This document shows, piece by piece, positions 1 through 63,332 of a DNA stretch of 63,332 nucleotides. The number at the start of each line of letters is the position of its first letter. The stretch's first letter is position 1. The position numbers were made by a program, and so were the translations under genes. Under the pieces are notes generated by a model that saw only the letters and a list, made by a program, of their open reading frames with translations, was not told the origin of the DNA and made no database searches. Source of the stretch: Terriglobia bacterium (GTDB lineage Bacteria; Acidobacteriota; Terriglobia; Terriglobales; Acidobacteriaceae); contig JAJPJE010000103.1 in assembly GCA_021324365.1 (NCBI GenBank), positions 1-63,332 of the forward strand, given 5' to 3'.

Positions 1-127
1 CAAAAGAATGATGTTGCATGCTGTCTTGCTTGCTGCGGTTGGTTTTTGCGTAGAATTTTTCCTGCGAAAGGCTCGAAGTCGGGAGCAGCGATAACGTAGA
101 CTGCCATCAGGTACCAGCAAGGGACGA

Positions 128-1801
128 ATGGCTACAGCAATTGGACAAACCATCTCCGGAGTGGCTTTTCCCTCGCTCCTTTTCATCAACGGAAACGAGC
201 AGCGCAAACTGATTCTCGACCACACGCCGTTCTCCATCGGGCGCCGAACCGAAAAAGATCTGGTCATCTCCGATCCTCGTGTTTCGCGTGACCATGCGCT
301 GCTGATCTGGGAAGGTGACGGGTTTTATGTCCAGGACCTAAACAGCAAGCATGGAACCTACGTCAATGGTGAGAAGATCGAAAAGCGGCGTCTGCAGAAA
401 AATGACCGCCTTGAATTCGGAGTAAAAGGCGAAGCGTGCGTCATCTTCGATCCCGACCGCCAGCAGCAGAGCCGGTCGCGGGAATTTCTCAGCCAGGTTT
501 CCATGTGGAAGCCTCCCAGTTCAAGTGGTGCGCCCAGCGCCGCATCGGAGCTCGAAACTCTCACGCTCTTCCTCGAGGCGGCGCGCAAGCTCAACACAAG
601 CACGGTGCTGGAAGAAGTGCTCCTGACGTTGATCGATTCCACCCTGCAACTCACCAAAGCGGAACGTGGCTATGTCTTTCTGAAGGAGCAGACTGGTGAT
701 CTGCGGCTGGTAGCCGGTCGCAATAATCGCGGCGAGGTGCTGATGGACGACAGCACCATTTCGCGTTCGATTCTGCGCGACGCCGTCAGCTCCGCTTCGG
801 AGTTCCTGGTTACCGACAACGACGATTTCGGCAAGATGGCAGGCCGCGAGAGCGTCGTCGCGCACAACCTGCGTACCGTGATCTGCATTCCATTGCGCAA
901 GACGCTGATCCAGGGAAAGGCGACGAGCGATTCCAATCCGGGCGGCGAGCTCCGCGGTGTTCTCTATCTCGACAGCAAGTTCATGTTCGGCAAGATGTCG
1001 CAGGTGAACCACGACATTCTGCGAGCCATCGCGACGGAAGCGGCCAGCCTCGTGGAGAATGCGTTCTTGGTCCAGGTTGAGGAGCAGGCGCGCCGTAATC
1101 AGCAGGAATTGAATATCGCCGCGGACATTCAGAAGCGGCTCATGCAGGTGACCATTCCAGATGTCCCATTCGCGAAAATTCAGGCAAAGAATATATCGTC
1201 TAAGGAAATTGGCGGCGACTTCTTCGATGTAATCCGCACGCAGGAGTCGCTGACCGTTGTTGTGACGGACGTAAGCGGGAAGGGAATTTCCGCCGCACTG
1301 CTGGCATCGATTCTCCAGGGACTGCTTTACGCGCAGCTCACGCAGCAGAACATTCCACTTCGGCAGGTGGTGACGACGGCCAATCGCTTCCTCTGCGAAA
1401 AGGTGATGGGGGAGAAATACGCCACCCTACTGATCGCGCGTCTGCATCCCTCGGGCCGCCTGGAGTACATCAATTGCGGACACGTACCGCCGGTGCTGGT
1501 CGGGTCGGGAGTGCGCGTGCTGGAGAACTCGAACTTCCCGGTTGGTCTGCTCGAAGAGGCCACGTTCGACGATGCGGAGATCAACCTCGATTGCGATTGC
1601 CGCCTGATGATGGTGACCGACGGCGTCACCGAAGCCGAGGATCCGCAGGGCGAGTTCTTTGGCATGCAACGGTTGCGAGATGTCGCGCCGCAGGTCTCGG
1701 GGATCGATGACCTGTTGGCCGAGATCAGTAAATTCTGTGCTGGCACTCCGCTGGGAGACGACTGCACTGCAGTGCAACTGCAGTATCTGACGGGCAGGTA
1801 A
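128..1801 (+). CDS. FHA-GAF-PP2C (SpoIIE-type) serine/threonine phosphatase
   Basis: 557 aa. An FHA phosphothreonine-binding domain occupies about residues 20-100, with the hallmark SIGR, SRDH and NSKHGTYVNG motifs. A GAF domain follows at about 140-315, then a linker helix and a PP2C/SpoIIE phosphatase domain (about 345-557) with the metal-binding acidic motifs GGDFFD, VTDVSGKG, VTDGVTEA and DDCTA. Family knowledge: such proteins are cytoplasmic switches that dephosphorylate serine/threonine targets, often anti-sigma antagonists, with GAF and FHA as sensory/docking parts. No anti-sigma or kinase partner gene lies next to it, so its target cannot be named. The ATG is preceded by AAGGGA. The gene stands alone before a tRNA. 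Confidence 0.93.
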   Translation: MATAIGQTISGVAFPSLLFINGNEQRKLILDHTPFSIGRRTEKDLVISDPRVSRDHALLIWEGDGFYVQDLNSKHGTYVNGEKIEKRRLQKNDRLEFGVKGEACVIFDPDRQQQSRSREFLSQVSMWKPPSSSGAPSAASELETLTLFLEAARKLNTSTVLEEVLLTLIDSTLQLTKAERGYVFLKEQTGDLRLVAGRNNRGEVLMDDSTISRSILRDAVSSASEFLVTDNDDFGKMAGRESVVAHNLRTVICIPLRKTLIQGKATSDSNPGGELRGVLYLDSKFMFGKMSQVNHDILRAIATEAASLVENAFLVQVEEQARRNQQELNIAADIQKRLMQVTIPDVPFAKIQAKNISSKEIGGDFFDVIRTQESLTVVVTDVSGKGISAALLASILQGLLYAQLTQQNIPLRQVVTTANRFLCEKVMGEKYATLLIARLHPSGRLEYINCGHVPPVLVGSGVRVLENSNFPVGLLEEATFDDAEINLDCDCRLMMVTDGVTEAEDPQGEFFGMQRLRDVAPQVSGIDDLLAEISKFCAGTPLGDDCTAVQLQYLTGR

Positions 1802-1894
1802 GCTTCGACCTGTCTGCGACGGTCTCATCAAGTGCTTACTCCGACGCTGAGGCGCGTTGCAGAAGTCTCGCAAAAGAAATAGATTGAAAATCAA

Positions 1895-1971
1895 GGCCCT
1901 GTAGCTCAGATGGATAGAGCAGCGGTTTCCTAAACCGTTGGTCGGCAGTTCGACTCTGCCCAGGGCCTCCA
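1895..1971 (+). tRNA. tRNA-Arg (anticodon CCT)
   Basis: A complete cloverleaf can be folded by eye. The 7-bp acceptor stem pairs GGCCCTG with CAGGGCC. The D arm is GCTC/GAGC. The anticodon stem is GCGGT/ACCGT around the loop TTCCTAA (anticodon CCT, reading AGG). A 5-nt variable loop precedes the T arm GGCAG-TTCGACT-CTGCC. The 3' CCA is encoded. Base 73 (discriminator) reads T, whereas bacterial tRNA-Arg usually has A or G. No integrase or attachment-site duplication is seen nearby. Confidence 0.96.
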
Positions 1972-2037
1972 CGTAATTCCCGCGCGTCTATCTTTCTACG
2001 GCCACCGATAAACGACTAACGCCTGCCCTCCGTTTTG

Positions 2038-2043
2038 TATAAT
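2038..2043 (+). promoter_or_regulatory. candidate -10 box before the MTA phosphorylase gene
   Basis: A perfect TATAAT lies 34 nt upstream of the TTG start at 2078, in the gap between tRNA-Arg and the gene. No good -35 hexamer is visible 16-18 nt further upstream, so this is a low-confidence sigma-70-type call. Confidence 0.35.
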
Positions 2044-2077
2044 CACGAGTTCACCTTTTCAGCACAGGAGATTCTGT

Positions 2078-2941
2078 TTGTCGCAGGCAGAGATCGGCAT
2101 TATTGGCGGCAGCGGTCTGTACAGCATGCCCGGTTTAAGCGATGTCCATGAGGTCAAGATCGACACGCCGTTTGGTGATCCGTCCGACCCGTATGTCCTC
2201 GGAAACCTGGAAGGACGGAAGGTGGCTTTCCTTGCGCGCCATGGCAAGGGGCACCGCATTCTCCCCAGCGAATTGAATTTTCGCGCCAATATCTTCGGGT
2301 TCAAGCTGCTCGGGGTCGAACGGATTCTTTCCCTCTCCGCCGTCGGCTCGCTAAAGGAGGAACACAAGCCTACGGAGTTCGTCATCCCCGATCAATTTGT
2401 CGACAGGACTACCAAGCGAATTGCGACGTTTTTCGGCGACGGCATTGTGGGACACGTCGCTTTTGGCGATCCGGTGTGCGGGGAAGTTGCGTCGGTGCTA
2501 CATACGGCCTGCCGTAAAGCGAAGGTGGTTGGGAAAAAGGGCGGGACGTACATCTGTATGGAGGGGCCGCAGTTTTCGACGAAGGCAGAATCGAATCTGT
2601 ATCGCAGCTGGGGCATGGACGTGATCGGCATGACAAATCTTCAGGAGGCCAAACTGGCGCGCGAAGCTGAAATCTGTTACGCCACCGTCGCCATGGTGAC
2701 GGATTACGATTGCTGGCATCCGGAGCACGACAGCGTTACTGTCGAGCAGATCGTGAAAGTCTTGAACCAGAATTCGTCAAATGCGTGCAACGTGGTTCGC
2801 GAGGCCGTTGCGGCTCTGCCCAAATCGCGCGCCTGCAAGTGTGGCTCGGCGCTGCAGTTTGCAATCCTGACCGACAAGACGAAGATTCCGGCCGCAACCA
2901 AAGAGAAGCTAAAGCCAATTTTAGGGAAGTACTTTTCGTAG
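2078..2941 (+). CDS. mtnP: S-methyl-5'-thioadenosine phosphorylase
   Basis: 287 aa, usual length for the family. The PNP/MTAP fold is recognisable from the N-terminal GIIGGSGLY phosphate-binding loop, the FLARHGKGH motif, the MEGPQFSTKAES segment and GMTNLQEAKLAREAEICYA. It phosphorolyses methylthioadenosine from polyamine or quorum-signal synthesis to adenine and methylthioribose-1-phosphate, in the cytoplasm. The start is TTG, supported by AGGAG 7 nt upstream. The PfkB-family kinase gene follows 61 nt later in the same direction, consistent with a nucleoside/sugar salvage pair. Confidence 0.94.
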   Translation: MSQAEIGIIGGSGLYSMPGLSDVHEVKIDTPFGDPSDPYVLGNLEGRKVAFLARHGKGHRILPSELNFRANIFGFKLLGVERILSLSAVGSLKEEHKPTEFVIPDQFVDRTTKRIATFFGDGIVGHVAFGDPVCGEVASVLHTACRKAKVVGKKGGTYICMEGPQFSTKAESNLYRSWGMDVIGMTNLQEAKLAREAEICYATVAMVTDYDCWHPEHDSVTVEQIVKVLNQNSSNACNVVREAVAALPKSRACKCGSALQFAILTDKTKIPAATKEKLKPILGKYFS

Positions 2942-3002
2942 AGGGCAGCCAGTTCCGTTTTGCGGGCTGGGCGCGCGCACACCTGATACTCAGGAGAAAT
3001 GA

Positions 3003-3926
3003 TTGTCCATACTGGTAGTGGGTTCGGTAGCGTTTGACAGCATCAAGAGTCTGTCGGGCAGCGTGGAAAAAGAGCTGGGCGGAGCAGCCACATATTTCGG
3101 TCTTTCGGCCAGCTATTTTACCGACGTGAAAGTCGTAGCTGTGGTCGGCGAAGATTTCGGGCCCGAGCAGGAAGCCGTTTTCAAGAAGCGCAACATTGAC
3201 TTGAAAGGATTGCAGCGTTCTTCCGGCAAAACATTTCACTGGGGCGGCGAGTACGGCGAGAATCTCAACGAGGCCAAGACCAACTTCACGCACCTGAACG
3301 TTTTCGAGAGCTTCAAGCCGGAGTTACCGGCAGAGTATCGTCAGACGCCCTATCTTTTTCTCGCTAACATCGATCCCAGGTTGCAGGCCGAGGTTCGGCG
3401 CCAGATGAACGGCGCGAAACTCGTTGGCGGCGACACTATGAATTACTGGATCACCGGCCACCGCGAAAACCTGCTACAGACACTCAAAGTGATCGACGTG
3501 CTGCTGATCAATGACACCGAAGCGAAGATGCTGGGCGGTGAAAGCAATCTTCCGCGCGCTGCGAAGAGAGTGCTGGCGATGGGGCCGAAGGCTTTGGTGA
3601 TCAAACATGGAGAATACGGTGCGACCATCTTTTTCCGCGAGGGCGCATTCGGCATCGGACGGCACCCGTTCCGCGCTCCCACGCTTCCGCTGGACGAAGT
3701 GAAAGATCCGACGGGCGCGGGAGATTCGTTTGCCGGCGGCTTCATGGGATACCTTGCTTCGCAAAACGCGATAAACCGGGAGACGCTGAAACGTGCCATG
3801 TTCTACGGAGGCGTAATGGGATCGTTCGCCGTGGAGCGCTTTGGGACGCGGCGACTGCAGGAACTCACGCGTGACGAAATCGACGAGCGGTTCCAGATCT
3901 TCCGCGAACTGACTCACCTGGAGTAA
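3003..3926 (+). CDS. PfkB-family (ribokinase-like) sugar or nucleoside kinase
   Basis: 307 aa. It carries the PfkB signature DPTGAGDSFAGGF near residue 237, with the catalytic Asp in GAGD and the anion hole glycines. An N-terminal GG motif (KELGGAATYFG) is typical of substrate binding in this family. It phosphorylates a sugar or nucleoside with ATP. The exact substrate cannot be read from sequence; linkage to mtnP makes adenosine or a ribose derivative plausible, which is inference. The TTG start is preceded by AGGAG. Confidence 0.88.
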   Translation: MSILVVGSVAFDSIKSLSGSVEKELGGAATYFGLSASYFTDVKVVAVVGEDFGPEQEAVFKKRNIDLKGLQRSSGKTFHWGGEYGENLNEAKTNFTHLNVFESFKPELPAEYRQTPYLFLANIDPRLQAEVRRQMNGAKLVGGDTMNYWITGHRENLLQTLKVIDVLLINDTEAKMLGGESNLPRAAKRVLAMGPKALVIKHGEYGATIFFREGAFGIGRHPFRAPTLPLDEVKDPTGAGDSFAGGFMGYLASQNAINRETLKRAMFYGGVMGSFAVERFGTRRLQELTRDEIDERFQIFRELTHLE

Positions 3927-3933
3927 ACGTCCG

Positions 3934-5631
3934 CTGATTAACTCCGATCAAAGCGGAACCGTCAGTGGCTCATCATCCCGAAATGCGCCGTCGGCTCCAT
4001 TCGCCGAGCGCAGGCGCGATTTCGACTTCTGGATCGTAGCCGCAATTGCTCTTGCCATATCGTTCGCGGCTTTTTTCTATTACTTCCTGCACGGACAGCT
4101 GTTGCTCTACGGCGATGCTGTTGCCCACATGAACATCGCCCGCCGGACCATCGATTCGCGCACTCCCGGGCCGTTGCAACTGGGAACGGTTTGGCTGCCG
4201 TTGCCGCACATCGTAATGCTGCCTTTGGTCGCGTTCACATGGATGTGGCGCACCGGGGTTGCCGGCGCCATCCCTTCGATGATGGCGTATATCGCGAGCG
4301 TACTCGGTATTTTTCGGCTGGTACGCGGTGGATTGCTGGGCGCGTTTGGCATGCAGCGAGAAGCGCGCATCGCCGCGTGGTTCGCGGCATTGGCCTTTGC
4401 CGCCAATCCCAACCTGATCTACCTTCAGGCTACAGCCATGACTGAGCCGCTGTACCTTGCGTTCTTCGTCTGGGCAACGGTGTACTTTTCCGATTTCGTT
4501 TTCGCCTTACGCGAAGGGCAGAATGCGCCGGCGCAAAGCGCGCTGGTACGGACGGGATTCCTGCTCTTTCTGGGCATGCTGACTCGCTACGATGGCTGGT
4601 TCGCCGGCATAGCTTTCGGCGTAGTTGCGATCGTGGTGCTCGCCGCGGCAGGTCGCCGGGAGGCAAACGCGATACTGCGCGATCGGCACTGGCAACGTGC
4701 AATTGGGATCTTCGCCTTTTGGTTGGCGCTCACACCGGCCATCTGGTTCCCGTGGAACTGGCTGGGCTTTGATGATCCACTGGCATTTGCGACGGGACCA
4801 TACTCAGCTCGCGGGATCGAACAGCGGACGCGGCGGCCCGACCAACCGCACCATCCCGGCTGGAACAATGCTTCGGTAGCAATTTTGTATTTTGTGAAAT
4901 CTGCCAAGCTCAATATGGCGGGAAAGAATTGGCAGCAACGGACGTGGATTTGGGTGGCGATACTCGGTTGTTTGCTGGGCTTGTGGTGGGCCAAACGGTT
5001 ATGGACGTGGCTGCTGCTTTGGGTGCCTGTCCCGTTTTACGCGCTTTCGATTGCACATGGCGGCGTGCCAATTTTCCTGCCTGAATGGTATCCATTTTCC
5101 TACTACAACACCAGGTATGGAACGCAGCTCCTTCCGGCGTTAGTTGTCTTCGCGGCTCTACTGCTCTTCTTCCTGTTGGCGCAGGCGAAAGAGAAGAGCT
5201 GGCAGGTTCGGATTGCGCTTTTGGCATTTGCGTTCGTTATGGCCAGCTACATTGCCGTGTGGCAAGAGACGCCGATTGTGCTCCGTGAGGCGATCGTGAA
5301 CGCACGCACTCGCGTCACCTTCGAAACCAAGCTCGCAGCGCAGCTAGCAAAGCTTCCGCCCGAGTCCAGCATTCTGATGTACACCGGCGAACACGGCGGA
5401 GCCCTACAGCAATTGGGCATGCCAATGAAGCGGACCTTGAACGAGGGCAATCGTAAAGCCTGGAAGAAAGCTTTACCGGATCCGGCCCTCGCGGCGGATT
5501 ACGTCGTGGCGACGCGAGGCGACCCGGTTGCCGCGGCGATAGCCCAGCATCCGCAAGAGCTGGAAAAAATCGCAGAGGTTGAATCGGAAGGTCAGAATCC
5601 CGCTGTGATTTACCGTTCGCTGATACGCTGA
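3934..5631 (+). CDS. polytopic membrane glycosyltransferase, GT39/ArnT-like, with non-canonical start
   Basis: About 565 aa if started at CTG 3934. The protein has many hydrophobic helices and an early lumenal DAVAHM acidic motif, as in polyprenol-phosphate-sugar transferases (GT-C fold), which move a sugar onto lipid or protein on the periplasmic face. The first standard start in frame is TTG 4102, but that would delete a clear first membrane helix. The frame is open from 3913 and encodes a charged RRRDFD segment followed by a hydrophobic helix before DAVAHM. No ATG, GTG or TTG exists in frame between 3913 and 4101. CTG 3934 has GGAG 10 nt upstream and lies 7 nt after the pfkB stop. ATT 3937 is the other option. 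Confidence 0.7.
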   Translation: MINSDQSGTVSGSSSRNAPSAPFAERRRDFDFWIVAAIALAISFAAFFYYFLHGQLLLYGDAVAHMNIARRTIDSRTPGPLQLGTVWLPLPHIVMLPLVAFTWMWRTGVAGAIPSMMAYIASVLGIFRLVRGGLLGAFGMQREARIAAWFAALAFAANPNLIYLQATAMTEPLYLAFFVWATVYFSDFVFALREGQNAPAQSALVRTGFLLFLGMLTRYDGWFAGIAFGVVAIVVLAAAGRREANAILRDRHWQRAIGIFAFWLALTPAIWFPWNWLGFDDPLAFATGPYSARGIEQRTRRPDQPHHPGWNNASVAILYFVKSAKLNMAGKNWQQRTWIWVAILGCLLGLWWAKRLWTWLLLWVPVPFYALSIAHGGVPIFLPEWYPFSYYNTRYGTQLLPALVVFAALLLFFLLAQAKEKSWQVRIALLAFAFVMASYIAVWQETPIVLREAIVNARTRVTFETKLAAQLAKLPPESSILMYTGEHGGALQQLGMPMKRTLNEGNRKAWKKALPDPALAADYVVATRGDPVAAAIAQHPQELEKIAEVESEGQNPAVIYRSLIR

Positions 5632-5671
5632 TCAGCTACTAAAACGAATAACTTTTCAGGACGACGACAAC

Positions 5672-6460
5672 ATGCCTAAACCAGTTCCGTTTGTGAAGGC
5701 CACAGCCTGCGGCAACGATTTCCTGCTGATCGAGCGCAAGCACGCGCGAGATGCCGACCTGATGTCATGGACCAGAAAGATTTGCGACCGCCATTGCGGT
5801 GTGGGTGCCGACGGAGTCGAGTGGCTCTCTCCGGGCGGCGAAGTCGATGTTGCCATCCATCTGCTGAATGCCGATGGATCGGAGGCCGAGATTTCTGGAA
5901 ATGGCACGCGCTGTGTTGCCGCCTGGCTGGCGGACAAGACCAACAAGCGCGAACTAAAGATTCGTACCGGCGCCGGACTAAAGACCTGTACTCTGATCTC
6001 TCAAGCAGGAAAGAGCTTCGAGTTCAGAACCGCCATGGGCAAACCAGAAGTTGCAGGCGAAATTTCCCTTCGCCTGATGAAGCGGGAGGTATCCGGGATC
6101 GCGATTTCGATGGGAAACCCTCATTTCGTGATGTTCGTCGATGATTTCCCAAAAGGCTGGCAGGCGGAAGCCGCTGAGATCGGTGTTCATGCGCACTTTC
6201 CGCAGGGTACGAACGTCGAATTGGTGAAAGTCATTGGTTTTAATAGCATCAACATTCGCATCTTCGAACGGGGTGCTGGTGAAACTGAATCGTCGGGGAC
6301 GGGCTCCTGCGCGTCTGCTGTCGCTTCGATCCACAGCAAGCGCGTGAAGTCACCGGTGAAGGTGGTGAGTCCAGGTGGACCCCAAACAGTGGAGTGGGAA
6401 GACGAAGTCTTTCTGACAGGGCCAGCTCAGATCCTGTGTGGTGGCGAATTCTACTTTTAA
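5672..6460 (+). CDS. dapF: diaminopimelate epimerase
   Basis: 262 aa. Both catalytic cysteines sit in their motifs: the first in GNGTRC (about residue 79) and the second in ESSGTGSCASA (about residue 210). The N-terminal KATACGNDF replaces the common HGxGNDF. It converts LL- to meso-diaminopimelate for lysine and peptidoglycan synthesis in the cytoplasm, matching the meso-DAP ligase mpl at 10.8 kb. It ends directly against the convergent zinc-ribbon gene, with no gap. Confidence 0.95.
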   Translation: MPKPVPFVKATACGNDFLLIERKHARDADLMSWTRKICDRHCGVGADGVEWLSPGGEVDVAIHLLNADGSEAEISGNGTRCVAAWLADKTNKRELKIRTGAGLKTCTLISQAGKSFEFRTAMGKPEVAGEISLRLMKREVSGIAISMGNPHFVMFVDDFPKGWQAEAAEIGVHAHFPQGTNVELVKVIGFNSINIRIFERGAGETESSGTGSCASAVASIHSKRVKSPVKVVSPGGPQTVEWEDEVFLTGPAQILCGGEFYF

Positions 6461-6661
6461 TCAGGCCGCATTCTTCTGCTCGGCCACGATCTTCATCTGT
6501 GCCCAGTCGTAAGGGAGATCCTTTCCGCATTGCAAACAAACTACATAGGTTCGCGGCTTTGCTGGCACACCTTTATTATTCCGGACTGGCTTGGTGGTGA
6601 TAGGGAAGCTGTAGTTGGTGTGCAAACAGCCAAACAGGGCATCTACGACCTTGGAGAGCAT
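6461..6661 (-). CDS. small zinc-ribbon-like protein of unknown function
   Basis: 66 aa from the ATG at 6661, chosen because GGAG lies 6 nt upstream of it; an ATG at 6691 would add 10 residues but has no good ribosome site. The protein has a CLH pair near its N-terminus and a CLQCGK pair near its C-terminus, which could bind one zinc. It also carries a basic middle and no signal peptide. I do not recognise a named family. It is convergent with dapF and divergent from the TonB-receptor-like gene. Confidence 0.6.
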   Translation of the reverse strand: MLSKVVDALFGCLHTNYSFPITTKPVRNNKGVPAKPRTYVVCLQCGKDLPYDWAQMKIVAEQKNAA

Positions 6662-6842
6662 GGGAGACTCCAGGAGCCTGGTCTGCGACATTATGATTCA
6701 GGAACTCTCTCCCCGGTTAGCTTCTAAGGTATTTTTTCTGAAATCGGAGTGATCTGTTTCGGAACCATATCCGGTGTCCGAAAGATCGTTTCCCGTAATT
6801 CCTTCGGATGAGAGAATACGGGCGTTTATCGCTTCCGAACTC

Positions 6843-9392
6843 ATGCATAGCCCTTTTTGGCCGTCGAGCAAAGCTTTGTTCCTTTTGTTCGTGTCATGCT
6901 GTGCCACGGCACTGTGGGCGCAAATTCTAAGAACAGCAAATCGCGAAAGCATGGCTCCCAGAACGCTGATCACAGTAGTGGATGAAAATAACATGGCGGT
7001 CTCTTCAGCCAGAGTTCAGCTACGTCCATCGCCTACATCTGCCTGGGTGCATTGTGACACCGATTACGCGGGGCGGTGCATCTTCCAGAATCTGACCGGG
7101 GGAAATTATGAAATGCGCGTGGAGAAGCCAGGCTTCTATGTGCTCGATCAAAGCGTAGCCGTGGGGCAGGTTCCGACGCTGGAAGTGCACATGTCACATT
7201 TACAGGAGGTTCGCGAGACGGTGAACGTGGTCGAATCTCCTCCAGCGATCGATCCTACCCAGGTCGCAACCACCGAGCAGCTTACTGCGCAGGATATCCT
7301 GGACGTCCCTTATGCCGCGTCACACGATTATCGAAACATTTTGAACTTCATTCCCGGTGTGGTGAACGACAACTCCGGCCAACCTCATCTCGCTGGTGCC
7401 GAGACTTACGAAACGTATGTGGTGCTCGACAATTTCAATGTAAGCCAGCCGGCGAATGGTCTACTGCTGTTGCGCGTGAATACGGACGCGATTCGCTCGA
7501 TCAGTGCCGAAACGAGCCGGTATTCGGCGCAATTTGGCAAGGGTTCGGGCGGAGTGCTCGACATTAATACTGGCATGGGCGATGACCACTACCGGTTTAC
7601 GGCAACCAATTTTATTCCGTCGGTGCAGGACAAGAATGGAATCCAGTTCGACAGCATCATTCCACGATTCACCATCTCCGGACCGCTGATTAAAGGTAAG
7701 GCCTGGTTCTTTGAAGCACTGGATGGAGAGTACGACAACTTCATCGTCACCGGATTTCCGAACAACGGCACCGAAAATGATTATCCCTGGCGCGTCGGCA
7801 ATCTGATTAAAATCCAGGCGAACCTTTCGTCGCGCAATATCGTGACACTGAGCTACCTTTTCAACTTTGAAGGCGACGATCATGCCGGTCTGTCCCCAAT
7901 CACCCCCGCGCCCACAACTCCCAGTGTCAGGAACGCCGACCACTTCGCTTCCCTCAAAGACCAGCATTATTTTCATGGTGGAGATTTGCTGGAGACCGGA
8001 TTTGGATTCGTTCGATATGGAGTAAATCAGACAGTCCCGGGAACTCTACCCTATGTGATTACTCCGGAGTCCGCCGAGGGGAACTACTACATGGCGGCCC
8101 AGACGACCGCGTTACGTTACGAAGGATTAGCCAACCTGTATCTCTCGCCGCAAGAGTGGCACGGCCGTCACGAGGTCAAACTGGGCGTTGATGCTGACCG
8201 TATTGATTACAGCCCCACGTTCGACCGCACTGCTATCTCCTACTTGAAAGAAGGGCAGACGCTACCTTCTGACCAGACCTGCCAGAACTTCTATCCGTTC
8301 ACTGCGACAGCGCCATCACCGTGCTCGCGATTCTCGACTTTTAACGGCCTTTCTCAAACCGAACAATTCAACACGGAGTTGAGCGGGTATGCGCAGGACG
8401 CCTGGACACCACGCGATCGCCTGCTAATTCAACCGGGTGCACGTCTCGATTGGGATGAGATTATCCGCACTCCGCTGATCTCGCCTCGATTGGCGGGCAC
8501 CTACATTCTCGACCGCAGTGGAGACACAAAACTGTCAGCAGGAGTGGGCTTATTTTACGATGCCACTAACATGGTTTTGATTTCGCGCCCGTTCGCCGGT
8601 GACAGGATGGACTATTTCTATACCACGGATGCGAATGGAAACCAGGTAGTCAGCGCTCCAGTAGCAACAACGTTCGGCGTGAATCGTAATCTGCTCCAGG
8701 CGCCGCGTTACGTGAATTGGAGTCTTGGGCTGGAGAGGAAACTTCCTGCCGCAATTTACGTCAAGGCGGAATACATTCAGAAACATGGTTCACGCGGCTT
8801 CGTCTACGACCTTCCTGCCGGTTCGCTTCCGCTGAGTGGTAACTACCTACTGATGAATACCCGCGACGATCGCTACTATGCGTTCCAGATCAGTGCGCGA
8901 CACAATTTTCGCGAAAGCTACATGATCATGGCGTCGTACGTGCGCTCCCGTTCCACATCGAACCAAGTACTGGATTTCAACGTAGATAATCCGGTGTTCA
9001 GCCCACAACTGCCCGGCCCGTACGGATGGGACGCGCCGAACCGGTTTATCTCGTGGGGATTTCTCCCCTTGATCAAGGGATTCGATCTTGCCTATTCCAC
9101 CGAGGCACGGACGGGCTTTCCGTTTAACGTTGTCAACGATCAGCAGGTTCTTGTGGGACAACCGGGCTCGCGGCGATTTCCTACTTACTTCACGCTGAAC
9201 CTTTTTGCCGAGAAGCGCTTTCACCTGCTGAAGCGGTACTGGGTTATTCGCGCCGGGTTTGAGAACGTCACCAACCGTCAGAACCCTTACTCGGTGAACA
9301 ACGACATCAACTCGCCCCAGTTTCTCACCTATGGATCGTTAGCAAGGCGTGCATTTACGACGCGCATTCGCCTGGTCGGGCGGCACAAGTGA
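6843..9392 (+). CDS. TonB-receptor-like outer-membrane barrel with carboxypeptidase-regulatory N-domain
   Basis: 849 aa from ATG 6843, chosen because a classic signal peptide (charged start, hydrophobic core, ATALWAQ cleavage) begins there; a GTG at 6774 would add 23 residues. After the signal comes a Cna-B/carboxypeptidase-regulatory-like domain (about 35-115), a plug-like domain containing the VLDNFNV segment, and a long beta-rich barrel with DAWTPRDRLLIQPGARLDWDE-type strands. Acidobacteria carry many such proteins, generally thought to import or bind large substrates at the outer membrane. It is shorter than most of them. No TonB/ExbBD or degradative enzyme lies nearby, so the substrate is unknown. 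Confidence 0.85.
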   Translation: MHSPFWPSSKALFLLFVSCCATALWAQILRTANRESMAPRTLITVVDENNMAVSSARVQLRPSPTSAWVHCDTDYAGRCIFQNLTGGNYEMRVEKPGFYVLDQSVAVGQVPTLEVHMSHLQEVRETVNVVESPPAIDPTQVATTEQLTAQDILDVPYAASHDYRNILNFIPGVVNDNSGQPHLAGAETYETYVVLDNFNVSQPANGLLLLRVNTDAIRSISAETSRYSAQFGKGSGGVLDINTGMGDDHYRFTATNFIPSVQDKNGIQFDSIIPRFTISGPLIKGKAWFFEALDGEYDNFIVTGFPNNGTENDYPWRVGNLIKIQANLSSRNIVTLSYLFNFEGDDHAGLSPITPAPTTPSVRNADHFASLKDQHYFHGGDLLETGFGFVRYGVNQTVPGTLPYVITPESAEGNYYMAAQTTALRYEGLANLYLSPQEWHGRHEVKLGVDADRIDYSPTFDRTAISYLKEGQTLPSDQTCQNFYPFTATAPSPCSRFSTFNGLSQTEQFNTELSGYAQDAWTPRDRLLIQPGARLDWDEIIRTPLISPRLAGTYILDRSGDTKLSAGVGLFYDATNMVLISRPFAGDRMDYFYTTDANGNQVVSAPVATTFGVNRNLLQAPRYVNWSLGLERKLPAAIYVKAEYIQKHGSRGFVYDLPAGSLPLSGNYLLMNTRDDRYYAFQISARHNFRESYMIMASYVRSRSTSNQVLDFNVDNPVFSPQLPGPYGWDAPNRFISWGFLPLIKGFDLAYSTEARTGFPFNVVNDQQVLVGQPGSRRFPTYFTLNLFAEKRFHLLKRYWVIRAGFENVTNRQNPYSVNNDINSPQFLTYGSLARRAFTTRIRLVGRHK

Positions 9393-9432
9393 TAGTGTCG
9401 GTCCTCTCAAGAGCGGGTATTCAACCATCCGG

Positions 9433-9666
9433 TTAGATCTTCTCAGTGCAGCGCACGTTTGCGACTTCCGCTTCCAGCGCTTCCTCGATCTCTGGTGAGT
9501 GCCGCTTACCGCGCGCTACCATGCTCACATAGGAAGCGGCGACATTTAGCCGCCGCGCAACGCGGGAAAACATTCCATAAAAACGGCGGTGTAAGTCCAG
9601 TGGCGAAAGACGTTTGCGACGAGAATTTTCTTTGCGTTCTGTCATTGCCAGTATCGAAAACTCCAT
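9433..9666 (-). CDS. small helix-turn-helix DNA-binding protein
   Basis: 77 aa from ATG 9666; earlier and later starts exist (9753, 9645). A basic RRKR segment precedes the helix-turn-helix-like stretch VARRLNVAASYVSMVARGKR, resembling lambda-repressor/XRE-type recognition helices, followed by an acidic helix EIEEALEAEV. It is probably a cytoplasmic regulator. It is convergent with the barrel gene and divergent from the LD-carboxypeptidase, which it might regulate (inference only). Confidence 0.6.
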   Translation of the reverse strand: MEFSILAMTERKENSRRKRLSPLDLHRRFYGMFSRVARRLNVAASYVSMVARGKRHSPEIEEALEAEVANVRCTEKI

Positions 9667-9820
9667 TTTCTTAACTCTTCGATGCTGCTCTAATTGTGAA
9701 GTGGTGCCTGAGCATTTCGGTGCTGCCGGACAGTTCCATTCTGTGACAGTCACGTTCTATGTACCTTTGGTTTGAATTCGTACGTGAGTGGCAGCTCGGT
9801 TTTCGGTTACTATCAAGTTG

Positions 9821-10810
9821 ATGTCCGCACAGGAAGCCGTGGTAAAACCGCGAACCTTGCAACCCGGCGACACGATCGGTATTGTTGCGCCGGCCAGTCC
9901 GATTCAGCGTCCGTTGCTGGAAGCGGGATGTCAGTATCTGCGCGAAGCTGGTTACCGGACGTTTTACTTCGACAACATTTTTCACGAAGATATGTACTTT
10001 GCCGGACCGCCCGATCAGCGCGCCCGCGACATCGAGGAGATGTTTGAGCGTGACGACGTCAGCGCCGTCTTGTGTGCTCGCGGTGGTTACGGCGCGAATT
10101 ATGTCCTTCCGTATTTGCGACTGGACAAGCTGAAGAAGTTTCCAAAGATATTCATGGGCTATAGCGATGTGACGTCGCTGCTCACCTGGATGAACGACGC
10201 GGGCCTGGTTGCATTTCACGGCCCGATGGTTACGAAGGATTTCGCGAATCCGAACGGGGTGCATTGGGCCACATTCAATGCATGTGTGAGCGGCCGTGTG
10301 AACTGGGTTCTGGATACGCACGCGATTCCCGAGTTGCGCGCCATCGTCCGCGGAAGTGGTGAAGGGATCCTGTACGGCGGTTGTTTGTCTCTGCTTGCTG
10401 CCTCCATCGGAACACAGTATGAGTTTCAGCAGGAAGGGAAGATCCTCTTCGTAGAAGACGTTGCAACCAAGCCCTACCAGATTGATCGCATGCTCATGCA
10501 AATGAAGCTCGCGCGCAAGTTCGACGGTGTTCGCGGAATCATTTTTGGAGAAATGCTGGATTGCGTTCAGCCTGGCGGCCAGAGCTACACACTCGAGGAA
10601 GTGATCCGCCGCATACTCCGCGATTTGCATGTTCCTGTTGCGTTCGGATTGCCTTCTGGACATGTCCCGTACAGCAACATCTCACTTCCGTTTGGCGTGC
10701 GTGTCTCGCTGAGTGCAGACTATGACGAAGGTGTTCGGCTGGAATTTCTGGAGTCGGCAACCGAAGCTCGAGTCACATCGCCGTCGGTAGCGGGCAAGCA
10801 GAACGCGTGA
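9821..10810 (+). CDS. LD-carboxypeptidase (peptidase family S66)
   Basis: 329 aa from ATG 9821. The S66 serine nucleophile lies in GYSDVTSLL, preceded by the CARGGYGANYVLPYL motif; the other triad residues fit FVEDVATKPYQIDRM (Glu) and LPSGHVPY (His). It removes the terminal D-alanine from muropeptide tetrapeptides in the cytoplasm, giving tripeptide for recycling. Its stop overlaps the GTG start of mpl, so the two recycling steps are probably co-translated. The start is not backed by a clear ribosome site; GTG 9788 is possible. Confidence 0.9.
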   Translation: MSAQEAVVKPRTLQPGDTIGIVAPASPIQRPLLEAGCQYLREAGYRTFYFDNIFHEDMYFAGPPDQRARDIEEMFERDDVSAVLCARGGYGANYVLPYLRLDKLKKFPKIFMGYSDVTSLLTWMNDAGLVAFHGPMVTKDFANPNGVHWATFNACVSGRVNWVLDTHAIPELRAIVRGSGEGILYGGCLSLLAASIGTQYEFQQEGKILFVEDVATKPYQIDRMLMQMKLARKFDGVRGIIFGEMLDCVQPGGQSYTLEEVIRRILRDLHVPVAFGLPSGHVPYSNISLPFGVRVSLSADYDEGVRLEFLESATEARVTSPSVAGKQNA

Positions 10811-12249
10811 CAAAGAAATTCATGACTGCTACCAGGCATATTCATCTTATTGGAATCTGCGGCACGGCAATGGCCTCGCTCGCCGGAATGTTGAAGGCGA
10901 GAGGTCACTATGTTACGGGATCGGATGCGGCTGCCTATCCGCCTATGTCTGATTTCCTTTCATCCCTGCAAATTTCGGTCGCGCAGCCGTTTTCCGAAAA
11001 GAATCTTGATCCCCGCCCTGATCTCGTGGTCATCGGCAATGCCATGTCTCGCGGCAATGTGGAACTGGAGTACGTGCTCGACCGACGTATCCCGTTTCTA
11101 TCGATGCCGCAGCTTTTGCACGATGAGTTCTTAAAACAGCGCGACGTCATCGCGATAGCGGGAACACACGGCAAGACCACCACCACCTCGATGCTCGCGT
11201 GGATCTTCGAAGTTGCGGGCCGCAAGCCTGATTTTCTGGTGGGCGGTATCGCCGAGAACTTCGGCAGCAGCTTTGCTCTTGGCGGAGGGGAAAACTTCAT
11301 CATCGAAGGCGACGAATACGACACGGCGTTCTTCGACAAGGGTCCCAAGTTCCTGCATTACTTTCCAACCTCAGTCATTCTGACTTCCGTTGAATTCGAT
11401 CATGCAGACATTTATGCGGACCTTGCAGCCGTGAAGACCGCGTTTAAGCGCCTGATCAACCTGGTTCCACGCCGGGGTCGCGTCATTGCCTGGGACGGCA
11501 ATCCCAACGTGGATGAATGTGTTGCGAAGGCGTTTTGTCCGGTGGAGCGTTATGGCTTTGGTGCCGATTCCAGGTGGCGAATCGTTGACATGCAGTTCCA
11601 TCCAGACCGGACCAATTGGAGTGTTTTGCGGGACGGGCGCTCGTGGGCAGAGTTTGAATTCCCCCTCGCTGGCGAGTACAACGTCCTAAATGCAACGGCT
11701 GCAGCGGTTATGGCTGCTAGCTACGGCATTACACCTCAGCAGAGCATAGAAGCACTGCGTAGTTTCCAAAGCGTAAAGCGCCGCCTGGAAGTTCGCGCAC
11801 AGGTGGATGGAATAACCATCATAGACGACTTCGCTCACCATCCCACCGCGATCGCGCAGACATTAAAAGCCCTGCGCACGCGCTATCCTGGACAGCGGCT
11901 GTGGGCCATACTGGAGCCGCGATCAAATACTCTGCGTCGGAATGTATTTCAGCCGGAGCTGGCTTGCAGTCTGGCCGTAGCGGACGAGGTGGTAATCGCG
12001 GACATCTTCAGGCCCGAAGCAGTACCCGAGAAAGACCGTCTGGATCCCAACGCAGTTGTTGCGCTGCTGGCGAAAGGGAATAGGCCCGCCCGCATTCTTC
12101 CGAACGCCGATGCTATTGTTGAGCAGGTAGCGCCCGAGTTGCGTTCCGGCGATGTGGTAGCCATCCTTTCGAACGGTGGCTTTGGCGGAATCTACGAAAA
12201 GCTGCCGCAACGAATCGAATCTTTGCGCGAGGTGAAAGCTCGAGTTTGA
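10807..12249 (+). CDS. mpl: UDP-N-acetylmuramate:L-alanyl-gamma-D-glutamyl-meso-diaminopimelate ligase
   Basis: 480 aa. N-terminal HLIGICGTAMASLAG nucleotide-binding loop, ATP loop GTHGKTTTTSML, the EGDEYDTAFFDKGPKF segment that separates Mpl from MurC, and C-terminal DDFAHHPTAI. It joins recycled tripeptide directly to UDP-MurNAc, bypassing MurC/D/E. The product of the upstream LD-carboxypeptidase is its substrate, so the gene pair forms a complete salvage step. GTG 10807 overlaps the upstream stop by 4 nt; ATG 10822 is an alternative. Its own stop overlaps the next start by 4 nt. Confidence 0.95.
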   Translation: MTKKFMTATRHIHLIGICGTAMASLAGMLKARGHYVTGSDAAAYPPMSDFLSSLQISVAQPFSEKNLDPRPDLVVIGNAMSRGNVELEYVLDRRIPFLSMPQLLHDEFLKQRDVIAIAGTHGKTTTTSMLAWIFEVAGRKPDFLVGGIAENFGSSFALGGGENFIIEGDEYDTAFFDKGPKFLHYFPTSVILTSVEFDHADIYADLAAVKTAFKRLINLVPRRGRVIAWDGNPNVDECVAKAFCPVERYGFGADSRWRIVDMQFHPDRTNWSVLRDGRSWAEFEFPLAGEYNVLNATAAAVMAASYGITPQQSIEALRSFQSVKRRLEVRAQVDGITIIDDFAHHPTAIAQTLKALRTRYPGQRLWAILEPRSNTLRRNVFQPELACSLAVADEVVIADIFRPEAVPEKDRLDPNAVVALLAKGNRPARILPNADAIVEQVAPELRSGDVVAILSNGGFGGIYEKLPQRIESLREVKARV

Positions 12250-14105
12250 AACGCCAGCTTGCGACAGCCGCGCTGTTTTTTGTTACTTTCACATTCCTCT
12301 CCGTCCAGCGGCTCTTAGCGCAGGCTATCTCCGAGCAAACTTGTCCGGCCTTTACACACAGCGGTGCTGTTGGTTCCGACGATTGGAAATACGACATTTC
12401 TCTTGCTGACCGGCAGGCGCAGATTGTTCATGTCCGCATTGGGCTTAACCCCACATCGCCAGATTTGAAAGTGCAACTCCCCGTGTGGAATGCGCTGTAC
12501 CAGGTTCGTGACTTCTCGCAATTCATTCAGAACCTCCGGGCAGCCGACATCAATGGGGTTACGGTGATGCCTGTGGTCGTCGACAAGACCACCTGGCGTG
12601 TTCCGAATGCAACCACCATTGATTACGATTTTGTGGCGGAAATGCCGGGGCCCTTCGGGGCGGAACTTAACTTCAATCACGCATTTTTGAACCTGGCCAT
12701 GCTACTGATGTATCCAGTAGGGGCACCGAGGGAGGGTATGCGGCTCCGCTTTGCAGGAGTACCTGCTGGTTGGCGGATAGCCACGCCGCTGCCTACAGTG
12801 CCGTCTCCAGATCAAGGACAGACGACATACTGTGCCCCAACTTATGACCTGATGGTCGATTCTCCCGTGGAGATTAGCAATTTCCGGGAGAAAGACTTCG
12901 ACACTAGTGGCGGCCACTTTCGAATCATCGTGGATGCAGACCAGCAGAATTACTCGATGGACGATTTGAGTCGCATTCTGCAAAAGATCGTTGCTTCAGA
13001 GATTTCCTGGATGGATGACCGGCCGTTTCAACAATACATGTTTATCTATCACTTTCCGCGAGGGCCAGCCCACGGCGGCATGGAACATGCTTATGCGACT
13101 GCCATCGAGGCGCGTGCGCCGGTGCAAGAGGATCGGATTGGGTTCGCAAGCGTGAGTGCGCATGAATTCTTCCATCTATGGAACGTGAAACGCATTCGGC
13201 CGCAGTCGATGCAGCCGATCGACTACACCAAGGAGAACTACTCTCCTTCGCTTTGGTTCAGCGAAGGAGTGACCAGCACCGTTGCCGATTCCACGCTCGT
13301 GCGTGCCGGGTTAATTACGGAGAAGCAATTCCTCAGCCGATTGGCGGCCGAAATCGGTGAACTGCAGAGCCGTCCTGCGCATTTGACGCAAACCGCGGAA
13401 GCATCCAGCATAGATGCCTGGCTGGAAAAGTATCCCGCTTACCACGCCCCTGAGCGCAGCATTTCGTACTACAACAAAGGGGAATTGCTGGGCATTCTCC
13501 TGGATCTAGAGATCCGCGAGGCGAGCTCGGGCACCAAATCACTACGAGAGCTTTTCCAATGGATGAACGAGCAGTACTCAAAGCAGGGGCGCTATTTTCC
13601 TGATGCCGCCGGAGTGGAGCAAGCCGCTGAGGCGATCACCGGAAAGACCTTTGAAAGCTTCTTTCAGTCTTATGTCTCAGGATTGAAAGAAATTCCCTAT
13701 GACGATTTCTTTCGGACAGTTGGGCTTAAGCTCAAGCAGAAGAGGGTGACCGTCGCCGACCCTGGATTCACGACAAGCTCGAATTTCAGCGGAGCCGCTA
13801 TTGTTGATTCTGTGGATCCAGGCAGTGATGCAGCGAGGCAGGGAATTCGACCTGGGGATGTAATTCGACAAATCAACGGAGAGCCGGTGACCAGCTTTGC
13901 TTCACAAATGTCCTCCGTGGAGCCCGGCAACAGCATGCGGCTCAGTATTGGCCGAGGTGGTTACGTTTTGGATGTGCAGGTAATTCTAGGTACCCGAAGC
14001 CGCACCGAATATGAACTGGCGAATGTTTCTCACATGACCTCTGCTCAACGGGTTCGTCGCGACGCCTGGCTACGCGGTGAGGCAGAGTCGGCCCCAACTC
14101 ACTGA
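12246..14105 (+). CDS. exported M61-family aminopeptidase with C-terminal PDZ domain
   Basis: 619 aa. It has an N-terminal signal peptide (core LFFVTFTFL, cleavage near LLAQA), an M61 N-domain, then the zinc site HEFFH in the segment AHEFFHLWNVKRIRP (about residue 306), with the third ligand Glu in WFSEGVTS. A PDZ domain (about 500-590) includes the ARQGIRPGDVIRQINGEPV loop. M61 enzymes are zinc aminopeptidases preferring glycine or alanine; here it would act in the periplasm. The TTG start overlaps the mpl stop by 4 nt. Its place after the muropeptide genes hints at peptide turnover in the envelope. Confidence 0.9.
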   Translation: MKRQLATAALFFVTFTFLSVQRLLAQAISEQTCPAFTHSGAVGSDDWKYDISLADRQAQIVHVRIGLNPTSPDLKVQLPVWNALYQVRDFSQFIQNLRAADINGVTVMPVVVDKTTWRVPNATTIDYDFVAEMPGPFGAELNFNHAFLNLAMLLMYPVGAPREGMRLRFAGVPAGWRIATPLPTVPSPDQGQTTYCAPTYDLMVDSPVEISNFREKDFDTSGGHFRIIVDADQQNYSMDDLSRILQKIVASEISWMDDRPFQQYMFIYHFPRGPAHGGMEHAYATAIEARAPVQEDRIGFASVSAHEFFHLWNVKRIRPQSMQPIDYTKENYSPSLWFSEGVTSTVADSTLVRAGLITEKQFLSRLAAEIGELQSRPAHLTQTAEASSIDAWLEKYPAYHAPERSISYYNKGELLGILLDLEIREASSGTKSLRELFQWMNEQYSKQGRYFPDAAGVEQAAEAITGKTFESFFQSYVSGLKEIPYDDFFRTVGLKLKQKRVTVADPGFTTSSNFSGAAIVDSVDPGSDAARQGIRPGDVIRQINGEPVTSFASQMSSVEPGNSMRLSIGRGGYVLDVQVILGTRSRTEYELANVSHMTSAQRVRRDAWLRGEAESAPTH

Positions 14106-14106
14106 T

Positions 14107-14829
14107 ATGCGCAGCCTTCTGACCCTCATATGGTGGTTGGTGATGACACCGCTCACCGCGCTATGGGGATTTCCCTGGACGCTTATCACGGGGAAGATCG
14201 ATGCCATGTATTGGGCAGCCATGTGGGTTGCCCGCACGGGCGTTCGCATTGCCGGCATCCGCTGCAAGCTGATTGGATTGGACCAGCTGCCGATGACCAC
14301 TAACTACATCTTCATGTCTAATCACGTGTCCAATATTGATCCGCCACTGCTGATCCCCCTTCTGCCGCGCCGGGTTACTGTCATGGTCAAGAAGGAACTC
14401 TACAAAGTCCCGATCCTAGGGTCGGCGATGCACATGGCGGACTTTGTACCAATTGATCGAAGTAACCGAGAAGCTGCAATCGGCAGCATTCAGGAGGCTT
14501 CTACCGTGGTTGAGAAAGGTCTGGACTTGGTGGTTTTCCCTGAAGGGACCCGATCCCCTGACGGTAGCCTGCTGCCGTTCAAGAAGGGCTCCTTTCATCT
14601 GGCAATGGATACCGGAGTGCCTATCGTGCCCGTAACCATACTTGGAACGGAAAAGCTGCTGCCGCGTGGCGCCAGAATCGCTCGCCCCGGCGCGGTAAGC
14701 ATTGTTTTTCATCGCCCTATCGACCCCCGGCAGTTTTCCGACCGTGATGTCCTGATAGCGGCAGTGCGCGAAAGTGTTGCCAGTGCGCTTCCGGCTAAAG
14801 GCGGGAGTGACTGGGATAAGGTTACCTAA
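14107..14829 (+). CDS. plsC: 1-acyl-sn-glycerol-3-phosphate acyltransferase
   Basis: 240 aa from ATG 14107, one base after the M61 stop; GTG 14077 would overlap that gene. Acyltransferase motif I is NHVSNIDPP (NHx4D) and motif III is FPEGTRSPDG. An N-terminal hydrophobic helix anchors it to the inner membrane. It acylates lysophosphatidic acid to phosphatidic acid in phospholipid synthesis. It is the last gene of the packed run that begins with the LD-carboxypeptidase. Confidence 0.92.
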   Translation: MRSLLTLIWWLVMTPLTALWGFPWTLITGKIDAMYWAAMWVARTGVRIAGIRCKLIGLDQLPMTTNYIFMSNHVSNIDPPLLIPLLPRRVTVMVKKELYKVPILGSAMHMADFVPIDRSNREAAIGSIQEASTVVEKGLDLVVFPEGTRSPDGSLLPFKKGSFHLAMDTGVPIVPVTILGTEKLLPRGARIARPGAVSIVFHRPIDPRQFSDRDVLIAAVRESVASALPAKGGSDWDKVT

Positions 14830-14924
14830 TTTGGGTCTTCGCTTACTTTGGTCACATCCAGCATGACAGGAATTGTGGTATCAAGAGCGCGTAGAATCTG
14901 CCGATAGTCTGGCCGGGAGTATAA

Positions 14925-15290
14925 ATGGCCTGGGAAGGCAAAGAACGGCGAAGCGCTCCGCGGGCACGCTGTGTGCTACCGATCGAGCTTAGCTCCGAAG
15001 GAGCTTCCTTTTCTACCCACGCCGAGACAACAGATGTTGCGCTGTGTGGCTGCTACGTTGCCAACCGGTTTCCTCTTTCTATCGGAACAAAACTGTCCGG
15101 TGAGCTTTCCATCAGCTCGAGACGCATTAAGGTACTCTGTGAAATCATTACGATGGACCCAGGGGTGGGCAACGGTATTCGATTCCACAACATGTCAGAT
15201 GATGACAAAGCGGCATTGAAAGCTTTTCTGGAGAGCACCGGCAAGAGCGAATCGGAAGCGCAATCCGATTCCGGCTTCATTATCCGCTGA
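14925..15290 (+). CDS. PilZ-domain protein
   Basis: 121 aa, essentially one PilZ domain. The c-di-GMP-binding RxxxR motif is seen as RRSAPR near residue 8, and the second motif appears as DVALCGCYV, a variant of (D/N)xSxxG. Such proteins transmit c-di-GMP levels to motility, polysaccharide or adhesion machinery. The ATG has GGGAG 5 nt upstream. An HD-GYP c-di-GMP phosphodiesterase is encoded at 24.7 kb, so second-messenger parts are present in the window. The C-terminus is convergent with the REC-PAS gene. Confidence 0.85.
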   Translation: MAWEGKERRSAPRARCVLPIELSSEGASFSTHAETTDVALCGCYVANRFPLSIGTKLSGELSISSRRIKVLCEIITMDPGVGNGIRFHNMSDDDKAALKAFLESTGKSESEAQSDSGFIIR

Positions 15291-15291
15291 T

Positions 15292-16086
15292 CTACAGTCC
15301 CTTCTTCTCGATCATGCGGGCGGTAAGCGCGACTCCATCGCGTCCATCGTGCAGCTTTAGAGAAAACACCAGGACGTTCCATTGCCAGCGTGAGCTGCGC
15401 GTGGGTAATTGCGGCAGGCCGCGAAATCCGCGATCGATATAAGTTTCGTGCGTGTCCGATACGGTGCGAATCACTTCGCGCCAGCCATCGCCAAGTTCAG
15501 GGAATTGTTCGAACAGGTTTTTTCCGACAAACCAGCCGCGCTTGCGTTCGAAGAATGACGCGAAGTAATCGTTGACGTATTCGAAATTGCCATCCCGGTC
15601 GAGAATTTCAAACACAACGTCTTCACCCATTGAGAGACTGATGCGGCTGTAATAAAAATCCCGCGCATCCACGACAACTGGCTTGCCCCGCCGCTTTGCT
15701 TCGAAGGTATGAAGCGCTGTAAGTAGGTCGTTCACCGAACTGTATCCTTTGAGCAGATGGATATCGGCAATACCTCCAAAACGACGCTCGAGGGTTGCCG
15801 ACATAATGATGATCGGAACTTCGGGGCGCTTTTTGCGCAGCGTATCGGCGACTTCGGTCCCAAATTGTCCGGCTCCGAGGTGGTAATCGAGAACCGCGAT
15901 GTCGATGTCGTGCAGCTTGCCCTCGGCATCTTCAATTCGTGATGTCGCGACCACTTCATAGCCATTCTGGCGCAGGATAGTTGCACGGAGCAGGAGATTG
16001 TCCTCAAGGTCGTCGAGCAAAAGAACGCGAATCGGCTTGCGTTCTTCCGGTTTTTTGCCGTCTCCGATTTGCCGAATATCTGCCAT
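15292..16086 (-). CDS. response-regulator receiver plus PAS domain protein
   Basis: 264 aa from ATG 16086. The receiver domain (about 15-125) has the acidic pair LLLDD, phospho-acceptor Asp in VLDYHL, Thr/Ser in IIMSAT and Lys in LLKG. A PAS domain follows (about 150-250), with the typical DVVFEILDRDGNFEYVND start. It has no kinase, DNA-binding or GGDEF output domain, so it is either a signal relay or an adaptor. It is alone between the PilZ gene (convergent) and lpxD (same strand, 100-nt gap). Confidence 0.83.
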   Translation of the reverse strand: MADIRQIGDGKKPEERKPIRVLLLDDLEDNLLLRATILRQNGYEVVATSRIEDAEGKLHDIDIAVLDYHLGAGQFGTEVADTLRKKRPEVPIIIMSATLERRFGGIADIHLLKGYSSVNDLLTALHTFEAKRRGKPVVVDARDFYYSRISLSMGEDVVFEILDRDGNFEYVNDYFASFFERKRGWFVGKNLFEQFPELGDGWREVIRTVSDTHETYIDRGFRGLPQLPTRSSRWQWNVLVFSLKLHDGRDGVALTARMIEKKGL

Positions 16087-16188
16087 GAATACAAATACCG
16101 TTCTACACAAGTCAGTACATCAGCAACAGTGATCCAAATCCAGATCGAATTCGCGGCAAGATAACGTCATTGACTGTGCACCCATCAC

Positions 16189-17199
16189 TCAATGCGCGCC
16201 TTTCTCACGTGATCCGAGCGCCCGGATTGTTTTTGCCAACTCCGGCAACTTGTTAAAGACCGCAACAGCCCGCAGCCACTGACGGTTCTCGATCGCAGGA
16301 TACCCGCTTACCGTTATTCCCGGTTCCACGTCGTTGGGAATGCCGCTTTGTGCGGTCGCGATCGCACCATCTCCAATTTTGCAGTGGCCCGCTACTCCTA
16401 CCTGGCCGGCAAGAATGACTTTGTTACCCACCTCGGTCGAACCGGCCAGACCCACCTGCGCGCATAACAGAGTGTCTTCGCCGACAGAACATCCGTGTCC
16501 CACCTGTACAAGGTTGTCGATCTTCGCTCCTCGTCGGATTCGCGTTTCGCCAATGCTGGCGCGATCCACGCAGGCATTCGCCTGAACTTCCACATCATTG
16601 TCCAGCCTTGCCGGGCCAGACTGAACGATTTTCTCCCACTGCCCGTTTTCGCTCTTTGCGAATCCGAAGCCATCCGCGCCAATCACGGCGCCATTCTGCA
16701 GAACAACACCGTCGCCAAGCCGGCAATATTCCCGGACGACGGCATGTGCGTGTGCAAAGAAGTCATTGCCGATCCGAACTCCCCGATAGATCACCACGTG
16801 CGGCAAAATCACGCAGCCATCGCCAATTACTACATCCTGATCGATGACGACATAAGCTCCAATCGACGCGTTCTTTCCGATCCGGGCTGTAGGATGAATT
16901 TGGGCGGTGCCGTGAATTCCGCTCGCGTACTGCGGAGGCTGATAAAAAAGTTGAAGCGCCCGCGCAAACGTCAGGTATGGATTCGAACTGCGCAATGTGC
17001 TTACCGAAACCGTCGGGAAGTCCTCGGAAACGATGACCGCCGAAGCCCTGGTTGACTTCACGGCGGACGCATACTTGGGATTAGCAATAAACGTCAGCTG
17101 TCCGGAGCCTGCCTCTTCAATTCCGGCAATGCCCGTAATCTCGGTATCCGATCCGTCAATATGGGCGCCGAGTTTCGTTGCTATATAGGAGAGTCTCAT
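16189..17199 (-). CDS. lpxD: UDP-3-O-acylglucosamine N-acyltransferase
   Basis: 336 aa from ATG 17199 (MRLSYIA); further upstream starts would add a non-homologous 52-residue tail. The N-terminal uridine-binding domain is followed by a long left-handed beta helix of hexapeptide repeats. The catalytic His sits in QVGHGCSVGED, and ADGFGFAK is a conserved LpxD motif. It adds the N-linked acyl chain in lipid A synthesis, so the organism makes LPS. The usual neighbours bamA, fabZ and lpxA are absent here. Confidence 0.95.
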   Translation of the reverse strand: MRLSYIATKLGAHIDGSDTEITGIAGIEEAGSGQLTFIANPKYASAVKSTRASAVIVSEDFPTVSVSTLRSSNPYLTFARALQLFYQPPQYASGIHGTAQIHPTARIGKNASIGAYVVIDQDVVIGDGCVILPHVVIYRGVRIGNDFFAHAHAVVREYCRLGDGVVLQNGAVIGADGFGFAKSENGQWEKIVQSGPARLDNDVEVQANACVDRASIGETRIRRGAKIDNLVQVGHGCSVGEDTLLCAQVGLAGSTEVGNKVILAGQVGVAGHCKIGDGAIATAQSGIPNDVEPGITVSGYPAIENRQWLRAVAVFNKLPELAKTIRALGSREKGAH

Positions 17200-17342
17200 G
17201 GCAAAATGCACCGCCGTTTGTTGCGTAGGTAACGGCTGGATGCGCAAACAGATTCTACTAAAGGCGGCCTGAAAGCTTCGGATCGTAAAGAGAGTAGAGG
17301 CCCCAAGCGACGGAATCAAGGCGATGGGGACGTCCAGCCGGG

Positions 17343-17355
17343 GTTGAAATTTCAA
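17343..17355. promoter_or_regulatory. 12-bp palindrome before the small barrel gene
   Basis: TTGAAATTTCAA (17344-17355) is a perfect palindrome placed just before AAGGAG and the ATG at 17373. It could be an operator or part of an AT-rich leader. No matching copy was noticed elsewhere in the window. Confidence 0.25.
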
Positions 17356-17372
17356 AATTAAGGAGCTGGTTG

Positions 17373-18050
17373 ATGCGACACTGGTTGGTGTCTCTGTTGT
17401 TGCTTGTGCTATCGGCCTCCGCCCTGGCTCAGCAAGATTATGTTGGACGCTTCGATGCCTACGGTGGTTATTCTTTTCTCGAATCTGGCAAATTGAACTT
17501 GTTTGAACGTGGATTTAACGGCGAGTTTGGTGTGAACGTGAAGCGTTGGGTCGCTCTGGGATTCGACTTCAGCGTTTTTACCGGGCACTCTTCTTTGACG
17601 CCCAATAAGCTAAACCCAGCAACGCAAGCACAGCTGCTTCCCATTCTGGCGCTTCTCCCACCTGGCGCAACCATCAGCGTTCCTTTCAATACGACGACTT
17701 ACACCTACAGCGCTGGACCGCAGATCAACATTCGTAAGCTCAAGTCGGTCACCTTCTTTGTCCGGCCCGCGTTGGGAGCTCTTCATCAAGAAGTGACCGC
17801 AAAGCCAGGAGACCCTCTTACCGGAGCAATTGTCGCTGGACTGATTGGTCCTAGTAATAAGACCAGCAGCACGGCAACGTTTTACGGCTTCGGTGGTGGC
17901 TTCGATATCAACGCGACGAAGCACGTGGGCATTCGCATGGCCGGTGACTTCGTACACTACGCCATCTTCCAGAGCTTTCTCAACGGAGGAGAGAACGCGA
18001 TACGTTTCTCGGTTGGTCCTTCCTTCCACTTCGGTGGAAACGTGCAGTAG
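17373..18050 (+). CDS. small outer-membrane beta-barrel protein
   Basis: 225 aa from ATG 17373 with AAGGAG 7 nt upstream. A signal peptide (SLLLLVLSASALAQ) is followed by alternating hydrophobic strands such as YGGYSFL, GFDFSVFTGH and FYGFGGGFDINATKHVGIRMAGDF, typical of an 8-stranded OmpA/OmpW-like barrel. It is probably structural or a small channel; no function can be assigned. It is divergent from lpxD. Confidence 0.78.
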   Translation: MRHWLVSLLLLVLSASALAQQDYVGRFDAYGGYSFLESGKLNLFERGFNGEFGVNVKRWVALGFDFSVFTGHSSLTPNKLNPATQAQLLPILALLPPGATISVPFNTTTYTYSAGPQINIRKLKSVTFFVRPALGALHQEVTAKPGDPLTGAIVAGLIGPSNKTSSTATFYGFGGGFDINATKHVGIRMAGDFVHYAIFQSFLNGGENAIRFSVGPSFHFGGNVQ

Positions 18051-18082
18051 GGAAGAGCTTCCGGTTGAAGTGATTTGTGGAA

Positions 18083-18568
18083 TTATTCGCTGAACATGGG
18101 CACCTGACGCGAGTCGGGAGGACGCGTGGCAGGCTTTCGACGACGAGTTCCGGGTGCCCCAATCACCGCCAGTACCGTGATGTCGTGCAAGGCACTCTTG
18201 GGAACGAAGATCCGTTGAGTATTCGAGCGCGCATCCGGCGGATTCACGAAGTACCCTTCCGGCGGATTCTGGGTCAGATCGTTGGGCATCATTCCTTCCA
18301 CTACATCGTTATCTCGAAAGCTGAGCCGAACCCATAGGCCCTCAGTCCGGGGTCGCGTCGTAAAAGTCTTGCGGATCAGATCCTCGGTATCGCCAAAATC
18401 CCGGACGAAGTAAACGCCTTTCACATCTGCCAAGTCGACGCTGACGACTTTGCCGGCGAGGTTCAGGAGCTCCAGCTTGCCGTCCACGAGAAAGGCCGGA
18501 GCAACGTGACCCTGCATCGTGTCACGGTCGAACTTGCGAACGATAACTTTCTTATGTGTCGACGCCAT
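18083..18568 (-). CDS. conserved hypothetical cytoplasmic protein
   Basis: 161 aa from ATG 18568 (MASTHKKV); GTG 18592 would add 8 residues. The protein is beta-rich, with a possible small barrel around GKVVSVDLADVKGVYFVRDF, then TTRPRTEGLWVRLSFRDND and a basic tail RRRKPATRPP. No signal peptide or membrane segment. I recognise the style from acidobacterial genomes but no established function. The ends are convergent with the small barrel gene. Confidence 0.65.
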   Translation of the reverse strand: MASTHKKVIVRKFDRDTMQGHVAPAFLVDGKLELLNLAGKVVSVDLADVKGVYFVRDFGDTEDLIRKTFTTRPRTEGLWVRLSFRDNDVVEGMMPNDLTQNPPEGYFVNPPDARSNTQRIFVPKSALHDITVLAVIGAPGTRRRKPATRPPDSRQVPMFSE

Positions 18569-18884
18569 GGCGTGCAATTCCGATTGTGCCACTTTTTCAG
18601 CAGTTCGCGCGGACTACGGAACGAAACGTAGCCAAAATGTGAACAGATATGCTATGTTTGCTCGTTCGTGGACCTGAGAACCTGCTGTAAGTCTTATCGA
18701 CTGAATGAGTTAGGCAACTACCGTAGCACGAATCCAGAGCGGCCGTGGGCTTAATGCCCGTCACAAACGGCTGTTCCGGTAGGAAATTGCTCTGCAACTC
18801 TTAGAAAACACGTCGATTAGTATATTTTCTAAGTTTCCGGATGAGGCCGCCCAGACGGTCTGACGGAAAGGTAAGCGGGAGAAA
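18569..18884. other. 316-nt divergent intergenic region
   Basis: No coding sequence is recognisable here. It separates the hypothetical gene (leftward) from the nucleotidyltransferase gene (rightward). It holds one clear 9-bp inverted repeat, listed separately. The local sequence around 18795-18835 is AT-rich, as expected for a promoter region. Confidence 0.6.
18800..18833. promoter_or_regulatory. 9-bp inverted repeat upstream of the CCA/poly(A) polymerase gene
   Basis: CTTAGAAAA (18800-18808) is repeated inverted as TTTTCTAAG (18825-18833), with a 16-nt spacer, 52 nt before the TTG start. The arms are perfect. It may be an operator or an mRNA-leader hairpin; there is no functional evidence. 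Confidence 0.3.
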
Positions 18885-20447
18885 TTGGCAGACTACATCT
18901 ACACGATGGAAACCCGGCTTGCGCCGGATCAGCTTAAAGCCGTCAATTTTGTCGAGGAAATTGCCCGGGCGCACGGCATGAATGTTTACCTGACCGGGGG
19001 CACGATCCGCGATTTCATGACCGGGTTTCCGATTCGAGACCTGGACTTCACCGTTCAGGGTAACCCATTGAAATTTCAGAAAGAACTGGAGAAATTCGGC
19101 GCCAGGATCGAGTCTGCCGACGAGTCCACCAAGTGGATTTCAGTCACCTTTTCTGGAGGAGTTCGCGCCGAAATCGAAATGGCGCACACTGCCAAGTTCG
19201 AGAAGCCAGGCAAGCCCCCATTAATCGAACCCTCGGGTATCGCAGAAGACCTCCGCTGCCGTGACTTCACTGTGAATGCTATGGCGCTTTCCCTGAATCC
19301 CGGGTCTCGCGGTTTGCTCCTCGATCCCACAAACGGCGTTGCCGACATCGAGGGCAAACTGATCCGCGTACTGCATAATTACGCATTCCTGGAACAACCT
19401 ATCCTGCTGATCCGTGCGACGAGGTTTACCACTCGTTTTCACTGGACCCTGGAGGAGCGAACCCAGGCACGATATGAATCCGCGCGCGAAGGAAACTACA
19501 TCGAGAATGTGAATCACCGTGACATCGGTTACGAGATTGAACAACTTGCCTACGAAGACGATCCATTGGCGGTTATGAAGGCCTTGGAAGCACAAGATTG
19601 GTTAAAAGTTCTTCACCCGCACTGGTCAACTGCGAAAGTTGATCAGAACGGCCTGGCCGCTTTGTTGAAGACGCGCCAGCAATTGCTTGAAATTGGCGTC
19701 GATGGCAATCCCTCAGCAGCCGTCATGTACTTTCTTACTGACAAATTGCCGGAGAAGGAAACCGCGGAGATCCAGAAGGCTATTCCAAACAAAACCCTGG
19801 TCGAGAATTGGAAACGTCTGGACGACGATGCCAAGGAACTCGCAAAGAAGCTGACCGGCAAGGAATCAGCAACTCCATCAATGACGTGGGACGTGCTGAC
19901 GGCCGCAAAACCTGAGACGTTTATGTTCCTGGCAGCGACCACTAAGCAACAAGTGGTTCAGAAACATATTGAAAATTTCTTCGGTAAGTGGCGCCAGATC
20001 CCTCAGCGTTTTCCCCTGCCGGAAATGCTCGAATTGCAGATCACCCCGGCGCAACCGAACTACAAGGAAGTGGTCGACAAGGCATTTCGACTCATGCTCG
20101 ACGGCAAGTTACGCACGCCAGGGGAGATCAACAAATTTCTGAAGCCATTTGCGCCCCCTCCTCCGCCGCCTCCGCCTCCACCCAAGGAGAAGCGTGGAAA
20201 GAAGGCTGCCGCCGAAGCGGCGGCAGCGGCCGAAGCAGCCAGGAAAGCGGAGGCTGCCAAAAAGGGTGCGGCGGAGAAGCCAGTGGAAGCGGCGAAGAAG
20301 GGCGACAAGCCGGCGGCGAAAGCCGCAGAGAAAAAGGAAACTCCGAAGAAGGCCGCCGCTACGCTGCCGCCAAAGCCAAAAGCTACCACGAAAAAGGCAC
20401 CCGCAAAGGCAAAGCCAGCGGCAAAGAAAGCTGGCAAGAAGAAGTAA
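18885..20447 (+). CDS. CCA-adding enzyme / poly(A) polymerase family with Pro-rich and Lys/Ala-rich tail
   Basis: 520 aa. The class II nucleotidyltransferase head shows YLTGGTIRD and the metal-binding DLDF, then RCRDFTVNAMA and the RNA-binding segment RATRFTTRFHW. The core ends near residue 420. A run of ten prolines follows (about 422-432), then about 88 residues made almost only of Lys, Ala, Pro and Glu. The head adds nucleotides to tRNA or RNA 3' ends; sequence alone does not settle whether it is CCA or A addition. The tail resembles histone H1-like or RNA-binding tails and could tether the enzyme to nucleic acid. The start is TTG; ATG 18906 is possible. Confidence 0.85.
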   Translation: MADYIYTMETRLAPDQLKAVNFVEEIARAHGMNVYLTGGTIRDFMTGFPIRDLDFTVQGNPLKFQKELEKFGARIESADESTKWISVTFSGGVRAEIEMAHTAKFEKPGKPPLIEPSGIAEDLRCRDFTVNAMALSLNPGSRGLLLDPTNGVADIEGKLIRVLHNYAFLEQPILLIRATRFTTRFHWTLEERTQARYESAREGNYIENVNHRDIGYEIEQLAYEDDPLAVMKALEAQDWLKVLHPHWSTAKVDQNGLAALLKTRQQLLEIGVDGNPSAAVMYFLTDKLPEKETAEIQKAIPNKTLVENWKRLDDDAKELAKKLTGKESATPSMTWDVLTAAKPETFMFLAATTKQQVVQKHIENFFGKWRQIPQRFPLPEMLELQITPAQPNYKEVVDKAFRLMLDGKLRTPGEINKFLKPFAPPPPPPPPPPKEKRGKKAAAEAAAAAEAARKAEAAKKGAAEKPVEAAKKGDKPAAKAAEKKETPKKAAATLPPKPKATTKKAPAKAKPAAKKAGKKK

Positions 20448-20601
20448 TACGCCGATGGCAATCCGCTGCTCTTTGCCCCGCTGCAGAATTCCGTTGACAG
20501 CCCAGCACGTAGCTTCTACAGTCTGCGCACCTCGAAGTTCTATTCAGGTAAGCTTTCCGTACCAAGGCCCGCGTCGCCCGCACTTCTAACTAGGAGGGCG
20601 T

Positions 20602-21408
20602 ATGAGGAAGTCACTGGTGTTAGCCGTAGGGGTCTGTTTCTGTGCACTCGGTTTCGCGCAAGATCAAACCATGAAGCCGCCGAAGGTGCTCGTGATCATG
20701 CGCGAGAATCTGAAACCCGGCAAAGCTGGAACGACGCACGAAAAGTCAGAAAGTGCATTCGTGAATGCTTTCCGTTCGGCTAAATGGCCTGAACACTACC
20801 TGGCGATGGATTCGCAATCCGGAGCCCCGCGTGCATTGTTTTTTGTTGGTTACGACTCGTTCGCAGCCTGGGAAAAAGACACGCTGGACACGGCAAAGAA
20901 CGCGGCTCTGTCTGCCGCGCTTGATCGCGCTCAGATTGCTGATGGCGAGTTGCTCACCGGCTACGAATCTTCTGCATTTGTGTTCCTTCCCGAACAGAGC
21001 TACAACGTTGACTTGAATATTGCCCAGATGCGGTACATGGAGATTTCACGTTTCCATGTTCGGCCCGGTCACGACAAAGAGTGGAGCGATTTGGCCAAAC
21101 TGTATGTAGAGAACTACGGCAAAGCCGTTCCTGACGCACATTGGGCTTTATACCAGGAGCAATATGGACAGGGAGGCGATGTCGTTCTTGTAATCACTCC
21201 GATGAAGTCCCTGGCCGAAGTGGACAAGGAGTCCGCTGATTACAAGAAGTTTTCCGACCTGATGGGGCCCGACAAAATGAAGACTCTCTCTGATATGTTC
21301 GCTTCCGCGGTAGATATCGCGCAGACAAATCTGTTTGCTTTTAATCCGCGCGAGAGCTATGCACCCGATACTTGGGTGAAGGCCGATCCCAGCTTCTGGA
21401 AACCATAG
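20602..21408 (+). CDS. exported protein of unknown function, two similar halves
   Basis: 268 aa with a signal peptide ending at LGFAQ. The mature part looks like two alpha/beta ferredoxin-like modules (VLVIMRENLKPGKAGTTHEK... and MEISRFHVRPGHDKEWSDL...), the pattern of dimeric alpha-beta barrel proteins that bind small molecules. No catalytic motif is recognised. ATG with AGGAGG upstream. It is followed by a long inverted repeat and stands as a single-gene unit. Confidence 0.72.
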   Translation: MRKSLVLAVGVCFCALGFAQDQTMKPPKVLVIMRENLKPGKAGTTHEKSESAFVNAFRSAKWPEHYLAMDSQSGAPRALFFVGYDSFAAWEKDTLDTAKNAALSAALDRAQIADGELLTGYESSAFVFLPEQSYNVDLNIAQMRYMEISRFHVRPGHDKEWSDLAKLYVENYGKAVPDAHWALYQEQYGQGGDVVLVITPMKSLAEVDKESADYKKFSDLMGPDKMKTLSDMFASAVDIAQTNLFAFNPRESYAPDTWVKADPSFWKP

Positions 21409-21421
21409 TCTTTCCTGGCAG

Positions 21422-21479
21422 ATGGGTAATTTGGTTTCCGAGCGAGAGGAGTGCTTTTCGCAGGCGCCAAATTACCCAT
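21422..21479. repeat. perfect 13-bp inverted repeat with 32-nt spacer
   Basis: ATGGGTAATTTGG (21422-21434) and CCAAATTACCCAT (21467-21479) are exact reverse complements. The spacer contains weaker internal pairing (GCGAGA against TTTTCGC). It lies 14 nt after the stop of the exported-protein gene. It can form a stable RNA hairpin and may end transcription, though no T-run follows; it could also be the relic of a mobile element. Confidence 0.6.
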
Positions 21480-21613
21480 GTCCTGTTGATGGAATGCATC
21501 AGAAACGCGGCCTCGAGTGATCTCTCATTTGCTTTGATCCTCGCCTTGACAAGTTGCCATCCCACTCGCCATTCTAGTTAGCTTTGCCCGCGCTGTGATG
21601 GCCAGTAGAGCGG

Positions 21614-22594
21614 ATGGGAAGATTAGTGAAGGTTCGGGTCCTGTATCACGACAAGTGTTTTGATGGGGCGTGCTCCGCAGCTGTCTTTTCGCGATTCTAC
21701 CAGGAGCGAATTCATCGCGATGTAGAACTGGCTTACACAGGCCTCGTCCACCGCGCTGGTGCCTTGTTCAACGAAAATCAGTTTGATGGCGATGAGAACG
21801 CCGTTGTTGACTTCAAATATTGCGCCTCGCCAAAGGTCACCTGGTGGTTCGACCACCATCTGAGCGCATTCCTGACGCCTGCTGATGCCGCGCATTACGA
21901 ACAACAGCAGAGCAATACGAAGTTTTACGATCCGGACTTCCGCTCCTGCACGAAGTTCATCGCCCACGTAGCCGAGCGCCGTTTTGGATTCAATGCAGAG
22001 CCGTTGAAAGAAGTCATCGAATGGGCGGACATCATTGATGGTGCGCTGTATCCGGACCCTAAGACGGCGGTAGAGATGCGCGAGCCCGCTCCCAAATTGA
22101 CCATGGTGATTGAGGCGACTCAGGACCCGACATTTATACCTAAACTAATCCCAGTTCTCTCGCAGATGCCCTTGGCAGACATTTTGAATGAATCGTTCGT
22201 GGCGGAATTGATTCCGCCACTGCTGGATCGCCACAAAAAGTCGATTGAGATCTTGAGGCAGCGATCCACAGAAGAGAGCGGTACGATCTATTTCGATGTG
22301 ACGGACTACGAACTCGAAGGCTACAACAAATTCATTCCGTATTATCTTCACCCCAACGCAATCTACAGCGTCGGACTCAGTCGCAGTAGTTTTCGAACCA
22401 AGGTGTCGGTGGGTTCTAACCCTTGGGCACCAACGGATCGCTTCGTGAATCTCGCCAAGATTTGCGAGCGGTACGGCGGAGGCGGGCACGCGCGGGTAGG
22501 AGCAATTTCGTTTCCTGTGGACCGTTTTGATGATGCGCGCGAAGCCGCGCTCGAAATCGTTCAGGAACTGCGTGAAAGCGTTTCAAATCCATAA
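21614..22594 (+). CDS. DHH-family phosphoesterase
   Basis: 326 aa. DHH motif in WWFDHHLSAF (about residue 78), an N-terminal HDKCFDG in place of the usual DxDG, and a C-terminal DHHA1-type GGGGHARVGA glycine loop. Such proteins are Mn-dependent phosphodiesterases acting on nanoRNA, pAp or cyclic dinucleotides. The protein lacks CBS or RecJ extensions, so the substrate is open. ATG start. The gene appears monocistronic. Confidence 0.82.
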   Translation: MGRLVKVRVLYHDKCFDGACSAAVFSRFYQERIHRDVELAYTGLVHRAGALFNENQFDGDENAVVDFKYCASPKVTWWFDHHLSAFLTPADAAHYEQQQSNTKFYDPDFRSCTKFIAHVAERRFGFNAEPLKEVIEWADIIDGALYPDPKTAVEMREPAPKLTMVIEATQDPTFIPKLIPVLSQMPLADILNESFVAELIPPLLDRHKKSIEILRQRSTEESGTIYFDVTDYELEGYNKFIPYYLHPNAIYSVGLSRSSFRTKVSVGSNPWAPTDRFVNLAKICERYGGGGHARVGAISFPVDRFDDAREAALEIVQELRESVSNP

Positions 22595-22731
22595 TCCTGA
22601 TTCGTTTTGGGATTTCGTCACAGCCAGCACAGCAGGACGTCACAACGGTTTCCGTCTTATGTTCGATAAAGTTTCGCTATTCCTCAGCACACCTGCGCCG
22701 AACTTCGACGCCGAGGAATGATTGGTCCATT

Positions 22732-24654
22732 GTGGGACGAGGCGCTTGCTTGGTTCAGAATGATAAAGCACGGTCCCCGCAAGAGCGCGGTACGTCTGCT
22801 CGCACGCTGGCGGAAACAGTCCTTGAAACCATCAATACCATCGTCCTCGTAGCCAATGACAAAGGCGAAATCCTGTATGCGAGCCCGTCTGTACATAGAA
22901 TTCTTGGCTACAATCCTGATGAACTGTTAGGCATGAAGTACTGGGGGCTCCCGTCTCCCAGTCCAGAACTTCGCAAGCAGCATCAGAGAAACGTCATGGC
23001 GCGGGCACGTGGTGAGGAACCCGCTTCGGAACTTCCGTATCCAGTAAAGATGCTGACGCGGTCGGGAGAGGAGCGCTGGATACTGTGGCGAGATGCGCGC
23101 GCGGATGGGAATCTGCTGGTTGGCGCAGGGCAGGACATCACCGAGCTGAAGAGCGTACAGGACGAGCTCAAGTCCACGAACGATGAGATCCACGCCGTAT
23201 TCGAACGAGCCAATGACGGCATGCTGCTTGTCGACGAAGATTTGCGCTATGTGGACGCCAATCCGGCCGCTTGCGAGATGTTTGGCCTCCTCCGTCAAGA
23301 GATTCTCGGCAGGCAAGTAGGCTCAATCATGGGCACCAAAATTGGCCTTGAGCGACTGCGTGCTCAAATGATTAGCGCGGGGGAAGCTTCTGAAGAGATG
23401 GAGTACACGCGTCCGGACGGCTCCCGTGTGACCCTGGAAGCCCGCATCACCGCGAATATTCGGCCGGGCTTCCATCTGGTCATAGTCCGTGACATATCTA
23501 CGCGAAGAATACTCGACCAGCAAATAGCGGAATCTCAGCGGATGGAGGCCATCGGAAGGCTAGCGGGCGGCGTGGCTCACGAGTTTAATAATATGTTGAC
23601 CGCGATCAGCGGCTACTCCGAGCTGATTTTGAAGAATGCTACCGCTGAAAGACACGTTCGCAAGTATGCTCAGTCAATCATCGACGCTGTCAATCGCACG
23701 GCGAACACGACGCAGCAGTTGCTGGCCTTCTCGCGACGCCAGGTAATCCAACCGAGGCCGCTGGTTATCAATGATGTAATTCGTGGCACCACGGCGATGC
23801 TGCAAAGCCTGATGGGGGAGGACATCCAGCTGATTCTTCGATTGAATGAGGGATCCGGAAAGGTACAGCTTGATCCTGGACAGCTAAGCCAGATTCTGAT
23901 CAACCTCGCGCTGAATGCGCGCGAGTCGATGGTCGCTGGTGGCAAGCTGATCGTCGAAACGAGCCCGGCACATCTTGACCACGCATATCGAAGCAAGCAC
24001 GTTCAAGTGAACCCCGGCTTATACGTGTTGCTGGCGGTTAGCGACACGGGCGTCGGAATCAAACCGGAACTCCAGCCACACATCTTTGAGCCATTCTTTA
24101 CGAGCGCAGAACTCACGAAGGGAACGGGACTGGGACTGGCAACCGTTTACGGAATCGTCCGGCAGAATAATGGGCATATTTGGGTATATAGCGAGCCGGG
24201 AGCGGGCACCACGTTCAAAGTATACTTTCCCGCGTTGCAGGAACAAGCAGAGCCATCGGCTTTGCAAAAGGAGCTTCCACAGCAGCAGGCGACCATCTTA
24301 GTGATTGAAGACGACGCAAGTAGCAGGCAGGCAATAGTAGACGCCCTCAGCGAACAAGGCTATCGTGTGTTGCAGAGCGCGGATGGAGGCGAGGCATTGG
24401 AAATCTGTGAGTCTCATTCGGGCCCCTTGGCGCTAGTCGTTGTCGATTTAGGAGCGCCTGCAATGAGCGGGGAAGACCTGCGTGCCTATTTTGCTGGGAA
24501 ATATCCCGCTACCAAACTTCTGCACATGTCGGGCTACGCAGAACAGAAGCTGAAAACGACAGGCGAATTGCCACCCGAAGTAGAGTTTCTGCAGAAACCA
24601 TTCACCGTTTCCGATCTTCTCCAGAAGGTTGCGTCGATCCTACGCGAGCAATAA
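22732..24654 (+). CDS. hybrid sensor histidine kinase PAS-PAS-HisKA-HATPase-REC
   Basis: 640 aa, no membrane segments, so a soluble sensor. PAS domain 1 (about 30-140), PAS domain 2 (about 150-255), HisKA with the phospho-acceptor in VAHEFNNMLTAISGYSEL (about residue 280), then the ATPase with N-box NLALNARESM, G1 SDTGVGI and G2 GTGLGLATVYG. The C-terminal receiver (about 520-640) has acidic EDD, Asp in VVVDLGAP and Lys in LQKPF. It phosphorylates its own receiver and probably another regulator. The GTG start is not strongly supported. Its end is 7 nt from the convergent HD-GYP regulator. Confidence 0.92.
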   Translation: MGRGACLVQNDKARSPQERGTSARTLAETVLETINTIVLVANDKGEILYASPSVHRILGYNPDELLGMKYWGLPSPSPELRKQHQRNVMARARGEEPASELPYPVKMLTRSGEERWILWRDARADGNLLVGAGQDITELKSVQDELKSTNDEIHAVFERANDGMLLVDEDLRYVDANPAACEMFGLLRQEILGRQVGSIMGTKIGLERLRAQMISAGEASEEMEYTRPDGSRVTLEARITANIRPGFHLVIVRDISTRRILDQQIAESQRMEAIGRLAGGVAHEFNNMLTAISGYSELILKNATAERHVRKYAQSIIDAVNRTANTTQQLLAFSRRQVIQPRPLVINDVIRGTTAMLQSLMGEDIQLILRLNEGSGKVQLDPGQLSQILINLALNARESMVAGGKLIVETSPAHLDHAYRSKHVQVNPGLYVLLAVSDTGVGIKPELQPHIFEPFFTSAELTKGTGLGLATVYGIVRQNNGHIWVYSEPGAGTTFKVYFPALQEQAEPSALQKELPQQQATILVIEDDASSRQAIVDALSEQGYRVLQSADGGEALEICESHSGPLALVVVDLGAPAMSGEDLRAYFAGKYPATKLLHMSGYAEQKLKTTGELPPEVEFLQKPFTVSDLLQKVASILREQ

Positions 24655-24661
24655 TCGACTA

Positions 24662-25765
24662 TCACTCCGCTTCGTAGAACGGATTCAGCTGTGCCGCGAG
24701 TTTGTCTGCATCCTTACGCAATTCAATCCACGTGCTGTCGGGGATGGATTGAAAAGCTCGGACGAGCTTCGGGTCGAATTGCTTGCCCGCACAACGGTCA
24801 ACCTCAGAGTGAACTTTCTCGATGGTGAGAGCGGCTCGATAGCAACGATCCGATGTCATAGCATCGAGCGTGTCGGCAAGGGCAAAAATGCGTGCGCCGA
24901 GGGGAATTTCCTCTCCCGCAAGATGATCTGGATAACCAGTGCCGTCCCAACGCTCGTGATGATGCCGGATCACTGGAGCGGAATCACGCAGCATGGAGGA
25001 ACGAAGAACGATGTGCTCTCCGATCATTGAGTGCCGTTGCAGCATCGCAATTTCTGCCGGTAGCAGTTTGTCCGGCTTGAGAAGAATCTGGTCGGGAACC
25101 GCGATCTTTCCGATGTCGTGCAGAAGCGCGGCAGTGGAGAGCATCGGCAACTGATCTTGCGAATAGTTAATTTGCTTTGCGAGGTGCATCGCATAGGACC
25201 GCACCCGAAAGGAATGAGCGCAGGTCTCGTGCTCGCGAAGATCGAGTATTACAACCATGGATTCGATGAGCTCGCGATAGCTGTTCTGAAGCTGCCGCCG
25301 GGTGTCTTCGAGTTCAAGTACGCGATGATGCAGGCCAGTTCGCAACTGATTGCGTCGGAAGCGTTCTGTACGTGACCGGGTCACGCGGGCATACGCTGTC
25401 CGCACCGCTGCCTGAAGTACGTTGGGAGAGAAGGGCTTCAGTAGGATGTCGGTAGCATGCAGCCGGCAGGCTGTCACGATGTCATCGACCTGCGGCTTTC
25501 CGGTCATGACAATCAAGCCGACGTCCAGCTGAGCACGATCGGCGTGTTTCAGGATTTCCAATCCGCCGCCGCTCGGCATGTATAGATCGCAGAGCACAAC
25601 GTCAAACGCATCGCTTTCCAGAGCAGAGAGTGCTGCCGTTGTGTTGCCTGCCTTCACTACCTGTGTGGCGATCGGCGGCAATGCTTCGGCTACGGCTTCG
25701 CAAATGGTTGGCTCGTCATCGACAACAAGGACCTTCGGGCGGGCATCGATAGCGTCGGGCAGCAT
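24662..25765 (-). CDS. response regulator with HD-GYP c-di-GMP phosphodiesterase domain
   Basis: 367 aa. Receiver (about 10-125) with VVDDE, phospho-acceptor Asp in VVLCDLYMP and Lys in LLKPFSP. The HD-GYP domain follows, with LLHDIGKIAVPD and the diagnostic HHERWDGTGYP motif. It hydrolyses cyclic di-GMP in response to phosphorylation. The adjacent, convergent hybrid kinase is the obvious candidate partner, though this is inference from position. PilZ at 14.9 kb is a possible downstream reader. Confidence 0.93.
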   Translation of the reverse strand: MLPDAIDARPKVLVVDDEPTICEAVAEALPPIATQVVKAGNTTAALSALESDAFDVVLCDLYMPSGGGLEILKHADRAQLDVGLIVMTGKPQVDDIVTACRLHATDILLKPFSPNVLQAAVRTAYARVTRSRTERFRRNQLRTGLHHRVLELEDTRRQLQNSYRELIESMVVILDLREHETCAHSFRVRSYAMHLAKQINYSQDQLPMLSTAALLHDIGKIAVPDQILLKPDKLLPAEIAMLQRHSMIGEHIVLRSSMLRDSAPVIRHHHERWDGTGYPDHLAGEEIPLGARIFALADTLDAMTSDRCYRAALTIEKVHSEVDRCAGKQFDPKLVRAFQSIPDSTWIELRKDADKLAAQLNPFYEAE

Positions 25766-25942
25766 ACTTCTATTGATAACTTCGACGGACGAAGCAATAT
25801 CTGTGTTCGAAGCTTGGTTACCCTCGAGAATACTTTTTCCAGTCTGAAACCCACTTCCGATCCGGAACTGCAGTTTCTAAGCGACTCTTAATTTTTGTTC
25901 AAGTCTGCGGGGCGGCGCGTAAGTTACGTCTCAGGGCCGAAT

Positions 25943-26629
25943 ATGAGACTACTGATTGCTGAAGACGACGCACCGCTAGCCGGATTTTTGCGCAAGGGTT
26001 TCGAATCTGAAAGCTACGCTGTCGATGTGGCAAAAAATGGAACGGAAGCAGAAGAATTGGCGGGGTTGTACCCCTACGATGCGCTGATCATGGATTGGAA
26101 CCTGCCGGGACGCGACGGAATCTCCGCGCTGCGCGGTATTCGCGAGAACAAATCGGGCGTACCCGTACTGATGCTTACGGCAAGGAACCGTATCGAGGAC
26201 CGGGTCCAGGCGCTCGACTGTGGAGCCGACGATTACCTGATGAAGCCGTTTTCTTTTGCCGAGCTGTCTGCTCGCGTCAGAGCACTCATGCGGCGTGGCA
26301 GAACTCCACTAGACACGCGTCTGCAAGTCGACGATCTAGTCCTGGATCGTCTAGAACACCGAGTGGAAAGGAGTGGTCGCCCGATTGAACTGACATCGAA
26401 GGAATTTGCTCTCCTTGAGTACCTGATGAGAAACGCAGGTAGACGAATTACGCGTGCCATGATCATCGAGCATGTGTGGAGCATCACCTTCGACACCAGC
26501 ACCAACGTTGTGGACGTCTACATCAACTATTTGCGGAAGAAGGTGGACGAAGGAGCACAACGGAAGCTGATTCACACGGTTCGTGGAGTTGGCTATGAAC
26601 TCAGCGCACATCCGGAGCAAACTTGCTAG
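25943..26629 (+). CDS. OmpR-family response regulator
   Basis: 228 aa from ATG 25943 (MRLLIAEDD) with AGGG upstream. Receiver with phospho-acceptor in DALIMDWNLPG, Thr in MLTAR and Lys in LMKPFSF. The C-terminal winged helix shows the recognition segment RNAGRRITRAMIIEHVW and TNVVDVYINYLRKKVD. It is a DNA-binding transcription factor. Its stop overlaps the start of a kinase-like gene by 7 nt, as in many two-component pairs, but that partner is unusual (next entry). Confidence 0.93.
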   Translation: MRLLIAEDDAPLAGFLRKGFESESYAVDVAKNGTEAEELAGLYPYDALIMDWNLPGRDGISALRGIRENKSGVPVLMLTARNRIEDRVQALDCGADDYLMKPFSFAELSARVRALMRRGRTPLDTRLQVDDLVLDRLEHRVERSGRPIELTSKEFALLEYLMRNAGRRITRAMIIEHVWSITFDTSTNVVDVYINYLRKKVDEGAQRKLIHTVRGVGYELSAHPEQTC

Positions 26630-27234
26630 ATCGAGAGAAGAGGCGCAGATATCTTTCGGAAGCCTTTCACGCTTTGGCTCAACCTATTACCGGGTTACAG
26701 TGCGGACTTGAAGTTGCCATCGCGAAGCCCCGGACTGAGACTGAGTACAAGAAACGCATTGGTGCTGCGCTCGAAGTGACTTCGACTTTCCGCGAGTTAG
26801 CGGCCGCCCTTCGCGATTTAACGGAAGCGGACGATGTTGGCGAGCATCCAGAAAAACTCCACTTGCCCACGTTCTTCATTCAACTCTGCGAGTCTCTCGA
26901 AAGACTGGCCGATCTCCACGAAACCACGCTGATGTTTAACTGCGTGCCCCCGGTTAACGTCGATGCCGACTGTGAAAGACTGCTCAAGACACTCGTATTC
27001 CTGGGAGACCAGCTGTTGAAAACGGAAGGAAATGTCCAGTTTACAACCCGCGACTTAGGTCTCTGTGTGGAAATCACACTCAAAGAAACCTCCGGAGAGA
27101 AGAGCAGCCGGTTAAGGAATCCTGAATCTGTGATCCGCCTAAACGCGGCAGAGAATTACCTCGAAACGATAGGTGGCCGGCTCTCAGTAATTCCAAACGG
27201 ATACGTAATTACACTGCCTGTCGCGAAGGTCTGA
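26623..27234 (+). CDS. minimal histidine-kinase-like protein, no sensor, degenerate ATPase
   Basis: 203 aa, TTG start overlapping the regulator gene by 7 nt. An H-box-like helix AFHALAQPITGLQCGLE near residue 18 matches the HisKA pattern HxLxxPL/IT. A second helix carries TSTFRELAAALRDL. The rest has the size of a catalytic domain, ending in YLETIGGRLSVIPNGYVITLPV, which fits the last strands of HATPase_c. The N-box asparagine and DxGxG loop are not recognisable. There is no membrane or PAS region. It may be a phosphotransfer or regulatory pseudokinase rather than a kinase (ChpT-like logic); this is inference. Confidence 0.7.
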   Translation: MLDREKRRRYLSEAFHALAQPITGLQCGLEVAIAKPRTETEYKKRIGAALEVTSTFRELAAALRDLTEADDVGEHPEKLHLPTFFIQLCESLERLADLHETTLMFNCVPPVNVDADCERLLKTLVFLGDQLLKTEGNVQFTTRDLGLCVEITLKETSGEKSSRLRNPESVIRLNAAENYLETIGGRLSVIPNGYVITLPVAKV

Positions 27235-27236
27235 AG

Positions 27237-27629
27237 CTAGACAATCTTTCCGTTCGCAAGCTCGCGCACCAGTTCCTTGTCAGCGTCGAGGAAGTCGAAT
27301 TCCGGCAGCTGTCCACGATGTACCCAGCGGATGTCGCGAAAGATGCGGTTGTCCAGTTCGCCCTGAAAATCGTGCACGACGTAAAACCGCAATTCGACCG
27401 CGCCACCATTTTTGTAAATGTGCCGGATACGCGAGACCTCGTCGCCGATGACCGGATCGATCCCGAGTTCTTCTAGAAGTTCGCGGCGCAAGGCGTCTCG
27501 CGGCTGCTCGCCAGGTTCGATCTTGCCACCAGGGAACTCCCACTTCAGCGGCATCGGCTGATGTTTGGTGCGCTGGCAGATGAGGATGTCGTCTGCCCGT
27601 TTCATGATTGCGGCAACCACTTGCTTCAT
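27237..27629 (-). CDS. Nudix hydrolase, MutT-like
   Basis: 130 aa. A complete Nudix box is present from GGKIEPGEQ to RRELLEELGI (GX5EX7REUXEEXGU), with an N-terminal VVAAIMKRADDILICQR strand. The size and composition match 8-oxo-dGTP diphosphatases, which clean oxidised nucleotides. It is the last gene of the leftward set that includes the methionine sulfoxide reductase-like protein, so an oxidative-damage theme is plausible. Confidence 0.88.
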   Translation of the reverse strand: MKQVVAAIMKRADDILICQRTKHQPMPLKWEFPGGKIEPGEQPRDALRRELLEELGIDPVIGDEVSRIRHIYKNGGAVELRFYVVHDFQGELDNRIFRDIRWVHRGQLPEFDFLDADKELVRELANGKIV

Positions 27630-27728
27630 TTTTGTACCGTGGATTTTAGTAGCGACGATTTAGCGGTAACGCGTTCGCAAGCACGAGTATATAGCCTCTC
27701 ATGTACCAGAAATCGATAAGCTGGTTCT

Positions 27729-28208
27729 TTAGGAGGGATGGGACTCCATGTACGAGCCGACGAGTGCGGCACAGTGCTCCACCAGGGACCTGTCTTCAGG
27801 CGTAAACGCGGCAGGGAAGTGACTGTCGATGTCGATTTCGCCCACGATCTTGCCATTCACCGAGATCGGCACAACAAGTTCGGACTTAGTCTCAATGGAA
27901 CACGCGAGGTAGCGCGGGTCCGAGTTGACGTCATCGACCACCAGAGTCTGTCCTGTCGAAACTGCAGCGCCACAGATGCCTTCATTTAGCGGAATGCGGA
28001 CGTGGGGCGTAATCGATCCGATAAATGGTCCGAGCACAAGCGTGTTCGGATCGTTCGGATCAACCATGTAGAAGCCGACCCAGTTGTACTTGAGAAAGTG
28101 CTGATTGAGAAGTTCGCAAATCCTTTGCATAAACGCTTCGAGCGACTGCTCCGTTGTCGCGAGCGCAGCGATTTCGTTCTGAACGGTCTGATGGTCGGTC
28201 GTGCTCAT
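27729..28208 (-). CDS. GAF-domain protein of the free methionine-(R)-sulfoxide reductase family
   Basis: 159 aa, a single GAF domain. The family motifs NWVGFYMVD, LVLGPF, EGICGAAV, YLAC, SELVVPI and DIDS are all visible. The Cys in GICG and the Cys in YLAC correspond to the resolving and catalytic cysteines known for fRMsr (E. coli C94 and C118 from memory). The third cysteine position before the GICG loop reads TPHVRIP, so one cysteine is missing. Likely reaction: reduction of free methionine-R-sulfoxide. It lies 9 nt after the BtuF-like gene. Confidence 0.82.
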   Translation of the reverse strand: MSTTDHQTVQNEIAALATTEQSLEAFMQRICELLNQHFLKYNWVGFYMVDPNDPNTLVLGPFIGSITPHVRIPLNEGICGAAVSTGQTLVVDDVNSDPRYLACSIETKSELVVPISVNGKIVGEIDIDSHFPAAFTPEDRSLVEHCAALVGSYMESHPS

Positions 28209-28217
28209 AGAAGCATT

Positions 28218-29054
28218 TTACTGTGCCGATCTGGCGGGAGCTGAAAAGCTTGCCTCGATCCGACGCAGACGTGCAGGAGCAGGGAATATCTCGGGATGAA
28301 TGGCAGCAGCTAGAGCGTGCAGCCCTTCGATGAGGGTGGGCGCCGGAGTGTTCAACCACTCATCAGGAATGCAGAAGACGCGGCCGCTTACGGCGGCGGT
28401 TATGCGCTCCCAATCACGATCGCGAACAAGTTTTTCGAGTGGCACGCGGTCCCCGGCACCGCACCAGGCTGCAATAACAACATCCGGATTAACCTGGGCG
28501 ATTGCTTCGGCAGTGGTGTGTTGTCCAGGGTTGCCGACAAACTCACCGCCTGCGGCTTCGACCAGCTCCGCAACCCAGGCTTGTGAATGGATAATTGGCT
28601 TGCCCCATTCTTCGCAATAAACCGTACGTCGAATGCCTGCCGGAACGCGATCTCGAACCGCAGCAATTTCCTTCTGCATTCGACCAATCACAGCGGCAAC
28701 CCGGCCTGGCGCGCCAAGTGCTCCGGCGATGAGCGCGATATCCGAGTAGATGTTCACCAGTGTGCGCGGCGAGAGCAGCAGCACAGGTACTGCGCAGTTC
28801 AGAATCTCGGTAACGGACTTCTCCTGGTACGGCACACAGGCGATTACGAGATCGGGCTGGGCAGAGCGAATCTGCTCAGCTTGAGCGGTCCAGGAGTCAG
28901 ACAAGATGATGCGATCACCAACTTCGGGGCATATCTCTCGGCAGTACTTTGTGCAGGCCACCACGCGACCGAGCAAGCCCAGTTCTTTAATGATGGCGGT
29001 AACGCTGGGCTGAAGCGAGGCAACGCGCCGTGGGAAAATGTTTATTCCGCTCAT
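28218..29054 (-). CDS. BtuF-like cobalamin-binding-type protein without signal peptide
   Basis: 278 aa from ATG 29054, 4 nt downstream of the radical SAM stop. The fold follows class III periplasmic binding proteins: RVASLQPSVTAIIKELGL, RIILSDSW, PDLVIACVPY, then a long linker helix and a second lobe with VYCEEWGKPI and NPDVVIAAWCGAG. No signal peptide or lipobox appears at this or the next upstream start (29120). It therefore probably works in the cytoplasm, or loads a corrinoid or iron chelate for the neighbouring enzyme. No ABC permease or ATPase lies beside it. Confidence 0.78.
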   Translation of the reverse strand: MSGINIFPRRVASLQPSVTAIIKELGLLGRVVACTKYCREICPEVGDRIILSDSWTAQAEQIRSAQPDLVIACVPYQEKSVTEILNCAVPVLLLSPRTLVNIYSDIALIAGALGAPGRVAAVIGRMQKEIAAVRDRVPAGIRRTVYCEEWGKPIIHSQAWVAELVEAAGGEFVGNPGQHTTAEAIAQVNPDVVIAAWCGAGDRVPLEKLVRDRDWERITAAVSGRVFCIPDEWLNTPAPTLIEGLHALAAAIHPEIFPAPARLRRIEASFSAPARSAQ

Positions 29055-29058
29055 TAGA

Positions 29059-30228
29059 TCAGCTGGCCAGCGGGGCGTCTCCCACTCTGAATCTCTCGAA
29101 CGTGATTGCTGGAATTTCAAGTAACCGATTCCAGCGGTGCTTCAGGTATGACCAGGGGATGTGGAACAGAAGCACTCTGCGACTGAACTTCGTCGACCCA
29201 TGGATGAAGCAGGAATGCGTACACCAGCATTTCGCTTTTGGGATTTCTGCCACCTCTTTCTTCATCTCGGCTGATTGCATTGCTGCCGTCAAGTTGTAGT
29301 CGTACTCGCGAAGATCGCCGAGCTTCGAGCGCAGTTCGCAGGCGCGGAAGTGGCCGTCGTGGTCGATCACAAATGTAGTCTGGCCGGCGGTGCAAGCCAT
29401 GGGCCACGGCTTATCGCTGTAATGATTCTGTTCGTGCAAATCGAAGTGCAGTTTGATATTTCCGAGATAGTACGCCCGTGCGAACCGGCGCGCGGCTCCA
29501 GAGAGACGCGCAAATAGCTTGTCGGCATAGCGCTCGTGAAACCACATTAGCTGATGGTGCAACGCGGCCAGGTCGCCTTTCGGAATCTTCCTGAGCGAAG
29601 GGTCCATCGGGCTGCCCCGAACAATCTCGAAATAATGCCCATCAGGATTGGCATCTTCCATCATCTTCCGCCCGAGGTCCACCAGTTCTCGGTAATTCTC
29701 TGCAGTTACACAGCTCACTACGTTACGTCGGAGTCGGCGCTCATTGTGCCACTTCTGATCGGCAAGGCGGATTGTTGCGAGAGTCTTCTCGAAATTATTA
29801 GGAACTCCACGGATGGCATCGTGTGTGTTCGCGAGCCCGTCGAGAGAGAAGTTGAGGTCGATCACCAGCTCCGGACAACGGGCCAGAAGCGGAGAAATGA
29901 CGCTCTCCATCTTTGCTGGAAGCAAGCCGTTTGTCGGCAGATTCACATGCCGCATGCCATTATTTAGGTAGAAAAGCTCAATGATCTCGGCGAGTTCTTT
30001 TCGAAGGAACGGCTCGCCACCGGAGATCCAGAGTTTGTGAAATGCCGGTGCGGTCTGGCTAATGCGTTCGAGCTTGTCAAAGCTGAGATCCCGGCCTTGA
30101 TTCAGTTCGTCCCAGTAAAAGCAGGTGCGACATAGGGAATTGCAGGTTGAGGTTACAAAGAGGAATACGGATTCCAGCGCTTTCGGGCGAAAGACGCCGC
30201 GGGCATAATGAAAATACTGGAAGGCCAC
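29059..30228 (-). CDS. radical SAM protein with C-terminal SPASM-like cysteines
   Basis: 389 aa from GTG 30228, chosen because GGAG lies 6 nt upstream; a longer open frame to 30657 is antisense noise. The cluster motif CNSLCRTC (CX3CX2C) near residue 25 binds a 4Fe-4S cluster; ISGGEPFLR is the SAM-binding GGE motif. C-terminal cysteines in MACTAGQTTF, FRACELR and CWCTHSCF suggest an auxiliary cluster of the SPASM/twitch type. Such enzymes modify peptides or small molecules by radical chemistry. No precursor peptide gene is evident. It heads the operon with the BtuF-like gene. Confidence 0.85.
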   Translation of the reverse strand: MAFQYFHYARGVFRPKALESVFLFVTSTCNSLCRTCFYWDELNQGRDLSFDKLERISQTAPAFHKLWISGGEPFLRKELAEIIELFYLNNGMRHVNLPTNGLLPAKMESVISPLLARCPELVIDLNFSLDGLANTHDAIRGVPNNFEKTLATIRLADQKWHNERRLRRNVVSCVTAENYRELVDLGRKMMEDANPDGHYFEIVRGSPMDPSLRKIPKGDLAALHHQLMWFHERYADKLFARLSGAARRFARAYYLGNIKLHFDLHEQNHYSDKPWPMACTAGQTTFVIDHDGHFRACELRSKLGDLREYDYNLTAAMQSAEMKKEVAEIPKAKCWCTHSCFIHGSTKFSRRVLLFHIPWSYLKHRWNRLLEIPAITFERFRVGDAPLAS

Positions 30229-30337
30229 CTGTGCTCCTCTCCCGACTGGTGACAGCAATTGTAGTCGAACGACTGGCAAGTAGCCTGAAGCCCGGGTTTG
30301 TGCTACTCGGCACGGCTCACCGTTACAATCAGAAGAA

Positions 30338-30691
30338 ATGTATTCGAAGCAGGTATTGGACCATTTTGAGCACCCGCGGTTTGCCGGTGAGTTGCCGGAT
30401 CCGACGGTTCGGGTCGACGTCGAAAATCCCGTCTGCGGCGACCGGTTGCGGTTGGCGCTGCGCATTGAGAAAAATAAGATTGTCGAGGTCCGCTTTAAAG
30501 CAATGGGCTGCGTCCCAAGCATGGCCTGTGCCTCGCGACTTGCAGAGATGTTGAGCGCAACCAGCCTGGAGCACGCGCGAACACTGCGTCGCGAGGACCT
30601 GATTGAAAGTCTTGGTGGACTTCCAGACGCTTCTGCCCATGCAGCGTATCTCGCCATGGATGCGCTTTGCCAAGCACTTCGGTCTCTGTGA
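30338..30691 (+). CDS. IscU/NifU-N-type iron-sulfur scaffold protein
   Basis: 117 aa. The three scaffold cysteines are in NPVCGD (near residue 32), in the MGCVPSMACAS segment and in DALCQAL near the end, matching IscU topology, although the middle motif has an extra Cys and lacks the LPPVK chaperone-binding motif. It would assemble and hand on Fe-S clusters in the cytoplasm. It is divergent from the radical SAM gene, with 109 nt shared upstream; no iscS or hscBA is near. Confidence 0.8.
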   Translation: MYSKQVLDHFEHPRFAGELPDPTVRVDVENPVCGDRLRLALRIEKNKIVEVRFKAMGCVPSMACASRLAEMLSATSLEHARTLRREDLIESLGGLPDASAHAAYLAMDALCQALRSL

Positions 30692-30696
30692 TCGAG

Positions 30697-31419
30697 TCAG
30701 CCCCTTCTCCGGTCGGGGTAGTAAATGGTCCAGCCATTCTGACGGGCGGCCTTCTCCAGATCCGGGTTCGGATTCACGACAAATGGATGGCGTGCCAGCA
30801 TCAACATGGCTTCATCGAACATTGAGTTACCGAAAGCTGCGTCCGGCTTTGCTCCCACCACCTCGTTAATGGCGAGCGCTTTGCCCACTCCCGATGGGAC
30901 GCGAAGCAGGCGATCGGTCGCTTTGCCATCTTCGCAATGTACGCATGCTGCGAGCACATGGTCCGCCGGAATTAGGAATTCCTTTACTCCCTCGCGTACC
31001 ACCCAATCGTTGGTAGAAGATACGGCCCACAAATCGCAGCCTTGATCTGCTAAAGCACGAGTAAGTACCAGCATCTCTGGAAAGATGGTCGGAGCTACCA
31101 TTTCGCGGAAATAGGGTGCCACTTCGCGTTCCAGATCGGAGATCGCCATCCCCTGATGGACAGTGACCATTTCGCCACACATGTCGTCTTCGCTGACTTC
31201 GCCTCGCTTGTAGCTGGCGTACCGATCTCTCAGCCACTGGGCGATGCGCGGGTCGAGTAGATCGTGCTCCAGTTCCCAGCGATAGAAGAGTTCGCCGGAA
31301 TCACTGTCCCAGAGCGTTCCGTCGCAGTCGAACACGGCGATTTGCGGCCGGAGTTCGAGTACGGAGTCTATGAATTTGCGAGCCGAGGGGGAGATCACCG
31401 ACATTGCTTGAATGCTCAT
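30697..31419 (-). CDS. HAD-superfamily phosphatase, SerB-like
   Basis: 240 aa from ATG 31419. HAD motif I is VFDCDGTLWD (nucleophile Asp), motif II is AVSSTND and motif IV is AAFGNSMFDEAML. An alpha-helical cap lies between motif I and II, as in phosphoserine phosphatase-type enzymes. The substrate cannot be named. It follows the MobA-like transferase by 13 nt on the same strand, so the two may act on the same sugar- or nucleotide-phosphate chemistry (inference). Confidence 0.82.
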   Translation of the reverse strand: MSIQAMSVISPSARKFIDSVLELRPQIAVFDCDGTLWDSDSGELFYRWELEHDLLDPRIAQWLRDRYASYKRGEVSEDDMCGEMVTVHQGMAISDLEREVAPYFREMVAPTIFPEMLVLTRALADQGCDLWAVSSTNDWVVREGVKEFLIPADHVLAACVHCEDGKATDRLLRVPSGVGKALAINEVVGAKPDAAFGNSMFDEAMLMLARHPFVVNPNPDLEKAARQNGWTIYYPDRRRG

Positions 31420-31432
31420 TTTTGTCTTGGTT

Positions 31433-32059
31433 TCACCGTGCAAGGGAAGAAGCGGCTGTGCCCAATAGTTTCTGGTAATCCTCAGGCGTGTCGATATTGG
31501 CGACAGTTAGCGGATCGGTTACTTCTACGTAGGCGATTTTCGACTCGTGCTTGTGCCTGATGTCGCGGGCATTCGAGGTTACGGGTGCATCCAGAAACGC
31601 CCCGATCATTTCGCGCGAGATAAAGATCGGGTGGCCGTGCCGGCCCTGAAAAGAGGGAACAACTGCCCAATCGTCCTGGTTAATCAGCCGTAAGAAATGC
31701 TCTTTCAGGTAAGAAATTGTTAATTGTTCAGGAGCGGGTCGGTCCACCAGTGTGAGAATTGCAGAATCCCGTCCGCGGTTTAGTACTTCCTGAACTCCGA
31801 CCTGTAAAGAACTGAACTGACCGCGCTCGGGCTCGGGATTCACCACCAGGAAGGCTCCTAGTGAATCTACAGTCGTGCGAAGCTCGTTCGCATTCGCCCC
31901 CGCGACCACCAGAACCATATCGCAGAACGGCGATAAAGCGTGAATCGCAGAACTGAGGAACGTTCCGTCTCGCCAAGGCAGTAGCGCCTTCGGCCGGCCC
32001 ATCCTCGACGATTCTCCGGCGGCTAGAATTACGCCGCAAAAACTGGGTGCGCGACTCAT
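31433..32059 (-). CDS. MobA/MocA-like nucleotidyltransferase
   Basis: 208 aa from ATG 32059. N-terminal nucleotide-binding signature VILAAGESSRMGRPKALLPW (GT-A fold), then LTLVDRPAP as the metal-binding region and GRHGHPIFISR, a motif seen in molybdenum-cofactor cytidylyl/guanylyltransferases. It probably attaches CTP or GTP to molybdopterin, although MobA-like enzymes for other substrates share these motifs. The YedY-like Mo enzyme at 40.2 kb is not linked. Confidence 0.82.
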   Translation of the reverse strand: MSRAPSFCGVILAAGESSRMGRPKALLPWRDGTFLSSAIHALSPFCDMVLVVAGANANELRTTVDSLGAFLVVNPEPERGQFSSLQVGVQEVLNRGRDSAILTLVDRPAPEQLTISYLKEHFLRLINQDDWAVVPSFQGRHGHPIFISREMIGAFLDAPVTSNARDIRHKHESKIAYVEVTDPLTVANIDTPEDYQKLLGTAASSLAR

Positions 32060-32184
32060 TTCAAAACTGTACCAGAACAAGATAGCCTATTACACGTCAG
32101 CAACCGCAGGCGGTTCATAGAGGCAAAAGGCCGAAAACTGCGATTTGTGGTCTAAAAAGAAAAACGTGAACACAAACGCGAATT

Positions 32185-32898
32185 ATGAAATCTAAGTTAA
32201 ACAGTGTGTGGGATTATCCAGCCGGGTCGAACATGAGTACGAGCACGTGGAAGTTTGAACTAGAAACGGAAAAAGCTCACCTCTGGGCGCAGATTGGCGT
32301 CGTCTTCCTTTTGATTGAACTGGCGCTGTGGACCGTCGGATCCGTTCAAAAGATATTCTCCCTCGTCGCCCTGGTCGTAATCTTTGGCTTGACCATAGCG
32401 AACCGGCACAGCCCGCGAGAGCTCGGTATAGGCAGCGAGGGGTTCTGGCGGGCGACAATCGCTATCCCGATCGCCTTTCTGGTAGCTGGCGGTTTCCTTG
32501 CCGTGGGGGCCTGGGCAGGCACGCTGCGAGTTCTGTTTGGCCATGGGTCAGTGGCTCTGCATGCTCTCGGCTACGCGGTCTGGTCGATCGAGCAGGAGTT
32601 TATCCTGAACTCGTTCTTTTACATGCTGCTGGAGCGGTTGCTGGGAAACACCCACCGGACCGCTTTTCTGGCGGCATTGCTATTTTCTTTTGCCCATATC
32701 CCGAACCCCATCCTGGTGCCCGCGACACTACTGGGTGGATGGCTTTTCGTTGAGGGCTTCCGCCGGTGGAGGAATATCTATCCTCTTGGGATTGCGCACG
32801 CAGCGTTAGGATTATCGCTCGCCGTCACAGTACCCGACCCCTGGATGCACCACATGCGCGTGGGATTGTCGTTTTTTCGCTTTCACATACATGTGTAA
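32185..32898 (+). CDS. CPBP-like membrane protein, protease motif partly altered
   Basis: 237 aa, at least six hydrophobic helices. CPBP/Abi protease motifs are visible in weakened form: IEQEFILNSFFYMLLER where EExxxR is expected, FAHIPNP for FxxxH, and GIAHAALG for HxxxB. Active members cleave membrane proteins; here motif 1 has EQE rather than EE and the Arg is displaced, so activity is doubtful. Start ATG 32185; ATG 32233 is possible. It is followed by the TetR gene. Confidence 0.68.
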   Translation: MKSKLNSVWDYPAGSNMSTSTWKFELETEKAHLWAQIGVVFLLIELALWTVGSVQKIFSLVALVVIFGLTIANRHSPRELGIGSEGFWRATIAIPIAFLVAGGFLAVGAWAGTLRVLFGHGSVALHALGYAVWSIEQEFILNSFFYMLLERLLGNTHRTAFLAALLFSFAHIPNPILVPATLLGGWLFVEGFRRWRNIYPLGIAHAALGLSLAVTVPDPWMHHMRVGLSFFRFHIHV

Positions 32899-32944
32899 GC
32901 AGTAGGCGAGGTTGACCGCAGGTTATCGCCGGCGTAGAAAGTAA

Positions 32945-32956
32945 GTAAGTACTTAC
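32945..32956. promoter_or_regulatory. 12-bp palindrome touching the TetR gene start
   Basis: GTAAGTACTTAC is a perfect palindrome that ends 2 nt before the ATG of the TetR-family gene and sits inside a GTAAGTAAGT direct repeat. Position and form fit an autorepressor operator. Confidence 0.45.
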
Positions 32957-32958
32957 AC

Positions 32959-33561
32959 ATGGGTCATCACGTCCGTATCTCGTCGGAAGACCGGCGGCAG
33001 CAGATCATTGAAGTGGCCACCAGCCTGTTTGCTCGTCAGGGATTCGAGGGCACAACCACGCGGCAGATCGCCGAGTCCGCCGAGATTAATGAGGCGATTA
33101 TCTTTCGCCACTTCTCCACGAAGGAGGAGTTGTACTGGGCGGTAATTGAGGACCAGTGCCGCATCCGCGCGGGCCGCGAGAAACTAGAGCAGGCCCTGGC
33201 CTCCGGTGGAGATGACGAGCACGTCTTCATGACAATTGCGCGCGAGTTCCTTGCCCGTGATGCCACCCTGCCTCGATTGCTCCTGTTTAGCGCTTTGGAG
33301 CGCCACGAGCTTTCGCAGCGATTCTTCAAGGTACACGTGGCCTCTTATTACGAAATCCTGGGGGATTACATAAGGAGGCGCATTTCCGAAGGCGGTTTTC
33401 GAGAGGTGGATCCCATTCTTGCGGCGCGAGCTTTTTTCGGAATGCTCGTCTATCACTTCCAGGTACAAGAGCTATTTGGCGCCAAGCACTTCTATAACAT
33501 CGGCCTGGAGGACACCGTAAAAACGTTCGTCAATATTTGGCTGAAGGGGATGAGACCCTAG
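32959..33561 (+). CDS. TetR-family transcriptional regulator
   Basis: 200 aa. N-terminal TetR helix-turn-helix: RRQQIIEVATSLFARQGFEG followed by TTRQIAESAEINEAIIFRHF, with the tail typical of the family (STKEELYWAVIE). The ligand-binding C-domain is variable. It is a cytoplasmic repressor. A palindrome directly at its start suggests autoregulation, and it could also control the convergent old yellow enzyme or the upstream CPBP-like gene (inference). Confidence 0.92.
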   Translation: MGHHVRISSEDRRQQIIEVATSLFARQGFEGTTTRQIAESAEINEAIIFRHFSTKEELYWAVIEDQCRIRAGREKLEQALASGGDDEHVFMTIAREFLARDATLPRLLLFSALERHELSQRFFKVHVASYYEILGDYIRRRISEGGFREVDPILAARAFFGMLVYHFQVQELFGAKHFYNIGLEDTVKTFVNIWLKGMRP

Positions 33562-33625
33562 GAAATCAGTTGATCGGCAACTCGCCATCGGGCGATTTAA
33601 AATCCGAGATCCGAATGCGTGACCC

Positions 33626-34693
33626 TCAGTCGCGTGCGCGCTCGTACTGCTCCGGCCACGCGATTTTCTGGTGAACAGCCCGCGCTGCATGCAGCGGCCA
33701 GTAGGGCTGCCTGAGGAACTCGCGAGCCAATAACACAGCGTCAGCCTGTCCGGTACGAATGATCGTGTCCGCCTGCAGCGGAGACGTGATCAGGCCAACC
33801 GTGCCGGTCAGAATTTCGGCTTCGTGGCGAATCCGCTCGGCAAATTGCGTCTGATAGCCGGGGCCAATGGGGATGACGGCATTTGGCACCAGCCCACCAG
33901 AAGAGCAGTCCACGAAGTCCACGCCAAGCGGTTTCAGCCTGCGCGCAAGTTCAACGGACTGGCCAATATCCCAGCCACCCTCGACCCAGTCTGTCGAGGA
34001 GATTCGCACGAACAGCGGCAGAGTCTCTGGCCAGACCTCGCGGACAGCGGCAACGACCTCACACACGAGGCGAACTCGATTATCAAAGCTCCCGCCGTAC
34101 TGGTCTTGCCTCTGATTGCTCAGCGGAGACAGGAACTCATGTAGCAGGTAACCATGAGCCGCGTGTATCTCTATAACGCGAAAACCGGCTCGTAGGGCTC
34201 GTTGTGCAGCCTGCTTGAATGCTGCCACGGTTTGCTGAATCTGTTCCACGTTGAGCTGCTGCGGGACCTGGTATCCGGGAGCAAACGCCAACGGGCTTGG
34301 CGCCCAAATGGGCATCCAGCCTCCGGCGTCCGGGCCCACGGGAGATCCGCCTTTCCAGGGCACGGCAGTGCTCGCCTTGCGCCCCGCATGCGCAAGTTGC
34401 ATCCCTGCTACTGACCCCTGCGAGTCGAGGAATCGTACGATGCGTGCGAGGAAATCGACGTGGGCATCCTGCCAGATGCCCAGGTCTTGCGGGCTGATGC
34501 GACCTTCGGGTGTTACTGCCGTGGCTTCGGTGAAGACCAGGGCAGCGCGACCCACAGCGCGGGAGCCGAGGTGTACCAGGTGCCAGTCATTGGCGAATCC
34601 GTCTTCACTGGAATATTGGCACATTGGCGAAACGAAAATACGATTCGGGAACTGAAGAGAGCGGACGGAAAGCGTTTCGAACAGGCTAGCCAT
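33626..34693 (-). CDS. old yellow enzyme, NADH:flavin oxidoreductase (YqjM-like)
   Basis: 355 aa. FMN-binding TIM barrel of the YqjM/thermophilic-like class: SPMCQYSSEDG with the redox-tuning Cys near residue 25, MQLAHAGRKAS, HAAHGYLLHEFLSP with the substrate-binding His pair, and VRISSTDWVEGG. It reduces activated C=C bonds with NADPH and is often linked with electrophile or oxidative stress. Its 3' end faces the TetR gene, 64 nt away. Confidence 0.93.
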   Translation of the reverse strand: MASLFETLSVRSLQFPNRIFVSPMCQYSSEDGFANDWHLVHLGSRAVGRAALVFTEATAVTPEGRISPQDLGIWQDAHVDFLARIVRFLDSQGSVAGMQLAHAGRKASTAVPWKGGSPVGPDAGGWMPIWAPSPLAFAPGYQVPQQLNVEQIQQTVAAFKQAAQRALRAGFRVIEIHAAHGYLLHEFLSPLSNQRQDQYGGSFDNRVRLVCEVVAAVREVWPETLPLFVRISSTDWVEGGWDIGQSVELARRLKPLGVDFVDCSSGGLVPNAVIPIGPGYQTQFAERIRHEAEILTGTVGLITSPLQADTIIRTGQADAVLLAREFLRQPYWPLHAARAVHQKIAWPEQYERARD

Positions 34694-34923
34694 GAGAAGT
34701 TCTTTCGGAAAGATAGTCTAACGGAATCGCGCGTATCAGCCGATTCAGTACACGGAAACCGCTGAAAACTCGCTTGAGAGCTGCTGGCTGTCGAAACGGC
34801 CCGGCTATTTTCGCGAGAGTTTTCAATCGTTTGGAAAAATGCGCGATTTTCGTCGGCTCCCCCGATTGCCGCATCCGACAAAGTGGGGTAACTTATTGTT
34901 GGCTTGCGTGACTGGGGTGCGCT

Positions 34924-35364
34924 ATGCCCGTACTTTTCCTGACTCTCGCTGCTCTGATTTTCTTTATCCTCGTGGTTACGGCCCTTGCTATTGCCCAGAT
35001 GGCGGAAAGAAGGGAATCGCGACGCCTTTCGCTGTACATACCGGGACGTCCGTTCTGTGTCATCTGCGTTGCTCAGGCGTTCGAAGAGGATTCCGCAATT
35101 CTCTGGGAGACTCAGGTACCGGCTCTGCAGTCGATCTGTACCGGCGGCAGTAAGGGTGTAACCGTGGACCGGGTTCGCCGAGCCTACAACGAATCCTCGA
35201 AGCGCTATCCTGAGCTGTATGATGGGACCAGTTTCGAGCACTGGCTCCGCTTCCTCGCTGACGCCGAATTGATCTGCATTGCTGACGAGAAAATATCTAT
35301 CACTCCTCAGGGCAGACAATTCTTGAAATATCGAATCATTCCCAAACCGGCCGTGGCCGCCTGA
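34924..35364 (+). CDS. membrane-anchored small protein with winged-helix-like C-terminus
   Basis: 146 aa. One N-terminal helix (VLFLTLAALIFFILVVTALA) followed by basic RRESRRLS, then a soluble part with alternating helices and a late beta pair: FLADAELICIADEKISITPQGRQFL, which looks like the wing of a winged-helix domain. Function is unknown. It is followed by the PD-(D/E)XK gene 105 nt downstream. Confidence 0.65.
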   Translation: MPVLFLTLAALIFFILVVTALAIAQMAERRESRRLSLYIPGRPFCVICVAQAFEEDSAILWETQVPALQSICTGGSKGVTVDRVRRAYNESSKRYPELYDGTSFEHWLRFLADAELICIADEKISITPQGRQFLKYRIIPKPAVAA

Positions 35365-35469
35365 ATTACAAGCGCTATTCCACGAATACCGACAGCCGGA
35401 CGGGGATTTTTAAACGCTAAATCAATCTCTCTTGATTCCGGCGGCTTGCGTTCACGATAAACTCTGGCT

Positions 35470-36342
35470 GTGAACGGAATTGCCAGGTCGGCAGGCAAAT
35501 TGCGGCGCGAATTGAGCGTTCGCGGCGAAGCTTACGCGCGAAAACACAAGCTTCCATATTGCCTTAGTTATGGCGAAGCTCCGGTGGTAGTTTTTGAACC
35601 CTCGTCTGACTACCATGGGAATTTCTTGCCAGAAACTTTTCGAGCTATCCAGCAGAATCCTGCATGGATGCGGCGTCTGAACAAAGTGCATACGCAAGCG
35701 AAATCGACTCTGCCGAAGAATTGGGATCATCGCTGGTGTGAATTGGACTCGTGCAATAGTTCCGACGCGTTGCTGATGAATATTTTTTGCCATCCGCAAA
35801 CTTTCGCGGATAGTCGCCTTATGTCATTTCTCGGGATTCAAAATGGCGAAGTGCCAGAATTCGGCGTGCGTGTCCGCGTACCGATGCTGGCAGAACGGAG
35901 CGATCGGACAGAAGTCGATATGATCATTGGCGACTTAATGATTGAGGCGAAGCTGACGGAGACTGACTTTCAAACCGCAACCCGGGAAAAGGTTGACCAG
36001 TACCGTGACTTCGCTGTCGTCTTCCATCGCAAATCACTGCCTGGACGGCAGGGCCGTTATGCGGGTTACCAGCTAATTCGAAATGTCCTGGCTGCTCACG
36101 CATTGGAAAAGTCTTTTTGTGTGCTTGCCGACGAAAGGCGTCCCGATCTGCGCGAGCAGTGGTTTGCAGTGATGAAATCCGTACGAAGCGCTGAACTGCG
36201 CACACGCTGCAAGATGCTGACCTGGCAGGAACTCGCAGAATTGCTTCCCGAGCGTGTGCGCGAATTTCTCGCTGGGAAATACGGTATCGGAGCGACCCGG
36301 GAACTCACCACGACTTGCAATTGCGAGCATGAGAATGTCTGA
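35470..36342 (+). CDS. PD-(D/E)XK nuclease-fold protein (PGN_0703-like)
   Basis: 290 aa. The nuclease core is EVDMIIGDLMIEAKLTETDF (about residues 155-175), giving the D-x(n)-EAK catalytic pattern, with a QYRDFAVV helix after it. The overall layout resembles the PGN_0703-type restriction-endonuclease-like family, whose members have no proven target. No methyltransferase or specificity gene is adjacent. The GTG start is unsupported by a clear ribosome site. The 3' end overlaps the nicotinate phosphoribosyltransferase gene by 14 nt, so the two are translated from one message. Confidence 0.68.
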   Translation: MNGIARSAGKLRRELSVRGEAYARKHKLPYCLSYGEAPVVVFEPSSDYHGNFLPETFRAIQQNPAWMRRLNKVHTQAKSTLPKNWDHRWCELDSCNSSDALLMNIFCHPQTFADSRLMSFLGIQNGEVPEFGVRVRVPMLAERSDRTEVDMIIGDLMIEAKLTETDFQTATREKVDQYRDFAVVFHRKSLPGRQGRYAGYQLIRNVLAAHALEKSFCVLADERRPDLREQWFAVMKSVRSAELRTRCKMLTWQELAELLPERVREFLAGKYGIGATRELTTTCNCEHENV

Positions 36343-37714
36343 GCACTGCAATCATTCATGGCTGCTGACGGATTTGTATGAACTCACCATGTCGGCGGCA
36401 TTCTTCGAGAACGATTGCAATCCGACAGCCAGCTTTGAGCTTTTCGTTCGTAGTTTGCCGCCCGAACGAAAGTATCTGCTGGTCGCCGGTCTCGAACAGG
36501 CGATGGACTTTATTAGCAACGCACGATTTACGGGAGCGGATATCGAGTTCCTCCGCGGCCTACCCGTATTTCACCAGGTGCAGCCGGGCTTCTTTGAGTA
36601 CCTTCGCGACCTCCGTTTTACCGGGGATGTTTGGGCTGTCCCCGAGGGAACTGTTGCGTTCGGGGAGGAGCCGTTGTTGCGGGTTACGGCGCCGATCATC
36701 GAGGCACAATTGCTCGAAACTTATCTGATCGCAACCATTACCTACCAGACGATGGTTGCGAGCAAGGCGGCGAGAATCGTTTATGCTGCACAGGGCCGTG
36801 AAGTGGTGGAATTTGGTACGCGCAGAGCCCATGGTCCCGTGGCCGGAACCACAGCGGCGAGAGCTGCATACATTGCGGGATGTGCGGGAACTTCCAATGT
36901 CGAAGCCGGTGCACGCTTCGGCATTCCTACATTTGGGACCATCGCGCACTCATTCGTGATGGCTGCGCCAGACGAAGAAGAGGCGTTCGAGAGGTACTCG
37001 CGAGTGTTTCCCGATAGCTCGGTTCTGCTGCTCGATACCTACGATACACTTGCGGCAGTCGATAAAATCGTCGCTGCAAAGCTTCAGCCGCGCGGCGTCC
37101 GGCTGGACAGCGGCGACTTGGCAGAGCTTTCGAAGCAGGTGCGCCACAAGCTCGATGCCGCAGGCTTGCAACAGACAAAAATCCTCGCCAGTGGCGATCT
37201 CGACGAGTACCGCATTACTGAATTGCTATCTCAGGGCGCGGCCATTGACGGATTCGGTGTTGGAACTTCGCTAACGACGTCGAAAGACGCGCCATCGCTC
37301 GGCGGAGTCTACAAAATCGTCGAGGTTAAAAATCAGGAGGGGAAGAGCTACGTTGCCAAATTCAGCGAAAACAAAATGACTTATCCCGGAACCAAGCAGG
37401 TGTTCCGTTTCAGCGATCGCAACGGCACCTTTACACATGATCTGATCGCATGCGCCGGAGAGGAGTACGCCAATGCGGACGAGCTTGTTGAGCCCATGAT
37501 CAATGCCGGAGCTAGAATCTCAGAACAGCCGCCATCGATGCAGGAGATCCGATCGCGCGCTCGGCAGCAGTTGGAGCGGTTACCGTCAGAGCTGCGGGCG
37601 ACGACAGGCGGTGGTAAATATGAAGTGCAGTTCAGCCAGGAATTACAGCGCCTCCTTCAACTGGCCAGGGATCACGCGCACGCCAGAGAGCATTCTTCAT
37701 TGCATTCCAGATGA
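36329..37714 (+). CDS. pncB: nicotinate phosphoribosyltransferase
   Basis: 461 aa from ATG 36329 (ATG 36335 equally possible); the longer frame to 36254 lies inside the nuclease gene. Conserved motifs: LLTDLYELTM near the N-terminus, VEFGTRRAHGP, GTSNVEAGARFGIPTFGTIAHSF and VRLDSGDL. It makes nicotinate mononucleotide from nicotinate and PRPP, feeding NAD; the glutamine-dependent NAD synthetase at 56.5 kb completes the route. Its 3' end overlaps the convergent methyltransferase gene by 18 nt. Confidence 0.93.
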   Translation: MRMSEHCNHSWLLTDLYELTMSAAFFENDCNPTASFELFVRSLPPERKYLLVAGLEQAMDFISNARFTGADIEFLRGLPVFHQVQPGFFEYLRDLRFTGDVWAVPEGTVAFGEEPLLRVTAPIIEAQLLETYLIATITYQTMVASKAARIVYAAQGREVVEFGTRRAHGPVAGTTAARAAYIAGCAGTSNVEAGARFGIPTFGTIAHSFVMAAPDEEEAFERYSRVFPDSSVLLLDTYDTLAAVDKIVAAKLQPRGVRLDSGDLAELSKQVRHKLDAAGLQQTKILASGDLDEYRITELLSQGAAIDGFGVGTSLTTSKDAPSLGGVYKIVEVKNQEGKSYVAKFSENKMTYPGTKQVFRFSDRNGTFTHDLIACAGEEYANADELVEPMINAGARISEQPPSMQEIRSRARQQLERLPSELRATTGGGKYEVQFSQELQRLLQLARDHAHAREHSSLHSR

Positions 37715-38350
37715 GAAATAAGGCGGTTGCTTGCGGCAGCGGAACAAACGTGCCGGGAGGATGTTCAACGGCTCAAAGTCCTGGTCGATTGATGGGAATG
37801 TCCTTCTCAAGTCTGCCAGAACTGCTCGCGTGTACTGATAAACCACAAAGAGGCCGTCTCGCGTTAGCACCTGCCTGGTCTCCTGAAGGATGAGTTTGCG
37901 CGTCTCTCTGGGAAGCACGGTATAAGGTATGCCCGAGAGGATGCAGTCAGCTTGCTGCAAATGCATTTGTTTCAGTAGCGCTCGAACCTCAGCCGCTGAA
38001 CCGTGCAGCACGTGCAAACGTGGATCGGAAATCGATTCCTGCAAATAGCGAACGAAATCTGGGTTGAGTTCAATAGCGACGAGGCGCGCATCGGGGCGCA
38101 GGCGACCCAGAATTTCGCGGGTGAATGTCCCTACTCCCGGTCCATATTCCACCATCAGACGAATTTTTCCCCAATCCAGGGAGTCGAGTACCCGACGGAT
38201 AAGAAACCGGGAGCTGGGTATCACCGAGCAAAGCATTACAGGATGGCGAAGAAAATTTCGAAAGAAGAGGCTGGCTGAACGCAAAGGACGACGTGACTGT
38301 CCTAATGCCACTTCCTGTACAACATCTCTCGCCGACAACAGGTGCTCCAT
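37697..38350 (-). CDS. SAM-dependent methyltransferase, phospholipid N-methyltransferase/KsgA-like
   Basis: 217 aa from ATG 38350; an upstream start adds a non-homologous tail. FFRNFLRHPVMLCSVIPSSRFL precedes the SAM-binding motif VEYGPGVGTFT (about residue 90), with the second motif ELNPDFVRYL and LSGIPYTVLP. This pattern matches bacterial PmtA-like phosphatidylethanolamine methyltransferases, which share ancestry with rRNA dimethylases. Acting on membrane phospholipid is the better guess. Confidence 0.76.
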   Translation of the reverse strand: MEHLLSARDVVQEVALGQSRRPLRSASLFFRNFLRHPVMLCSVIPSSRFLIRRVLDSLDWGKIRLMVEYGPGVGTFTREILGRLRPDARLVAIELNPDFVRYLQESISDPRLHVLHGSAAEVRALLKQMHLQQADCILSGIPYTVLPRETRKLILQETRQVLTRDGLFVVYQYTRAVLADLRRTFPSIDQDFEPLNILPARLFRCRKQPPYFSSGMQ

Positions 38351-38492
38351 TTCCCGTGAGGTACGGCGCCTCACAGAGTTGTGAAACAGGTTGGATGCAA
38401 GCCGTTCGCCCACGGGGAGCTCTGGATTTCCGGACGGCAGTCCGTGTGGTAGTCTGCAGCAACACTTCTACTACTCACCGGACCCTAATGCT

Positions 38493-39011
38493 ATGGAAAC
38501 TCACGAAATCGAAGAAAAGATCGAACAAGCTAGAGAGACTTCCGACAAGCGTATTGGCCTGACAATGGCTATTGTCGCCGTGCTGCTGGCCGTTGCTACC
38601 ATGCTCGGCCACAGAACGCACACGGAAGAGGTGCTGATTCAAACCAAAGCTGCGGATCAGTGGGCCTACTATCAGTCGAAGAATACCCGCGCGTCCATGC
38701 ACGCCGATTTTGCGCTCCTGCTTAGTGCGACAACAGGGAACGATAAACTCGCCGAACAGTTTCGTACACGAGCCGAAGAACAGAAGAGCGGTGCTGAAGA
38801 GGTTAAGACCAAAGCGGAAGAACTGGAGAAGGAGACGGGTGCTACTTCCAGGAGAGCCACTCAATTCGATACTGCTGAAATATTTCTTGAAATTGCGATC
38901 GTGCTGAGTTCTATCTGTTTGCTTACCGGGCTGCGTGTGTTTTGGGGAGTGTCGTTTATCAGCAGCCTGGCTGGAGTCGCTTTCCTCGTATTTGGCCTGG
39001 TGATGCGTTAG
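38493..39011 (+). CDS. DUF4337-type membrane protein
   Basis: 172 aa from ATG 38493. One membrane helix near the N-terminus (LTMAIVAVLLAVATMLG), a central charged coiled region (RTRAEEQKSGAEEVKTKAEE), and two further helices near the C-terminus. The layout fits DUF4337, of unknown function. The gene lies between the methyltransferase (divergent) and glucokinase (convergent). Confidence 0.75.
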   Translation: METHEIEEKIEQARETSDKRIGLTMAIVAVLLAVATMLGHRTHTEEVLIQTKAADQWAYYQSKNTRASMHADFALLLSATTGNDKLAEQFRTRAEEQKSGAEEVKTKAEELEKETGATSRRATQFDTAEIFLEIAIVLSSICLLTGLRVFWGVSFISSLAGVAFLVFGLVMR

Positions 39012-39044
39012 CGCAAGGCACTTCTCAGCCGCTCGAGAGTTTCG

Positions 39045-40031
39045 CTACATCGACATCGAAACGGCTTTTGGCAAACTGAGGCAGAGCGCGGCTCCGCCGG
39101 CTACTCCGGCATCGTGGCCGTATTTCGCGTGCACGATGGGAATCTCGGACGCGCGCTGATTGATAGCCCATTTGGGAAACGCACGTTCGATGTGCGCGAA
39201 CCAATCTTTCATCAGATCGGTAAGTCCGCCGCCGAACACCATAACTTCCGGTTCGATCATGTCGACAATATTGCCAATCCATGCGGCGAGCATGTCGGCG
39301 GTCTCTTCCAGAATCTCGGTTGCCAACGGATCACCGGCCTTCCACGCCTTGCCGACTAGCTCCGCAGTAATGTTGTCGATCTTGCCGTCGGCGAGCTCCA
39401 AAAGCAGAGCAGCAGCCTGCGGTGCGGTCACGGCTTTCTCTTTTGCCCGGCGGGCTACGGCGCGCCCGGAAGCCAGCACCTCGATACAACCAGGCTTCCC
39501 ACAACCGCAAACGTAGCGGCTACGATAGTCGATGGTCATGTGGCCACCTTCGGCGGCTGCGCCAGTTCGGCCGTGAAAGATTTTTCCGTCGAGAACCATC
39601 CCCGTGCCGATCCCGGTGCCGAGAGTGGCGTAAAAAACGTTTGAATAGCCGCGGCCGGCGCCCCAAATAGCCTCTGCCAGTGCGGCGCCATTGGCGTCAT
39701 TGTCGAGAACCACCGGCGAGTCGTAATGTTTCTGAACTTCCTGCACCAGCGGGTAATTACGCCAGCACGGATTGTTGGGCGGATTGATGATCAAACCGCG
39801 CTTCGGATCGAGCGGGCCGGGAGCGATAAGTCCAATACCAACTACATTTGCGTCAGGGCTGAAGGCGAGAGCGTCATTGATGGCCATCAGCACAGCGGAG
39901 AGGCCTTCTTCGGCACTGCCGCGCGAGTTCATCGGGTTGCGGGTCTTAAATAGGATTTCACCCTGGAGATCGACCAGTCCCGCGGCGACCTTTGTTCCGC
40001 CGATATCCACACCCAAAAGGCTGTCCGACAT
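39045..40031 (-). CDS. ROK-family glucokinase/sugar kinase
   Basis: 328 aa from ATG 40031 with GGGAGAG upstream. Phosphate loop DIGGTKVAAG, catalytic DNDANGAALAE, ATP motif LGTGIGTG and the ROK zinc site CGCGKPGCIE. It phosphorylates glucose or a related hexose with ATP in the cytoplasm. It is divergent from the molybdopterin enzyme; no transporter is attached. Confidence 0.92.
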   Translation of the reverse strand: MSDSLLGVDIGGTKVAAGLVDLQGEILFKTRNPMNSRGSAEEGLSAVLMAINDALAFSPDANVVGIGLIAPGPLDPKRGLIINPPNNPCWRNYPLVQEVQKHYDSPVVLDNDANGAALAEAIWGAGRGYSNVFYATLGTGIGTGMVLDGKIFHGRTGAAAEGGHMTIDYRSRYVCGCGKPGCIEVLASGRAVARRAKEKAVTAPQAAALLLELADGKIDNITAELVGKAWKAGDPLATEILEETADMLAAWIGNIVDMIEPEVMVFGGGLTDLMKDWFAHIERAFPKWAINQRASEIPIVHAKYGHDAGVAGGAALCLSLPKAVSMSM

Positions 40032-40216
40032 GAACTCTCCCTGACACTCGTCCAGCATTGCTACCTAACTACATAACTAGGACTATAAAGTTTGCTGCTG
40101 GCTCTGGCAACTACTTTAAACGTTTTAATAGGCGAATGGAACGATCTTGTACCCTGAGCACCATTGAATCAAGTTCCGGCAGTAACGTATCTGATACATG
40201 GAAGGACGAACACTCC

Positions 40217-40828
40217 ATGCTGTTTGAGGGAAACGAGCGCAAAGAACTAGAGAGGAAGATGAAAGCCGAAGGACGGCTCCCAAGTGGACAGGCTGCAACC
40301 CTGAAGTGGCCAGTCCTACATTACGGCTCCGTTCCTCGCTTTGATCCTCAGACGTGGGATTTCAGAGTCTATGGAACGGTTGAAAGGCCGATCCGGCTGA
40401 CTTGGACCGAGCTCAACCAACAGCCCAAATGCCAGACGACGAGCGACTTTCATTGTGTTACTCGGTGGAGTCGATTTGACAATCATTGGACCGGTGTCCT
40501 CGCGAGCCGGATCTTGAAACTCGCCGGTATTAAGTTAGAAGCCAGGTTCGTTCTCGTCCACGCCGAGCAAGGCTACACTGCCAATCTGCCCCTCGAAGAT
40601 TTACTGCGTGGTGGGGTAATTCTCGCAACTCACCACGACGGACAGACACTCAGCGCGGAACATGGCTACCCGCTGCGGCTCATCGTCCCGCATCTGTACG
40701 CGTGGAAGTCCGTAAAGTGGGTAAGGGGATTTGAGGTGCTCGAGAAAAACGTTCCTGGCTTTTGGGAGCAAAACGGTTATCACATCTACGGGGATCCGTG
40801 GAAAGAGCAGCGCTTTTCGGACTACTGA
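40217..40828 (+). CDS. YedY/sulfite-oxidase-fold molybdopterin-binding oxidoreductase
   Basis: 203 aa from ATG 40217, chosen from the domain boundary; upstream in-frame starts (40136, 40058) extend into sequence with no homology. The molybdenum ligand Cys is in DFHCVTRWS (about residue 78). Other core motifs are LTWTELNQQP, NLPLEDLL and VPHLYAWKSVKWV. There is no Tat signal, so it is probably cytoplasmic, unlike E. coli MsrP. The substrate is unknown. The 3' end faces the SPOR gene 8 nt away. Confidence 0.85.
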   Translation: MLFEGNERKELERKMKAEGRLPSGQAATLKWPVLHYGSVPRFDPQTWDFRVYGTVERPIRLTWTELNQQPKCQTTSDFHCVTRWSRFDNHWTGVLASRILKLAGIKLEARFVLVHAEQGYTANLPLEDLLRGGVILATHHDGQTLSAEHGYPLRLIVPHLYAWKSVKWVRGFEVLEKNVPGFWEQNGYHIYGDPWKEQRFSDY

Positions 40829-40836
40829 TTTGGAGC

Positions 40837-41397
40837 TTATCGTTTCAAGATCGGATTATATCCATCCGCCGTCAGACGCGTCCGCATGGCTTCCGCATCT
40901 TTGATATCCGCAAACGGTCCGACCTGCACGTGAAAAAGCTTGTCGCCAGTGGCGTCCGCCACGAACACCGGGTAGCCCTTTTTGCGGAGCGCACCAACCA
41001 GAGCGTCCGCGTCTTCCTGTTTGCTCACCGCCGCGATTTGAACCACATAACCCGATGCCGGCGCGGCAGCCTTGGCGGGTTCAGGTACCGGAGTGTTATC
41101 CGCGGGGGGAGCGTCCGTCTTCAACGCGGTTTTTACCGGCTCTGCTGGAGGCGTGTCATTCTGCTGCGCTGCAACAGGAGCAGGCCGCAGGATGGTCGCT
41201 GGCGTTGTCTTCGCAACTGCGGGGGAACTGTTATCCGTATCGGGAGTCTCGGTCAAAGTTACGCCCGACTTCACGGAATTGCGTCCGATGGAGAACCCGA
41301 ATGCAAAAAATACGGCACAGAGCACAACCAGCCCGAGGAAGATTCCCAGCAGTTTGCCGGTTCCAAGTGTTATTTCCGTGTCCTGCGATTCGGTCAT
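40837..41397 (-). CDS. SPOR-domain membrane protein
   Basis: 186 aa from ATG 41397; GTG 41415 would overlap the slipin stop by 4 nt. One membrane helix (LLGIFLGLVVLCAVFFAF), a Pro/Ala/Thr-rich linker of about 75 residues, then a C-terminal SPOR domain (VVQIAAVSKQEDADALVGAL, HVQVGPFADIKDAEAM). SPOR domains bind denuded septal peptidoglycan. It is the last gene of the nfeD-slipin set. Confidence 0.88.
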   Translation of the reverse strand: MTESQDTEITLGTGKLLGIFLGLVVLCAVFFAFGFSIGRNSVKSGVTLTETPDTDNSSPAVAKTTPATILRPAPVAAQQNDTPPAEPVKTALKTDAPPADNTPVPEPAKAAAPASGYVVQIAAVSKQEDADALVGALRKKGYPVFVADATGDKLFHVQVGPFADIKDAEAMRTRLTADGYNPILKR

Positions 41398-41411
41398 TTG
41401 TTGTTCTGATA

Positions 41412-42191
41412 TCACTTCGCACCCGCCTGGTTATTCATCCGGTCCGCGATGCCACGAAAAGCATCGAGCAGATCCAATGGCAACGGAAACACGATTGTGG
41501 TGTTCTTTTCTACGCCGATCTCGGTCAATGTTTGTAAGTAGCGCAACTGAATCGTCATTGGCTCGGTGGCCAGTTGATGCGCCGCGTCCGTCAGCCGCTG
41601 AGAAGCAGCAAACTCGCCCTCCGCGTGGATGATTTTCGCGCGCTTCTCGCGCTCCGCTTCGGCCTGCTTCGCCATAGCGCGCAGCATAGTTTCGGGAAGG
41701 TCGACCTGCTTTACCTCAACATTTGTGACTTTCACGCCCCAGGGATCAGTGTGCTGGTCCAGTATTGTCTGCAACCGCAAATTGATTTTGTCGCGGTGCG
41801 CCAGCAGTTCGTCCAGATCAACTTCGCCGAGCACTGAACGCAAGGTCGTCTGCGCAAATTGCGAAGTCTGGTACATGTAGTTAGAAACTTCATTTACCGC
41901 ACGCCGTGGATCGATGACACGCAGAAAAATAACCGCGTTCACTTTTAGCGTCACGTTGTCGCGGGTAATGATATCTTGCGGAGGAACCTCCATTGCTTCC
42001 TGGCGAAGCGACACCCGCACCATGCGATCGATAGGCGCGAAGACGAGGATGATTCCCGGTCCCTTGGCCCGCTCATAAAGCCGACCTAGCCGAAAAATCA
42101 CACCGCGCTCGTATTCAGCAAGAATTTTGATGGAGCTGAGCAGATAGAGAAGGATGATCGCAGCCGCAATAAAGCCGAAGCTAAAAGGCAT
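41412..42191 (-). CDS. slipin, SPFH/band 7 (stomatin-like) membrane protein
   Basis: 259 aa from ATG 42191 with GGAG 9 nt upstream. One membrane segment ([12 protein letters not shown]), then an SPFH domain ([12 protein letters not shown] through [13 protein letters not shown]) and a coiled region [22 protein letters not shown]. Slipins form ring-like membrane scaffolds and are co-encoded with NfeD proteases, as here. Probable substrate or partner of the upstream gene. Confidence 0.92.
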
Positions 42192-42298
42192 GATGGCGCG
42201 CTCCAAGTTATAAGCTTACGCGGATTGTAGCTCAGGAAGGCAGGCAACGTATGTGCCAACGGTACGAGGAACCGCCGGAATCAATGCTGGGGCAGGTT

Positions 42299-43627
42299 CT
42301 ATGGCCGCAGCGGTTCCGTTGCGTGGGCGGCTCGATTGGCTGTCACCGGTTCGACTGTTAGCTTTAGGCCATCGATGGCGGTGATCCGGACATGGTCGCC
42401 GATTTTCAGCCTGGGATCGCCTACAGCATTCCAAATTTCGCCGCGAATGAAAACCTTTCCCTCCGGCGTAAACGGTTGCTGGACGACGCCCGTTTGTCCC
42501 AGCAATCCTTCTTCTCCCGTGGTGACTTTATTTCGTCGCGCACGCAGGGCAATACTCATAAGGAAACTCGTGATTGCGCCGAGCGGGATGCTCACTGCTA
42601 GAGCGGTCCAGACGTGTACCCGTAACTGCGGAATCGGCGAATCGACAAGTAGCAGCGCGCCAATGGTAAGGGACACAATGCCGGCAATCGTTAGAATTCC
42701 ATGGCTGGCAAATTTGGCTTCCAATGCGAAGAACACGAATGCCACGAGAATCAGGGCAAGAGCCGTGTAGCGAACTGGCAGGATGTTGAGAGCGAAGATT
42801 GCCAGTATTACAAAGAAAAAACCTACCACCCCGGGAACAATCGCACCGGGATGATTGAACTCAACGTACAACGCAAGCAGTCCAACCGCCAGCAGTACAA
42901 ACGACATGTTCGGGTCCATCAGGAACGAAAGTATCTCTTCCTTCAAGGTCATATCGAACGGCTGAATGGAGTTCCCGGCTGTATGCAGCACGAGTTTTGA
43001 TCCGTCGAAACGCGTGATTTCGCGGCCGTTCAGCTTCTGCAGCAGGTCTTGATCGCTGCTGGCAACTACGTCGATAAGATTGTCCTTAAGCGCCTCCTGA
43101 TCGGTGAACGACTTGGACTCGCGTACCGTGCTTTCCGCCACTGGAACATTGCGCCCTCGCTTGGAAACGAACGAACGCATGAAGGCTGCTGCGTCGTTGG
43201 TCACTTTTTCCTTCATCACATCGTCCATTTTTGCCCCGCCCATCATCACTGGATGTGCGGCTCCGGTGTTCGTGCCGGGCGCCATAGCGGCAATATCAGC
43301 GGATTCGAGTATGAAGAAACCTGCTGAAGCTGCGCGGGCACCGCTCGGTGCGACATAGACGATGATGGGAACCTTTGAGGCGAGTATGTGCTGGACGATA
43401 TCGCGCATCGAGGTCTCCAGCCCTCCCGGCGTTCGCAGTTCGATCAAAACTGCGTCAGCATTATGCGCTTCGGCAAATTGTATGCCGCGGTCGATGTATT
43501 CAGCACTGATCGGCTGGATCGTATCGTCTACGGTGAGACGCACGACTTCCGCGCTCGCGGTTGTACAAAATACAGCAGAAGAAATCAGAAGTAAGAAAAC
43601 GATGATGGATCGGATTGTGGCTCGCAT
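42299..43627 (-). CDS. NfeD-family membrane serine protease (ClpP-like + NfeD domain)
   Basis: 442 aa. A signal sequence, then a ClpP-fold protease domain with the nucleophile region SGARAASAGFFIL (Ser about 100) and a Lys in the later helix; four to five membrane helices in the middle; and a C-terminal NfeD OB-fold (QTGVVQQPFTPEGKVFIRGEIW). It cleaves stomatin-like partners in known cases. The ATG has a strong AAGGAGG site. Forms a leftward operon with slipin and the SPOR gene, after a 107-nt gap. Confidence 0.92.
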   Translation of the reverse strand: MRATIRSIIVFLLLISSAVFCTTASAEVVRLTVDDTIQPISAEYIDRGIQFAEAHNADAVLIELRTPGGLETSMRDIVQHILASKVPIIVYVAPSGARAASAGFFILESADIAAMAPGTNTGAAHPVMMGGAKMDDVMKEKVTNDAAAFMRSFVSKRGRNVPVAESTVRESKSFTDQEALKDNLIDVVASSDQDLLQKLNGREITRFDGSKLVLHTAGNSIQPFDMTLKEEILSFLMDPNMSFVLLAVGLLALYVEFNHPGAIVPGVVGFFFVILAIFALNILPVRYTALALILVAFVFFALEAKFASHGILTIAGIVSLTIGALLLVDSPIPQLRVHVWTALAVSIPLGAITSFLMSIALRARRNKVTTGEEGLLGQTGVVQQPFTPEGKVFIRGEIWNAVGDPRLKIGDHVRITAIDGLKLTVEPVTANRAAHATEPLRP

Positions 43628-43650
43628 GTGAGCCTCCTTCGGACGAAGGA

Positions 43651-45258
43651 CTAGTTCTTTACGCTCGACCTGTCGTCGATGCTGCGCTTGAGTTCGAGAG
43701 CCGCGGCATTCGATGGCTCTAGGCCAAGCGCGCCGGCAACCTCGGAAGCAGCTGCGTCGAGCTTATTTTCCTTCAAATGGATACGCGCCAGCACCAAATA
43801 AGCATCGATGACAGGCCGTTGTTGCAGAGCAGCACGCGCCTCGCTCACAGCTTTTACCGGGTCGCTGTTCTCGAGACAAACCGCCATGCCCGCGTGAGCG
43901 GAAGCATCCGAGGGATCTGCTTTCAGAGCCTCGGCGAACTCCTTTTGCGCTTCCGCAGGGAAGCCGCGTTTCAGGAAGTCGTTAGCTCGTTCCAGGTGAA
44001 ATTCCGCATGCCGTCGAGGATCGCTTTGCGCAAGGCGAGTTTCCGCAGCTTTCTGAATTTCCAACGCCAACTGCTTGTAGGAGGTCTCGTCGTAGTTCAA
44101 CTTGATCCGCTGTAGGGGAACTCGCGCCGCCGTCGTGATGGTCGCTGTCTGTGCAGCCTTTACCGCTGTGCCCGGCGGGGGTGCGATGCTGGCCAGCAAA
44201 GACTTCGCCTCCGCGTCCGACGGACGCAGATTCAGTACCTCTCTCAACTGCCGCGCCGCGGCATTCATCTGTCCGGCACGGTAATATGCAACACCCAGAT
44301 TGAAATGGTAGTCGGGATCGGTCGGATCGGCCGTAACTGCTTTTTGCAGGTAGTCGATTTCCGCATGCTTGCCGCGATGTCCGGCCGCGACTGCAAGATT
44401 GTTGTAGACCTCTGTCAGGGGAAGCGTGTCAGCCAAATACTGGAACGCTTCTTGAGATTTCGCGTAGTCGCCTTGGTAGTACTCCGAGAGACCATAAAAA
44501 AAGGCAGCTTCGTTTCCGTGTGGGCTTGTCCTGGGAATCCGGGCAAACCATGATGCCGCAGAATCGTACTGGCGATCGTCGTAGTAAGTATGCCCGAGTT
44601 GCAGCATAGCATCGTAGTAGCCGGGATCGAGCCGAATTGCATCGCGAAACCGTTTGATCTTTTCGGCATTCGACGTTGCGATGGTCCCCCGAATGTAATT
44701 TTCGAAAGCATCCAGCCGGAGAGGAGCAGACCGATTGACGAAATCTGCCTTCTTCGGCAGATCGAAAGTCTTGATCTGCTGCAGCAGGTCCCAGGCGAGC
44801 GCATCCTGGATGTCGAGCATGTCTGGAAGCGAGCCCGACTCCGTCACTTCTGGAGTAAGGTGGAGGGCCTTCATATCCAGTAGCTGCGCGTGCGCGCGGA
44901 AGGTCTGGCCGTCGTAGTCGTATCGGCCGAGCACAACGTAGTCGACGTCCATTTGCTCGGCAATCTGGTAGAGGCTGATGCGCGTCAGATGCGCGGTCAG
45001 GGGAATGCCGGCCCGGTCGTAAGCATACGCACGATCTTCCCGCGGGACGAGGTAGAAGCGGCTCGAAGCCATTCTCGGTCCAAGAACTTCCGGGAACGAC
45101 TCGGAAATCCACTCCAGCCCGGGAGCCTTGGATTGATTCTCGAAAGGAAGCACCAGAAGCGTGTCGGACGAAGTACTAACAGCGTCGGACTCAGAAGACT
45201 GCGCCCATACACTGCACGCGAATACCAGTATCAATAGAAAAAAAGCCGAGTTTCTCAA
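43651..45258 (-). CDS. exported TPR-repeat protein
   Basis: 535 aa from TTG 45258, chosen because a signal peptide (RNSAFFLLILVFACSVWAQ) starts there; the open frame extends upstream without such a feature. A beta-rich N-domain resembling TolB-N/CsgG-type (LLVLPFENQSKAPGLEWIS) precedes at least eight TPR-like helix pairs such as YDAMLQLGHTYYDDRQYDSA and PDYHFNLGVAYYRAGQMNAA. It likely acts as a periplasmic scaffold. A TATAAT lies at 45268-45273 on this strand, so the transcript may be almost leaderless. It ends 23 nt before nfeD. Confidence 0.83.
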   Translation of the reverse strand: MRNSAFFLLILVFACSVWAQSSESDAVSTSSDTLLVLPFENQSKAPGLEWISESFPEVLGPRMASSRFYLVPREDRAYAYDRAGIPLTAHLTRISLYQIAEQMDVDYVVLGRYDYDGQTFRAHAQLLDMKALHLTPEVTESGSLPDMLDIQDALAWDLLQQIKTFDLPKKADFVNRSAPLRLDAFENYIRGTIATSNAEKIKRFRDAIRLDPGYYDAMLQLGHTYYDDRQYDSAASWFARIPRTSPHGNEAAFFYGLSEYYQGDYAKSQEAFQYLADTLPLTEVYNNLAVAAGHRGKHAEIDYLQKAVTADPTDPDYHFNLGVAYYRAGQMNAAARQLREVLNLRPSDAEAKSLLASIAPPPGTAVKAAQTATITTAARVPLQRIKLNYDETSYKQLALEIQKAAETRLAQSDPRRHAEFHLERANDFLKRGFPAEAQKEFAEALKADPSDASAHAGMAVCLENSDPVKAVSEARAALQQRPVIDAYLVLARIHLKENKLDAAASEVAGALGLEPSNAAALELKRSIDDRSSVKN

Positions 45259-45366
45259 AACAGGATGATTATAGCGGCTTCGCGCCAGACTATCGTTGAT
45301 GCATAACCTGCGTATCGCTGTGGTTACTGGAATGTGATACGTTAGCCGGTTTCGCCGGAGGCAATC

Positions 45367-46389
45367 ATGAAAGCCGTGCGGTTCCACGAGTTCGGCGGTC
45401 CCGAAGTGCTGAACTACGAGGACATCCCAGAGCCGGAAATTCGCAGGGATCAGGTATTAGTACGTGTAAGAGCCTGCGCCCTCAATCATCTCGATCTCTT
45501 CGTGCGCGGCGGATTACCTGGGGTCAAATTGCCGCACATCAACGGCAGCGATATAGCCGGGGAAATCGCGGAAGTCGGGGAGTACGTCACCGGGTTCCAA
45601 AAAGGCCAGCGTGTCCTGCTGGCGCCCATGGCCTTTTGCAATCATTGCCCAGCCTGCGTTTCCGGCCAACAAAATTTCTGCCCGGAATTCACCGTGCTTG
45701 GCTACCGCAACGACGGCGGAAATCGCGAACTGATTGCGGTCCCGGCGGTCAATGTGATCCCCATCCCCGACTCCCTGACATTCGAGCAGGCCGCGAGCGT
45801 GCCGCTGGTTTTTCTGACTGCCTGGCACATGCTCGTCAGTCGTGCGCGGATTCGCCCGGGCCAGAGCATTCTGGTGCTTGGCGCCGGATCAGGCGTGGGT
45901 ACCGCCGCGATCCAGATTGCGAAGTTGTTTAGCGCGACTGTGATCACCACGGCCGGAGACGAGCGCAAGCTGGATCTCGCGCGCCAGCTCGGCGCCGATT
46001 TCACCATCGACCACTATAGGCAGAAGATTTCAGAAGAAGTGAAGAAGATTACCTCGAAACGCGGCGTGGACATCGTCTTTGAGCACGTGGGCAAGGCCAC
46101 CTGGGACGAGAGCATGAAGTCATTGAGGCCGGGCGGCACCATCGTAACCTGTGGCGCGACTACCGGTCCCGAGGTTAACATGGATCTACGGTTTCTCTTC
46201 TCGCGTCAACTTTCGTACCTGGGGTCGTTCATGGGGAACATGGGCGACCTGCACAGCGTGCTCGCAGAAATCTTCAGCGGCAAACTGAAACCAGTTGTAG
46301 CTCGAACCTTTGCCCTGAAAGAAGCAGCGGAAGCACATCGCTACTTGGAGAGCAGCCAGATGTTCGGAAAAGTCGTGCTGGTCGTTTGA
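45367..46389 (+). CDS. zinc-binding medium-chain dehydrogenase/reductase
   Basis: 340 aa. MDR fold: N-terminal GroES-like part with structural zinc cysteines CNHCPACVSGQQNFC and VRVRACALNHLDLFVRGG, then the NAD(P) loop GAGSGVGTAAIQIAK. The catalytic zinc site is atypical: N-H-L-D replaces the usual Cys, so it may act as a quinone reductase/crotonyl-CoA-type enzyme. ATG with GGAGG. The upstream TPR gene diverges from it. Confidence 0.9.
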   Translation: MKAVRFHEFGGPEVLNYEDIPEPEIRRDQVLVRVRACALNHLDLFVRGGLPGVKLPHINGSDIAGEIAEVGEYVTGFQKGQRVLLAPMAFCNHCPACVSGQQNFCPEFTVLGYRNDGGNRELIAVPAVNVIPIPDSLTFEQAASVPLVFLTAWHMLVSRARIRPGQSILVLGAGSGVGTAAIQIAKLFSATVITTAGDERKLDLARQLGADFTIDHYRQKISEEVKKITSKRGVDIVFEHVGKATWDESMKSLRPGGTIVTCGATTGPEVNMDLRFLFSRQLSYLGSFMGNMGDLHSVLAEIFSGKLKPVVARTFALKEAAEAHRYLESSQMFGKVVLVV

Positions 46390-46433
46390 ACAGTGCGCGG
46401 GTGGCATCATAATAAGAGATTAGGGGATGGCTT

Positions 46434-46598
46434 ATGTGCAGCAATTTCGGAATGAATCTCCATCCTGAACGGCCTCCAGCCAATATCGAAAACAGCATTT
46501 TCCATGCGATTGCGCGATGGGTTGAGCGCGTTCGCATCGTCCTCTACTGGCGACGCAACCGGCAGCTCTTTTGGACTGAGTTGCAGTCGAAACAGTAG
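46434..46598 (+). CDS. 54-aa basic small protein
   Basis: ATG 46434 is preceded by AGGGGATGG about 8 nt upstream and the frame runs 54 codons to TAG. The product starts MCSNFGMNLHPERPP and has an amphipathic, Arg/Trp-rich helix (AIARWVERVRIVLYWRRNRQL). Codon use looks coding and no larger gene covers this stretch between the dehydrogenase and the flavin reductase. The Arg-rich helix recalls DUF1127-like small proteins, but identity is not established. Confidence 0.5.
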   Translation: MCSNFGMNLHPERPPANIENSIFHAIARWVERVRIVLYWRRNRQLFWTELQSKQ

Positions 46599-46603
46599 CT
46601 CAC

Positions 46604-47209
46604 TCATCTCTTCGGACGAATCAATTCGAAGCGATCGCGAGTGCGGCAATACCAGTCCGGGGCAGCCATGCGTCCAATCAGGTACAGGTTTTCACTTCGA
46701 ACCCGCCGCTTTTCGATGTCGAAGAACTCATCCCGTAAGTGCAGACGCTTAATCACCCCGATGACGACCCGGTTCCTGCCGATTGTGAGGACCTGAGATT
46801 CATTGCACTCCAGGCTGGCAGGCGCTTCGGCGATCCGCGGCGTTTTGACCAGTGACGAATTGGCCGTATGCAGCCCGGAGCGCGCCAGTTCACTAGTCCC
46901 GTATGGCAGCGGTGCTGCGCATTCATTCATCGCATCGGCAATGGCTTCGTCCACCAGGTTCACTACGAATTCGCCGGTTAACTGAATATTGACAGCCGTG
47001 TCCTTGGGACTGCCATCGTCGCGATCGCCCGGAGCAATAGCCACAATCGGTGGATGTGCGCCCATTAGATTGAAGAAGCTGAATGGAGCCGCGTTCACGT
47101 CGCCCTGCGGACTGATGGTCGTGACCAGCGCAATTGGACGAGGCGTCACCAGGCTTGCCAGGATCGTGTACGCACGATCCGCATACTGTTTTTCGAGGTC
47201 CAGTTCCAT
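46604..47209 (-). CDS. flavin reductase-like FMN-binding split-barrel protein
   Basis: 201 aa. The split-barrel core is visible from LVTPRPIALVTTISPQGDVNAAPFSFFN to GEFVVNLVDEAIADAMN and FVVNLV strands. Such proteins bind FMN and either transfer electrons to a partner oxygenase or serve in flavin reduction. No partner is nearby. The ATG is at 47209; its 3' end is 5 nt from the small ORF. Confidence 0.88.
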   Translation of the reverse strand: MELDLEKQYADRAYTILASLVTPRPIALVTTISPQGDVNAAPFSFFNLMGAHPPIVAIAPGDRDDGSPKDTAVNIQLTGEFVVNLVDEAIADAMNECAAPLPYGTSELARSGLHTANSSLVKTPRIAEAPASLECNESQVLTIGRNRVVIGVIKRLHLRDEFFDIEKRRVRSENLYLIGRMAAPDWYCRTRDRFELIRPKR

Positions 47210-47328
47210 TGCTTAACAGTAGCATCTGCTCTGGTTCGTGTGCTGGATGGACGTTTGTGCTGACGTCCATGGGACCTTGAGTCGATTGTGTGGCGCGGAC
47301 ATTCCTGTCCGCGCTCGACGTGACACTC

Positions 47329-47877
47329 TCAAGGCTGTTTCGCTTCATTCATAGCTATCTTCTCCGTCGACCCGGGCAGTTGCGCTGACGCAGCCGGTTT
47401 CGCCGGGGGCGGATTGGGGTGAGGCTGGTTGAAGGCGTACTGATGCTCTGCCTCGGTGAAAGAGGATGTATCCTCGTCGCGAAGTTTGGCCAGCAGGAAC
47501 TGCGCGAGATTCGGGGCTTGTTCTTCCTTGGGTGGAGGAGGCGGAAAGACTTCGCGATCGGGACAGAGCAGGTTGGTGCTACTGAGCTGGAGAGCCCAGA
47601 GGAGTTGGCCTGCGGTTTTGTTGTCGATGGCGTTGTGGGTGAGAGCACGCATGATCTGGATGATGCAGGCCTGGATCGAAGCCGTGTTCTCGGCGATCGG
47701 GAGGCGGAAGCGCTCGGCGCCGGGCATGCGGTCGCGTTCGTAGAGAAAGTTGTGAAAATGGCAGTATTTCTGATTGCGCATGGCCGTCTGGCGGCATTGC
47801 ACGCCGTCGAGTTTCATGTGCATGCACTGATTTGCGCCGAAGGCGCCCTTACCGGGTTTTGGTACGATTTTGATCAT
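47329..47877 (-). CDS. conserved hypothetical with N-terminal zinc-type Cys/His motif
   Basis: 182 aa; ATG 47877 with AGGA 6 nt upstream. The N-terminus has CMHMKLDGVQCRQTAMRNQKYCHFH, a Cys-Cys-Cys-His cluster with the 'G(T/V)xCxxxAxxxxxxCxxH' style found in many phage-associated HGG-type proteins. A middle helical region follows, then a Pro-rich C-terminus (PPPPPKEEQAP). It may bind zinc and nucleic acid; the role is unknown. A perfect 7-bp inverted repeat lies just upstream. Confidence 0.68.
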   Translation of the reverse strand: MIKIVPKPGKGAFGANQCMHMKLDGVQCRQTAMRNQKYCHFHNFLYERDRMPGAERFRLPIAENTASIQACIIQIMRALTHNAIDNKTAGQLLWALQLSSTNLLCPDREVFPPPPPKEEQAPNLAQFLLAKLRDEDTSSFTEAEHQYAFNQPHPNPPPAKPAASAQLPGSTEKIAMNEAKQP

Positions 47878-47889
47878 AAGTTCCTAAGC

Positions 47890-47905
47890 GTTACTTCTAA
47901 GTAAC
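47890..47905. promoter_or_regulatory. inverted repeat GTTACTT-CT-AAGTAAC upstream of the Cys/His protein gene
   Basis: Perfect 7-bp arms with a 2-nt spacer lie 12 nt before the ATG (on the minus strand). The position fits an operator or a hairpin in the leader. Confidence 0.35.
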
Positions 47906-48127
47906 ACCACCCTCCCCCCTCTGCAATCGGAAAACAAAGGGTTTACGGGGCAGTCTGTCTGTACATATCGCATGGCGAAGGGTTTAAGGCCGCTATATCG
48001 CATAACAAAGGAGTTAGCGGATCCTTCGGCTTCGCTCAGGATCTGGGCTGCGGGCTCGCACGCCCGCAAAACGCCTTGAGTTGTCAGAAAGAGGTACGTG
48101 GTGATGGTCATATTGTATCTAGAAGAT

Positions 48128-48148
48128 ATGTATTGTTATGCAATACAT
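48128..48148. promoter_or_regulatory. 8-bp perfect inverted repeat in an AT-rich island
   Basis: ATGTATTG (48128-48135), spacer TTATG, CAATACAT (48141-48148). A TTGTTA(16)TAGAAT pair overlaps it on the plus strand and could act as a promoter. It faces no accepted gene. Confidence 0.3.
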
Positions 48149-48250
48149 TTCTTTTAGAATACAAGCAAAATCGTGAGAGATTCGATGTGCGGTGCAGGAA
48201 TGGGAAGAGGGTGGGTTAAGTGCTTTGGAGTGAGTGGGGATGATTCGTCT

Positions 48251-48287
48251 CCCACCCACGCCAAAAGAAGGCGAGGGTGGGGCACCC
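48251..48287 (+). repeat. hairpin repeat copy 1
   Basis: Member of the family CCCACC-n-GCC-AAAAGA-AGGC-n-GGTGGGGCACCC. It has a G+C stem, an AAAAG loop and an unpaired GCACCC tail. Same orientation as the other five. Confidence 0.85.
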
Positions 48288-48342
48288 TGCGTTTCGCACT
48301 TCAGATTTTGGGAGAACTAACAAACCGCAACAGTTTCGGATT

Positions 48343-48378
48343 CCACCTCTGCCACAGGAAGGCCGAGATGGGGCACCC
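48343..48378 (+). repeat. hairpin repeat copy 2 (diverged)
   Basis: CCACCTCTGCC, loop ACAGGA, GGCCGAGATGGGGCACCC. The loop AAAAG is altered to ACAGG, so the copy is older or mutated. Confidence 0.75.
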
Positions 48379-48857
48379 GCCGCGGGACGCCTGCGTTACT
48401 CACTGGATGTGGCGGCGGATTCGGAGACGATCGGATATTTCGCCAGCTCGCGGACGATCTTCACGGTTTCGAGACTGACGTGGATGACCTGTCCGATGAG
48501 GCGGACGATGTATTCGGGGTCGTCCTCGCGATTGGGGTCGTTGGTGATGCCGCTGCGCTTGTCGGTGGAGACCTGGTACTGGTCGACGATCCATTCGAGG
48601 GTGGAGCGGTTGCCGAGGCGGTATTCGTAGGTCTCGGGCGGAATGCCGCCGAGGGTGAGAAATGAGTTGTAGGTCAGGGTGGATTTGTCTTTGCTCAACT
48701 TCATCTTTTCCACGCGGAGGTTCAGCTTCTCGTTGGGATTCTCGATGCGTTGGAGCGGGCATTCGGGCTGCTGCTCGTAGTTGACGTGGAGGTCGGCGAG
48801 GGTTTTGCCGGCGGCTGCGAAAGCCCAGAAGACCTGCCGGTTATCGAGATCCTTCGT

Positions 48858-48894
48858 CCCACCTCTGCCAAAAGAGGGCAGAGATGGGGCACCC
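48858..48894 (+). repeat. hairpin repeat copy 3, inside the restriction-gene remnant
   Basis: CCCACCTCTGCC, loop AAAAGA, GGGCAGAGATGGGGCACCC. It lies in the segment that interrupts the specificity-domain coding region. Confidence 0.85.
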
Positions 48895-48947
48895 TCAGTT
48901 TTGTCATTTTTCACCGCAAGGGACGCGGAGGCAGAGGTTTTTTGCTT

Positions 48948-49051
48948 GTCATCACGAGCGCCCGCTTTTGGCGCGAGGGATCTGCTTTTTTGAAATGCAG
49001 TTCCCTCACTCGAACGCGGGGGATTCGCCGCGTTCTCGTTCGTGATGACAA
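48948..49051. repeat. inverted repeat TTGTCATCACGA flanking about 100 nt
   Basis: TGTCATCACGAGCG near 48948 is matched by CGTTCGTGATGACA near 49051 (about 12 of 14 paired). It borders the inserted block in the specificity domain, suggesting one small inserted element with terminal repeats. Confidence 0.5.
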
Positions 49052-49814
49052 TGGAACTGGGTGGCCCATTCAAGCCTTCGTTTGGCTTGAGTGGGGTGGT
49101 GAAGTAGCCGTTGGCACCCAGGAATGGGATGCGGGGGAGTTCGCGCTTGAGGTTGCTGGATGAGCATCTTTTCGACGGCTTCTTCCGACAGGTTGGGATT
49201 GATCGCCTGGCGGCATAGTTCGTAAAACCCGCCGAAGCTCTCGCGGAAGCTGCGATTCGATTTCTTCTCTTTGTCGATCAGGTCCTTGGCACGCTCGGCG
49301 ATTTCGGGGATGCGCTCCTTGAATTCGGCGACGGCTGAGTCCCATTCCTCGTGGTCGGGCTCGCGGTACTCGAAGAAGACCCTGAGGAGTTCGGCAAGGT
49401 TCTTCGGGGCGGTGATGTCTTCGTTCAGACCCTGGCGAACGCCGTGCTGATAGAGGCGCCTGAAAAATGATGTTGGAGGTCGGAGAGCCCTTGTCGATCT
49501 TCGACTTAATCTCACGTTCGAGGTCGTCGCGCTCGTCCTTGGCTTCCCAGAAGCCGCGCCGCTGTTTCCAGTAATCGAGCAGGGCACCGTCAACGATTAC
49601 GCGGTGAGCGCGATCTTTGGTCTTCGCAATGGAGTATTCGGGAACGAGCGTCCAGTCGAGGCGCTTCGAGTAGCCGCGCAGGACGGCCTGGAAGGCGCTG
49701 CGGACGGCCATTTCGTGGTCAATGTGAAGCTGGCCGTACTGGTTGAGGACGGTGTAGTAGTCCTTGATGATCTTGTCGGCGGGCTTGATGTTGAGCTGGG
49801 TCACGGTCTCCTGA

Positions 49815-49855
49815 ACCCAGGTTAACGCCAAAAGACGGCGCGAACCTGGGGCACC
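49815..49855 (+). repeat. hairpin repeat copy 4 (variant arms)
   Basis: ACCCAGGTTAACGCC, loop AAAAGA, CGGCGCGAACCTGGGGCACC. The arms differ from the other copies but the loop and the GGGGCACC tail are the same, so it is a related subfamily. It lies at the 5' end of the restriction-gene remnant. Confidence 0.8.
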
Positions 49856-49859
49856 AGTC

Positions 49860-49887
49860 GTTTCGAGTTTCACGTTTCGAGTTTCAC
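49860..49887. repeat. 14-nt tandem direct repeat
   Basis: GTTTCGAGTTTCAC occurs twice in succession (49860-49873, 49874-49887), followed by a partial third unit. It sits between hairpin copies 4 and 5. Confidence 0.8.
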
Positions 49888-49890
49888 GTT

Positions 49891-49927
49891 CCCACCTCTG
49901 CCAAAAGAAGGCAGAGATGGGGCACCC
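49891..49927 (+). repeat. hairpin repeat copy 5
   Basis: CCCACCTCTGCC, loop AAAAGA, AGGCAGAGATGGGGCACCC; nearly identical to copy 3. Confidence 0.85.
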
Positions 49928-49937
49928 TCAGATTTCA

Positions 49938-49976
49938 CCCACCCACGCGCCAAAAGAAGGCGAGGGTGGGGCACCC
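49938..49976 (+). repeat. hairpin repeat copy 6
   Basis: CCCACCCACGCGCC, loop AAAAGA, AGGCGAGGGTGGGGCACCC; closest to copy 1. It lies 10 nt after copy 5. Confidence 0.85.
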
Positions 49977-50566
49977 GCAAATCCTCTATTGCGAGATGCG
50001 TAGATAGAACAAACGCTCGAAAGAGTTCCGCACGGTAGCTCCTAAGATTTTCGTATCGTGTGCGGGGGTCGGCATCCTGAATGTTATACAAGAAGCTGGT
50101 AAGCTTCGTAATCTGTACCTGCAAGCGAATTGCCCTTGATTCGAAGTTCGACCTACGCGCGCCAATTGTCATGATTTCGAATCGTAAATCTTACTCACTA
50201 TCGGTGCGTATTACTTCGTCAGGTTCTGTCGCAGGAAGCGAATCGCGTTCCCGCTGCGATCCCTAAGAATTTCTTCATTGAATGGTGTGATCGTACAACA
50301 TGGACGGTTGGCGAACACGTTGTTCTGTGTACCCAGGGAAACATCTGCGTATCTTTGCCAAATGCATAGATGGATTCGGCTTCGCCTCACCATGACCCTG
50401 AGGTAAGGGAGATTGCGTTCTCGGCTGGAAATCCAGTGGTAGCCGTAGACAAACAGCAAAGAGTGATTGCCGAACGTGACACAGTGCCGGGCTTCACTGC
50501 GGCTTCCAGTCACCGGGGGTCATGCTGACGCGGAGCCTGAGCATGCGAAGGGGAGCGGAAGCATCT
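49977..50566. other. 590-nt stretch without a supported gene
   Basis: A leftward frame (50172 to 49870) encodes a helix-like peptide containing QVQITKLTSFLYNIQDADPR, but its C-terminus is translated repeat; it could be a gene fragment. A second leftward frame (50513-50211) shows no recognisable features. I accept neither as a gene. Confidence 0.5.
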
Positions 50567-50914
50567 ATGTATTTCCCAAGAGAGCCACGACCCGGTTACG
50601 TGTACATCATGAGCAACCGCTCCAAGAAGCTGTATGTCGGAGTGACCAGCAAGCTCGAGTTGCGAGCGTGGCAGCACAAGAACCACGTCTTCGTGGGTTT
50701 CACGAGCAGGTATCTGTTGGACCGCCTGGTGTACTACGAAAAGTTCTCCAGGATTGGAGCCGCGATCGATCGGGAAAAGCAGATCAAAGGCTGGAAACGA
50801 GTCAAGAAGATGGCTCTGATCGTGAGTATGAATCCGACGTGGCGAGATTTGAGCGAAGACTGGGGCAAACCGGCGAAGAAGATGACGGGACCAAAGCCGG
50901 AAGCGAATACGTAG
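50567..50914 (+). CDS. GIY-YIG nuclease-family protein
   Basis: 115 aa from ATG 50567, with GCGGAAG upstream. The GIY-YIG fold is seen as GYVYIMSN and KLYVGVTS, the catalytic Arg in LELRAWQHK, and the late AIDREKQIKGWKR helix with the Glu, as in YhbQ/UPF0213-type proteins. Such single-domain proteins are small DNA nucleases of uncertain role. A terminator-like hairpin follows. Confidence 0.82.
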   Translation: MYFPREPRPGYVYIMSNRSKKLYVGVTSKLELRAWQHKNHVFVGFTSRYLLDRLVYYEKFSRIGAAIDREKQIKGWKRVKKMALIVSMNPTWRDLSEDWGKPAKKMTGPKPEANT

Positions 50915-50950
50915 CTGCAGTACGCGCGACTCTCACAGGCCGTATCGCGC

Positions 50951-50985
50951 AAAGAAAAACCGTCCTGGCGGGGCGGTTTCTTTCA
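50951..50985 (+). terminator. terminator-like hairpin after the GIY-YIG gene
   Basis: Arms around AAACCGTCC and GGGGCGGTTT with a TGGC loop, flanked by an A-rich 5' side and a TTTCTTT 3' side. It could work in both directions, for the GIY-YIG gene and the leftward mini-ORF. Confidence 0.6.
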
Positions 50986-50998
50986 CCAGAGTACAGCC

Positions 50999-51130
50999 TC
51001 AGAACTTGAGAACGATTCCGGTAGAAGCGCGTACATTGCGGCTTGTTCTTACATTGTGAAAGTCGGTCTGGGCGAAGGCTGGTGTCATGACGAGGGCCAG
51101 AAGAGCAGCACAGCAAAATAGCTTGCGCAA
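50999..51130 (-). CDS. 43-aa ORF: signal peptide joined to a beta-barrel-like C-terminal strand
   Basis: TTG 51130 has GAGGA 5 nt upstream. The product is a clear signal peptide (RKLFCCAALLALVMTPAFAQ) followed by only 22 residues, ending RASTGIVLKF. A terminal Phe after alternating residues is the assembly signal of outer-membrane barrels. It is either a gene that lost its whole middle by an in-frame deletion, or a genuine short secreted peptide. Confidence 0.45.
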   Translation of the reverse strand: MRKLFCCAALLALVMTPAFAQTDFHNVRTSRNVRASTGIVLKF

Positions 51131-51350
51131 GACATTCCTCGGATTATCGATCTGCCGGCTCCGGATCATCGGCACCCACAGACCATGGTGATACTGCTGT
51201 ACACATCACTTATGCCCGCGTCGCCGGAGCATCTACGAAGGCAGGTTTGAGCGTACTCACGGTGAGCTTTCGAAGTCGACTACAAGATTCACCAGTCGGT
51301 GTCAGCAGTTTCCATTTGCAGACATCTTGTGCTCACGGGGATGAAGAAGC

Positions 51351-51950
51351 ATGGCGGCCGCGTCTGTTAAAATAGAACTCAAGATGGCATCGCAAGGACA
51401 AGATCGTCTAGACAACCTGGTGGGCGCGAAAGATGGCATCCACCGCTCCGATTCGGTCACATTTGGAGATCCCGTGCCGCAGGGCGTCATCCTGACGCAG
51501 CTCGACAAAGTCGTGAACTGGGTCCGCAAGAGTTCAATCTGGCCGATGACCTTCGGCCTGGCATGCTGCGCGATCGAAATGATGTCGATGGGCGCTTCGC
51601 GCTTCGATATCGCCCGTTTCGGAGCCGAAGTATTTCGTCCTTCGCCACGGCAATCGGACCTGATGATTATTGCTGGACGCGTGTCCCAGAAGATGGCGCC
51701 GGTGATCCGGCAGCTTTGGGAGCAGATGCCGGAACCGAAATGGGTGATCTCAATGGGCGCATGTGCGACGTCGGGTGGGGTGTTCAACAACTACGCCCTG
51801 GTCCAGGGCGTAAACCAGGTGATCCCGGTCGATATCTACGTTCCCGGATGCCCGCCCCGCCCCGAGCAGCTGATTTACGCGATTACGCTGCTTCAGGAGA
51901 AGATTATGAACGAGCGCGGTTCCTTCAAGCAGACGTTGAACCTGGCATAA
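51351..51950 (+). CDS. nuoB: NADH-quinone oxidoreductase subunit B
   Basis: 199 aa. The 4Fe-4S (N2) cysteines lie in [11 protein letters not shown], in MGACATSGG and in [11 protein letters not shown], all intact. It carries the last Fe-S cluster before quinone in complex I at the cytoplasmic membrane side. The N-terminal extension of about 45 residues is longer than usual (ATG 51384 would shorten it). No other nuo gene is in the window, so it is either a second copy or detached from its operon. Confidence 0.92.
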
Positions 51951-52112
51951 AATCGGAACTTACGAATTTCCACAAACGGGTAGCTTCGGCTACTCGTTGT
52001 CATTTAATAACCCCTTCGAATTCAGCAAGGCAGCGGAACTGACACCGATTTGCATCCTATTGACCACGTCGGCCTTCTCTGCTGATAGAGAGCTGCTGGC
52101 ATCGGGTATTCA

Positions 52113-53120
52113 GTGCGAAATCTACTTTCACTGGCAATTGGCGTTTTGGCACTTTCGTGTGCGCTGTGGGCGGGAGATCTGCGGCGGATCGCGATGGTCG
52201 ATCTCCCGGGAGAGCCCGGGTTCGACTCCATTGCGATGGCCAATGGCAATCTCGTAATCGCGCATTCCGCAGCGAATACGGTTGACATCTTCAACATGCC
52301 TCGCCGACGGCTGATTGCGCAGATCAAGAATATCCCTGGCGCGAGCGGTGTTGCGGTAGACGCGCAGGGCGGCCGTGTGTATCTCAGCAGCAAAACATCG
52401 CCGGGCATTTACGTCGTTGCCATGCACGACTGGAGCGTGGAGAACACGATCCCAACGGATGCTCCGGTAGACACGATGTTGTTCTCGGCTTCGGCCGGAA
52501 AGCTGTTCTTGAGCAGCGAAGTCGCGCAGATCATTACTGCCGTGGATGTAGCTCACGGCAATTTCCAGCAGAAGCTGAACGTACAGGGTTTGCCGCAGGG
52601 AATGGCCTTTGATCCGGAACAGTAGCTGTTATTCGTAGCGCTGGGCGACCAGGCGCAGGTGATCGGAATCGATCCCGCGATGCAGATCGTGAAGAGATTT
52701 GCGTTGCACGGTTCTCAACCCACGGGAGTCGCATTCGACGTCGCCGAGCACAGTCTGTTCGTTGCCGTGCGGTCGGCAGTAGTCGAACTCAATGCCGCAA
52801 CTGGCGCTGAAATGGGGCGAGTGACAGCGGAGCCCGGTGTCGACTCTTTGTGGCTCGATGGCAGCAGCCGTACCCTTTATGCGGAGTCCGGTCACAAAGT
52901 GCAGGTCATCCGGGTGGCCGGCGGACGTCTCGCCGACGCGACCGAGAGCAGCATCGACGTGCGTGGCGAGGGCTTGGCGTTCGATCCATCTACAAACCTC
53001 GTGTATGTGCCGGGCGGACGCGAAGGCAAATCGAAGCTCTTGATCCTGAAACAACTGGGAACACGCAATCAGTCTTTGGCACAGGAGAACGAGAGCGGTC
53101 CACAGGTTGCGACGCGGTAA
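52113..53120 (+). pseudogene. exported YVTN/YncE-like beta-propeller gene interrupted by one amber codon
   Basis: A signal peptide (GVLALSCALWAG) from GTG 52113 is followed by propeller blades (GNLVIAHSAANTVDIFN, GRVYLSSKTSPGIYVV). The frame stops at TAG 52623-52625, then continues in the same frame, reading LLFVALGDQAQVIGIDPAM and further blades (SLFVAVRSAVVELNAATGA, NLVYVPGG) to TAA/TAA-region 53120. The break falls in the middle of a blade, at FDPEQ-stop-LLFVAL, where a sense codon is expected. One base change (for example CAG to TAG) explains it. It is a recent pseudogene, or read through if a suppressor exists. Confidence 0.8.
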
Positions 53121-53194
53121 GTAGGTTGTAAATTTTCCCTCCTAAGTACATTTGAATTCCTGCGAAAACTGGACATTCATGATAGAAAAGTTGC

Positions 53195-54253
53195 ATGCAC
53201 TCGAATTTGGGCACGAGTCCGGCAAGCGATGGCCGCGCCATCGTCGCCCAGGCTCCATGTCGCGTTGATCTGGCCGGTAGCACCCTCGATCTGTGGCCGC
53301 TTTACCTGTTCCATCCCGGCGCTGTCACGGTGAATTTTGCAGTCCCAATCATGACCACTTGCAAAATCACCCCCCAGGCAGGAAAAGCCATTCACCTGCG
53401 TTCGCTGGATCACAAGAAGGAAGAGCGCTTTAGCGATCTACACGCTCTCTTCAAGGCAAGAAAGGTCAAGCACTCGCTCGCGCTGCAACTCATCAAGCAC
53501 TTTCGGCCGGAAGAGGGCTTTCTTCTCGAAACGAATTCAGAATCACCTGCCGGCGCCGGTATCGCCGCGTCTTCGGCACTGATGATTGCAACAACAGCAG
53601 CGCTGGCAAAACTCACAGGCAAGAAGCTCTCGCTGGAACAGATGCGGGTGCTGGCACAGAACGTCGAGGCGCAACTCATTAAGGTGCCCACCGGATGCCA
53701 GGATTATTATCCGGCGCTCTATGGCGGTGTTGGCGCCATTCACTTGACCATGGAAGGAATTGTTCGCGAGTCGTTGCCGGTTCCCTCCGAGCAGATCGAT
53801 TCGCAGTTTCTCTTGGTCTACACGGGGATGCCACGACATTCGGGAATTAACAACTGGGAAGTTTTCAAATCGCACATCGCGGGCGATAAGAAAGTCGTCA
53901 AGAATTTCGGGCATATTTCATCCATCTCCAATGCAATGCACAAAGCCTTGCTCAAGCTGGATTGGGATGAAGTCGCTAGATTGATCCGGGAAGATTGGAA
54001 ACTGCGCCGAAGCAACTACGAGAGGATCTCGACGCCGCTCATCGACAAACTTGTGGCGGTCGCCGCAAAAAGCGGCGGACGCGCCGCAAAGGTATGTGGC
54101 GCTGGTGGCGGCGGCTGCGTGATCTTCATGGTCAAACAGGGAGCCAAAGAGCGTGTGATCGAGGCGCTCCGGATGAACGGAGGCCAGGTGCTGCCTTCGA
54201 ACCTGTGTGCGCAAGGATTAACTCTGTCCGCAGCGCGGGCCGCGAGCGCATAA
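53195..54253 (+). CDS. GHMP-family kinase
   Basis: 352 aa. GHMP motifs: N-terminal APCRVDLAGSTLD, ATP-binding SPAGAGIAASSALM (about residue 122) and C-terminal GAGGGGCVIFM. It phosphorylates a sugar or mevalonate-type alcohol; the N-terminal region suggests heptose- or sugar-1-kinase-like enzymes rather than mevalonate kinase. ATG start. It precedes the CPBP protease by 15 nt. Confidence 0.88.
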   Translation: MHSNLGTSPASDGRAIVAQAPCRVDLAGSTLDLWPLYLFHPGAVTVNFAVPIMTTCKITPQAGKAIHLRSLDHKKEERFSDLHALFKARKVKHSLALQLIKHFRPEEGFLLETNSESPAGAGIAASSALMIATTAALAKLTGKKLSLEQMRVLAQNVEAQLIKVPTGCQDYYPALYGGVGAIHLTMEGIVRESLPVPSEQIDSQFLLVYTGMPRHSGINNWEVFKSHIAGDKKVVKNFGHISSISNAMHKALLKLDWDEVARLIREDWKLRRSNYERISTPLIDKLVAVAAKSGGRAAKVCGAGGGGCVIFMVKQGAKERVIEALRMNGGQVLPSNLCAQGLTLSAARAASA

Positions 54254-54268
54254 TGCACTCCTAATCAC

Positions 54269-55210
54269 ATGGATTTGATCTTGGGGGAAGATGGCCGGCT
54301 CCGTAGTGGGTGGCGCTTTCTTCTGTCAGTTGTTGTTTTTTTCTTTGTTAACGGCTTCGCGATTGATGTGGCCAATACTTTGGCCGGACCGAGCGACCGT
54401 AAATTCGAGCTGTTCTATCGTCCTTTTCTAGCCATATTCCTTCTCGCAAGCTTCAGCGTGCTATTGAAACTGCTTGATCGCGTGGAAGGCAATCCTCTAC
54501 CTGCCATGGGGTTGAGGAGATGTCATTTCGCGAAAGACGTAGCGGTCGGAATATGTTTAGGCGTCGTGATGGTAGGACTGGCGGTACTGCTTCTCGCGCT
54601 GGTTTGCCACATCGAATTTCAGGTCGTTCTCAGCGGGCATTCCGCCAAGCTTGCTCTCGCAGTGCTTCTTATTTTGGCGACGGGCGCGATGGCTGAAGAA
54701 CTTGCCTTTCGGGGCTACCCGTTCCAGAGGCTGGTCGAAGGCACGGGCACTATCGTGGCGCTTATCTTAACGTCAGTTCTATTCGGAATCGTTCACCTGA
54801 GAAACCCGCACGCTTCGGTGGTGGGTGTGATTAACACGATTGCAATTGGGATTGTGTTCGCGTTGGCCTACTTGCGAACGAGGTCGTTGTGGCTGCCATG
54901 GGCGCTGCATTTTGGATGGAACCTTAGCCTTGGACTCCTGTTTGGACTTCCGGTTAGCGGTCTGAGGGAATTTGGCGTTGTAGTGCGGGGGACGGCGACA
55001 GGCCCGGCGTGGATAACCGGCGGGGCTTACGGAATTGAGGGCGGAGCTGCGGGAACTCTGGGGATTGCGGCGGGATTGGCTTTTGTTTTGTTAATGATAA
55101 AACGGCGCCTTGAGCCACCGATCCGCTTTTGTCAGGAATTGACGCCAGACGAGAGAGTGTCCCTCAGCATCCAAGTGAGCGAAGGAAGCGGACCTCCTGC
55201 GGCGCGTTAA
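54269..55210 (+). CDS. CPBP intramembrane metalloprotease
   Basis: 313 aa, about eight membrane helices. Intact Abi/CPBP motifs: AEELAFRGYPFQ (EExxxR), FGIVHLRNP (FxxxH) and ALHFGWN (HxxxN). It cleaves within the membrane, as CAAX prenyl endopeptidase relatives do. Contrast with the altered copy at 32.2 kb. Same direction as the GHMP kinase gene. Confidence 0.9.
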   Translation: MDLILGEDGRLRSGWRFLLSVVVFFFVNGFAIDVANTLAGPSDRKFELFYRPFLAIFLLASFSVLLKLLDRVEGNPLPAMGLRRCHFAKDVAVGICLGVVMVGLAVLLLALVCHIEFQVVLSGHSAKLALAVLLILATGAMAEELAFRGYPFQRLVEGTGTIVALILTSVLFGIVHLRNPHASVVGVINTIAIGIVFALAYLRTRSLWLPWALHFGWNLSLGLLFGLPVSGLREFGVVVRGTATGPAWITGGAYGIEGGAAGTLGIAAGLAFVLLMIKRRLEPPIRFCQELTPDERVSLSIQVSEGSGPPAAR

Positions 55211-55261
55211 CTACGGCCACTGATTTGGACGTATAATCGCCGCAGCAGCCGAGACAAAGTT

Positions 55262-56443
55262 ATGATCCAGCGACGCGTGCTCGCTCTCGTAGTTGCTCCC
55301 TTGGCGTTCCTGCTGCCATCGCTGTGTGCCGCTGGCGATAATCCGCCCCAGACAACGTCAACTTCGAAAGTAACCCAGGAGAAGCTTACGTCCCAGGGGA
55401 GAATCGCTATTATCCGCGGACTGGGCGCAGAACTGGCATACGCGCGTCGGCCATTTCCCTTGGGAAAGACAGGAGTGACGATTAAGAACGGTGTCGTCGC
55501 CGACGAACAAAAAGTATCGATGGCGGTTGCCGCCTACGGGGTGGCTATCAAGCCTGGCGATCAGGCACGAATCACGCAGATTGTATTCAAGCCCAAGAGC
55601 ATCATCTTCGAGCTCAACGGTGGCCCGGAACGAAAACAGAAATGGTATGAGCACATCGAGATCGACGGGATGGGCGGCGCCTACAGCCCAGCCCAGAACA
55701 TACCACCTGAGCAGTTGAACATTCATGGAAGCTACGTGATGTTGGCCTTCGACAAGCAGGTGCCGAACGTCAGCCCGGAAGAGGTTAAGAAAACACTCGG
55801 AACGGTACTCAATTTCAATGCGAGATCTGCTTCGGAAGCTTATCTGGATACGGTTCCGCCAAAGGTGAAAAAGGCGATCACCACACACCAGGTATTGGTT
55901 GGGATGGATCAGGACATGGTGCTGATGGCATTGGGACGGCCTTTCCAGAAGATTCGGGAAAAGGATCCGATCACCGGCAACCAGTACGAGGAATGGATTT
56001 ACGGCCAGCCTCCACAGGAAGTGAAGTTTGTGCGCTTCATTGGCGATGAAGTTGTTCGCCTGGAAATCATGCAGGTGAACGGGCAAAAGCTGGTGAAGAC
56101 AGAAAAAGAGGTCGACCTCAAGAAGCCCACCGTCGATGTCGCGCAGCAGACCAATCAACCACAGGTGGTTCCGGTGAACCGGCCGTCTCTACGCAGGCCG
56201 GGAGAAGATGGACCGGACGAGAATACTGGAAGCGGAGGGGCGGTATCGACCCAGCCTTATCCTCAACAGGTTCCGACGAACATGCCTGGCGGTCCAACCG
56301 GTCCGGACCCCAACGCTCCGCAGGGTGGAGGTCCAACTCCGCCAGTAGCGCAGCCACCGCCAATGCCGGTTCCGACTCGAACACAGACGTCCACACCGGA
56401 TGACAACGGTCCGCCCATGCCAGGCGGCCCGGGACCCAATTAG
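55262..56443 (+). CDS. exported protein with Pro/Gly-rich C-terminal tail, unknown function
   Basis: 393 aa. Signal peptide (APLAFLLPSLCAAG), a folded region to about residue 290 with KKAITTHQVLVGMDQDMVLMALG (a SmpA/BamE-like lipoprotein helix-strand element) and YEEWIYGQPP, then about 100 residues rich in Pro, Gly and Gln. The BamE-like segment hints at an envelope assembly role, but the link is loose. ATG start; spaced 51 nt from the CPBP gene. Confidence 0.72.
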   Translation: MIQRRVLALVVAPLAFLLPSLCAAGDNPPQTTSTSKVTQEKLTSQGRIAIIRGLGAELAYARRPFPLGKTGVTIKNGVVADEQKVSMAVAAYGVAIKPGDQARITQIVFKPKSIIFELNGGPERKQKWYEHIEIDGMGGAYSPAQNIPPEQLNIHGSYVMLAFDKQVPNVSPEEVKKTLGTVLNFNARSASEAYLDTVPPKVKKAITTHQVLVGMDQDMVLMALGRPFQKIREKDPITGNQYEEWIYGQPPQEVKFVRFIGDEVVRLEIMQVNGQKLVKTEKEVDLKKPTVDVAQQTNQPQVVPVNRPSLRRPGEDGPDENTGSGGAVSTQPYPQQVPTNMPGGPTGPDPNAPQGGGPTPPVAQPPPMPVPTRTQTSTPDDNGPPMPGGPGPN

Positions 56444-56493
56444 TCGCTAGCGGCTCAGTTGGCGACTTTAAGCTGTGCCTTTACACTTAGAAG

Positions 56494-58134
56494 GTGAAGA
56501 TAGCGCTCGGCCAGATCAACACCACAATTGGAGATTTTCAGCGAAATACAGACAAAATCATTGATTACTCCCGGCGAGCGCACGCGAGCGGAGCAGATCT
56601 GATCCTGTTTCCGGAATTGAGTGTTTGCGGGTACCCGCCGAGAGATCTTGTCGAGCGCCCCTCGTTTGTCGCGCACAATCTCAAGGCACTGGATAGAATT
56701 CAGAAGGAAACTGCCGGTATAACTGTCGTCTGTGGCGTGGTCACGCCTGCGAAGGTAGAAACCGGTAAATCTGTCGTGAATTCGGCGGCCGTGATTCGCG
56801 ATGGCGCTCTCGAACTATTGCAATCGAAGGTATTGCTACCCACCTACGACGTCTTCGATGAATCGCGAAATTTTGCGCCTGCAACCGAGCAAAAGCTGTT
56901 TCAACTCGACGGCCAGCCGGTGGCCCTCACAATCTGCGAAGACGCGTGGAACGACAAGAACTTCTGGCGCAAGCGGCTTTATCCATTCGATCCGGTAGAA
57001 AAATTGGTTCAGGAAGGGGGAAAGCTTCTGCTGAACATATCGGCATCGCCCTTCTATGTAGGAAAACAAGAGCTCCGGAGGGAGATGCTGGCCGCTTTGG
57101 CGCGGCGCCACGGCGTTCCCGTCGCGATGGTGAACCTGGTCGGAGGAAATGACAGCCTGATCTTCGATGGCTCCAGCATCGCGGTGGATCCCGGCGGAGG
57201 GGTGATTGCGCAAGGCAGGTCGTTCGAGGAGGATTTGTTCTGCTTCGATACCGAGACGCTGACCGGCGATGTTCATAATCAGATCAGCGGGGAAGAGGCT
57301 ACGGCACTTGCTGCGCTGGTTCTGGGTACGCGCGACTATGTTCGCAAATGCGGATTTCAGAGAGTCCTGGTTGGATTGAGTGGTGGAATCGATTCGGCAT
57401 TGACCGCGTGTGTTGCAGCGGAAGCACTCGGAAAGGAAAACGTGATCGGCGTAGGCATGCCGAGCCCGTACTCTTCTCGCGGAAGCATTGACGATGCAAA
57501 GGCGCTGGCGAGCAATCTTGGCATTCAGTTCGAACTGATTCGCATTACCGATATCTTCGACTCGTATCTCAATACGCTCCGCCCGGTGTTTGCAGGTCGC
57601 GATGAAGACGTTACGGAAGAGAATATACAGTCGCGCATCCGCGGAGCACTGTTAATGGCTTTGTCCAACAAGTTTGGGGCCATGGTGCTGAGCACCGGCA
57701 ACAAGTCCGAACTGGCAGTTGGCTACTGTACGCTGTACGGAGACATGTGTGGTGGTCTCGCCGTAATCTCCGACGTGCCCAAGACCATGGTCTACCGGCT
57801 CGCCAAGTATGTGAATTCGCAGAGGAATGTGATTCCACTTGCCACGATAGAGAAGGCGCCATCGGCGGAGCTTCGTCCCAATCAGACGGACCAGGACACG
57901 CTGCCGCCGTACGAGGTACTGGACAAGATTCTCGAAGGATACATTGAAGCTAATGATTGCGCGGAGCAAATCGCTGCGGAAAACGATTATGATCTGCCTC
58001 TGGTCAAAAATGTAATACGCATGGTGGACCGTGCCGAGTACAAGAGGCAGCAGGCTGCGGTAGGGTTGAAGATTTCCGAAAAAGCATTTGGTGTGGGTCG
58101 CCGCCTTCCGATTGCGGCGAAATCTGACGTCTGA
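56494..58134 (+). CDS. nadE: glutamine-dependent NAD+ synthetase
   Basis: 546 aa, two domains. N-terminal nitrilase-type glutaminase with Glu in FPELSVCGYPP, Lys in QSKVLLPTYD and Cys in ICEDAW. The C-terminal synthetase has the PP-loop GLSGGIDSALT and TGNKSELAVGYCTLYGD. It amidates nicotinate adenine dinucleotide to NAD with glutamine in the cytoplasm, the last step of the pathway fed by pncB at 36.3 kb. GTG start. Confidence 0.95.
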   Translation: MKIALGQINTTIGDFQRNTDKIIDYSRRAHASGADLILFPELSVCGYPPRDLVERPSFVAHNLKALDRIQKETAGITVVCGVVTPAKVETGKSVVNSAAVIRDGALELLQSKVLLPTYDVFDESRNFAPATEQKLFQLDGQPVALTICEDAWNDKNFWRKRLYPFDPVEKLVQEGGKLLLNISASPFYVGKQELRREMLAALARRHGVPVAMVNLVGGNDSLIFDGSSIAVDPGGGVIAQGRSFEEDLFCFDTETLTGDVHNQISGEEATALAALVLGTRDYVRKCGFQRVLVGLSGGIDSALTACVAAEALGKENVIGVGMPSPYSSRGSIDDAKALASNLGIQFELIRITDIFDSYLNTLRPVFAGRDEDVTEENIQSRIRGALLMALSNKFGAMVLSTGNKSELAVGYCTLYGDMCGGLAVISDVPKTMVYRLAKYVNSQRNVIPLATIEKAPSAELRPNQTDQDTLPPYEVLDKILEGYIEANDCAEQIAAENDYDLPLVKNVIRMVDRAEYKRQQAAVGLKISEKAFGVGRRLPIAAKSDV

Positions 58135-58150
58135 AGAATGAAAGGAAAAC

Positions 58151-59029
58151 ATGCGTAAGGTTTTGCTTGCGACGTGGGTAGCGGCGCTCTGCAGCGCTAT
58201 GGCTATTGGTCAGGCAGCCGAGACAGAAACAAAAGGAACCCTGCCGAGTCGAGAAGTCGTCGATTCGTTTCTGCACCACACATTTGGCTACGACCCCAAT
58301 ATCAAGTGGGAGATTTCGGACATCAAGCCAGCCGAGGATCCTGCTATTTCCGTGGTCAGCATCGTTTTGCGGACACCCCAGGGCGGGCAGGAGATGAAGT
58401 TGTTCATAACTCCTGACCAAAAGTACGCAATCGCAGGGGATATGCTTCCTTTTGGATCCAATCCGTACGCGCGCGTCGCAGATGAATTGAAGCGGCAACT
58501 TACCGGCCCGGCGCGTGGAGCGACAGATGCGAAGGTCACGATTGTCGAGTTTGGCGATCTCCAGTGTCCAGCTTGCCGAGCAGCACAAGCGACCATCGAT
58601 AAATTGATGGGAGACGTTCCTACGGCACGCCTAGTCTTCCAGGAGTTTCCACTGATCACGCTGCACAAATGGGCATTCGCTGCAGCGAAATATGGAGAAT
58701 GTGCGCGAGAAGAGAATCCCGATGCGTTCTGGAAGTTCCAATCGTTGGTGTACGACAACCAGTCCTCGATGGAGTCGCTCGACGAAGATCAGGCAATCCC
58801 GAAATTAAAGGACTATGCGGTGCAGGCGGGAGCGACCGCGGCCAAGGTGGACGCGTGCTTCAATAATCCGGCAACAGCCGCGAAAATTTACGAATCCATG
58901 GAGCTTGGCAAGAAAATGGAAGTTACCTCGACGCCGACCTTGTTTATTAATGGACGCAAGGTGCAGAACGTCACCGGAATGCCGTATGAGGTGCTGAAGA
59001 ATCTGACCGAATTCCAGGCTCAGCAGTAA
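58151..59029 (+). CDS. DsbA-like thioredoxin-fold periplasmic protein
   Basis: 292 aa; ATG with AAAGGA. Signal peptide (LLATWVAALCSAMAIGQ), an N-terminal domain of about 100 residues, then the thioredoxin fold with CPAC in FGDLQCPACRAAQ and the cis-Pro loop TSTPTLFING. It probably catalyses disulfide exchange in the periplasm; the CPAC centre is typical of the DsbA/BdbD group. The 3' end is 2 nt from the convergent secretin gene. Confidence 0.9.
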   Translation: MRKVLLATWVAALCSAMAIGQAAETETKGTLPSREVVDSFLHHTFGYDPNIKWEISDIKPAEDPAISVVSIVLRTPQGGQEMKLFITPDQKYAIAGDMLPFGSNPYARVADELKRQLTGPARGATDAKVTIVEFGDLQCPACRAAQATIDKLMGDVPTARLVFQEFPLITLHKWAFAAAKYGECAREENPDAFWKFQSLVYDNQSSMESLDEDQAIPKLKDYAVQAGATAAKVDACFNNPATAAKIYESMELGKKMEVTSTPTLFINGRKVQNVTGMPYEVLKNLTEFQAQQ

Positions 59030-59031
59030 GG

Positions 59032-60882
59032 CTATCGGCCGATGGCAGTGGGTGCCAACCAGATTTCGTCGTCGGAGCGATGTGCCGGTGTGAGGATGTA
59101 GGGTGTGACTACGATGAGCAGGTCATCATCCTGCTCGTCGGTTTCCCGGGTTGAGGTTGCATAGTTCAAGCCCGGTATATGAGCGATGCCAGGAATTCCC
59201 GTTAGCGTTTGCACTTCTTGCTTGGAAATAAAGCCCGCTACCAGACCGGATTCTCCGTCTTTCATTGTCAAGTTGCCGGAGTACTCACGGTTTGCAATCA
59301 CCGGGACGCCGTTGAAGCTCTGAGCCGTGAGCGTCCGGATCTGCAGTTCGAATTTGAGACTAACCGTCGCATCCGCCTGAATCAGGGGCGTCGCTTTCAT
59401 CGTGATTCCAAGGTCCTCGTAGTTGAACGAAGGGAACGGGGCGATATAGCTGTTGTTCGCAATTGCGTTGCTCAGGGCAGGGCTGTTGTAGATTGGCGAG
59501 TAGCTGGCATTCAGAATCGGATAACGGCTGCCAATGCGCATGGTCGCGGGTAAATTCTGGGCTGCGCGTAACGTGAGATGGTCAAGTTCCCGGATGTCGG
59601 AGTTGTTCAGGGAGAAAGTTGCTGTTGCCGGATTAATCGGCACAGCGAAAAGGGTTTTCCCGCCACCAAACGTTGCAAACGGCGTATTTAACAGCTGCTG
59701 CAACTGCGACTGGTTCTGTGATTGTGCCAGCAACGCCTGGAGTGCCGTACTGTTTGCTGCATTAATACCGCCATTTGCGAAGAGCTGGTTGATGAGATTC
59801 TGAATGTTACTGCCGCTCCCGAGAGCCGCCAGCGCAGCGGCACCTACGTTAATCGCCTGGAACTGAAGCGGAAGACTGACTCCCATGGTTCGCGCGAACG
59901 TGCGGTCAATTTGAAAGACCTGCAAGTCCAGCATCACCTGCGGCCGCTTCATCTCGAATGAATCAAGAAAGCGCGTCGCAGCCATTACCGCGGAGTTTTC
60001 CCCGCGCACCGTGATCGTCCCGCTACCCTGCTGCGAAGTGATGAAGCGGAGATTGAAGATGGTGCGCAGCGTGTTCACCATGTCCTGAAGCTCTTGCGGC
60101 GTAGTGACATCAGACAAGTAAAAAGTGCGCATCGTCATCTGGTCGAAGCTGCGATGCTGTTCAGGAGTATTCTGCAACACGATAAGCTGGTCAGGGGAAA
60201 ACGCAACCCAGAAAGTATTTGTCGCGTCTTCCAGAGCGTGCATGGCTGCAAAGAAGTCGGCGTTCTCGATGTCGAAGTGAATGGAACGCGACTGAACCGA
60301 GTCGTCGACGGTAGCCCTGATACCGTATTTCTGGCAGACCTGCGGAATGATGTCGCGGGTGGTGCCGCGAAGGTGAAAATCAAAATATCCTGGTGCTGGC
60401 GCGAGAACGATTGGGCGTGACTGGTCGGTGAAGGTTATGTTCGCAAACGAAGATCGTGGTACGTCAGGCTCTGCGCTGTGAAGTTGCTGGCTGGCAACTC
60501 TGCTTTCAGGATCCAGCGCGAGCGCTGCCCGGTATTCGGCAGCAGCTTGATCGCTCTTGCCAGAGGCGAGCAGATCATTACCCCGCCGGATATGCTGGGC
60601 TACGAGAGCCTGGCGCAGCAACTCCGCTTTCATGGCGTAGGTGCTATCGGTTGGAACAAGGCGGTTAGCCTCGCGTGCCGCCTTCAGAGCTCCTTCAATC
60701 TTGTGCTTATGTTCGAGCTCTTCAGCTTTTTTGTATTCCTCTCTTGCGCGTTTTTGGTTGGCTTTGGAAACCTCGGGTGGGCAATCAGCTCCGTTGCACA
60801 CTGGAATGTTCGGATGCTGGCCGAAGGACAGCAGCGAGAACATCAGGAGACAGCTAAGCAGGGCAGTCCGCACCAGAGTCAT
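59032..60882 (-). CDS. secretin-family outer-membrane protein (type II/III secretion or type IV pilus type)
   Basis: 616 aa from ATG 60882 with GGAG 7 nt upstream. Signal peptide (LLSCLLMFSLLSFGQ), TPR-like helices (about 40-130), STN/N-domains (GIRATVDDSVQSRSIHFDIENAD), a Gln/Asn-rich loop (about 365-400), and the secretin core with EDLGITMKATPLIQ and VPVIANREYSG plus the terminal LLIVVTPYILTP. It would form a gated outer-membrane channel. No other secretion or pilus gene is present. Only 1 nt separates it from the HAD gene. Confidence 0.87.
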   Translation of the reverse strand: MTLVRTALLSCLLMFSLLSFGQHPNIPVCNGADCPPEVSKANQKRAREEYKKAEELEHKHKIEGALKAAREANRLVPTDSTYAMKAELLRQALVAQHIRRGNDLLASGKSDQAAAEYRAALALDPESRVASQQLHSAEPDVPRSSFANITFTDQSRPIVLAPAPGYFDFHLRGTTRDIIPQVCQKYGIRATVDDSVQSRSIHFDIENADFFAAMHALEDATNTFWVAFSPDQLIVLQNTPEQHRSFDQMTMRTFYLSDVTTPQELQDMVNTLRTIFNLRFITSQQGSGTITVRGENSAVMAATRFLDSFEMKRPQVMLDLQVFQIDRTFARTMGVSLPLQFQAINVGAAALAALGSGSNIQNLINQLFANGGINAANSTALQALLAQSQNQSQLQQLLNTPFATFGGGKTLFAVPINPATATFSLNNSDIRELDHLTLRAAQNLPATMRIGSRYPILNASYSPIYNSPALSNAIANNSYIAPFPSFNYEDLGITMKATPLIQADATVSLKFELQIRTLTAQSFNGVPVIANREYSGNLTMKDGESGLVAGFISKQEVQTLTGIPGIAHIPGLNYATSTRETDEQDDDLLIVVTPYILTPAHRSDDEIWLAPTAIGR

Positions 60883-60883
60883 T

Positions 60884-61618
60884 TTACAGCTCCGGCCAGC
60901 ATGGCTCACGGCTGAGGCTCCGCCGCGAAAGCGCGAGCAGATCGCTGCAGCACTCAACGGAAAGATCGGGGCTCAGGGCGGCCAGATCGGTTCTGGGGTA
61001 AATTCCTGTGGCAACAGAAATTATGGGAATTCCGATCTCCCGGGCCGCGGCGATATCTGCGGGAGTGTCGCCGACAACATAGGCTTTTGATTTCGGACCG
61101 AGCTTATCCCTGACCGCCTGCAACGAATTTTCGAAGATATCAGATCGCCTTTCATTCACATCGCTAAATGATCCAAAGCTAAAGTATTGCTTTAGGCCGC
61201 TAGCGGTCAGCTTTGCCCAGGCAATGCGCTCGAAATTTCCGGTTACTATGCCGAGCAACTTGCCTTTTGTATGGAGCGACTGCAGCAGCTCGGGAATCGC
61301 GGGGCACAGATCAGCGCGAATCTCCGCCTGCTTGCTTTCGACCTCGTCCGACATCTGCTGGATCAACAAGGGAAGTTTCTCCTCGAAAGCCGTGTCCGAA
61401 ACCCCTGCACGGCGAACCACGGCGCGAAGAATGCCGACGTCTGTATTCCCATGAACGGGAACTCCTTCGAGGCTTGCATCGATCCCGAAGTGATCTTTCA
61501 GCGCATGGAGGAAAGCGTAGTAGTGGACACCATCGCGCGTGTTGAGCAATGTTCCGTCGATATCGAAAAGGTAAGCGTCGGCTGCTAGCCAGTTGAAGTG
61601 GTAGGAATCGGAGCTCAT
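60884..61618 (-). CDS. HAD-superfamily hydrolase, phosphoglycolate phosphatase-like
   Basis: 244 aa. Motif I FDIDGTLLNT, motif II GIVTGNFER, Lys region and motif IV YVVGDTPADIAAARE, with an alpha cap between I and II. Typical substrates are small organic phosphates such as phosphoglycolate; not determined. It belongs to a leftward run (peptide-binding protein, YmdB, HAD, secretin). Confidence 0.88.
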   Translation of the reverse strand: MSSDSYHFNWLAADAYLFDIDGTLLNTRDGVHYYAFLHALKDHFGIDASLEGVPVHGNTDVGILRAVVRRAGVSDTAFEEKLPLLIQQMSDEVESKQAEIRADLCPAIPELLQSLHTKGKLLGIVTGNFERIAWAKLTASGLKQYFSFGSFSDVNERRSDIFENSLQAVRDKLGPKSKAYVVGDTPADIAAAREIGIPIISVATGIYPRTDLAALSPDLSVECCSDLLALSRRSLSREPCWPEL

Positions 61619-61653
61619 CGGGAACTTAGATGCGCAACGTGAGCAGCCGACCG

Positions 61654-62448
61654 TCAGCTTTCGCCGATCATGATGCGGTCGATGGAGTTGGCTTTCCCGG
61701 TCGTTTCGTCGCAGTCAATTACCACGCCGCAGAACCTTGGATCTCCGGTCGCCGCCTCCCATCGGGCTGGAAGGTTTGTCAGAAAGCGCTGAATCACGAG
61801 TTCTTTTTGAACGCCGATGATGCTGTCGTATGGGCCGGTCATGCCAACGTCGGTCTGGAAGGCAGTGCCTTTCGGCAGAACCCGCGTGTCCGCTGTGGGC
61901 ACGTGGGTGTGGGTACCCAGGACGGCGGTGACGCGCCCATCCAGGTACCAGCCCATTGCGACTTTTTCCGAGGTAGCTTCGGCGTGAACGTCCACCAGGA
62001 TTACCTTTGCCGTGATCTGCTGCAGGAGGTGATCGGCTATGCGAAATGGATCATCGTTGCTGGGAAGGAAGACCCGGCCCTGAAGGTTAATGACTGCATA
62101 GGAAACGCCGGCCCGAGTTTTTCCTTGATAGAAGCCGTGACCAGGTGTGCCTTCAGGATAATTGGCTGGACGGATCAGCCGCCGTGCGGGATTGCCGTTG
62201 GTGGCCTGCTGCATGTAATCGATAATCTCGCGCTTATCCCACACGTGATTTCCTGTGGTGATGACACTGATGCCCTGCTCGAAAAGCTCTTCTGCGATTT
62301 GGGGTGTAATTCCAAAACCCCCGGCAGCATTTTCCCCATTCGCGATGATCAGATCGACCCCGTTCTGAGCGACAACCTCGCCCAGGTGCTGCTTGACCAT
62401 GGTCCGGCCAGGTCTGCCGAAGATGTCTCCGATAAACAGAATGCGCAC
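61654..62448 (-). CDS. ymdB: YmdB-type metallophosphoesterase (TIGR00282)
   Basis: 264 aa. Metal motifs: GDIFGRPGR, ANGENAAGGFG, TTGNHVWDKRE, DVHAEATSEK and GTHTHVPTAD, giving a binuclear site as in YmdB. Members hydrolyse 2',3'-cyclic nucleotides and affect RNA and biofilm formation in Bacillus. Spacing to HAD is 35 nt. A long antisense frame over this gene was rejected. Confidence 0.92.
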   Translation of the reverse strand: MRILFIGDIFGRPGRTMVKQHLGEVVAQNGVDLIIANGENAAGGFGITPQIAEELFEQGISVITTGNHVWDKREIIDYMQQATNGNPARRLIRPANYPEGTPGHGFYQGKTRAGVSYAVINLQGRVFLPSNDDPFRIADHLLQQITAKVILVDVHAEATSEKVAMGWYLDGRVTAVLGTHTHVPTADTRVLPKGTAFQTDVGMTGPYDSIIGVQKELVIQRFLTNLPARWEAATGDPRFCGVVIDCDETTGKANSIDRIMIGES

Positions 62449-62491
62449 GAACGCCCCTTGGAAAAGTACGATGGTAACACGTGCGAATTGG

Positions 62492-63332
62492 CTACCTGAG
62501 CTCGGCGTCGATCAGGAAGTCGTAATTACCGGCCGGATTCAGGGGCAGATTGGTGACTCTGGGCGTGTGCACCAGAACATTATCGAGGTACCAGAGGTCA
62601 AGATAGGGAAGATCTACAGAAAGAATCTTCTGGAGTTGCGCATAGATCTGCTTGCGCTTGGCCTGGTCGGTTTCCTTCCGCCCCGCGGCAATCAGGGCGT
62701 CTGCTTTGGGATTGAAATAGAACCCGCGGTTCTGGCCTTTGGGAGGGAAGTGGTCCGAGTCGAAGGCGTACTCGAAAATGTCGGGATCGTCGTTCCCTCC
62801 GATCCACCGCAGCGTGTACAACTGGAAAGCGCCCTTCGTGACGTCTGCGAAGAACGTAGCGAATTCATACGTACGAATGTCCAATGCGATGCCTACTTGT
62901 CGAAGCTGCTGCTGGATGGCGGCAGCAATCAGGCGTGGATTCTCGTCGGTAGAGGTCTTAAACGTGAGATGGAAACGCACGCCGCTCACCGGCTTGTATC
63001 CGGCCGCGTCCAGTAGCTGCCGAGCTCGTTCGGGGTCGTACGGATACTTCTCCACGTCGTCGCTGTACGCCCAGGAATTCGGCGGCAGGATGCTGTTCGC
63101 CGGACGAGCCTGATCGCGCCAGAGGTACTGGATGAGCGGACGGCGATCGATGGCGTAAGCAATCGCCTGGCGTACGCGCACATCCTTCAGAATCGGGTCG
63201 CGAGTGTTGAACGCCATGTAGCCAAGAATTGTCCCCGGCGCCTCTTCGACTTGCAATTTGGTGTCGCGGCGAATGGTGTGGACCATGTCGGCCGTAAGCG
63301 CGTTGATCGCTATATCTGCGCTGCCTTTGCGA
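62492..63332 (-). CDS. extracellular solute-binding protein, family 5 (peptide ABC transporter), partial
   Basis: The last about 280 codons of the gene; the 5' end is beyond the window (the frame is open to 63332). SBP_bac_5 motifs: KDVRVRQAIAYAIDRRPLIQYL, YDPERARQLLDAAGY, TLRWIGGNDDPDIFEYAF and QKILSVDLPYLDLWY. It captures peptides, nickel or opines in the periplasm for an ABC permease not seen here. The stop is 43 nt before ymdB. Confidence 0.88.
   Translation of the reverse strand, partial: RKGSADIAINALTADMVHTIRRDTKLQVEEAPGTILGYMAFNTRDPILKDVRVRQAIAYAIDRRPLIQYLWRDQARPANSILPPNSWAYSDDVEKYPYDPERARQLLDAAGYKPVSGVRFHLTFKTSTDENPRLIAAAIQQQLRQVGIALDIRTYEFATFFADVTKGAFQLYTLRWIGGNDDPDIFEYAFDSDHFPPKGQNRGFYFNPKADALIAAGRKETDQAKRKQIYAQLQKILSVDLPYLDLWYLDNVLVHTPRVTNLPLNPAGNYDFLIDAELR

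Follow-up and report, generated by a model that had tools for sequence, protein, structure and literature searches.

Degenerate histidine kinases that have turned phosphotransferase have been described in the cases of ChpT, Spo0B and PhyT (PMC5898713; PMC3433190). In ChpT the ATP lid is gone and extra helix turns stand in its place, and the protein is reported not to autophosphorylate (PMC3433190). In Ruegeria, the CckA-ChpT-CtrA relay governs flagellar motility (PMC3692519; PMC9981736). Work on the HisKA kinases CrdS and HK853 has shown that the acidic residue at position H+1, counted from the phospho-accepting histidine, is required for kinase but not for phosphatase activity, and that Thr or Asn at H+4 is required for phosphatase activity (PMC3510030). 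Kinase-derived dimeric phosphotransferases are few in the portions of the literature available to us (ChpT, Spo0B and PhyT), and the Acidobacteriota are a candidate further origin.

The locus considered here lies in a stretch of 63,332 nucleotides from a Terriglobia bacterium (contig JAJPJE010000103.1), which we refer to as the window. On its forward strand, the gene of an OmpR/CopR-type response regulator (25943–26629) is followed by that of a 203-residue protein (26623–27234), here called the mini-protein: a sensorless, degenerate histidine kinase that we propose to be a DHp-type histidine phosphotransferase. The coordinates given by a first-pass annotation, 25943–27234 for the pair and 26623–27234 for the partner, are correct: the regulator runs from an ATG at 25943 to a stop at 26629 and its partner from a TTG at 26623 to a stop at 27234. 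The mini-protein frame opens at 26599, and the TTG, which overlaps the end of the regulator gene such that the two share 7 nt, is the sole ATG, GTG or TTG start that retains the histidine; a GGAG (26614–26617) five bases before it is the likely ribosome-binding site. The regulator itself has an intact receiver (E7, D8, D9, the phospho-accepting Asp51, Thr and Lys) and a winged helix, matched in Pfam by Response_reg at 8.6e-28 and by Trans_reg_C at 3.6e-28. Among NCBIfam models, TIGR01387, for heavy-metal CopR/CzcR regulators, fits it best, with 245.7 bits against a cut-off of 279.2.

The H-box that the annotation had reported in the mini-protein, FHALAQPIT (26665–26691), is there, with F15 preceding the phospho-accepting His16 (codon 26668–26670); the acidic residue at H+1 has gone, Ala being found in its place, and H+4 is Gln. 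The absence of sensor and membrane segment is likewise borne out: only 15 residues precede the histidine, leaving none of the sensor or input domain seen in HisKA/HATPase_c kinases, and the 19-residue Kyte-Doolittle mean peaks at 1.07. As the annotation had also said of the N-box and DxGxG, neither is recognizable; by alignment and model, the N-box Asn, DxGxG, GxG and ATP lid, and with them the ATP-binding motifs of such kinases, are all missing. A Pfam scan of the 203 residues returned no family match at E<=10, and NCBIfam returned kinase models only, all weak and far under their cut-offs (best PhoR, 7.4e-5; TIGR01386, 16.2 bits against 292.55).

Structure prediction, which the annotation had suggested as a check, gave a kinase-like DHp-CA core. 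The AlphaFold2 model, a single chain built from the window protein and 13 proteins of named records (pLDDT 83.6, pTM 0.74), begins with a helical hairpin (residues 2–34 and 39–68; 26626–26826) that corresponds to a DHp domain carrying the phospho-accepting histidine, a hallmark of HisKA/HATPase_c kinases that model helices and family histidine both support. Further on, a helix at the place of the N-box (residues 117–132; 26971–27018) lacks the Asn, and a loop of 11 residues (156–166; 27088–27120) replaces the D-box tail, F-box, ATP lid and G-boxes. The predicted fold is thus that of a kinase DHp-CA core minus its lid, and the catalytic-domain-like end noted at first pass appears in it as a degenerate catalytic domain behind the DHp domain, as in ChpT. 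In fold comparison, the best 50 matches (Z 15.5–17.2) all come from kinases and phytochromes, either as DHp-CA cores or as catalytic domains, and include a YycG/WalK-type core (Z 17.2), CusS (16.4) and HprS (15.8). ChpT is not among these best 50 for the single-chain model, and neither ChpT nor Spo0B is among the best 50 of either fold comparison, which says nothing about the fold; nor did a profile search of PDB sequences, with 53 matches at E<=10, recover either of them.

A scan of genome contigs with the single protein found no relative, and a search of 100 relatives found small-frame relatives beside OmpR regulators amid many full-length kinases. An alignment of 14 (A1), used as a profile to search 398 genomes belonging to the same family, placed a small-frame member (197–382 aa) in at least 56 of them, the source genome included; a closer subset of relatives (A2) yielded 14 named loci. 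We fetched 58 regions, namely 55 small-frame A1 hits, G061 and G098 from the search of 100 relatives, and the full-length G358, whose locus L117 holds a normal full-length kinase (105 bits) and served only as a control; with the window added and L117 removed, 58 mini-protein loci remain. Members were picked by frame length and regulator pairing rather than bit score, because full-length frames reach 119 bits and the weakest accepted mini-proteins score 94–97. In a sample of the class, 16 of 349 genomes match at E<=1e-32, every one in a small frame (211–340 aa), and 8 of the 16 lie outside the family of the source genome, with a regulator upstream in all eight of these outer members. L119 and L148 are one protein (G098), so that the 58 rows and 8 outer members amount to 65 loci. 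The phylum sample gave 7 matches in 347 genomes at E<=1e-30: three are small frames from the same family, and the other four, beyond the class, are full-length frames of 469–515 aa. All 65 loci fall within one class of Acidobacteriota, Terriglobia, the class being taken from the titles of named records (Acidobacteriaceae, Acidobacteria, Terriglobia and Candidatus Sulfotelmatobacter MAGs). A literature search of titles and abstract openings found no earlier description of the family. An apparent fusion of the mini-protein to a sigma54 activator (L131/L056, a frame of 559 aa) was dropped since the frame crosses unknown bases, and L056, an assembly-gapped mini-protein that formed a nineteenth control row, was left out of the count of full-length kinases.

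Across the 58 aligned rows, the histidine is present in all 56 that can be read at that position, and Gln at H+4 and Pro at H+5 in 57 of 57. The acidic residue at H+1 survives in just 7 of 57 rows (and in 4 of the 8 outer members), the N-box Asn in 5 of 58 and the D-box Asp in 6 of 58; DxG and GxG are found in none of the 58, and one Gly of a G2-like motif is left in 17. The 18 true full-length control kinases, by comparison, all have HEL[RK]TP and DxGxG. In a chosen subset of 31 rows (A3), HisKA matches 29 members at E<=1, the window protein not among them, and HATPase_c matches four. The highest 19-residue hydropathy mean among the other mini-protein rows is 2.01 (L072), which lies inside the range of 1.66–2.22 of three full-length kinases. 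In all 31 A3 rows, H+11 is Cys; in the window protein this is Cys27 (codon 26701–26703), in the H-box helix at a regulator-contact position, and Gly is found there in L111, L116, L119 and L145. H+8 and H+11 correspond to A268 and A271 of HK853, which PDB titles name as rewired kinase-regulator interface positions.

It could be argued that such a protein is a kinase subunit still, either phosphorylated in trans by a full-length kinase within a mixed dimer or binding ATP in some unusual manner. The catalytic-domain fold is predicted to be kept, five members retain both N-box Asn and D-box Asp, and two outer members look less decayed: L145 (G457:C17) has HEMAQP with N-box and acidic H+1 kept, and L152 (G086:C24) has HELSQP and hydrophobic stretches, peaking at 2.6, that we take for two membrane helices, both proteins being without DxGxG. 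Since the acidic H+1 remains in 7 of 57 rows, some members could keep activity. Against this, DxG and GxG are missing family-wide, the lid region is cut to the 11-residue loop in the window protein, and 50 of 57 rows have lost the H+1 acid, so that we regard a surviving kinase subunit as improbable. These members that keep old kinase parts (L152, L145 and the five with N-box) have another use: through them the order in which sensor, ATP site and catalytic base were lost becomes testable.

The pairing with the regulator, whose conservation the annotation had proposed to check, extends across the family: in 57 of the 58 loci the gene is preceded, in the same orientation, by that of an OmpR regulator, and the exception, L118, is a sequence that begins inside the gene. 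Three loci, L072, L105 and L110, have a split or truncated regulator frame. Among the 57 regulator rows, those readable at the respective positions keep the acidic pair in 56 of 56, the phospho-Asp in 56 of 56, Thr or Ser in 55 of 56 and Lys in 55 of 55. A 4-base overlap of stop and start joins the two genes in 33 of 57 loci, and the distance from the regulator stop to the His codon is 20–151 nt in 55 of 56 (39 in the window; 316 in L072, with its split regulator frame), and therefore leaves little room for a sensor. The layout is more than chance, because the 58 aligned rows are alike and the regulator stands upstream in all but one locus. With the histidine invariant, the regulator residues kept and the ATP motifs gone, it follows that the histidine side and the receiver have been held and the ATP side has been lost.

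Such a pattern might also be expected of a phosphatase that acts as a brake and nothing more, in which the DHp hairpin and the Gln at H+4 hydrolyse the aspartyl phosphate of the regulator, acetyl phosphate or a different kinase supplies the phosphate, and the histidine serves for docking or catalysis. The invariance of that Gln and the overlap of the two genes, of 4 bases in more than half the loci, are in keeping with it, as is the dependence of phosphatase activity on the residue at H+4 rather than the H+1 acid in CrdS and HK853 (PMC3510030), with the limit that Gln is not among the residues tested in the accessible part of that study. The conservation of the histidine in every readable row is, however, stricter than phosphatase function alone would obviously demand, and we consider an exclusive phosphatase unlikely. 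Phosphatase capacity as such is likely.

Selection was assessed with our own implementation of the Nei-Gojobori method. In 13 pairs of relatives, the 12 finite values of dN/dS range from 0.20 to 0.46, so purifying selection acts on the gene in these relatives; the window gene is too diverged for the test. Of the 11 pairs that allow the comparison, 10 show a lower dN/dS in the DHp hairpin than in the catalytic part, one of them by a mere 0.002. The exception is L081/L118, whose clade retains N and D boxes, L118 being truncated. That the mini-protein is merely a functionless, decaying remnant of a kinase gene might be read from the loss of its catalytic motifs and from the C-terminal half, which in most pairs evolves more quickly than the hairpin. 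The dN/dS values largely contradict such an account, and the maintenance of open frames and of regulator pairing across the class, together with the invariant histidine, also tells against it; we hold it to be highly improbable.

As to descent, a first tree sets 33 true full-length kinase rows apart by a 100/98 branch and makes the window protein sister to L069 (100/86), then to L073 (97/88). A second tree, built also without L114, L115, L116 and 13 near-duplicates and with the G098 protein standing in it twice, separates 18 full-length kinases at 100/100 and places nearest to them the 8 outer members, then the clade that keeps the N-box together with L111, with moderate support (83/77 and 96/87). 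The truncated L110 and L118 were excluded from both trees, and the root is an assumption, full-length kinases having been taken as the outgroup rather than found to be so by the tree method.

If the mini-protein is a phosphotransferase, it would receive its phosphoryl group from a receiver domain, and the first-pass annotation had suggested that the pair could be the output of a relay fed by an orphan kinase, for instance the hybrid kinase at 22.7 kb. The window does contain a CckA-like hybrid kinase, soluble by hydropathy (PAS-PAS-HisKA-HATPase-REC; 22732–24654, forward strand), which ends 1.3 kb upstream of the pair and whose best NCBIfam model is that of CckA, NF046020 (336 bits against a cut-off of 1000). 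Its receiver (24295–24630), intact and the proposed direct donor, has by eye the acidic pair (EDD), an Arg where CckA has R583, the Asp, HMSGY where CckA has FxSGY, and the Lys (PMC9981736); the first F of the CckA motif is therefore not retained. All the parts of a CckA-ChpT-CtrA-type relay, as parts alone, are thus found in the window: a hybrid kinase with an intact C-terminal receiver, a histidine protein and an intact OmpR regulator.

This much of the suggestion stands; where it falters is that a hybrid kinase with a C-terminal receiver lies beside the pair in only 5 of the 65 loci (the window (WIN), L069, L073, L074 and L145), with none found in the other 60 within the fetched flanks, which were about 5 kb in 58 loci and about 1.5 kb in the rest, some of these flanks stopping short where a contig ends. 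Since WIN, L069 and L073 are one lineage, these count as three independent cases. With nine hybrids per genome and about 25 independent loci, the chance of three or more is roughly P about 0.003, a figure that is only suggestive because 25 is a guess and regulators cluster. In L074, one strand carries in succession the hybrid, the regulator, the mini-protein, a sigma54 activator, another kinase, another regulator and flagellar genes, and hybrid and pair apparently share an operon. In L145 the hybrid gene lies just downstream on the opposite strand. The kinase adjoining the pair in L062 has no receiver, and a phosphotransferase would therefore be needless there. Overall, the hybrid kinase at 22.7 kb is the best candidate for the phosphoryl donor, at slightly less than even odds.

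The supply of other phosphotransferases in the source genome bears on the same question. Nine hybrid kinases were counted there outside CheA-like frames, by matching frames and positions by eye, and a search with PF01627 at E<=0.001 found no stand-alone HPt: its four matches all lie in three frames (776, 1169 and 717 aa) that also hold HATPase_c, one of which looks like CheA from the part of it that was read, and the mini-protein is not among them. An HPt may lie outside PF01627, or in the missing portion of the genome (roughly 5%). The mini-protein is a candidate partner of the hybrid kinases here, where no stand-alone HPt of the known family was found, and that vacancy speaks against a role confined to dephosphorylating the regulator.

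The genes around the pair were tallied over the 58 loci by phmmer with bait proteins within the fetched stretches, the FliF and sigma54-activator baits having been assigned by Pfam and the FliA/WhiG baits by TIGR02479, above cut-off in 4 of 4 tested. A sigma54 AAA+ activator lies downstream in 28 of the 58 loci (L120:7790-9076, the locus of L066; L074:6125-7246; 26 further loci; 3.6 kb away in L114). The N-termini of these activators mostly have a VLVAS-like string where the acidic pair of a receiver belongs, with the Asp retained, and Pfam scans of three of them (L120, L074 and L126) gave no Fis-type HTH; in these features they resemble FlgR/FleQ-like flagellar activators. Flagellar genes follow the module in 12 of 58 loci, FlgB, FlgC and FliE being named by our reading of the sequences, and a FliA/WhiG sigma factor follows it in 19 of 58 (L070:3101-3943, L089:6339-7151, L111:6119-6877, L116:3001-3975 and 15 further loci), never both in one fetched stretch. 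Other neighbours, which we label presumptively as FleS/FleR-like, have AtoS and AtoC as their best NCBIfam models, under cut-off. A purely flagellar role was considered and rejected: FliF is found in 12 of 20 mini-protein-carrying genomes tested, including the source genome (on another contig), and was not found in G006, G015, G023, G036, G053, G061, G154 and G224, some of which are incomplete, so the module is not bound to flagella alone. G006, G023 and G154 have a FliA/WhiG sigma factor.

In 16 loci of one clade (L094, L097-L110 and L113) the pair stands behind a c-di-AMP cyclase (DAC) and a phosphoglucomutase-family gene, and in the two of these that were scanned, L100 and L108, an amidohydrolase lies downstream. 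Divergent to the pair in the window is a gene for a receiver-HD regulator (24662–25765, reverse strand; Pfam Response_reg and HD_5), whose product we read as HD-GYP/RpfG-like. Such a divergent neighbour is found in 7 of 58 loci (the window, L063, L069, L072, L081, L095 and L096) and in part in the outer loci L149 and L151, and by analogy with branched relays it could be a second acceptor.

Taken together, with sensor and fuel site lost and the phosphate-carrying histidine kept, the mini-protein probably relays signals instead of making them, and its relatives in soil Acidobacteriota display that decay at several stages. It seems probable that it is a phosphotransferase of some kind, and nearly as probable that it is a former CusS/HprS-type kinase turned into a dimeric phosphotransferase between a receiver and the OmpR regulator. 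We infer from motifs and model that it lacks autokinase activity, and it would thus be unable to autophosphorylate; His16 would take its phosphoryl group from a receiver domain, for which the CckA-like hybrid kinase is the most plausible source here, and would pass it to Asp51 of the regulator and perhaps to the divergent RpfG-like protein as well. While the hybrid kinase is off, the mini-protein could drain the regulator by means of the invariant Gln at H+4. Such wiring would be that of CckA-ChpT-CtrA, arrived at separately in Terriglobia. More tentatively, Terriglobia may have evolved a relay of their own, from hybrid kinase through dimeric phosphotransferase to OmpR regulator, separately from Alphaproteobacteria and Bacillus. 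This relay may govern motility or a set of genes under a sigma factor, the output being flagellar genes or FliA/WhiG, in many loci preceded by a sigma54 activator whose receiver is degenerate, and its phosphotransferase may be found at several stages between kinase and relay in living species. The family also offers a lead on the control of flagella and FliA/WhiG sigma factors in Acidobacteriota.

How close the mini-protein comes to the described systems depends on what is compared. By profile, CusS/CopS/HprS-type kinases are its closest solved relatives, and they are also among the top folds (7zp0, 9epn); in comparison with them, it has lost the sensor, the membrane segments, the acidic H+1, the N-box, DxGxG and the lid. 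Its paired regulator has a CopR/CzcR model as its best NCBIfam match, the regulator type that accompanies such kinases. The annotation had likened the layout to ChpT and Spo0B, and the likeness holds for the pattern of a kept histidine and a lost ATP site, which is family-wide, and for the predicted fold, and fails for family membership. With ChpT the mini-protein shares, by its predicted single-chain fold, a DHp hairpin and a catalytic-like domain without ATP lid, and also a phosphate-carrying histidine near the N-terminus (PMC3433190), as well as the OmpR-family output, the CckA-like hybrid near the pair in the window and, for some relatives, the position beside flagellar genes. It differs in that its gene overlaps that of the regulator, in that its sequence kin are CusS/HprS-type kinases, in having a short loop at the lid site where ChpT has extra helix turns, and in not being among the 13 matches to PF10090 at E<=10 in its own genome, a family which 8 control genomes match, Caulobacter included, above cut-off in one.

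Spo0B of Bacillus is comparable as a dimeric hairpin phosphotransferase grouped with degenerated histidine kinases (PMC5898713), and differs in family, the mini-protein not being among the nine matches to SPOB_a (PF14689) at E<=10. PhyT of the Sphingomonas general stress response, formerly proposed to be a phosphatase and, as we read the source, earlier named PhyP, offers the precedent of a kinase with a degenerate ATPase domain that is a phosphotransferase (PMC5898713). Compared by description only, PhyT has a predicted membrane anchor, a periplasmic domain and HRxxN, and belongs to another pathway, whereas the mini-protein is soluble and has HALAQP. By analogy, then, we read the mini-protein as functioning like ChpT, Spo0B and PhyT, from outside the sequence families of ChpT and Spo0B.
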